In this document: in pieces, positions 1-23,594 of the stretch
Layout of the letters: each line of letters begins with the position of its first letter
Position numbering within the stretch: position 1 is the first letter of the stretch
IMG/VR virus record: IMGVR_UViG_3300021957_000311
Coordinates: 1-23,594 of that record
Reading direction: 5' to 3' (one strand)
DNA length: 23,594 nt
Origin: a virus
Made by a program: the position numbers and the translations under genes
Notes under the pieces: generated by a model
Databases searched by the model: none
What the model saw: the letters and a program-made list of their open reading frames with translations, nothing else
Told to the model about the DNA's origin: nothing

Positions 1-761
1 CGATCTTTATTTTTTACTTTTCCATACGTACCTTTGAAAATAACAAAATCTTTACCTTTATGGATAAAATGTTTAGAGTTCTTTTTAATCCAATCTTTGC
101 AAGATTGTTCTGTTCCTACGTGGACTTTAGACTTAGATTCAGCTACACCTTTTTGAAAAACAAAATGAGTTTTCGCACCTTCATCAAGTTCTACTTCTTC
201 GTTTACCTTGATAAAGTTTTTAGATGGCTTGCCACCTTTTTTTACCATATCAATTTTGTATTTGCCTGATTTCAAACCAGCAACACCAGTTTGTTGCCAA
301 GAGTTGTCATTTTGTTTACTAAGGAACGCACCCATTGCATTTGTATCTTTAAATGCCTTTACTTGTACTCTATTAGAAACCATTTTTCCTGGTGCCTTTG
401 GCATATCTTTGTAAACAGATGCAGATGCTTCTTCAAGTTCTACTTCTACAGATTCTTTAACCATACTAGTCATAGACGCCGCCATGTCACCCAATGCCAA
501 AGAGATATTTCCATTACGGTTATATAGAAAGAACTTACCGCCCTTACCATCTTCTCTTTTCATTGTGATCTTGCCAACTTTAGCTTTCCCTACAATGTTT
601 TTAGTACCCACAACAAAAGTAACTTTGTTGCCTTTTTTGATACCAGAGTCAAAACCAATAGTCAGCTTATCACCTTTTTTGGTTTTATCCCACGTCTTTT
701 GATCCATTACGGCTTCGCCAAGAAGTAGGCTTTCTCTCATTTGTTGGAAAGTCTTTTTCAT
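1..761 (-). CDS. Putative head-interior/prohead-core protein, partial (runs off left edge)
   Basis: This reading frame is open from an ATG at 761 to the window edge, about 253 codons with no stop, so the C-terminus is missing. The ATG overlaps the stop of the preceding gene as ATGA, and AGAGAGAC lies just upstream. The product is Lys-rich with acidic linkers and contains L-x-E sites followed by A or G: LGE|A (residues 14-17), LEE|A (109-112) and LDE|G (192-195). T4-type prohead protease (gp21) cuts after L/I-x-E, so these linkers could be cleavage sites. A small module around residues 130-170 ends in K-Q-N-D-N-S-W. Position downstream of the portal gene matches the T4 67/68/21/22 region. The core role is inferred from position and motifs; no enzymatic domain is recognised. 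Being partial, it could also be a longer virion protein. Confidence 0.8.
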   Translation of the reverse strand, partial: MKKTFQQMRESLLLGEAVMDQKTWDKTKKGDKLTIGFDSGIKKGNKVTFVVGTKNIVGKAKVGKITMKREDGKGGKFFLYNRNGNISLALGDMAASMTSMVKESVEVELEEASASVYKDMPKAPGKMVSNRVQVKAFKDTNAMGAFLSKQNDNSWQQTGVAGLKSGKYKIDMVKKGGKPSKNFIKVNEEVELDEGAKTHFVFQKGVAESKSKVHVGTEQSCKDWIKKNSKHFIHKGKDFVIFKGTYGKVKNKD

Positions 762-1534
762 TTTTTGTCTCTCTGATTTTCTAATTCTCTTCTTGTAGGA
801 ACTTCTCTTCCAACTTTGACAGCATCGTTTCTAGCTTTAGCGATTTCTTTGTTTGCATTAGCATGTTGAACTGCTCTCTTTGTAGATTTCGCGTATGGGT
901 TATAGTCTTTTCTTTCTACAGCCTTTTCTTCAAGTCTATTCGCAATAGCTTGATCTGCTTGTTCTCGCATCTTTGATTTACCCATTGCTTTGCCATCTTT
1001 GCCAAAAACCATATCCACACCTAATTTATCAGCCTTTGCCGTAGCTTTTAATTTAGCTATGTTGATACCCTTTTCAGATTTCTTTACTAGAGCTTCTTGG
1101 TCTTTAATCAACTTCATCGCGGATTCTTTGTCGGCTTTACCAAGATTATTAAATGCTGGTACTTTGGTAAGGGCGTAGTAAGCTTTTAAACCTTCACTAG
1201 CACGAGCATTTTTACCGACTTTCTTTTGAATGTAGCTTTTGAGTGTTGAAATAGATAATTCCTGTAGGTCTTCTGCTTCATCAAGTTCGACAGATTCGTC
1301 AAAAGAAGGTCCGATGTATTCCATCGCATCGTCATATGCAGTGTCGTAAGCCGCATCACCTTTTTGATCAGCGATACGTTGAGAATCTCCAACACCAGTT
1401 ATTTCACCAGTGAATTGATGATCAAGAGCCACTGGATGTGGCATAGTCTCGTATGAATGCATATCTTTAAAAGCACGTTCTTCTTCTGGTTTTGGTTGGG
1501 CAACCTCGCCTAACATTTCTTTAAAGGACTTCAT
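758..1534 (-). CDS. Putative head-interior/prohead-core protein (258 aa)
   Basis: Complete 258-aa gene with AGGAGA a few bases before its ATG. It follows the portal gene and runs by ATGA overlap into the next gene. The N-terminus (MKSFKEMLGEV) and the P-H-P-V-A-L-D-H stretch (32-39) resemble proteins I associate with the post-portal position in marine T4-like phages; that is recollection, not a search. It carries L-x-E sites LGE|V (8-11), LDE|A (84-87) and LQE|L (90-93), the same linker style as the next gene. Residues 94-260 are basic and probably helical, starting with S-T-L-K-S-Y-I, a module that recurs in large marine phage proteins. A scaffold/core or packaged head protein is the best guess. 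No catalytic Ser/His protease motif is visible, so it is not obviously gp21. Confidence 0.82.
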   Translation of the reverse strand: MKSFKEMLGEVAQPKPEEERAFKDMHSYETMPHPVALDHQFTGEITGVGDSQRIADQKGDAAYDTAYDDAMEYIGPSFDESVELDEAEDLQELSISTLKSYIQKKVGKNARASEGLKAYYALTKVPAFNNLGKADKESAMKLIKDQEALVKKSEKGINIAKLKATAKADKLGVDMVFGKDGKAMGKSKMREQADQAIANRLEEKAVERKDYNPYAKSTKRAVQHANANKEIAKARNDAVKVGREVPTRRELENQRDKK

Positions 1535-1559
1535 AGCCGTTCTCCTAATTCTTTATTAT

Positions 1560-1567
1560 TATTTATG
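1560..1567 (-). promoter_or_regulatory. Possible T4-type late promoter, one mismatch (CATAAATA)
   Basis: The minus strand reads CATAAATA, one base off the T4 late consensus TATAAATA, about 26 bases before the ATG at 1534 in the gap after the portal gene. It may give extra late transcription of the two head-core genes. Confidence 0.4.
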
Positions 1568-1591
1568 CTAATTTAGCACTCGTATTATTTT

Positions 1592-3178
1592 TTATTCTTG
1601 CTCATCGTCTTGAGGTGGTTTTTCTTGCTTAGATGGTGCTTCTTGTTGAGGTGCAAAGTCATCTTGCTCATCACCATCTTCATCTGGCGCATCTCTAGCC
1701 TCTTGTTCGATTTGCTGTTTCATTTCTTTCATTTCTTCGTCTGACATGCGAAGAACGTTACGTAGCACCCATTCTCTTGAATAGTATGTACCAACATGTT
1801 CTTCAACTTCACGCAAAGTAGTAAGTCTTTCTCTTGCGATTTCAGCTTCTTTCAACTCAGTAAAGTAGTTGTCTTGTACAAAGTCATAACGAATAGTATT
1901 CTTAATTTCTGCAAATTCTTCTGGTGTCATGATACCTTTGAGTACCATTTGCTTTTCAAGAACTTGTGTAAATAAAGATGAGAAACGTGATCTAAGACGT
2001 TTAACAAATTTACTAAACTTCAATTCGTCACGAGTAATTTCAGAAACACGTCCAAATGAAGCCATAGTCTCAGGCTCAAGTCTTGACAACGGAACCTTAA
2101 GAGATTTATATAACTTACGTTGGAAGTATAGCATATTCTCATCTGAACTCAATGCTTGTGCATTACCACCTGGCATTGTATCAACTTCAGTCGATCTCTC
2201 ACCACCACGTCGTGGGAACCAAAAGTCTTCAGTCATAGTCATCATTTTACGAGCATCACTAATTTCACCTGTAGAAGAGTCGTATTGCAACTTATTCTTG
2301 TGGCGAGTCATCATATCTCTTAGATACTGCTCAGCTTTCGATTTAGGTAGGTTGCCAACGTCAATATAGAAGATTCGTCTCTCAGGAGCGCGTGTAAGTG
2401 TATAAATGACTGTCGCATCTTCAAGCATCCTTAATTGGTTAAGAGGTTTGATTGATGGGTGTAAATAGGACAACACTAAAGAGTTGTTTTCTGTCATAAC
2501 ACCTGACGTCACTCTAGCAATAGAGTCTTTAGCAATCTTGAAACCTTGTGTCCCACCTTGCGATCCTGTATTATGTTGGGCAAAGCCACTTTCTGAATAC
2601 ATGTAGTATTCATTCTTTATTTTTTTAACAGGGACGCCACTGTGTGGGTCTTTTTCTTTTTTGTCAACTTCACGAATAAGCTTGAGTTTACGTGGATCAA
2701 CGTAGCGTAGCTCACGGATACCGTCTTTCAAGTTTTCGTTGTCGATAATTACGTGGTAGTTAATTCTACCGTCTACATAAAACTTACTAAAAGTTTCGTA
2801 TGCATTGTTACTGAAGTCAAAAAGAGAAAGTATGTTCTCAAACTCTTCGACTACTTTATTCTTTACCTTATCAGGCATATTGGTATCGTCAAGAATTACC
2901 TCAACAACCTTTTCATCAGTGTCAACACTGATTGCTTCATTGATAATTTCATCAACAGCTTGGGATATTTCTGGTTGTTGCGCCAGACCCCTATATTTTG
3001 TAACTAATTCTGATTCTGTCTTAGCAGAACCTTCCATATCCAAAAGAGTGCTGTAAAAGCCACCCATTGCATTACCAACAGTAATAGCACCGTCATCATT
3101 AGACGGTTCAGCAAATGAGGAAGGAACAAACCCCTCCTCATCGCTTTCTCTTTTGATGTCAAAACCAAAAATCTTCAT
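1592..3178 (-). CDS. 20: Portal vertex protein (T4 gp20-like)
   Basis: At 528 aa it is close to T4 gp20 (about 524 aa). The protein forms the dodecameric ring at the unique head vertex through which DNA is pumped and to which the tail joins. Family-type features include an N-terminal K-I-F-G-F start, a G-N-A-M-G-G-F-Y segment (about 35-42), a Y-R-x-L-A-x-x-P-E-I-x-x-A-V-D-x-I-x-N-E-A stretch (about 63-82) and the clip/stem region with D-P-R-K-L (about 161-165). The C-terminus is a long acidic, Gln-rich tail. It sits between the tail tube and head-core genes, as in T4 19-20-67. The ATG at 3178 has only a weak ribosome site (AGAAAGTGATG). The assignment rests on order, length and sequence pattern together. 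Confidence 0.95.
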   Translation of the reverse strand: MKIFGFDIKRESDEEGFVPSSFAEPSNDDGAITVGNAMGGFYSTLLDMEGSAKTESELVTKYRGLAQQPEISQAVDEIINEAISVDTDEKVVEVILDDTNMPDKVKNKVVEEFENILSLFDFSNNAYETFSKFYVDGRINYHVIIDNENLKDGIRELRYVDPRKLKLIREVDKKEKDPHSGVPVKKIKNEYYMYSESGFAQHNTGSQGGTQGFKIAKDSIARVTSGVMTENNSLVLSYLHPSIKPLNQLRMLEDATVIYTLTRAPERRIFYIDVGNLPKSKAEQYLRDMMTRHKNKLQYDSSTGEISDARKMMTMTEDFWFPRRGGERSTEVDTMPGGNAQALSSDENMLYFQRKLYKSLKVPLSRLEPETMASFGRVSEITRDELKFSKFVKRLRSRFSSLFTQVLEKQMVLKGIMTPEEFAEIKNTIRYDFVQDNYFTELKEAEIARERLTTLREVEEHVGTYYSREWVLRNVLRMSDEEMKEMKQQIEQEARDAPDEDGDEQDDFAPQQEAPSKQEKPPQDDEQE

Positions 3179-3201
3179 ATCATCACTTTCTCATTATAAA
3201 A

Positions 3202-3735
3202 TTATGTAGTCGGTACGCCAGTATTACCCTCAACACGCCATAAGTCGTATTGGAATGTAACACCAAATTCTTCAATCGCATCAGTCTGTGACCAATCCAT
3301 CTGAATACCATCAATATTGATGGGGAACATTCCTTCAAAAATGTACGTTCTCAAAATAGAGCCATCTTTACTAAACTGAGTAATTTGGCCTGTAGATTTG
3401 TAGTCTTGTGGCAAGGCTCTTGAATTAGAGTCATGCGAGTTTATTGCGTTTGACCAAGCTTCCATTGCGTTACGGATAGCAAAGTCTTCGTCGTTGATTA
3501 CGGTTACAGTCCAATCTGCGAATGTTCTATCACCAGCATACTTGACCTGACGACCAAAGTATGGAACCGTAAATTGTCCTAGAGTTGACTCTGGAATACC
3601 AGCAGCACGTAACATGAACGGTACTTTAATGTCAGCCTCTGGGGCAATTGGGTTAGTGATTTGACATTGGAACAAAGTTGGACGCGCACCGCCACCGACT
3701 AGCTCTGATTTGAACTGGTTGATATTAAATGCCAT
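3202..3735 (-). CDS. 19: Tail tube protein (T4 gp19-like)
   Basis: At 177 aa it is near the T4 gp19 length (about 163 aa). Hexameric rings of this protein stack to form the inner tube of the contractile tail. The N-terminal F-x-S-x-x-x-G-G-G-A-R-P-x-L-F-Q and the central A-G-D-R-T-F-A-D-W-T-V-T-V-I-N-D (about 93-108) match the gp19 pattern closely. The ATG at 3735 is preceded by AAAAGGAGAAAA, a strong ribosome site that fits a very abundant protein. It lies directly after the sheath gene with a 33-base gap, as in T4. Confidence 0.96.
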   Translation of the reverse strand: MAFNINQFKSELVGGGARPTLFQCQITNPIAPEADIKVPFMLRAAGIPESTLGQFTVPYFGRQVKYAGDRTFADWTVTVINDEDFAIRNAMEAWSNAINSHDSNSRALPQDYKSTGQITQFSKDGSILRTYIFEGMFPINIDGIQMDWSQTDAIEEFGVTFQYDLWRVEGNTGVPTT

Positions 3736-3768
3736 GTCTATTTTCTCCTTTTATCTATTCTTATTTAG

Positions 3769-5766
3769 TTACGATATCTGACCAACAATTTCATCAAACT
3801 CAATACCACTGCGTGTTGCTACGAATGTCAATTCAATGACGTTAATAGAACGTGCTGGTTTGATAAAGATGCTTGCACGGAATTTATTTTGGTCAACAAC
3901 CTCAGGAGTATTAACTGTAGAGTCTGAAATAACTCTATAATCAATAATACCACGTCTGCCTTGAATATCACGTAAGAACGGATCAACAATGTTTTTAAAC
4001 TGTGTTTGAGTAAAATCATCGTTAAGTTCAAACAAGAAGCTTTCAGCCGCTGTAGCGATTGCTTTTTCAACTGCGATAAACAGCCTACGTACATTGAGAC
4101 GATCAAACGCTGATGGTAGTCCAAGTCCAGTTTTGTCACCGAATAGTACGATGCCTTGACCAGTTTGTGACATAACAGGGTTCACATCTGAACCGTAAAG
4201 TACATCTCTCATTGGTTTGCTTGGGTTAAACGCTAGTTTGATAACATTCTTGATAACGCCTTTTCTGAAACCAGCAGGAGATTCCCATGGCTCAACTCTA
4301 GCGGCAAGACCTGCCATATCACCATTTAATGGTGTCCAACGATATACGTCGTTATATTTGTCATAGCGGTATTTGTACCCACTATCCATGAATGAGTAAG
4401 ATGAGTTCTGAACTTTATTACGATATGCAAGAACATTAGTAAGTTTTGAGTTCATTTTAAGTTCATCTACAACAGCTTCTTTCGATGGTGATAAGAAAGC
4501 CACACAATCTTTTCTTGTTTCGCAGATGTTTGAAACAATGTAGTTTGCTCTAGTACCCGCATCATCGCCTTTGCCTTGTAGGACGAAAGAAATGTCAATC
4601 TCGTTAGAGTTTTTCAAAGTATCTAGTGCGAAACCAATGTGAGCTAATGTTGCTTTAGTTTCAGTCTTAGCGTCTGTTCCACCAACCATTGTTTCGTAAC
4701 GTGAAATTGCTGTTGTAGCTGTACCAATCACGGCTGTATAACTTTGAGTAACATTTTCACCAGTATCTGGGTCTGCTACAGTAGCTTTATTTGCAATTTT
4801 AACCCATTCTGAGAAACCATCAATTACTGTTGGGTAGTAGTTTGAAGCACCTTGTGCATTTGTGGAACCTTCAGTAACAGATAAGTTTTCAAACTTTTCT
4901 AGCATAAATCCTGGAGTACCAGAAATGTCTCCAGTTGCATCAATAACTGCTACGTGAATGTTGCCTGTGTCTGGTTTTCTTCCGAAATTAGAATTGTGTT
5001 GCCACTTTCTTTTGAATGAAAGCAAGTTAAGGTCAGTTTCCGCTAACGTATATCTGTTAGTAAAACTAATAGTATAGTCGTAACCTATTGTTTCTGTAAC
5101 CGCTGTGTTACCTGTACCAGTTGTTTCTGTGAGTGCTGTTTCTGCAAAGGCAGAAACTTGTAGCTCTTGATAACCAATAGATTCGTTACCAACTACTAAA
5201 ACATCACCACTAGAAAGTTCGCTAATTCTATCAGCTACTTCTAGTTCAAACTCCACAGAGGTAGAATTGAATGATATTGTTTGATCTAGTTGAGAATTTG
5301 CAACTTGATTGGTAGGTATATCACCTTTTGCGAATACGTCATTTTCGTATCCAGTTGATGTAACCCATGCTACTTGTAATGCGTTGCCCAATGCGCCTTG
5401 ATATTTAGCTTCAAAAGCACCGTATACGCTATTATCTGTTGTGATGATAGCGCCATTCACTGTTTCTTCGGTAATATCTATTGTTGTGCTATTAGCAGTT
5501 TCGGAACCATCGTCGGCACGAACTACATATAATGCGTTGGAATATGATAGAAAATCAGCCGCTACGAAAAAAGTTTCATAGTTGCCTGAGTTAGGAGCGC
5601 CAAATCGGTCTACGAGTTGGTTCTCTGATGAAAGTAGTATCGGTTCGTTGGTCGGACCCCATCTAAACACACCTGCCATAGCGGCTGGTGGCGTAGCGAT
5701 GGCTGGTACTGCCTGTGAAGCGTCAACTTCTCTTACGATGACTGAAGGACTTACGGAAAAAGCCAT
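3769..5766 (-). CDS. 18: Contractile tail sheath protein (T4 gp18-like)
   Basis: At 665 aa it is close to T4 gp18 (659 aa). It forms the sheath that contracts during infection. The N-terminus has the family pattern P-S-V-I-V-R-E-V, then A-A-M-A-G-V-F-R-W-G-P (about 28-38), L-V-D-R-F-G-x-P-N and F-L-S-Y-x-N-x-L-x-V-V-R-A. The C-terminal domain ends with A-R-S-I-N-V-I-E-L-T-F-V-A-T and F-D-E-I-V-G. The middle (about 140-330) is less conserved, as expected for the exposed domains. The ATG at 5766 has AAAGGAGAAAAA upstream, and an exact late promoter lies 63 bases further upstream, the usual high-expression arrangement for the sheath. Confidence 0.97.
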   Translation of the reverse strand: MAFSVSPSVIVREVDASQAVPAIATPPAAMAGVFRWGPTNEPILLSSENQLVDRFGAPNSGNYETFFVAADFLSYSNALYVVRADDGSETANSTTIDITEETVNGAIITTDNSVYGAFEAKYQGALGNALQVAWVTSTGYENDVFAKGDIPTNQVANSQLDQTISFNSTSVEFELEVADRISELSSGDVLVVGNESIGYQELQVSAFAETALTETTGTGNTAVTETIGYDYTISFTNRYTLAETDLNLLSFKRKWQHNSNFGRKPDTGNIHVAVIDATGDISGTPGFMLEKFENLSVTEGSTNAQGASNYYPTVIDGFSEWVKIANKATVADPDTGENVTQSYTAVIGTATTAISRYETMVGGTDAKTETKATLAHIGFALDTLKNSNEIDISFVLQGKGDDAGTRANYIVSNICETRKDCVAFLSPSKEAVVDELKMNSKLTNVLAYRNKVQNSSYSFMDSGYKYRYDKYNDVYRWTPLNGDMAGLAARVEPWESPAGFRKGVIKNVIKLAFNPSKPMRDVLYGSDVNPVMSQTGQGIVLFGDKTGLGLPSAFDRLNVRRLFIAVEKAIATAAESFLFELNDDFTQTQFKNIVDPFLRDIQGRRGIIDYRVISDSTVNTPEVVDQNKFRASIFIKPARSINVIELTFVATRSGIEFDEIVGQIS

Positions 5767-5828
5767 ATTTTTCTCCTTTATGTATTGAAAACGTCGTTGA
5801 TCTTAGTTTTGTTTATTCTGTCTGTTTC

Positions 5829-5836
5829 TATTTATA
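5829..5836 (-). promoter_or_regulatory. T4-type late promoter (TATAAATA) for the sheath gene
   Basis: An exact TATAAATA on the minus strand lies in the 82-base gap between the terminase stop (5849) and sheath start (5766). In T4 this motif is read by the gp55/gp33 sigma complex late in infection. The leader would be roughly 50 bases. It would raise expression of sheath and tube relative to terminase. Confidence 0.75.
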
Positions 5837-5848
5837 CAAAAGAACATC

Positions 5849-7465
5849 TTAATATAATGCCCAACCTTGTCGCTCATCATCTTGCCAAACCACGTCTTCA
5901 TCATCTGAACCATCATCTATAAACCCAAAAGGTAACATTTCTTGCTCTACTTGTTCTTCCGTCTTTTCTCTTAGTTTCATAAGGGTATTAATATCTGTTA
6001 AATCCTTAAAATACATTTGATCACTTAACCAAGCAAATATGACCAAATTCATTACCAAATCATCATGCGAACCCGATTCTGCTTCATAAGAGACGCCTTT
6101 CTTTGAGAACCTTGAAAGTTCTTGAATCGTTTCGAAATCTTGTAATATTAATTGATTTTGTTCAACTAACATCTTTAAGATAGAACACCCAACAGCTTTC
6201 ACGCTCTTAGTCGTTCGTATTCCACTATCTACATTCTTACCAAAACCTGCGGATATGCGTTTTCCTTGCCTACCAGCACTTTCAGTCGAAAGTAAATTTT
6301 CATAACCATAGTCCATAAGCAATGTATCAGAGACTTGTTCTCCAATATCATTAATTTCAATTAGAACTGCTGATTCGTTATAAAGTTTTCCCATTCTATA
6401 GATAACTGCCGAAAAGTCAATAGGCGTTACCATATTATCTCTGTAAGTACAAACTTGCTTATAAGGCATAGATGTAATATCGATTATACTGAATGTTGAA
6501 TAATCAAGCCCCTTACCACGAGAAACATCACACGTCATAGCATACGTATGATCCTCAATAGGTGCTTCGTATTGGCATATGTTGTTTTGTTCAACTATAG
6601 GGCGAGATGGTGCTAATTCTTTTAATTTGGCACTGTCGATAAGCGTACCAGAACTACCTAAGAATTGACAACAATATTCTTGATTAAATTTCTCTTGGTC
6701 GAAGTCTAAAGCTTCTAAGGTTTCATTCTTCCAAGACTCGTCACGACCTGGGACGTCATCCCACATAACCTTAACGAACTCGTAACCGTTAGTGCCTTCT
6801 TCAGCACCCTTACAAGTCTTCCAGAAGTGGTTAAGACCATTAGGTGTAGAAGTCATTAATAGCTTTGTACTCTCACCAGATGAAATTGTAGGATAAACTG
6901 ATGCGAAGAATTCATCATAACCTTCAATGAATGCAACCTCATCAAGGTATAGAAAGTTAATAGATTTACCACGAATAGCAGAAGATGATGTTGTACCAGC
7001 AAGAATTTTACAACCATTCTCAAGTTCAATGTTACCCTTGTTCCATTCACTAACGCCTTGTTGTAGCCATCTAGGGAGCGCCTCATAAGCCAACTTAACC
7101 CTAGCCAAAACTTCACGAGAAGCATCACCCTTGTTTGCAAGGATAGCAACTGTTTTAAATTCGTTGAACAATACGTAGTGTAATATGACAGCCGCCGCAG
7201 TTGTGGTTTTGCCAGACTGTCGTGCAGTTAATACAGCAACACGTCTGCTATCAGAAATCTTTTGCACAATTTCTTTTTGATAACCATACATTTCAAAGGG
7301 TACTAATCCCCTATCAACGTGAATAATTTTAATGTAGGTCTTAGAAAAGTATATAGGGTCGTTAGCACACTTCATAAACTCTTTAAGAAGTTCTGGTGTC
7401 CACTCTACGTCCTCTGATACTTTCTTGAGATGTACATTACCTAGATAACCATCACCCATTCTCAT
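5849..7465 (-). CDS. 17: Terminase large subunit (T4 gp17-like)
   Basis: This is the ATP-driven DNA packaging motor and headful nuclease. The ATPase domain shows Walker A T-A-R-Q-S-G-K-T-T (80-88), Walker B F-L-Y-L-D-E (171-176) and the coupling motif T-S-T-P-N-G (205-210). The RNase H-like nuclease domain has candidate metal ligands D313 (T-C-D-V-S-R-G), E370 (L-I-E-I-N-D) and D468/D469 (S-H-D-D-L-V-M-N-L). At 538 aa it is shorter than T4 gp17 (about 610 aa) but both domains are complete, and the tail is acidic. It overlaps the small terminase gene by 14 bases. A second in-frame ATG at 7459 is an alternative start. Confidence 0.97.
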   Translation of the reverse strand: MRMGDGYLGNVHLKKVSEDVEWTPELLKEFMKCANDPIYFSKTYIKIIHVDRGLVPFEMYGYQKEIVQKISDSRRVAVLTARQSGKTTTAAAVILHYVLFNEFKTVAILANKGDASREVLARVKLAYEALPRWLQQGVSEWNKGNIELENGCKILAGTTSSSAIRGKSINFLYLDEVAFIEGYDEFFASVYPTISSGESTKLLMTSTPNGLNHFWKTCKGAEEGTNGYEFVKVMWDDVPGRDESWKNETLEALDFDQEKFNQEYCCQFLGSSGTLIDSAKLKELAPSRPIVEQNNICQYEAPIEDHTYAMTCDVSRGKGLDYSTFSIIDITSMPYKQVCTYRDNMVTPIDFSAVIYRMGKLYNESAVLIEINDIGEQVSDTLLMDYGYENLLSTESAGRQGKRISAGFGKNVDSGIRTTKSVKAVGCSILKMLVEQNQLILQDFETIQELSRFSKKGVSYEAESGSHDDLVMNLVIFAWLSDQMYFKDLTDINTLMKLREKTEEQVEQEMLPFGFIDDGSDDEDVVWQDDERQGWALY

Positions 7466-7907
7466 TCTCTTTCAACATTTTCAACAAATCGGCAGTAGAA
7501 ACAATCAAGTTATTATTAGTAACATTTGTTTGGGCATTTTCTTTAGGTCCCATGATTTCTTCTTTTGCGAATTTCTTTTTAGTAGATATGTCTGCATAAT
7601 CTTTGTTAGCATCTAATAAAGTTTTCATTAAAGTTGACACAACCTCAAAGCCTCTTGCAGACTCAGATTGTTTAGCTATCTCTAGCATCTCTCTTACTGC
7701 TTCATTACCTAGATCAATAACACCTTCAATATTCTCACGTACTTTGGTAAGATCATTAAGGTTTTCTTCATCAACAGGGTCTGGGTGGTATTCAACCACA
7801 GTAGATTCTTCTTTAACTTCAACGGGAAGAACTTCTTGTTCTAATTCTTCTTCCCTAATCTCTGCCAAAGGTCTAAGACCAAGGTTCTCAGCTATCTTAT
7901 CATTCAT
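7452..7907 (-). CDS. 16: Terminase small subunit (T4 gp16-like)
   Basis: At 151 aa it is near the T4 gp16 length (164 aa). The small terminase binds the DNA end or cutting site and regulates the large subunit. The N-terminal third is acidic. The central helical pair, from L-T-K-V-R-E-N-I through A-K-Q-S-E-S-A-R-G-F-E-V-V to A-N-K-D-Y-A-D, is the characteristic gp16 core that oligomerises as a coiled coil. The C-terminus ends S-T-A-D-L-L-K-M-L-K. The frame also opens at a GTG (7916); I chose the ATG at 7907 because it starts one base after the gp15 stop and gives the usual N-terminus. It lies between gp15 and gp17 exactly as in T4. Confidence 0.9.
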   Translation of the reverse strand: MNDKIAENLGLRPLAEIREEELEQEVLPVEVKEESTVVEYHPDPVDEENLNDLTKVRENIEGVIDLGNEAVREMLEIAKQSESARGFEVVSTLMKTLLDANKDYADISTKKKFAKEEIMGPKENAQTNVTNNNLIVSTADLLKMLKENENG

Positions 7908-7908
7908 A

Positions 7909-10011
7909 TTATTCACTCACTATTGTTTTAATGATACCCCAGTCATCATCGAACTCAATTTCTTGGTATGGAATTGAGCCAAAGGTTGGTGGTGATATAG
8001 TCACGGTAGGCACTGTTCTATAACCTAGACCAGCATCGGTAACTGTAATAGACGAAACATCACCATTGGATGCAATTACAGCGGTTGCAGTAGCAGTAGT
8101 AGCAGTTGGTGCTGACACAGTTACTATTGCATCAGTATCATAGAATTTACCTATGCTATTTATTGACAGCTTTGTAATAGAGCCATTAACTAAAACAGGT
8201 GTTCCAACTACCGCGAAACTTGATGGTACATCATCTGGTGCATCTATAGTAATTATTGGTGCGCCAGACGTGTATCCAAGCCCACCATCTGTTACTGTTA
8301 TAGAAGTCACTTCACCATCTGTAGCTGTGATTGTAGCAGTTGGGAGTGTTTTATTGAAGTCAGCCGTAAAGATGTCGCCTGTCTGTGCAGATGTAGGAAC
8401 ACTGTATGGGTCACCATCAACACCAACTAATTGAGCTTGTGTTTCAAATGTAACGTTATCTATGTACCCAAGGAAACTACGATTAGCACCATCAAACACA
8501 GATTGGTTGCCTTGTGCATCGCCAACTTTGTATGTATGGTTAGGCAATGCGACATTACCTGCCCCACGAGTTTCGGTTGTACCCTTGGTTCCGTTTACGT
8601 TAATTCTAATGTCCGTACCAGAATGTTCTAGTTCAACATGATTCCACTGACCCATAGTTACAGTACCGCCACTAACAACACCCTGTGAGCCATATTGAAA
8701 TTTTATTTGTCCTGTTGTTTCCATAAAGATTTTTGTGAATGGAGCAAACAGAATAGAGAATGGATTTCCTGCTGGCATTGATGTTGGATAAATCCAAAAC
8801 TGAACCTTGTATCCTGTGTTGGAGCTAAAGAAGCCAGTGAATGTATGTAACAATGTAACATCATTTTCAGATGCGTGTGGTAAAGCATCGTCACCAAATT
8901 TAAACTCTTGTGCAACGTTTGGTGGTGGAGCAATACTAAACGTTGGGCTTGTGTAATAATTACCGCTACCTGTAACTGTTATTGCGTCGATACTTTCACC
9001 AGAAAGTGTGGCTGTTGCCGTTGCTGTTTGTGGTACTGCATCTGGAACACTAAAGCTGACTGTTGGGGGTGTAGAGAAGTAACCACCACCGTTTAGAATA
9101 TTGACACCACTCAAAGAACCATTTGCCATTGTAGTAGTAATAGATGCGTTGGCTGTATCTGGTGCGGCAATAGTAACTGTAGTATTAGCATTGTATCTCT
9201 CACCATCAACTAATACTTGAATATCATCTACCCTACCATTTACAAGAATGGCTTTTGCTGTAGCAGTCTGCCCTTCTGTAGTTATGGGTTCGCCGTTTGC
9301 GTTAAGTCCTGGTTTGATGTCTATGCCCTCTAAGAAAGGTGCATTGGTATCCGTACCATTGAACATATCAACATCTACAAACTTAATAATCTTCTTTTTC
9401 TTCTCAGGTCCGAAATACATACCTTTGAGAGTAAATGTCAAGGTGTATAGAATTGACTGTCTTTCTTCAAACGTACCTTCATACAAGTCCTCAGTTGTTA
9501 CACTGTTTAGGATAATGGGAATGTCGATAGGTTCGGCGTCTGGTATCATTTTAGCCGTTACAGTCCAATCTGGAGTAAAGAACGGTATGATTTGTTCCAT
9601 AATCTTAGTAGCGTCCTCAGCGTATTTTGTCATGATATAAAGTGAGAAGTCCAAGTTATAAGGAACGCCAGAATACAAGTAATCTCTTTGCGTCTGATCG
9701 TCATTGAATGTGGGCTTTAATACTTTACGTGTTGTAGCTATTTTTCTTGCAGGGTCATACGCAATGCTGTTAATCTCAAAAGACATTCTTGGAAGTGTCA
9801 TTGCTGGACGTGTGCTGTTGATAAGATCAGGGTCAGCCGCTACTCTTGCTAAAATCTTTTGGAAAGGCGCATAAGAAAGAGGAACAATCATCTCTTGTTG
9901 TTTAACGCCAGCAGCGTTCGCACGTTCAATCTTTAACTGATTAAACAGTGTACCGAATATCGCTACGTACTTTCTAGTAGTAGAGTTGTAAAAGTAATTT
10001 GCAATTGCCAT
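7909..10011 (-). CDS. 15: Tail terminator/sheath stabiliser (T4 gp15-like) with large beta-repeat and LamG-like insertion
   Basis: Residues 1 to about 235 match T4 gp15, the hexameric ring that caps the tail and binds the neck: Y-F-Y-N-S-T-T-R-K-Y (6-15), F-N-Q-L-K-I-E-R (23-30), L-P-R-M-S-F-E-I, Y-I-M-T-K-Y-x-x-D (125-133), I-M-E-Q-I-I-P-F-F-T-P-D (137-148) and L-T-F-T-L-K-G-M-Y (191-199). T4 gp15 is about 272 aa; this protein is 700. The extra part (about 240-677) contains three beta-repeats, a LamG/concanavalin-like region (366-530) and three more repeats. It then returns to a short acidic C-terminus, E-F-D-D-D-W-G-I-I-K (686-695), that resembles the natural end of the family. The added module was therefore inserted, not appended. 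The ATG at 10011 has AGGAT upstream. Confidence 0.92.
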   Translation of the reverse strand: MAIANYFYNSTTRKYVAIFGTLFNQLKIERANAAGVKQQEMIVPLSYAPFQKILARVAADPDLINSTRPAMTLPRMSFEINSIAYDPARKIATTRKVLKPTFNDDQTQRDYLYSGVPYNLDFSLYIMTKYAEDATKIMEQIIPFFTPDWTVTAKMIPDAEPIDIPIILNSVTTEDLYEGTFEERQSILYTLTFTLKGMYFGPEKKKKIIKFVDVDMFNGTDTNAPFLEGIDIKPGLNANGEPITTEGQTATAKAILVNGRVDDIQVLVDGERYNANTTVTIAAPDTANASITTTMANGSLSGVNILNGGGYFSTPPTVSFSVPDAVPQTATATATLSGESIDAITVTGSGNYYTSPTFSIAPPPNVAQEFKFGDDALPHASENDVTLLHTFTGFFSSNTGYKVQFWIYPTSMPAGNPFSILFAPFTKIFMETTGQIKFQYGSQGVVSGGTVTMGQWNHVELEHSGTDIRINVNGTKGTTETRGAGNVALPNHTYKVGDAQGNQSVFDGANRSFLGYIDNVTFETQAQLVGVDGDPYSVPTSAQTGDIFTADFNKTLPTATITATDGEVTSITVTDGGLGYTSGAPIITIDAPDDVPSSFAVVGTPVLVNGSITKLSINSIGKFYDTDAIVTVSAPTATTATATAVIASNGDVSSITVTDAGLGYRTVPTVTISPPTFGSIPYQEIEFDDDWGIIKTIVSE
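7984..8346 (-). repeat. Protein-level beta-repeat array B in gp15 (three units)
   Basis: Codons about 556-676 encode three further units of the type seen before the LamG-like region, for example I-T-V-T-D-G-G-L-G-Y-T-S (571-582) and I-T-V-T-D-A-G-L-G-Y-R-T (655-666). The two arrays flank the LamG-like domain almost symmetrically. Confidence 0.7.
8422..8916 (-). other. LamG/concanavalin-A-like domain inside gp15
   Basis: Codons about 366-530 have the layout of LamG-like jelly rolls: a leading F-K-F-G-D-D strand, T-G-Y-K-V-Q-F-W-I-Y-P (399-409), Q-W-N-H-V-E-L-E (455-462), D-I-R-I-N-V-N-G (467-474) and a closing G-Y-I-D-N-V-T-F (515-522). Such domains often bind glycans. The assignment is from pattern only. 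Confidence 0.65.
8926..9270 (-). repeat. Protein-level beta-repeat array A in gp15 (three units)
   Basis: Codons about 248-362 encode three units of about 35-40 residues. The shared pattern is alternating A-T-A, then G-x-[VI]-x-x-I-x-V, then a G-x-x-Y turn, then P-T-[VF]-x-[IF]-x-x-P. Examples are G-G-G-Y-F-S-T-P-P-T-V-S-F (308-320) and G-S-G-N-Y-Y-T-S-P-T-F-S-I (348-360). They are read as short beta units of a rod or stalk. Confidence 0.7.
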
Positions 10012-10014
10012 TGT

Positions 10015-10695
10015 TTATAAATCCTGTATGCTAATATTTTCACTGAATGGGTCTAGCTCAGAGAAGTCTAGTATATCATCAGCTTGTTGTTCAAACGCCA
10101 AGTTATCAGCAAGTGGATCAACGGCAGTCAATGAAGTAAGTGTGTTTACTGTGTTCGCTGTAGTATCAATATCATCAAAGAAATGATCGATCTCATAATA
10201 CCCTGTATCAAATTGCTCACCAGAATATTCCATAAGTTCGCAACGCATATCATAAACTTGTAATGCACCACTTTGATAGAACACACTTTCATGTTCTACA
10301 TGTTGAATTTTGTAAAGCTTATTGTTTAGAGGTAGGAATATAACTTCCCCAGCAATAGGTCTTATTCTCTTGTCGTTTTCTCTTGTAACAAATCTTTCGA
10401 AAGTTCTAATAGCAACAGTAAATGTAATTGAGTCTCTGATCTGCAAACCAAACTTACTCAAGAAGTCGCCTTCGCCTTCAAACCCATCTACGTTTTTAAT
10501 ATAAACTTCAAAATCATAATACTGATCGAATGTAGGAATATCGTCCTCATTCAATATAGGGTCTATATTAGCGTTTGCTCTCGTAACGAATTTTACGTCA
10601 ATTCCATAGATTTGAATAGACTCAATAACCAAGTCATCAATCAAGTTCTGTTCGTAACTATTCGTAGTGTTTCTGAAAAATGCGTTCGTTGCCAT
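10015..10695 (-). CDS. 14: Neck protein / head completion protein (T4 gp14-like)
   Basis: At 226 aa (T4 gp14 is 256 aa) it forms part of the neck joining filled heads to tails. Matching segments are E-S-I-Q-I-Y-G-I-D-V (25-34), Y-I-K-N-V-D-G-F-E-G (66-75), F-L-S-K-F-G-L-Q-I-R-D (78-88) and a later G-E-V-I-F-L-P-L-N-N-K-L-Y-K-I. The C-terminus is acidic and ends in D-P-F-S-E-N-I-S. It starts three bases after the gp13 stop, with GGATAAGAG before the ATG, and is followed by gp15, giving the exact T4 13-14-15 order. Confidence 0.93.
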   Translation of the reverse strand: MATNAFFRNTTNSYEQNLIDDLVIESIQIYGIDVKFVTRANANIDPILNEDDIPTFDQYYDFEVYIKNVDGFEGEGDFLSKFGLQIRDSITFTVAIRTFERFVTRENDKRIRPIAGEVIFLPLNNKLYKIQHVEHESVFYQSGALQVYDMRCELMEYSGEQFDTGYYEIDHFFDDIDTTANTVNTLTSLTAVDPLADNLAFEQQADDILDFSELDPFSENISIQDL

Positions 10696-10698
10696 CTC

Positions 10699-11442
10699 TT
10701 ATCCGATATAGTTATATGTTAGCGGTTGGTATGAACGAATTGCTTCTTCTTCCATACGTTCACGATCAGCCCTAGCCTCTGCTAATATTTGTTCTCCATT
10801 AAACTGCACACCGCCAACTAATTGCATCTGTGTAAACTTAGTTAGGTTTAAACCCCATTGCTCACGCACAAGGACAGCCGCATAGTTCTGTAACCAACGA
10901 TCAGACCAAACTTCTGCGTATTCATCAGGATTAACAACGTCGTATGCTTCAATAATAATATAATTGCCTACAACCCAAGATTTATTATCTGTATCAATGT
11001 GCAATTTATTTACGTGTTTGTTATAACGTATCATCTGCTTGCCAACTAACATTTCTTGCATGAACTCAATGTGTTGCATAGTCATGTAATAGTTTTGCAT
11101 ACTGTAGCTAGTCATGTCTTGAATGTTATTTAAAACAAATTGATAATTTACATTAAACATACCAGTACCAGTCGAGATACTAGTGTCCATGTCAAATATT
11201 TTAGATATACCTAACAACCCCTGTGGTAATGGAATATAGCCATTTTCTTTATCTGCTTCGGTGATCTGATGTTTTAGGTAAACCATTTGACTGCCGTTGT
11301 AGTGATAATCTCTCCAAAAAGAAACTGCTTCATCTACACGATCTTCTACTTGCTCATCTGCAACATTGATGTCAATTACAGGTGCGCCTATTTTTCTTAG
11401 GATGTAGTCTTTAAAGTCTTCTTTTGATGTTGGTTGTGCCAT
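10699..11442 (-). CDS. 13: Neck protein / head completion protein (T4 gp13-like)
   Basis: At 247 aa it is shorter than T4 gp13 (309 aa) but of a size I associate with marine T4-like phages. It acts with gp14 to complete the neck. Visible family features are L-R-K-I-G-A-P-V (15-22), the acidic helix E-D-R-V-D-E-A-V-S-F-W-R-D-Y-H (32-46), I-P-L-P-Q-G-L-L-G-I-S-K-I-F (70-83), and the C-terminal W-G-L-N-L-T-K-F with L-V-G-G-V-Q-F-N-G. Its ATG overlaps the upstream stop as TAATG, which implies translational coupling. Confidence 0.92.
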   Translation of the reverse strand: MAQPTSKEDFKDYILRKIGAPVIDINVADEQVEDRVDEAVSFWRDYHYNGSQMVYLKHQITEADKENGYIPLPQGLLGISKIFDMDTSISTGTGMFNVNYQFVLNNIQDMTSYSMQNYYMTMQHIEFMQEMLVGKQMIRYNKHVNKLHIDTDNKSWVVGNYIIIEAYDVVNPDEYAEVWSDRWLQNYAAVLVREQWGLNLTKFTQMQLVGGVQFNGEQILAEARADRERMEEEAIRSYQPLTYNYIG

Positions 11443-11774
11443 TATGCTAACTCACCTTTAATGATTACTTTAATATATCCAGAGTTTGGGAATGTTTCGA
11501 TCTGACCGTTATTGTAAGTAACTTGGAATTCTGCGTTATGGATACCTGTGTTAGAGGTATCACCTGTTTGCCAAGTGTAGGCAACAATACCCTTTGCTGA
11601 GTTAACGATTGTCCCTGTACCAAGGCTAACAACATTAACGCCAGCATCTGTTGACATATTGAATGCAATAGACGCCGCTTCCGTCATAGGTTTAGCACGT
11701 CCAGACGAACTTGTTAAGACTACTTCTAGGGATGGTGCAGTATCGTTTTGCTTGATGTAGAAGTTATCCGACAT
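11442..11774 (-). CDS. BppU-N-terminal-like virion protein (110 aa)
   Basis: The layout resembles the BppU N-terminal (DUF2479-type) beta domain found in baseplate and minor tail proteins: I-K-Q-N-D-T-A-P-S-L-E at the start (7-17), a middle G-T-I-V-N-S-A-K-G-I-V-A-Y-T-W-Q (54-69), and Y-N-N-G-Q-I-E-T-F-P (about 88-97) with a closing I-K-V-I-I-K-G. In other phages this fold anchors receptor-binding parts. Here it stands alone next to gp13, so an accessory neck, collar or tail role is inferred. GGAGA lies before the ATG at 11774, with a late-promoter-like GATAAATA 21 bases further up. Confidence 0.75.
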   Translation of the reverse strand: MSDNFYIKQNDTAPSLEVVLTSSSGRAKPMTEAASIAFNMSTDAGVNVVSLGTGTIVNSAKGIVAYTWQTGDTSNTGIHNAEFQVTYNNGQIETFPNSGYIKVIIKGELA

Positions 11775-11794
11775 GTGTTTTCTCCGTTTACTTT

Positions 11795-11802
11795 TATTTA
11801 TC
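11795..11802 (-). promoter_or_regulatory. Possible late promoter, one mismatch (GATAAATA)
   Basis: The minus strand reads GATAAATA in the gap between the 193-aa gene (stop at 11813) and the BppU-like gene (start 11774). It is one base off TATAAATA and suitably placed to drive the 110-aa gene and the neck/terminase genes below it. Confidence 0.45.
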
Positions 11803-11812
11803 TAAAAAGTTA

Positions 11813-12394
11813 TTATCTGATTATAACAAAATTTTCGCCATTATTGCGTATCTTCACACCATTTGGCTGTTGTTTTATAGTTACTTGGTTGTTTTGTGTA
11901 TCTTGTAGTCTAATACCGTTTGTTAAGTTTGGTCTACTTTTGTTTAATAACGTATAATTAATCACTTTGGACTGTAGAGCATATGAAAAAGCACCTGTAG
12001 TTTGACCCAATGAGAACTGAGCCATAGTACCAGAGAACTCAATTGGAAATATGTTATCAAAACTACCTACGATAGGGTTAAAGGCTGTAGCAGAGCCAGT
12101 AAATTCTATAGAAAGGTTAGCAGATTCGCCATATCCTTGACGTCCAAACTCAATACGACCACTTTGGTTTAAATCAAATTCTATTGTGCCGTTGAATTCA
12201 CCATATATAGTTGGCGTTTCAACCCCAGCAGTAAGAAAAAAGTCTACAGTGTTGTTAGCGTTAGCATGAACAGGAGTAAACACGTCAGATGTAAATGATA
12301 AATCGAACGTGCTGTTAGCTTGACCGACAAGAACTGAAAAGCCCCCACCGAAAAAGGTATAGTCTATACTCCCTGTAAATGTGCCGTTAGACAT
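11813..12394 (-). CDS. Beta-rich virion-type protein with internal repeats (193 aa), family not recognised
   Basis: I do not recognise this family. The protein has low Lys/Arg content in its first 145 residues and consists of about seven short beta units spaced 20-24 residues apart. Their centres lie near residues 6, 30, 50, 71, 94, 116 and 136, each with a [T/S/A]-[F/V/I/L]-[D/E/S]-[F/L]-type core. The last 40 residues change character (Asn/Gln/Arg-rich) and look like a separate C-terminal piece. AAGGAC lies before the ATG at 12394. It sits among small beta proteins beside the neck genes, so a decoration, collar or fibre-attachment role is a reasonable guess only. Confidence 0.75.
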   Translation of the reverse strand: MSNGTFTGSIDYTFFGGGFSVLVGQANSTFDLSFTSDVFTPVHANANNTVDFFLTAGVETPTIYGEFNGTIEFDLNQSGRIEFGRQGYGESANLSIEFTGSATAFNPIVGSFDNIFPIEFSGTMAQFSLGQTTGAFSYALQSKVINYTLLNKSRPNLTNGIRLQDTQNNQVTIKQQPNGVKIRNNGENFVIIR

Positions 12395-12406
12395 TTAGAA
12401 CGTCCT

Positions 12407-12814
12407 TTATGCACCACCAGCAGTAATTGTAAATGTAGTAATAGTGATTTGTTGACCAATTGCGATGTTTGTGTTGTCGAGTTGCATATCTCCACCAGCA
12501 CCAGATGCTGAAATAGTACCTTGCAAGTGACATACGCTACCATCAGCTTGATGTACCCTAAAGTAACCAGCAGTACCAGAAGCATCCGCTGAAAGGTCTT
12601 GCCAATTACCTGATAACTGCATTACGCCATTATTTGGTGTTGAAAGCCAATCTGCTGGTAAAATCATAGTTGCTACGATAACACCTGTATTTGCACTTGG
12701 ACACTCAGTTGGCGCTGATCCTGTAGCAATCGTAAGAATTGGATTTGCGCCAATTGCTGTTTCGATTGCTTGGAGTGTGCCATTTCTTGTTTGGGGGGAT
12801 AACTGAAAAGCCAT
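12407..12814 (-). CDS. Small beta-rich phage structural-type protein (135 aa)
   Basis: Complete 135-aa gene with a strong AAAGGAGAAAA ribosome site, about 30 bases downstream of an exact late promoter. It starts M-A-F-Q-L-S-P-Q-T-R-N and ends in alternating Thr/Ile strands. This composition is typical of small jelly-roll-like phage head or tail accessory proteins (R-N-G-x-L-x-A-I-E-x-A-I-G near the N-terminus). Strong promoter plus strong ribosome site suggest abundance. No specific family is claimed. Confidence 0.78.
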   Translation of the reverse strand: MAFQLSPQTRNGTLQAIETAIGANPILTIATGSAPTECPSANTGVIVATMILPADWLSTPNNGVMQLSGNWQDLSADASGTAGYFRVHQADGSVCHLQGTISASGAGGDMQLDNTNIAIGQQITITTFTITAGGA

Positions 12815-12844
12815 CTTTTTCTCCTTTGTTGCATTATTTCTTTA

Positions 12845-12852
12845 TATTTATA
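12845..12852 (-). promoter_or_regulatory. T4-type late promoter (TATAAATA) for the accessory/neck operon
   Basis: An exact TATAAATA on the minus strand lies 31 bases before the ATG at 12814. It is the natural start of the late operon running through the small beta proteins into genes 13-17. Confidence 0.75.
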
Positions 12853-12861
12853 AAAAAAGAG

Positions 12862-12889
12862 TTGACAACATTCCAAAGTCGTGTATAAT
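12862..12889 (+). promoter_or_regulatory. Consensus sigma-70 promoter on the plus strand, antisense to the modification cassette
   Basis: TTGACA (12862-12867), 16 bases, TATAAT (12884-12889): both boxes match the bacterial consensus. It points right, into the 3' end of the minus-strand nucleotidyltransferase gene (stop at 12929), with no plus-strand gene close by. An AGCG-TTAT-CGCT inverted repeat (12890-12901) overlaps the expected start point. Confidence 0.6.
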
Positions 12890-12928
12890 AGCGTTATCGC
12901 TTATGATATAATAATAGATTCTTTAATG

Positions 12929-13702
12929 CTATCTTCTTTCAATATCATCTTCTGATAATTCATTACCCATCCATACTTCAATAACCTTAACAGGAACATT
13001 ACCAACGTTAGTTGCATGATGCCAAGTCTTAGAAGGTATGTCTATACTATCACCAGTTTTATATACCTTAGACGTACTATAACCATTAGAGAACTCTAAA
13101 TCCATTTTAAGCTTACCATCAACGATATGCCAATGCTCAGAACGTATAAAGTGTCTTTGATCAGATAATGATTTATTAACGTCAATAGACAACTCTTTTA
13201 CTTTCCAATGACCATTCTGATCTAAGTCTCTATATTTACCCCATAGTCTTTGCGTAGTTGGTTTATCCCATTCTTTTAGAATCCATGATGAACTGTTCTT
13301 TTTATCTTCACCACCAACTCCAAAGACAAATGATATATTACATTCATCACGTAATTCTTTAGCAAACTCAACTTCTGGTGTTGTTCCTTTTTTTCTATCT
13401 CCACCATTTGCAAAGATAATCTCAGAGTTTCTAGGAGCTTGTTTAGCTACATATCGAATAGCATCACAGGCTGTATCATCTGAGTCATCAAAAGTAAATA
13501 CATGACCTACACACCCAAGTTCTTTGATAATAGACATACGTTCTTCGACAGACATAAAAGGTTTTCCCTTTTTGCGTGTCAGCCAATCATCACTATTAAG
13601 ACCAACAAATAGGATAGAACCCATTTCCTTAGCCGCTTTAAAATATGCAATATGTCCTGAGTGTAGGGGATCAAAACCCCCAGTTACGATCACTGGTTTC
13701 AT
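12929..13702 (-). CDS. Cytidylyltransferase-like nucleotidyltransferase fused to a mannose-6-phosphate-isomerase-type cupin
   Basis: Residues 1-145 form a nucleotidyltransferase of the RfaE/TagD type: G-G-F-D-P-L-H-S-G-H-I (8-18) with the catalytic H-x-G-H (14-17), and an N-S-S-S-W stretch (136-140) where the family has its S/T-rich ATP loop. Residues 152-247 are a cupin like the C-terminal part of type II phosphomannose isomerases, with R-L-W-G-K-Y, H-F-I-R-S-E-H-W (184-191), D-I-P-S-K-T-W-H-H (221-229). Likely role: activating a sugar or alcohol phosphate for surface glycan work. The frame extends to 13729, but the ATG at 13702 is chosen: GAAGG lies 7 bases upstream and it overlaps the preceding stop as ATGA. 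Confidence 0.88.
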   Translation of the reverse strand: MKPVIVTGGFDPLHSGHIAYFKAAKEMGSILFVGLNSDDWLTRKKGKPFMSVEERMSIIKELGCVGHVFTFDDSDDTACDAIRYVAKQAPRNSEIIFANGGDRKKGTTPEVEFAKELRDECNISFVFGVGGEDKKNSSSWILKEWDKPTTQRLWGKYRDLDQNGHWKVKELSIDVNKSLSDQRHFIRSEHWHIVDGKLKMDLEFSNGYSTSKVYKTGDSIDIPSKTWHHATNVGNVPVKVIEVWMGNELSEDDIERR

Positions 13703-14934
13703 TTTCTTTCCTTCATCATATAATCCCAAATAAAGTTCTTACTTTTATTAGACTTCATATTGTTATTTATGTAACCAGGATGTACCCACCAATCCTCATA
13801 AGAATTGTTATTATCTATAGAGACATCAGGAACAAACAACTTATATCCAATATTTTTTAGATACTCTCTTGATTTGTCTTTGATCTCAGAACCCCACCAA
13901 CATTCATTGTGTTGAAACTGTATAATTGAGAACTCATACTTTTGGAATGGAATTTCACCCAAAACTGATAGAGATGCTTGATCTGCATTAATTCTTAGGA
14001 ATTCTGTATGTTGCTCAATACAATTCTGTTTAAATAACTTTTTATAATCTATAGTTGACGCATCTTCCAGAATAATTTTTGTATTACGTTCCCTACTGAA
14101 CATAGCACACATTCTTTCGTCTCTATCTATAGACAAACCTCTCCAACCAAATTCTTTTTCTAGTAAGTATGTGTTATTAAATAGCTTAGGGTGTCCCGAC
14201 CCAATTTCTACAAAGCTACCGCCCTTCTTACCTTTAAGTAGTGATAGGACAAACATATCTTGGAAGTGGCGAGAATAGTTCTTCTCCACATTCTCAAGAC
14301 CATCAAATTTGTGTTTGTATTTCTCAATTTCTTCTTTGCGATATACTAACGTACTAGGATAGCCAATGTGACTTAACAAATCAGTAACTTCTGTATCCAT
14401 TTCAGATGTCATGTTAAGTTTATTTTTGTGCTTTAGATTGAATAGTAAATTCTTTGAATCGTCTCTGCCATCTGTTTTCCATTTAGACATTGCATAGATA
14501 TATTCAAGACCTACTTGGCCAGGATAGTTTAGTTCTTCACTGTGTTCTACTAATTCTAAGCCTAGCCCTATTTTAGAGTACATTAACGAGTCACGCCAAT
14601 TACTAATCTCTTTGGAATGTTTAGCCGCAAAATAATATGCTTCTGGTCTATCTGGTAGTATAGTCATAGCCATCTTGTAAAGACCTATAACCGTTTGACC
14701 ACGAGCCTCTGATCTGTCGAAAATCTGTCCACCCAATACCATACAGTTATATTGTAATTTCTTTTCTTCCCACGTTTCACCTTCGCAAAAATCAGCCGCC
14801 CTAAGATACCAACCAAAAGCCGCCGCACCCTGTTTCAGTGAATCATACTCACGAGCAAGAGCGTACATCTTAAATGGATTAGAATAGTCCATGACAACAT
14901 CATTCAAAACTTTCATATTCTTAAATCTCATCAT
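13699..14934 (-). CDS. TPR-like N-terminus plus FkbM-type SAM methyltransferase domain
   Basis: 411 aa from the ATG at 14934, chosen because AGAAGG lies 5 bases upstream; the frame opens at a GTG at 14940. Residues about 15-190 are helical, TPR-like, rich in Y/A/L pairs such as A-F-G-W-Y-L-R-A-A and P-E-A-Y-Y-F-A-A-K. From about residue 219 there is a methyltransferase core with the SAM-binding loop V-E-I-G-S-G-H-P (242-249) and an acidic strand end S-I-D-R-D-E (268-273), as in FkbM-type enzymes, which methylate sugars or small molecules. A single chain with TPR scaffold and catalytic domain fits a glycan-modifying enzyme. It overlaps the next gene by 4 bases and the previous one by 14. Substrate unknown. 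Confidence 0.82.
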   Translation of the reverse strand: MMRFKNMKVLNDVVMDYSNPFKMYALAREYDSLKQGAAAFGWYLRAADFCEGETWEEKKLQYNCMVLGGQIFDRSEARGQTVIGLYKMAMTILPDRPEAYYFAAKHSKEISNWRDSLMYSKIGLGLELVEHSEELNYPGQVGLEYIYAMSKWKTDGRDDSKNLLFNLKHKNKLNMTSEMDTEVTDLLSHIGYPSTLVYRKEEIEKYKHKFDGLENVEKNYSRHFQDMFVLSLLKGKKGGSFVEIGSGHPKLFNNTYLLEKEFGWRGLSIDRDERMCAMFSRERNTKIILEDASTIDYKKLFKQNCIEQHTEFLRINADQASLSVLGEIPFQKYEFSIIQFQHNECWWGSEIKDKSREYLKNIGYKLFVPDVSIDNNNSYEDWWVHPGYINNNMKSNKSKNFIWDYMMKERK

Positions 14935-15166
14935 CGTCACCTTCTATCATTCTTGTTTCCATTTCTTGCTTAATGTCATAAACCTTTTCTTTCTCTATAA
15001 TAGAAATTATCAGTTTAGTCAAATCAAGGTCTTTCTGGAGAAACATCATCTTCTGTCTAATTTTCACAATTTGTTCTTCGTAATATTCTATTTCTTTTTC
15101 TTTACGAAGCTTAGTCTCAAGTATGTCAGTAATTTGTATTAGTTTTTTGCTCAATTTATTCTCCAT
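14921..15166 (-). CDS. Small coiled-coil protein (81 aa)
   Basis: The frame opens further up, but the ATG at 15166 (M-E-N-K-L-S-K-K) is chosen because it overlaps the preceding stop by only 3 bases. The product is almost entirely a charged amphipathic helix (I-T-D-I-L-E-T-K-L-R-K-E through L-Q-K-D-L-D-L-T-K-L) ending in an acidic G-D-D-D-E-I tail. It could be an oligomerisation or adaptor partner for the neighbouring enzymes. No clear ribosome site is seen, which suggests coupling to the upstream gene. Confidence 0.65.
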   Translation of the reverse strand: MENKLSKKLIQITDILETKLRKEKEIEYYEEQIVKIRQKMMFLQKDLDLTKLIISIIEKEKVYDIKQEMETRMIEGDDDEI

Positions 15167-16193
15167 GCAAAAATTCAAGAAATACTCTTTGTGGAACACG
15201 CAATACGTATGAAGCATTATCTTGCCAACCATATGATATTAAAATATCATTTCCAAGAATAGCTACTCCCGTAACAAACTCAATATTATAGTCTTGTCCT
15301 CTGACATGATCATAATAGGTTCCCATGAAATGGAATTCACGACTTTTGTGTACGATATTCCAATCGTTATCCCATATAATAACTCTATGCGCGTAGTTAC
15401 CGTCTTTCCTACCAAAAGGATCGCGCAATAAGTTTGTTTCGTGAATGAAAGCCATACGCTGATGTTCATTGATACGAATTACTTGTGAGCCACCCCTAAA
15501 GTCTTTATTGGCATCAATTTTCTTATCTGCATCATACACAGCGTCAACGGTTGTGCCACTTTCAATATCAAACTTAACAACCTGTGTTGGGTTGCACCAC
15601 TTAATAAAGTGGTAAGGCATATCAAGAACTGGCATCCAATTCTTTTCACAGTAAGAACTATCGTCACCTGGTGTTGGAATAGAATTTCGTGATACTTCTG
15701 TCCATTCACCATCAATAAATTCGATTTCACACATCTCCATGCGACCCCGACCTTTATCATCAAAGCAGTCTCGACGTACTCCACATAGGAATAGCTTATC
15801 GTCCCAACTGAACAGACGTGCATCTTCAAGACCTATGAAGTTCCATGTTGGTTTCCCAGTATCTAACGCCATATTAACACGCTGTGCATTAATAAGGTTT
15901 AAGTTAGAATCTAACTCACATATTACATTATGTGTAGTAAGAGTTACGTCATTTTCGGGGTGAATATAAACAAGAGGTCCCCATTGGTGTGGAAACTTTT
16001 TGCCTTCGCTGTGATATAGGTAATAGTTAACGTGCCTTACATTTACAAGGAGCTTACCGTTGTGCGAGAATATAGAGGGGTTCATGATCCCTGTCTCGTT
16101 TCCAAGAACTTCTGTTGGTATCAATAAGGGGTGTAATGAACCCCCTCTTTTCAGTGCGTATGTTGCCAAGCCGCCCATGTACAAATCGTGCAT
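15156..16193 (-). CDS. GH130-like five-bladed beta-propeller protein (glycoside phosphorylase-related)
   Basis: At 345 aa it is in the size range of GH130 mannooligosaccharide phosphorylases. It shows M-N-P-S-I-F (37-42) followed by L-L-V-N-V-R-H-V-N-Y (48-57), the diagnostic G-L-E-D-A-R-L-F (121-128), and repeated propeller strands. GH130 enzymes cleave beta-mannosides with phosphate using an Asp acid, and D124 of E-D-A-R is a candidate. The gene sits with a nucleotidyltransferase and FkbM-type methyltransferase, so a role in sugar turnover or virion/host glycan modification is inferred; activity may differ from known GH130. GGAGAG precedes the ATG at 16193. Confidence 0.75.
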   Translation of the reverse strand: MHDLYMGGLATYALKRGGSLHPLLIPTEVLGNETGIMNPSIFSHNGKLLVNVRHVNYYLYHSEGKKFPHQWGPLVYIHPENDVTLTTHNVICELDSNLNLINAQRVNMALDTGKPTWNFIGLEDARLFSWDDKLFLCGVRRDCFDDKGRGRMEMCEIEFIDGEWTEVSRNSIPTPGDDSSYCEKNWMPVLDMPYHFIKWCNPTQVVKFDIESGTTVDAVYDADKKIDANKDFRGGSQVIRINEHQRMAFIHETNLLRDPFGRKDGNYAHRVIIWDNDWNIVHKSREFHFMGTYYDHVRGQDYNIEFVTGVAILGNDILISYGWQDNASYVLRVPQRVFLEFLHGE

Positions 16194-16228
16194 GTTCTCT
16201 CCATTATATAATTATAGTATAGTAGTTC

Positions 16229-16558
16229 TTACCAGTCTGGTACGAACGTATTCATTGTATTTATCTCAACCTTCTTAGCCAAAACTTTGTTGATAACATC
16301 CATTTCGCTTTCAGTCATAGATTCTTCTATCCAAGATACAACATCTGCTTTTGTAACATCATCTAGTTCGATGTAATCAGCCGCCGATGTAGATGAAAGA
16401 TCAAGTAATGTTTTGCCAACATAAGTAGCTTTTTTGTTGGCATCATTAGTAGCAATCTTTCTCCACTTGATAGAAATGATTGCATCTGCTAACACATCAC
16501 CATCGCTATTTGTTTGGTCAAGGGTTCCAAGCTTTAGTATTTCCCATGTGTAGTTCAT
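16229..16558 (-). CDS. Small phage protein, paralogue of the next upstream gene (DUF7936-like, 109 aa)
   Basis: It starts M-N-Y-T-W-E-I-L-K-L-G-T and shares the layout of the 127-aa neighbour: a beta N-terminus, D-A-I-I-S-I-K-W-R, a degraded G-x-x-G segment, then D-V-T-K-A-D-V-V-S-W-I-E (67-78) and a helical C-terminus. I associate this pattern with DUF7936-type proteins of marine phages (recollection, not a search). Function unknown. It ends in V-P-D-W, 35 bases before the GH130-like gene. Confidence 0.75.
   Translation of the reverse strand: MNYTWEILKLGTLDQTNSDGDVLADAIISIKWRKIATNDANKKATYVGKTLLDLSSTSAADYIELDDVTKADVVSWIEESMTESEMDVINKVLAKKVEINTMNTFVPDW
16258..16265 (-). promoter_or_regulatory. 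Possible late promoter, one mismatch (GATAAATA), upstream of the GH130-like gene
   Basis: GATAAATA on the minus strand lies inside the 3' end of the 109-aa gene, 65 bases before the ATG at 16193. Its location inside coding sequence weakens the case. Confidence 0.3.
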
Positions 16559-16573
16559 AATCGTTACTTTCTA

Positions 16574-16957
16574 TTATTCATCACCTGATGGTGCTGGTGT
16601 TGCTTCACCCCAAGGTAGGTCTGCGCCAGTTTTCTCTACAGCAATATCTTTATCAATTTCTTTTTGAATTTGCATATCGATGTGAGCTTTGTATCCTGGG
16701 TCTGAATCAATTACGTTTGTAATCCAACCAATTACTGTTGCTTCTTCTAGGTCTTCAAAAGCAGTAAACGAACCCGCTGGTACGTTAGCCGCACTGAATG
16801 GTGTAGCACCTGTAAATGAACCTTCGTTGCCTTCTTCATCAGTACCTACGATGTCCCAATAAGTTTGAACCACTGCGTTTGTTAAAGTTTCACCAGCAGC
16901 GTTAACTTCATCTTTTACCTTTAGGTTTCTGACAGTATATGTATATGTAAATGCCAT
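16574..16957 (-). CDS. Small phage protein (DUF7936-like, 127 aa)
   Basis: It starts M-A-F-T-Y-T-Y-T-V. It then has V-V-Q-T-Y-W-D-I-V-G-T-D (29-40), E-E-G-N-E-G-S-F-T-G-A-T-P-F (41-54), F-E-D-L-E-E-A-T-V-I-G-W-I (67-79) and I-D-M-Q-I-Q-K-E-I-D (93-102). This is the canonical form of a small protein family that I recall as widespread in marine phages; the 109-aa neighbour is a diverged copy. The C-terminus is a Pro/Glu tail. GGAGAAA precedes the ATG, with two late-promoter motifs upstream. Function unknown; a small beta virion protein is possible. Confidence 0.8.
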   Translation of the reverse strand: MAFTYTYTVRNLKVKDEVNAAGETLTNAVVQTYWDIVGTDEEGNEGSFTGATPFSAANVPAGSFTAFEDLEEATVIGWITNVIDSDPGYKAHIDMQIQKEIDKDIAVEKTGADLPWGEATPAPSGDE

Positions 16958-16989
16958 TATATTTCTCCATTTTTATTGTGGTAGTGTCT

Positions 16990-16997
16990 TATTTATC
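16990..16997 (-). promoter_or_regulatory. Possible late promoter, one mismatch (GATAAATA)
   Basis: GATAAATA on the minus strand lies 33 bases before the ATG at 16957, in the gap after the oxygenase gene. It forms a tandem pair with the exact motif at 17027-17034. Confidence 0.45.
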
Positions 16998-17026
16998 TAA
17001 AACACGGTTTTTCTTGTGTCTTACTC

Positions 17027-17034
17027 TATTTATA
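17027..17034 (-). promoter_or_regulatory. T4-type late promoter (TATAAATA) for the DUF7936-like genes
   Basis: An exact TATAAATA on the minus strand begins just past the oxygenase stop (17039), 70 bases before the ATG at 16957. It probably starts the transcript for the two paralogous small genes and the downstream cassette. Confidence 0.7.
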
Positions 17035-17038
17035 CGTT

Positions 17039-17599
17039 TTAACCACGGTACAAATATAAATCTACAGGAACGCATATACGCAAAGTAGAATAGTAAGGGT
17101 TAACGTGATGGTATGTGAAACTGGGAAAAATCATAAAATCTCCCGTTCTTGGGGTAATTGCATGTCTATCAAACAAAGGATTAAACCAATCATCATATCC
17201 CCTATTAGCATTGCTTCTTGGGTCAGAAAATACTATGTCACCACCACTATTTTGATCTTCTGCTAATATGTAAAATACACCAGATAAGTGTGCGCCAGAA
17301 TGATTATGTATAGTCATGTTATAGTCTTTGCTATGACCTGTAATCCATGCTTTCATTTCATGACTTTTAAAATCTTCAATACTTTTATTAATAGAGTGCT
17401 TTAGGTAATCGTTAAACTTATCGTGTACTAATGACTTGAACTTATTCATTACATCAGAGTTATCTTTAAATATATTACCGCCATCTACCTCTCCTGTTAA
17501 ATCATTTAAGTTGTAGGTAGTGAATATGTGTTCAACAAGCCCTTCAACGTCAAATTTTCCAGAACCAATGGTAGTAGGCCAATGCGGATTAAAATCCAT
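17039..17599 (-). CDS. Fe(II)/2-oxoglutarate-dependent oxygenase (2OG-FeII_Oxy_5-like, 186 aa)
   Basis: The double-stranded beta-helix motifs are M-T-I-H-N-H-S (95-101, candidate ligands H98/H100), L-S-G-V-F-Y-I (105-111), G-G-D-I-V-F-S-D-P-R (119-128), G-D-F-M-I-F-P (153-159), distal His in Y-H-H-V-N-P (163-168) and R174 for 2-oxoglutarate. This is the pattern of the phage 2OG-Fe(II) oxygenases often annotated as prolyl-hydroxylase-like. The frame extends to 17626, but the ATG at 17599 is taken: AAGGAG (17606-17611) lies 6 bases before it, and the late promoter at 17627-17634 would start RNA downstream of the 17626 codon. The gene diverges from the plus-strand operon that begins with a second oxygenase-like protein. 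Substrate unknown. Confidence 0.9.
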   Translation of the reverse strand: MDFNPHWPTTIGSGKFDVEGLVEHIFTTYNLNDLTGEVDGGNIFKDNSDVMNKFKSLVHDKFNDYLKHSINKSIEDFKSHEMKAWITGHSKDYNMTIHNHSGAHLSGVFYILAEDQNSGGDIVFSDPRSNANRGYDDWFNPLFDRHAITPRTGDFMIFPSFTYHHVNPYYSTLRICVPVDLYLYRG

Positions 17600-17605
17600 A
17601 ACAGT

Positions 17606-17611
17606 CTCCTT
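17606..17611 (-). promoter_or_regulatory. Ribosome-binding site deciding the oxygenase start
   Basis: AAGGAG on the minus strand, 6 bases before the ATG at 17599. It overrules the longer frame starting at 17626. Confidence 0.8.
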
Positions 17612-17626
17612 CATGATATATGACAT

Positions 17627-17634
17627 TATTTATA
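17627..17634 (-). promoter_or_regulatory. T4-type late promoter (TATAAATA) for the oxygenase gene
   Basis: An exact TATAAATA on the minus strand, 28 bases before the chosen ATG. It forms one half of a back-to-back promoter pair with the plus-strand motif at 17674-17681. Confidence 0.75.
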
Positions 17635-17647
17635 ACAAATCTTTGAG

Positions 17648-17681
17648 TTGACATTTTGGACTAAATATGGTAGTATAAATA
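17648..17681 (+). promoter_or_regulatory. Compound promoter of the radical-SAM operon: TTGACA, TAGTAT and an exact TATAAATA
   Basis: TTGACA (17648-17653) is followed after 17 bases by TAGTAT (17671-17676), a sigma-70 layout with a weak -10. Overlapping it is an exact late box TATAAATA (17674-17681). The start codon at 17706 is 25 bases further on. The operon may therefore be expressed both early by host polymerase and late by the phage sigma. Confidence 0.6.
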
Positions 17682-17705
17682 ACAATACAATATGAACAGG
17701 TAGCT

Positions 17706-18158
17706 ATGACATTTATCGACTTTGAAAACTTTCTGCTAACAGAAGAGTGTTTTGATAACCATGATGTTTCTTATATAGACGAAGATGGTAATCAACACTA
17801 CATAGAACAAACTGACTTCATCTCATATGTTGGGACTGTAGCTAGGTTGTTGTCTGAGAGTAGAACTATGAAAGTCGAGCAAATAGAGACTTTACTGTTT
17901 GTTAAAGGAACTGTTCATGCCTTTTACAATCAAAAGAATGGCGCATCATTTGATGTTCATACAGACCCTGTAGATGTTTTTATAGAATGTCTTGCTGGTA
18001 AGAAGATCATGGAAGTTGATGGCAAAGAGGTTGTGTTAGAAAAAGGCGATACGGTTTTAATACCATCAGGAACACCGCATAGAGCGTTAAATTATGAAAA
18101 GGCATTGATGTTATCACATGGCATTCACGACACAGAAACACTTAATCGTATACGTTAA
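17706..18158 (+). CDS. Compact JmjC/cupin_4-type Fe(II) oxygenase-like protein (150 aa)
   Basis: Residues 80-140 carry the core of JmjC/ribosomal-oxygenase cupins: S-F-D-V-H-T-D-P-V-D-V-F (81-92) with H85-x-D87, then L-A-G-K-K-I-M-E-V, then G-D-T-V-L-I-P-S-G-T-P-H-R-A (114-127) with distal H125. H85, D87 and H125 make a plausible Fe(II) facial triad. Known cupin_4 enzymes hydroxylate protein or RNA-associated residues using 2-oxoglutarate, but they are much larger; here only the catalytic barrel and a short N-terminal region remain. It is the first gene of the radical-SAM operon and overlaps the next by 41 bases, so a role in the same pathway is inferred. A non-catalytic cupin is the alternative. 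Confidence 0.78.
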   Translation: MTFIDFENFLLTEECFDNHDVSYIDEDGNQHYIEQTDFISYVGTVARLLSESRTMKVEQIETLLFVKGTVHAFYNQKNGASFDVHTDPVDVFIECLAGKKIMEVDGKEVVLEKGDTVLIPSGTPHRALNYEKALMLSHGIHDTETLNRIR

Positions 18159-19146
18159 GACCACCGAAACTTGTAATCTGAACTGCGCCCATTGTTTTAC
18201 TTCTGGTATTAACGGACGTAAGATTTACTTTGATGCGGATAAGACAGCGAAGTGGTGTAACGAATTAGACGATGGGTCAAATCAAATACACTTTGAGTAT
18301 CATGGTGGTGAGCCTCTGCTTGCACCCATGAAAGACCTGTGGCATTTCTACAATGTTACGAAAGAACATTGGGGTGATAAATGTACACATGGTATCACAA
18401 CAAATCTTACGTATAAACTGACTGACGAACGTGTTGAGTTTCTTAAGGTGTTAGATTCTGGTTCTATCGGTACATCATGGGACCCCAACATTCGTTTTGC
18501 AAACGAAAAGCAAAGACAGCTTTGGGAAGACAACGTAAAGCGTTTGGTTTCTGAAGGTTGTAACATCCAATGTTTTATTTCCGTATCTAAAGATGTTGTT
18601 GCAATGGAACCCCTTGAGATTGCTGATTATATGCATTCACTTGGAGTGGGTTCTATTAACTATGAACGATTGACCCACGATGGCAATGCAACAATTAATA
18701 CAGATATTTTTCCACATAACTCTGAGCTTGATGCTTTTTGGATGAAGATGCATGAGACGACTAAAGATCACCCTATACATAATAACTTTCTCAATTCAGT
18801 TTATGATAAGTTTAGTAAAGGTCAATTCTTTAATGGTACGTTCTGTAGGGATTGTGAGCAAAAGATACACACTATCAATGCTGATGGTACTGTAGCAGGT
18901 TGTCCTAATACTGCACCAACACAATGGTATGGTGACATCAGTATGCCAGCAAAGACAGTGAGAGAAAGCCCTAAGCGCATGGAAGTGATTGCTTGTGAGA
19001 CACATGAGCGTGACCCACGTTGTTACGACTGTCCTGTGTTTATCTATTGCCATTCTGATTGTCATCAGTTACAATGGATGGAAGACGTATGCCCAGCGCC
19101 TAAAACATTGATGTTGAAATTAGCGGGAGACAAAGGATGGATTTGA
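18118..19146 (+). CDS. Radical-SAM enzyme with full SPASM domain (rSAM-1, 342 aa)
   Basis: The radical-SAM cluster motif is C19-N-L-N-C23-A-H-C26 and the SAM-binding G-G-E is at 63-65. The C-terminal SPASM domain is complete: C246 to C262 across I-N-A-D-G-T-V-A-G-C, then C302-x2-C305-x5-C311-x3-C315 and C325, enough ligands for two auxiliary 4Fe-4S clusters. SPASM enzymes such as AlbA and anaerobic sulfatase-maturating enzymes act mostly on peptides or proteins. The core motif begins 19 residues from the N-terminus, so no separate peptide-recognition (RRE) domain is present. The ATG at 18118 has a weak ribosome site and lies inside the previous gene, suggesting coupling. Confidence 0.93.
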   Translation: MAFTTQKHLIVYVKTTETCNLNCAHCFTSGINGRKIYFDADKTAKWCNELDDGSNQIHFEYHGGEPLLAPMKDLWHFYNVTKEHWGDKCTHGITTNLTYKLTDERVEFLKVLDSGSIGTSWDPNIRFANEKQRQLWEDNVKRLVSEGCNIQCFISVSKDVVAMEPLEIADYMHSLGVGSINYERLTHDGNATINTDIFPHNSELDAFWMKMHETTKDHPIHNNFLNSVYDKFSKGQFFNGTFCRDCEQKIHTINADGTVAGCPNTAPTQWYGDISMPAKTVRESPKRMEVIACETHERDPRCYDCPVFIYCHSDCHQLQWMEDVCPAPKTLMLKLAGDKGWI

Positions 19147-20174
19147 TTATTAAGCCAACCGAGGCTTGTAACTTTAAATGTACGTTTTGTTCTTCGACTG
19201 ACATCGACCCCAATGAAGTTGGGCTGTTGGACTTGGAATATATCTATCGTTTCTTGAAAAGGTATCCTGATACTAACACAATCATTGTTAATGGTGGTGA
19301 CCCACTTATGGTCAAGCCAGAGTATTACCAAGAACTGATAGACCATCTTGATGAACATGATTACCCAGCATATATTAGCTTTACATCTAACCTATGGCCT
19401 TTCTTAATGCGCCCAGAGAAGTGGCTACCCATCTTCAAGAACGAAAGATTTGGTTGTGCAACATCATTTCAATATGGTGGTGGTAGACTAAAAGGTGACT
19501 ATTCAGAGTTTACAGAAAAAGACTTTTGGATGGTGTCTGATGCTATGTTAAAACATACTGGCGAACGTCCACCCTTTATTGCGGTTATTACAGAAGAGAA
19601 TGAACATCTTGCTATCAAGAACGTTGAGCTTGCCAAAGAGATGGACGTGGAGTGTAAGTTAAACTATGCTATGGCGTCTGGCGTACAAGGTAGCACGTAT
19701 CAGTTAAGTAAGATTTACGAAACATACCTTGAAATATATGATCGTGGTTTAGCTGAATATGAGTTCAACACTAAACAAATGATGAAACGTCTCCAAGGCT
19801 TTTCAACTACTTGCCCTCAAAATAGGCATTGCGATGGTGGCATTCGTGCATTCAACCCAGGTGGTGACTATTACTCTTGTGGCTCTTTTGCTGATGATAT
19901 GGATTATCCTATTGATTTTGAGACTGAGATGAATGGTGAGATGCAGACACCTCTTCAAAATGATCCTAACATACAGACTATGAAAATGGCTTGTTACACT
20001 TGCCCTATGTTTGAAATATGTAATGGCTGTAAAAAGACAGTACGTGATATGAAACGTGAAGGGACAACTGAAGCACATTGCAAACAAATGAAATCACTCG
20101 CTCCAAGAATACTTGCTACGAATGGAATGAGTCCAGATATGGTGACGCCTTATGTTGATGAATCTATCAATTAA
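19137..20174 (+). CDS. Radical-SAM enzyme with variant SPASM domain (rSAM-2, 345 aa)
   Basis: The motif C11-N-F-K-C15-T-F-C18 lies near the extreme N-terminus. The G-G-E position reads G-G-D (53-55). The C-terminal auxiliary Cys set is C226/C232 with C248, then C286-x2-C289-x5-C295-x2-C298 and C315; the x2 spacing between C295 and C298 differs from the usual x3. Y-Y-S-C-G-S-F (245-251) fills the place of the usual G-x4-C. The start overlaps rSAM-1 by 10 bases, with GGGAGACAAAGG directly before the ATG, a convincing ribosome site. It probably works on the same or a linked substrate as its neighbours. Confidence 0.92.
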   Translation: MDLIIKPTEACNFKCTFCSSTDIDPNEVGLLDLEYIYRFLKRYPDTNTIIVNGGDPLMVKPEYYQELIDHLDEHDYPAYISFTSNLWPFLMRPEKWLPIFKNERFGCATSFQYGGGRLKGDYSEFTEKDFWMVSDAMLKHTGERPPFIAVITEENEHLAIKNVELAKEMDVECKLNYAMASGVQGSTYQLSKIYETYLEIYDRGLAEYEFNTKQMMKRLQGFSTTCPQNRHCDGGIRAFNPGGDYYSCGSFADDMDYPIDFETEMNGEMQTPLQNDPNIQTMKMACYTCPMFEICNGCKKTVRDMKREGTTEAHCKQMKSLAPRILATNGMSPDMVTPYVDESIN

Positions 20175-21066
20175 TCCGACATACTATTGCAACTTTGCCT
20201 GTGACTTTTGCTACTTGACAACAGCACAATTAAATGATAGACATAAGATAACACCGCTATGGTTAGATCATTCGTTACGTCAAATAAACGATCCTATTGG
20301 ACATGTTGATCTGTATGGTGGTGAGATTGGGTTATTGACGCCAGAATACTTCTATGAACTAAAAAGTATTATAAGAAGATATTACGATGGTGATATAAAC
20401 ATCAATACAAACCTTTCTGCGTTTCCAGACTTCTTTCGAGATGATGATGTGACGTTATCTGTATCGTATGACTTTCATGCAAGAGAGAAAGAACAGCACG
20501 TTCTGAATAACATGATGAACGCAAATAAAGATTTATCTGTTCTAATATTAGCTAGTCCTAAAGTTTTAGAGATGGATGTTGAATTTATGATCTTTACGTT
20601 GAATATGATTTCTAATGTAAAGTCAGTTGAGATTAAACCTTATTCAATTAACCAAGCTAATGCTCACCCTGTCACGCATAAAGACTTTGAAGACTTCGTT
20701 ATTAAGTTTGATGAAGCAAAGACAGAAAAGAAGTTTAACTTTCAAAATATGGATAACATATGGCGAAGTATAGATAAAGAATATGATGCGTTTAGTAATG
20801 ATCACGTATATATTACACCTAAGGGTAAATATGGTGTGCTTGAGTTCGATAAATACGATAAGGAATACTTCAAAGAATACGATACATACTATGAATACAA
20901 GAAGTGGGCTAGGGAAGAACCTGAGAACAATCTAAGCGAAATATGTAAGACGTGTAAATATTATGGTAATTGTTTGACAGAACATTATCGGTATGTAAAG
21001 GATTTGACTAATAGTTGTAATGGATACAAAGGATTGTTAGAATATTATGAAAGAATGGAAAGCTAG
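20152..21066 (+). CDS. Radical-SAM enzyme with reduced (twitch-like) auxiliary motif (rSAM-3, 304 aa)
   Basis: The cluster motif is C13-N-F-A-C17-D-F-C20 and G-G-E is at 56-58. The C-terminus has only C265-x2-C268-x5-C274 and C289, enough for one auxiliary cluster. The first SPASM Cys pair is absent: the region that would hold it, I-T-P-K-G-K-Y-G-V-L (221-230), keeps the beta hairpin but has no Cys. It is shorter than rSAM-1 and rSAM-2. The start at 20152 overlaps rSAM-2 by 23 bases; a second in-frame ATG at 20158 is possible. A related but distinct reaction on the pathway is inferred. Confidence 0.9.
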   Translation: MLMNLSINPTYYCNFACDFCYLTTAQLNDRHKITPLWLDHSLRQINDPIGHVDLYGGEIGLLTPEYFYELKSIIRRYYDGDININTNLSAFPDFFRDDDVTLSVSYDFHAREKEQHVLNNMMNANKDLSVLILASPKVLEMDVEFMIFTLNMISNVKSVEIKPYSINQANAHPVTHKDFEDFVIKFDEAKTEKKFNFQNMDNIWRSIDKEYDAFSNDHVYITPKGKYGVLEFDKYDKEYFKEYDTYYEYKKWAREEPENNLSEICKTCKYYGNCLTEHYRYVKDLTNSCNGYKGLLEYYERMES

Positions 21067-21445
21067 ACAAAGCGCATATCATTTGACAGCATCTTTATTC
21101 AAAGATGATCTGACTGATGTGGAGATTAATTGGCAACCTGACCTTACGGTTGAGTTTGCTCTAACACACTTCAGAGAGTATGTAGACGAATGGATTTATC
21201 CAGCCAAATCATATGTGGTTGCGATATGTTATGCCCATTGGCTTAGTAAAGACTTCAATGAAGACTTCTTTGATGCACTAAATGATCCAGAATTGCTATT
21301 TAATAATGACCCCCATTTTGTTCCATATTGGCAAGACAAAGAAACTTATGATGAAATACTCGCCCAACTAGACTTTAACGAGAAGCTTGGTATGGTTCCT
21401 GACATATACGAATACTATAAAGAGGAAATGTTATTTGGACTTTAA
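21047..21445 (+). CDS. Orphan 132-aa acidic helical protein within the radical-SAM operon
   Basis: Not recognised. It is acidic and mostly helical, rich in aromatic residues (for example E-Y-V-D-E-W-I-Y-P-A and V-V-A-I-C-Y-A-H-W-L), with no signal peptide, membrane segment or Cys-rich motif. It overlaps rSAM-3 by 20 bases and rSAM-4 by 11. AAAGGA lies some 13 bases upstream of the ATG, so translation is probably coupled. A separate recognition or chaperone subunit is possible because the radical-SAM proteins lack N-terminal recognition domains. It could equally be the substrate or an unrelated passenger. Confidence 0.8.
   Translation: MKEWKARQSAYHLTASLFKDDLTDVEINWQPDLTVEFALTHFREYVDEWIYPAKSYVVAICYAHWLSKDFNEDFFDALNDPELLFNNDPHFVPYWQDKETYDEILAQLDFNEKLGMVPDIYEYYKEEMLFGL
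21421..21426 (+). promoter_or_regulatory. Ribosome-binding site deciding the TTG start of rSAM-4
   Basis: AGAGGA lies 8 bases before the TTG at 21435, within the end of the 132-aa gene. No in-frame ATG lies between the start of the open frame and the cluster motif. Confidence 0.65.
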
Positions 21446-22511
21446 TATAACAAAACAGTTATTAGAAACTAAGCGACCCGACATCGCTGAGATTGAGTTG
21501 ACGTTGTTTGAAAACTGTCACCTTAACTGTTCTTTTTGTCATCACGACAAGAAGTCAACTGTAGGCTTGTCAAGAGAAGAAATATTCTCCAAGCTTGATT
21601 TAGTTGAACAACATGTTATTAAAATGAAAGGCAGAGTAGACATTATCCAAATCAATATGGTTGGTGGTGAACTATTCCAAGATCGTATATCAGAGTGGGC
21701 TTACCCAGTTTATTATGACTTTCTAGTTGCAATTAAGAAAATATTCGATGAACACGAGCAAAAGATTAAAGTTGTTTGGGTTACTTCTTTTCAGTTTAGC
21801 AAGAGAGATAGGGTAGAAAAACTATTAGACGATCTAAACGCTGTAGACATTCCTTCTTATATCATATGCTCTTATGACTTTGACGGAAGACCCACAAAAG
21901 GACCTTACGCAAAAAACATAGAATATTTCGCTGATTATATCGTATCAATTAATATGGTTGCTACTACTTTGTCAATCAAAAAGTTTATGGCTGATGATGA
22001 CGAATACTTCCACTATCTATACGAGAAGTTTGATGAGTTTTACTTTGATGATTATATACCAGACCGTGGGTTTGATTATATGATACCATCAGACAGTGAG
22101 TACCTAGAGTTCTTGAAGTTTGTATATCATAACTACCCCGACATCAATCCTATAAAAGACTTGATATATAACGAGAGCAACCACATGCACTGCTTGGCTC
22201 TTAATAAGGTTACAATCTTTCCTGATAACTCTACATCAAACTGTAGATGGGATAGATACGATCAACGTGACTTCAACACTAAATATGAACGCAAAGACAA
22301 TGCAGGTATGATGCAAGCCTATATGGATGAAAATGGTTGTTTGTCTTGTAAGTGGTGGAACAAATGTGGATTTAGATGTTACACTCAATGGGATTGGAAA
22401 AATAGAGAACGTGATCTACCAGATTGCATTATGAGAATGTGGTTCAATTATATGGACAAGACTGGTCAGAATTTAATTACAGGATTTGATTATGATAAAG
22501 AAAAAACTTAA
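21435..22511 (+). CDS. Radical-SAM enzyme with full SPASM domain, TTG start (rSAM-4, 358 aa)
   Basis: The start is the TTG at 21435 because AGAGGA lies 8 bases upstream, the overlap with the previous gene is 11 bases, and the N-terminus (M-D-F-N-I-T-K-Q) then has normal length. The frame opens at another TTG at 21387. Motifs: C28-H-L-N-C32-S-F-C35, M-V-G-G-E-L (75-80), C253 to C270 across I-F-P-D-N-S-T-S-N-C, then C302-x2-C305-x5-C311-x3-C315 and C331, a complete SPASM set. It has an acidic, aromatic-rich insert around 185-225. The weak start codon may keep its level below that of the other enzymes. Confidence 0.9.
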   Translation: MDFNITKQLLETKRPDIAEIELTLFENCHLNCSFCHHDKKSTVGLSREEIFSKLDLVEQHVIKMKGRVDIIQINMVGGELFQDRISEWAYPVYYDFLVAIKKIFDEHEQKIKVVWVTSFQFSKRDRVEKLLDDLNAVDIPSYIICSYDFDGRPTKGPYAKNIEYFADYIVSINMVATTLSIKKFMADDDEYFHYLYEKFDEFYFDDYIPDRGFDYMIPSDSEYLEFLKFVYHNYPDINPIKDLIYNESNHMHCLALNKVTIFPDNSTSNCRWDRYDQRDFNTKYERKDNAGMMQAYMDENGCLSCKWWNKCGFRCYTQWDWKNRERDLPDCIMRMWFNYMDKTGQNLITGFDYDKEKT

Positions 22512-23208
22512 ACTTGATTTTTATACACAGCATGGGGCAATCCTAGAGCTTCAACCAATTCAACCAAGATCAAAACCACCAACGTGGTGGAAATCAATAA
22601 AGAACACGTATGACACGTATAGGTCTAGGGTTGGTACTAAAATACCAACACCTACACTAAAGACTTGTCCTGGTGTAGTTGATTATATTCGTAAGCCTAT
22701 TACTCTTAAGTTGTGGTCTGATGCGATTTTTAAAGTAAAACCAGATGGTGATGTTGAATGTATTGAACCGCATTATGGGGCAGACATTATTTCTGGGGCA
22801 ATGCACGAGCGAAAGCAATTTGGTGATACGTTATATCCAAATAGAACAATTTTTAAACTGCACGGTCCTTGGACAGTTACAGCTAATCGTAGAGCAGAGT
22901 TCATGATTACTGAGGTACACTTTAGTGAAGATTTGCGAAAGCACAATATTCTACTCGTGCCTGGGATTACAAACTTTTATGACCAACATACCTTAAATGT
23001 GTTTTTAGTATTTCCTATTAAAGCTGAAGAATACACAGTGACACTCAAGTATGGTACACCTATCATGTCCATTTACCCAATGCACGAACAAGAATTAGAT
23101 ATTAAAATGCATAAGTGTTCACCACACGATTTTCAAGAATTCCAGAATGTATTTCCGTCAACTTTTATTGGTCGTTACCACACCGGGAAACACGCACGAA
23201 AGAAGTGA
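22492..23208 (+). CDS. Conserved-looking phage protein of unknown function (238 aa)
   Basis: The ATG at 22492 is chosen because AGGA lies 7 bases upstream; the open frame starts at a TTG at 22486. The N-terminal half has P-P-T-W-W-K (29-34), T-L-K-T-C-P-G-V-V-D-Y (55-65) and L-K-L-W-S-D (72-77). The remainder is beta-rich with H-G-P-W-T-V-T (about 122-128), and the C-terminus is basic. From memory this resembles a family of unknown function seen in marine myophages, related in layout to DUF6065-type proteins; not verified. It overlaps rSAM-4 by 20 bases and closes the operon. Its 3' end overlaps the convergent minus-strand gene by 51 bases. Confidence 0.82.
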   Translation: MIKKKLKLDFYTQHGAILELQPIQPRSKPPTWWKSIKNTYDTYRSRVGTKIPTPTLKTCPGVVDYIRKPITLKLWSDAIFKVKPDGDVECIEPHYGADIISGAMHERKQFGDTLYPNRTIFKLHGPWTVTANRRAEFMITEVHFSEDLRKHNILLVPGITNFYDQHTLNVFLVFPIKAEEYTVTLKYGTPIMSIYPMHEQELDIKMHKCSPHDFQEFQNVFPSTFIGRYHTGKHARKK

Positions 23209-23594
23209 GTGATGTTTCATATAACTTAGTACACCCTTATCAATACATGTCATCATATTAGGACAGGAGCCACAGTTATTCGTTTCAGCAGAGTACGTTA
23301 ATTGTTCCATAAACTGAAACGATTTTGCTTCTGTCCACGACTCAATGTCATTCTCATCTTTGACTTTAAATTCATCAGTACCTATTAAAGCGATGTCATA
23401 TACGAATGGCGTCCAAAAGAAACGTTCGTTACAGTAGGTGTAGTTTAACTCTAAAGAACCACCCTGTGCTTGATCTATGAACGTCTTGGGCATAAGATCA
23501 TCAGAGAAGTCATACCCTTTCCATTTCTCAATTAAGTGCTGCTGGACTTTACTCTTAGGCGCACGGAAGAACGATGGGTTTAGTGTGAGAATAG
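23158..23594 (-). CDS. C-terminal part of a probable fifth radical-SAM/SPASM-like protein (partial, runs off right edge)
   Basis: On the minus strand the frame is open from the right edge to a TGA at 23158, about 144 codons with no required start inside the window. The C-terminus contains N-N-C-G-S-C-P-N-M-M-T-C followed 16 residues later by S-C-V-F-P-G: C-x2-C-x5-C-x16-C, the same auxiliary-cluster spacing as in the four plus-strand radical-SAM proteins, most like rSAM-3. The radical-SAM core would lie outside the window, so the family call is inferred from this motif and its neighbours. The gene converges on and overlaps the plus operon. An unrelated zinc-binding protein is the alternative. 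Confidence 0.65.
   Translation of the reverse strand, partial: ILTLNPSFFRAPKSKVQQHLIEKWKGYDFSDDLMPKTFIDQAQGGSLELNYTYCNERFFWTPFVYDIALIGTDEFKVKDENDIESWTEAKSFQFMEQLTYSAETNNCGSCPNMMTCIDKGVLSYMKHHSLLSCVFPGVVTTNKS

Follow-up and report, generated by a model that had tools for sequence, protein, structure and literature searches.

The neck genes and the extended gp15

The window, by which we mean the whole stretch of 23,594 bases analysed in the present study (virus record IMGVR_UViG_3300021957_000311), is a fragment of a T4-like myovirus whose genes include those for the portal, tube, sheath, terminase, gp15, gp14 and gp13. The gene order gp13-gp14-gp15-gp16-gp17 is found in it, with sheath, tube and portal close by; its G+C content is 36-39% and no tRNA gene was found in it. 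The closest named portal proteins (~53% identical) belong to Sinorhizobium phages of the phiM12 group, which also hold the best insert-free match to the gp15 core (46% identity). The neck genes and the parts of gp15 are as follows.

7909..10011, minus strand: gp15 tail terminator / tail sheath stabiliser, 700 aa, with insert
9340..10011, minus strand: conserved gp15 core, residues 1-224 (PF16724 T4-gp15_tss over residues 6-224, E 2.6e-64; Foldseek to T4 gp15)
9154..9270, minus strand: beta repeat 1, residues 248-286 (repeat profile E 7.5e-14)
9034..9153, minus strand: beta repeat 2, residues 287-326 (repeat profile E 7.6e-13)
8914..9033, minus strand: beta repeat 3, residues 327-366 (repeat profile E 2e-11)
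8347..8913, minus strand: LG (laminin-G / pentraxin-fold) domain, residues 367-555 (Laminin_G_3 at 398-522; VIA-align)
8230..8346, minus strand: beta repeat 4, residues 556-594 (repeat profile E 5e-13)
8101..8217, minus strand: beta repeat 5, residues 599-637 (repeat profile E 4e-10)
7981..8100, minus strand: beta repeat 6, residues 638-677 (repeat profile E 1.8e-16)
7912..7977, minus strand: conserved acidic C-terminal arm, residues 679-700 (aligned with the gp15 C-termini of T4, phiM12, HTVC008M and S-SSM7)
10015..10695, minus strand: gp14 neck protein, 226 aa, short arm (PF11649, E 1.5e-31)
10699..11442, minus strand: gp13 neck protein, 247 aa (phrog_211 head-tail adaptor Ad2, E 1.1e-40)
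11442-12814, minus strand: three small genes (110, 193 and 135 aa) upstream of gp13

The small proteins encoded upstream, already remarked on in a first-pass annotation made from the sequence alone, are real, with matches in 63, 60 and 53 of the best 80 related loci, many of which are incomplete contigs; the last of them (135 aa) is phrog_3758, a virion structural protein. Beside the neck genes, 12929-13729 (minus strand) encodes a cytidylyltransferase-like domain fused to a mannose-6-phosphate isomerase C-terminal / cupin domain. A tandem paralogue pair of DUF7936 lies at 16229-16558 and 16574-16957 (minus strand), and at 17706-22511 (plus strand) a cupin ORF precedes several ORFs that match radical-SAM (E 1e-5 to 1e-8 for three of them and 0.0015 for one, all but one below the Pfam cut-off), an unusual cluster for a phage.

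The extra module of gp15 spans residues 248-677 and consists of three ~39-aa beta repeats, the LG domain and three more repeats. The first-pass annotation had placed an insert of this symmetrical build at 7984-9270, which corresponds to residues 248-676 of the minus-strand ORF 7909-10011, between a conserved domain and a short acidic C-terminus, and on each of these points it was correct. The core is matched over residues 6-224, by Foldseek also to T4 gp15 (4huh, 4hud and 9mkb, E 2e-8 to 1e-7), and the acidic motif lies at ~679-700. Laminin_G_3 scored 33.8 bits against a cut-off of 27.6 (residues 398-522) and Laminin_G_2 26.7 bits against 22.9, with Laminin_G_1 below its cut-off in gp15 (19.6 against 24). 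Profiles built from single units scored the other five repeats at 12-40 bits, compared with 5.8-9.0 for the best of 1000 shuffles, the one exception being the weakest match of the unit-6 profile (6.3 versus 6.9), and the profile of the N-terminal half (repeats 1-3) also matched the C-terminal half in all 11 long contigs. The window motif EFDDDWG aligns with DPEDWDG of T4 and DPDDDWA of phiM12, whose 268-aa gp15 aligns on either side of the insert, its C-terminal end reading IPYLQIDPDDDW against SIPYQEIEFDDDW in the window. The insert between core and acidic arm is genuine, and its layout is three repeats, LG, three repeats. The ~270 aa that the annotation took as normal for the family holds for T4, HTVC008M and phiM12 (268-272 aa) but not across 19 named phages, where gp15 as annotated ranges from 193 to 532 aa.

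An AlphaFold model of the single chain, based on 48 aligned sequences, contains three repeats, an LG-like sandwich and three repeats, with pLDDT mostly ~85-96 in the insert; pLDDT in the core was ~40-79 and pTM 0.48, values at which the model gives no position for the cassette. Among the 50 VIA-align matches listed, model residues ~363-555 resembled PTX3 (pentraxin), laminin LG, neurexin, agrin and others (Z 14.8-17.8), coverage falling mainly on residues 366-555, and a jelly-roll LG fold is predicted for the centre of the insert. Compared with a library of predicted viral proteins, the model matched best two chains of 532 and 762 residues, the lengths of Mosig gp15 and S-SSM7 gp14, an identification by length only. 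Residues 243-368 (three repeats) predicted alone gave pLDDT 76 and pTM 0.35, with a single match in the PDB (E 9.5), which is no demonstration of a new fold; this poor prediction may mean that the two halves pack together, or may reflect a thin alignment.

Conservation and descent of the insert

Relatives were taken as the best 80 of 337 obtained by tblastn in viral contigs. Among these, all 63 complete gp15 genes encode 695-707 aa, representing 49 distinct sequences besides the window, with identities to the window of 59-88% in the core and 26-77% in LG. All 11 contigs examined that measure 37-83 kb have their LG and repeat matches solely inside gp15. In a core tree (FastTree, 175 sequences) the 41 LG-bearing sequences group with eight truncated ones in a single clade (support 0.885). 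It lies nested within gp15s whose tails are short, apart from L265, which has another long tail, and close relatives lacking the insert exist. Variation of the insert among relatives, a possibility raised in the first-pass annotation, was not seen in the lineage: presence, length and order are constant, and the comparison shows a single acquisition, since fixed.

Median dN/dS over 71 pairs was 0.068 in the core, 0.15 in repeats 1-3, 0.113 in LG and 0.188 in repeats 4-6 (3-5 pairs with dS zero or not finite were left out in two regions), values that are rough because median dS is high (0.6-0.9). Judged from these ratios, the insert is under purifying selection. A hypervariable LG engaged in an arms race was considered and is unsupported: purifying selection acts on the domain itself, and among close relatives the repeats change at least as fast, which does not favour such a receptor binder and keeps fibre docking and mechanical roles among the candidates. 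The annotation had also allowed for an assembly error joining two genes. Nothing was found in favour of an assembly or gene-fusion artefact, and it is refuted by the single open frame kept across many independent contigs and in every complete relative, at near-constant length, within one clade and under purifying selection; we regard it as vanishingly improbable.

A related cassette on gp14

The insert alone was searched by tblastn against 50,697 phage records, of which 19 matched. The match ran through LG in only four, namely gp14 of S-SSM7 (two records), S-SSM6a and Sf-FS3; twelve of the other 15 stop within the part covering repeats 1-3, and those of P-RSM6 (two records) and Marine virus AG-345-O18 extend ~40 residues into LG. 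The gp14 cassette of S-SSM7 type was found at tblastn E 2e-19 and by the LG profile at E ~1e-31 to 1e-26. In S-SSM7 gp14 (762 aa) LG has two repeats before it and four after it (hhalign E 2e-9 to 5e-4, against 0.99 for a control stretch), and whole-cassette hhalign (E 2e-38, 368 columns) makes gp15 ~299-674 collinear with gp14 ~221-614. By these profile comparisons the gp14 cassette of S-SSM7-type cyanophages is shown to be homologous to that in gp15, a relationship beyond what the first-pass annotation had proposed.

Among 186 distinct gp14/gp15 pairs, LG was present in gp15 in 46, in gp14 in 61, in neither in 79 and in both in none, an exclusivity that is descriptive rather than a count of independent events, as the pairs come from few lineages and were fetched by their own queries. 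The set derives from 233 pairs after removal of 47 duplicates, and leaves out 27 gp15 cut at the 3' end and 12 lacking a complete gp14. Where LG is in gp15 the gp14 tail measures 51-57 aa, and where LG is in gp14 the gp15 tail measures 112-119 aa. The gp14 of the window (226 aa) is without the cassette, giving no match to the LG or repeat profiles. In a tree of LG domains the split between gp14 and gp15 is compatible with one divergence; midpoint rooting sets two gp15 LGs (L064 and L068) beside gp14, by which repeated exchange is not shown.

Repeats without LG occur in gp14 of S-T4 (four), Bellamy (four), Sf-CH3 (two), ACG-2014i (two) and ACG-2014f (one), and two repeats occur in gp15 of locus L268; other arm extensions were found at L252, L265 and L266. 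Repeat numbers are even (2, 4, 6) in most other phages. The gp15 of Vibrio phage V09 (434 aa; L282:3043-4347) is extended at its C-terminus by short tandem repeats of DWN type, recognised by eye; in gp15 of a metagenomic relative (L265:5953-7260) the extension follows the acidic motif and matches DUF285 weakly (E 5.8e-4, below cut-off); and gp14 at L252:4213-5217 has an extra stretch of ~100 aa, cupredoxin-like by eye, with nothing convincing in Pfam. No LG or repeat profile match was obtained in gp14 or gp15, both ≤300 aa, for eight of the 19 named phages (T4, S-CAM1, RHph_I1_18, GG32, ACP17, K382, HTVC008M and phiM12).

Probable position and function at the neck, and known systems

In T4, the C-terminal region of gp14 (178-256) is reported to contact gp15 203-245 extensively, in the available portion of the structural account (PMC12270204). 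Counted on the sequence, the T4 gp15 acidic motif lies at ~243-249, which puts the insertion point where this contact stretch ends. The available portions of the XM1 and Milano studies (PMC10457771, PMC10491603) describe a terminator C-terminal arm that augments the sheath beta sheet, and with the arm running to the sheath the gp15 insert most likely leaves the ring outward. As proposed in the first-pass annotation, the cassette is most likely outside the neck, judging from these partly consulted T4, XM1 and Milano structures and from volume. Six such cassettes would surround the neck only if the gp15 of the window is a hexamer like that of T4. Since the gp14 and gp15 insertion sites are both in the arms that meet, either carrier should put the cassette at about the same place outside the neck.

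The annotation had named the opposite outcome, an insert present throughout the lineage and buried in the tail lumen; the first part was found and the second is contradicted by size. Six inserts of 44.5 kDa need ~323,000 cubic angstrom, about five times the ~63,000 of a lumen of 40 x 50 angstrom, where 40 is the tube bore from the accessible part of PMC10457771 and 50 is assumed. The gp15 rings do encircle the channel, which speaks for a role within the lumen or in gating DNA, but in XM1 and Milano the flanking arm reaches out to the sheath, as far as those two accounts were available (PMC10457771, PMC10491603), and we strongly disfavour this location as very improbable.

The reading we prefer is that the C-terminal arm of gp15 took in a display cassette of repeats, LG and repeats. 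Six cassettes of a hexamer would ring the exterior of the neck at the gp14/gp15/sheath junction, and the conserved acidic C-terminus beyond the insert would keep the ordinary arm contact. The repeats would act as a stalk or frame carrying LG outward, and LG would bind a ligand, most likely a host-surface glycan or glycoprotein, and so help to hold the particle near the cell. This explanation, taken whole, we give about an even chance. Glycans or matrix proteins are common ligands of LG and pentraxin folds; LG folds also take part in contacts between proteins and in scaffolds. We take adhesion to be the likeliest function because of the former property and because other phages bear neck spikes or collars resembling glycan binders.

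A second candidate is that the LG cassette is a docking platform that holds long tail fibres or neck fibres, as the fibritin whiskers of T4 do, although we do not put gp15 forward as a fibritin. The neck region is the same as that of the T4 collar, and purifying rather than diversifying selection fits a ligand within the virion. Fibritin_C (PF07921) matched T4 alone among 12 records and none of six lineage contigs, but these six are fragments and the domain was likewise not found in S-SSM7, Mosig, HTVC008M, phiM12 and V09, so its absence is not tied to the cassette; we consider docking unlikely. Alternatively, the cassette could act as a collar taken into the protein, clamping the top disc of the sheath together with gp14 and gp15. 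The fixed length and order of the insert agree with such mechanical reinforcement, as do its location in an arm that meets gp14 in T4 and the sheath in XM1 and Milano, and the external collar described at the same place in the part of the Milano study consulted (PMC10491603). A clamp, however, needs no LG domain, close relatives do without the insert, and LG-free repeats are found at the same arms in other phages, which leaves this role rather improbable.

On the preferred, adhesive reading, these results suggest that a group of marine T4-like phages and some cyanophages use the neck as a mount for adhesive parts. We further propose, tentatively and at less than even chance, that the arms of gp14 and gp15, where they meet, offer a common attachment point for interchangeable adhesive modules, that one LG cassette moved between ring proteins with its spatial place kept, and that the neck gives marine myoviruses a second organ of adhesion, independent of the tail tip. 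If the position of the cassette is the same, a role of the neck of marine phages in adhesion or in docking fibres becomes open to experiment, for which S-SSM7 and Sf-FS3, isolated phages of named Synechococcus strains, offer natural comparison pairs. The gp15 cassette is a real, conserved, lectin-type neck appendage of single acquisition, whose function we infer. No description of an LG cassette in gp14 or gp15 was found in literature titles or abstract openings.

Among known systems, T4 gp15 (PF16724; 4HUD, 4HUH, 9MKB) shares the core domain, the gp13-gp14-gp15-gp16-gp17 order and the acidic C-terminal motif, but has 272 aa and no insert. The Synechococcus phages S-SSM7 and Sf-FS3 have collinear repeats, LG and repeats in a neck-ring C-terminal arm, likewise preceding a conserved acidic end; there the carrier is gp14 (762 and 763 aa), the layout is 2+LG+4 rather than 3+LG+3 with two of the six repeats weak, and gp15 has a different domain of ~80 aa between core and acidic motif. 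In gp15 of Pelagibacter phage Mosig (532 aa) a sandwich-like stretch is flanked by single repeats (cassette hhalign E 2.4e-13), but the extension comes after the acidic motif and the LG-like part taken by itself falls short of significance (E 0.045; probability 3-12%). Laminin G3 domains are associated with tail fibres and other virion components in jumbo phages, according to the portion available of PMC7824862. The collar protein gp13 of Agrobacterium phage Milano similarly forms an external neck layer, with a D domain that its authors, in the part of their account consulted, liken to glycan-interacting proteins (PMC10491603), a likeness by description; it differs in being a separate gene and forming 15-fold rings. 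The collar spike gp40 of Vibrio phage XM1 is an adhesive-type appendage on the stopper and terminator rings but a separate trimeric spike protein, as described in the available part of PMC10457771. Neck appendages are known as separate proteins, whether whiskers, spikes or collars, whereas the one described here forms part of an essential ring protein.

Follow-up and report, generated by a model that had tools for sequence, protein, structure and literature searches.

The closest described relatives of the locus reported here are the His-Xaa-Ser system, which consists of the precursor HxsA, the maturases HxsB and HxsC, and HxsD, together with the maturases of darobactin (DarE) and dynobactin (DynA) and the anaerobic sulfatase maturase (anSME). 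The precursors of darobactin and dynobactin are short peptides, and the target motif of anSME is C-x-P/A-x-R. Dynobactin is counted among the RiPPs with His-containing cross-links (PMC10206099). The window analyzed here is a stretch of 23,594 nucleotides from a virus (IMG/VR record IMGVR_UViG_3300021957_000311), and like the His-Xaa-Ser system its gene cluster combines radical-SAM enzymes with a protein carrying repeated H-x-S, here termed S. Unlike that system, the cluster has a Cys before each His, an SRGRR end and four enzyme clades, and it is phage-borne. HxsB matched the product of gene B at 1e-8 (34.5 of 370 bits) and HxsC that of gene C at 4e-5 (22.7 of 267.9 bits), both far below the cut-off, and S matched none of the HxsA models. 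The nearest NCBIfam models were DarE for B (1.3e-12; 47.3 of 650 bits) and DynA for C (2.3e-12; 46.6 of 450 bits), both aligned over nearly the full length and both under the equivalog cut-off, and the full-size protein S contrasts with the short precursor peptides of these two pathways. The best solved relative of C is anSME (4k36/4k37, 1.9e-6), which also scores under its equivalog cut-off (39.1 of 349.45 bits). The anSME motif and the last C-H-x-S-R of the S tail share the same Cys-to-Arg spacing, but the cluster contains no sulfatase and the tail has three repeats instead of one. In the phage protein catalogue, phrog_1802 (B, C, D, and F), phrog_20737 (E), and phrog_35144 (S of phage SURPRISE13) are unlinked entries without function. 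The literature on phage RiPPs and virion modification searchable here described no system built on them and gave single-gene annotations only; the original prediction likewise knew of no described phage system of such composition.

Seven plus-strand ORFs, A to G, were confirmed in the window (Table 1). They overlap and lie behind a T4 late-promoter match, and the operon proposed in the original prediction is real. Counted from the first possible starts, the successive overlaps are 41, 10, 23, 20, 59, and 26 bases; the first four figures are those given originally, while the last two had been given as 11 and 20, values obtained when F is started further downstream, at a TTG near 21435, and G at ATG 22492. 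Of 32 distinct 120-base stretches preceding window-like A genes, 18 contain the promoter octamer, compared with 0.7 for shuffled sequences, and a late promoter match precedes both A and S. Genes for portal, tail tube, sheath, terminase, and neck proteins surround the operon, which bears out the predicted T4-like late structural setting, and the carrier is a marine T4-like phage. A near-identity DNA search with the right half of the window gave no match among sequenced phages.

Table 1. Features of the operon and its flanks (positions in the window)
Feature	Position	Strand	Description	Evidence or remark
X	17039..17626	-	2OG-Fe(II) oxygenase, divergent neighbour	2OG-FeII_Oxy_5 4e-14
TATAAATA	17674..17681	+	T4-type late promoter match	24 bases upstream of gene A
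A	17706..18158	+	cupin/JmjC-like Fe(II) oxygenase, 150 aa	Cupin_2 1.7e-12, JmjC_2 3e-9
B	18118..19146	+	radical SAM/SPASM enzyme, 342 aa	phrog_1802 5e-59
C	19137..20174	+	radical SAM/SPASM enzyme, 345 aa	phrog_1802 6e-54
D	20152..21066	+	radical SAM/twitch enzyme, 304 aa	phrog_1802 1e-32
E	21047..21445	+	conserved helical protein, 132 aa	phrog_20737 2e-36
F	21387..22511	+	radical SAM/SPASM-like enzyme, 374 aa from first TTG, start uncertain	phrog_1802 1.7e-19
G	22486..23208	+	240 aa (or from ATG 22492)	phrog_7084 1.3e-17
H	23158..23592	-	C-terminal part of a further radical SAM/twitch enzyme, cut by window end	likeness to H of L019, L010

The gene A product was predicted to be a JmjC-like oxygenase, and this assignment is supported by Cupin_2 and JmjC_2 scores above the cut-off and by a metal triad, H86-x-D88...H126, that is invariant in 95 sequences. 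In profile searches, B, C, D, and F all matched Radical_SAM and phrog_1802. The CxxxCxxC motif near the barrel N-terminus is invariant in B, C, D, F, H, r10, r23, and r25, and as predicted it is accompanied by auxiliary cysteines, located C-terminally: eight further conserved Cys in B (107 relatives), eight in C, four in D, and six in F (90 relatives). The SPASM domain model TIGR04085 scored just under its cut-off for B (24.2 of 27 bits) and C (21.9 of 27 bits), and no known housekeeping radical-SAM family reached a cut-off with B, C, D, or F. A CHSDCH stretch in the SPASM region of B was considered as a substrate tail and rejected, as it is a cluster ligand sequence. The helical protein E was predicted by AlphaFold2 with a mean pLDDT of 90.8 from an alignment that left out the rows of the phages collection, and a fold comparison with the PDB reported no match, an absence that does not establish a new fold. 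The conserved core consists of A, B, C, D, E, and F. G was rejected as a core gene: it had no match in the phages collection and is lineage-specific, with 39 loci that represent only a part of the T4-like lineage.

Three features in Table 1, the late promoter match, X, and H, were absent from the original prediction. The H fragment is 84–100% like complete H proteins of 351 aa, and H has the conserved CxxxCxxC with four Cys (21 relatives). The X family lies within the cluster in four other loci (L088, L092, L008, and L140), and X is likely an accessory member.

The gene set and its order are kept in dozens of contigs, a recurrence far beyond chance, and B and E matched exactly the same seven phage records among 50,697 searched. 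B, C, D, and F form four separate orthologous clades, each a single clade spanning T4-like phages, jumbo phages, and Bdellovibrionota chromosomes, with the cluster cysteines intact throughout; the cluster is also present in a few predatory bacteria. Single 2OG oxygenases and radical-SAM genes are frequent in marine and jumbo phages, where they have been annotated one by one, so that the operon might be imagined as a chance accumulation, in a variable region, of auxiliary metabolic genes that have nothing to do with one another. However, unrelated phages and bacteria have retained the four orthologous clades as a set, and the genes overlap, share a late promoter, and are linked to a tail protein, which makes this explanation very improbable. 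A dedicated pathway modifying a virion protein, one of the targets named in the original prediction, remains the best reading: unrelated phages share the genes as a conserved group, and none of the radical-SAM genes received a housekeeping assignment, so that neither outcome named there as a refutation came about.

On longer relatives of the window, the cluster includes S, a protein of 120–370 aa that ends exactly in the 16-residue tail CHxSCHxSCHxSRGRR. The absence of a precursor noted in the original prediction therefore holds for the window and fails for the system, since S with its Cys/His/Ser/Arg tail lies just outside. In the window's lineage, two S genes stand in tandem about 7.4 kb past the operon, alongside genes for four or five further radical-SAM enzymes. 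S is also part of the cluster in four sequenced jumbo phages: the protein encoded directly after B ends in CHSSCHTSCHGSRGRR in SURPRISE13, CHTSCHASCHSSRSRR in Phosso, CHSSCHASCHNSRSRR in Atu_ph07, and CHTSCHTSCHSARGRR in pPa_SNUABM_DT01. B is the gene immediately upstream of S in most phages, and the gene following B is S in 77 and C in 72 of 157 loci.

The tail was found independently of any motif search in all 17 loci that were fetched with B or E and extend far enough to cover the position of S. Only this set tests the invariance of C, H, and R freely, which in the pattern-fetched set holds by construction. A DNA scan for the tail pattern gave at least 115 genuine viral loci; among the 115 listed, 110 carry these radical-SAM families and 113 carry some cluster gene. 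The families also accompany 15 of 17 genuine tail loci in genomes, whereas the 71 chance hits of the pattern in bacterial genomes have neither these families nor any other cluster gene beside them. A tblastn search with the 21 aa tail alone gave no match, the query being too short and of low complexity. At the fixed tail residues many synonymous codons are in use and vary freely, which indicates that selection acts on the protein. By their N-terminal parts, the S proteins divide into 11 groups that are mutually not alike at E<1e-3, and the tail is common to all of them. Comparison of the predicted S fold with the PDB and BFVD and by VIA-align returned nothing significant, which does not establish a new fold.

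The genetic linkage points to S as the most likely substrate of the enzymes. It is quite unlikely that they act on another target, such as a surface glycan, a nucleotide, or a host protein, with S as a partner or carrier. No enzyme of the cluster has a tested substrate, and the helper genes u21/u30 and u22/u35 have no known function, which would leave room for such a target; yet the systems have only the tail of S in common, as expected of a substrate site, and in the nearest families the SPASM enzymes have peptides as substrates. The fixed spacing of the three Cys-His pairs, and the many auxiliary clusters of the radical-SAM enzymes, would also suit a metallocofactor that the enzymes build or insert and the CHxSCHxSCHxS repeats hold with their side chains unchanged. 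We regard this as quite improbable, because the Ser positions and the terminal SRGRR are almost as constant as Cys and His and the radical-SAM families closest to B and C mature peptides.

Judged by sequence, the S tail would provide what characterizes a RiPP, a ribosomal precursor with a constant candidate core next to maturases. We consider it probable that the operon encodes the core of a phage maturation line of RiPP-like character, whose target is the C-terminal tail of the late, probably virion-borne protein S. Virion proteomics of Atu_ph07 placed a virion-protein cluster at CDS 170–215 (PMC6102473). By the bounds published there, gp170, which is S, is its first CDS, and the probable presence of S in the virion is read from these bounds. 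It is unlikely that the system is a true RiPP pathway, in which S would be a large leader and the modified tail would be cut off and set free during infection as a small peptide that acts as a toxin, as a signal, or in metal binding. The enzyme types and the short Cys/His/Ser-rich C-terminal core are RiPP-like, and the cluster also occurs in bacterial chromosomes. Against release, neither a peptidase nor a transporter was found among the annotated cluster genes, several others having no known family; S has full-size N-terminal domains that are predicted to be folded, unlike flexible leaders (mean pLDDT 80, with the tail below 60); and S of Atu_ph07 sits at the edge of the virion-protein cluster as published.

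In the favored maturation line, the late promoter would turn the operon on alongside the virion genes, and B, C, D, and F, the cupin-type Fe(II) oxygenase A, and the helper E would act on the tail of S. The variable N-terminal domain would be the body specific to each phage and the constant tail the modified part. The side chains of Cys, His, and Ser would likely be cross-linked or oxidized, and 2OG oxygenases and, in one group, a flavin halogenase would add lineage-specific changes. S is most likely kept whole and built into the virion, probably in the tail or fibre region, where the modification could help the phage to attach to the Gram-negative envelope or to cross it, or could stabilize a metal site. 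More speculatively, and in our view doubtfully, the tail may form a densely cross-linked or oxidized, possibly metal-binding or chemically reactive tip on the phage particle and on predatory Bdellovibrionota alike, a shared and heavily modified device for gripping or breaching Gram-negative envelopes, built by an unusually large radical-SAM assembly line on one protein end.

Radical-SAM peptide maturation is familiar from bacterial natural products. The present locus would represent a conserved form of it that many unrelated large phages express late and direct at one end of a protein probably borne by the virion, and, if this is true, phage particles bear unusual post-translational chemistry that nobody has sought. 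The three phrog families and their neighbours gain a joint, testable role, and the cultured phages Atu_ph07, FLC6, SURPRISE13, pPa_SNUABM_DT01, and Phosso are open to a direct test. The 16-residue tail can serve as a tag for spotting such systems in raw DNA, and the same gene set in predatory bacteria raises the question of a role that phages and these bacteria may share.

The seven overlapping plus-strand ORFs of the original prediction (A–G) were present as described, and the left side of the window encodes portal, tail tube, sheath, terminase, and neck proteins, consistent with a T4-like genome. The cupin/JmjC-like protein A carries an HxD...H triad that is invariant, and E and G were assigned to phrog_20737 and phrog_7084. 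The four radical-SAM proteins B, C, D, and F (all phrog_1802) contain CxxxCxxC, retain their cluster cysteines intact, and have 8, 8, 4, and 6 auxiliary conserved Cys, respectively. The sequence TATAAATA, which is the consensus of T4 late promoters, is located 24 bases upstream of A and was found upstream of window-like A genes in 18 of 32 distinct stretches, against 0.7 expected from shuffles. All five matches in the window lie immediately upstream of a gene and are oriented towards it, as T4 late promoters should be. The duplicated DUF7936/phrog_7802 pair adjoining oxygenase X is retained in most T4-like relatives; in another T4-like lineage, a 642 aa protein stands in its place beside X. 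The nucleotidyltransferase-like protein of the window is kept next to virion genes in relatives.

Positions of the cluster and accompanying features in the window and in other loci
Feature	Location	Strand	Description
A–G	window 17706-23208	+	overlapping genes
H	window 23158-23592	-	right window edge; another radical-SAM/twitch enzyme, truncated, C-terminal part; counted with the cluster
X	window 17039-17626	-	2OG-Fe(II) oxygenase, divergent from A; likely accessory member
TATAAATA	window 5829-5836, 12845-12852, 17027-17034		
TATAAATA	window 17627-17634	-	
TATAAATA	window 17674-17681	+	
DUF7936/phrog_7802 pair	window 16229-16558, 16574-16957	-	tandem genes
Nucleotidyltransferase-like protein	window 12929-13729	-	N-terminal match phrog_7878 (3e-26); weak C-terminal cysteine-dioxygenase match
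642 aa protein	L077:6677-8605	-	by eye glycosyltransferase-like, oxygenase-like end
r38	L051:2247-4163, L304:6572-8311, others		second radical-SAM type, ~580-640 aa, B12-binding-like
Tryptophan-halogenase-like flavoenzyme	L092:19268-20533		within the cluster, adjoins E; PF04820 8e-62
S74 chaperone domain protein	L303:15655-16692	-	endosialidase-type (tail-fibre-type)

Searches with B and E by tblastn recovered an identical set of seven records out of 50,697, all jumbo phages of Burkholderia, Agrobacterium, Sinorhizobium, and Pseudomonas, in which A adjoins B and is followed by the C, D, E set, with additional 2OG oxygenases and radical-SAM genes. In IMG/VR, E was detected in 47 loci and B in 45, and the gene order A-B-...-C-D-E is repeated throughout; within ~13 kb, nine radical-SAM genes are present in the window's T4-like relatives. 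Maximum-likelihood analysis of 81 sequences resolved B, C, D, and F as four single clades (support 97–100), each with T4-like, jumbo-phage, and bacterial members, indicating four old, orthologous enzymes with separate jobs rather than recent copies. One group of loci (L088, L091, L092, and L053) also encodes a tryptophan-halogenase-like flavoenzyme and several 2OG oxygenases. In many phages, and also in Halobacteriovoraceae, the cluster further includes a member of family r38.

Longer relatives revealed a further cluster family, S, ending in CHxSCHxSCHxSRGRR. Its gene directly follows B in the jumbo type and forms a tandem pair past the radical-SAM gene r25 in the window type; in L010, the closest relative covering this region (DNA 89.5% identical to the window), the pair lies ~7.4 kb beyond G. 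In SURPRISE13, Phosso, Atu_ph07, and pPa_SNUABM_DT01, the gene immediately downstream of B encodes a protein with this tail, the N-terminal parts being unlike one another. In 157 loci, B was clear and the gene following it could be read; this gene codes for the tail protein in 77 of them and is C in 72. Without the tail, the distinct S proteins fell into 11 groups lacking mutual similarity at E<1e-3. Among 147 different tail-coding sequences, TGT/TGC, CAT/CAC, and six Arg codons are all used at the fixed residues, a synonymous mix indicating that the conserved entity is the peptide. AlphaFold2 predicted a helix-and-hairpin body (mean pLDDT 80) and a loose tail (<60) for the 126 aa S of L010, and comparison of this model with known folds gave no match.

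The tail is linked to the enzymes. A DNA pattern for CHxxCHxxCHxxRxRR retrieved at least 120 viral stretches, and genomes of bacteria and archaea yielded 88. A match was counted as a genuine tail where the motif stood precisely at the C-terminus, as it did in at least 115 viral and in 17 genome loci. The radical-SAM families were present in 110 of 115 genuine viral loci among the matches listed and in 15 of the 17 genome loci, against 0 of 71 chance matches in genomes; a system gene occurred in one of the five remaining viral matches listed. Loci without any system gene numbered 2/115 (genuine viral, among the matches listed) and 2/17 (genuine genome). In this set, C, H, and R were fixed by the pattern, while the Ser positions (80–92%) and the end position were free. 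Loci fetched with B and E provide a free test of the whole motif, and the tail was found in all 17 reaching far enough beyond r25.

Several genome loci with genuine tails come from Bdellovibrionota. In fetched regions of Halobacteriovoraceae and Bacteriovorax MAGs, S and the putative helper gene u30 accompany B, C, D, F, and E, and the Halobacteriovoraceae set is located among chromosomal genes, including those for acyl-CoA dehydrogenase, peroxidase, and FHA-domain proteins. Occurrence is patchy, with exact tails in 5/129 and 3/141 genomes of two orders. The S74-domain protein adjoining the Halobacteriovoraceae cluster hints at a fibre-like partner.

The models closest to B and C were DarE, DynA, PapB, HxsB, and anSME, all scoring far under the cut-off, and the system falls outside every family tested (HxsA-D, DarE, DynA, and anSME). 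The Cys-Arg spacing of the final C-H-x-S-R is that of sulfatase sites, so formylglycine may be one product. Another option is suggested by dynobactin, one of the RiPPs for which His-containing cross-links are listed (PMC10206099), as the H-x-S spacing of the tail would permit something similar. For Atu_ph07, ESI-MS/MS showed that three clusters encode most virion proteins, one being CDS 170-215 (Attai et al., PMC6102473). S of this phage is CDS 170 (FDI40_gp170), which makes a location of S in the virion likely.

The dedicated modification pathway originally proposed is supported, and S makes the case stronger than was stated. The phage cluster appears to operate like a RiPP maturation system, in which B, C, D, and F would alter residues within the S tail, A and the 2OG enzymes would oxidise it, E and u30 may act as helpers, and S would enter the phage particle.
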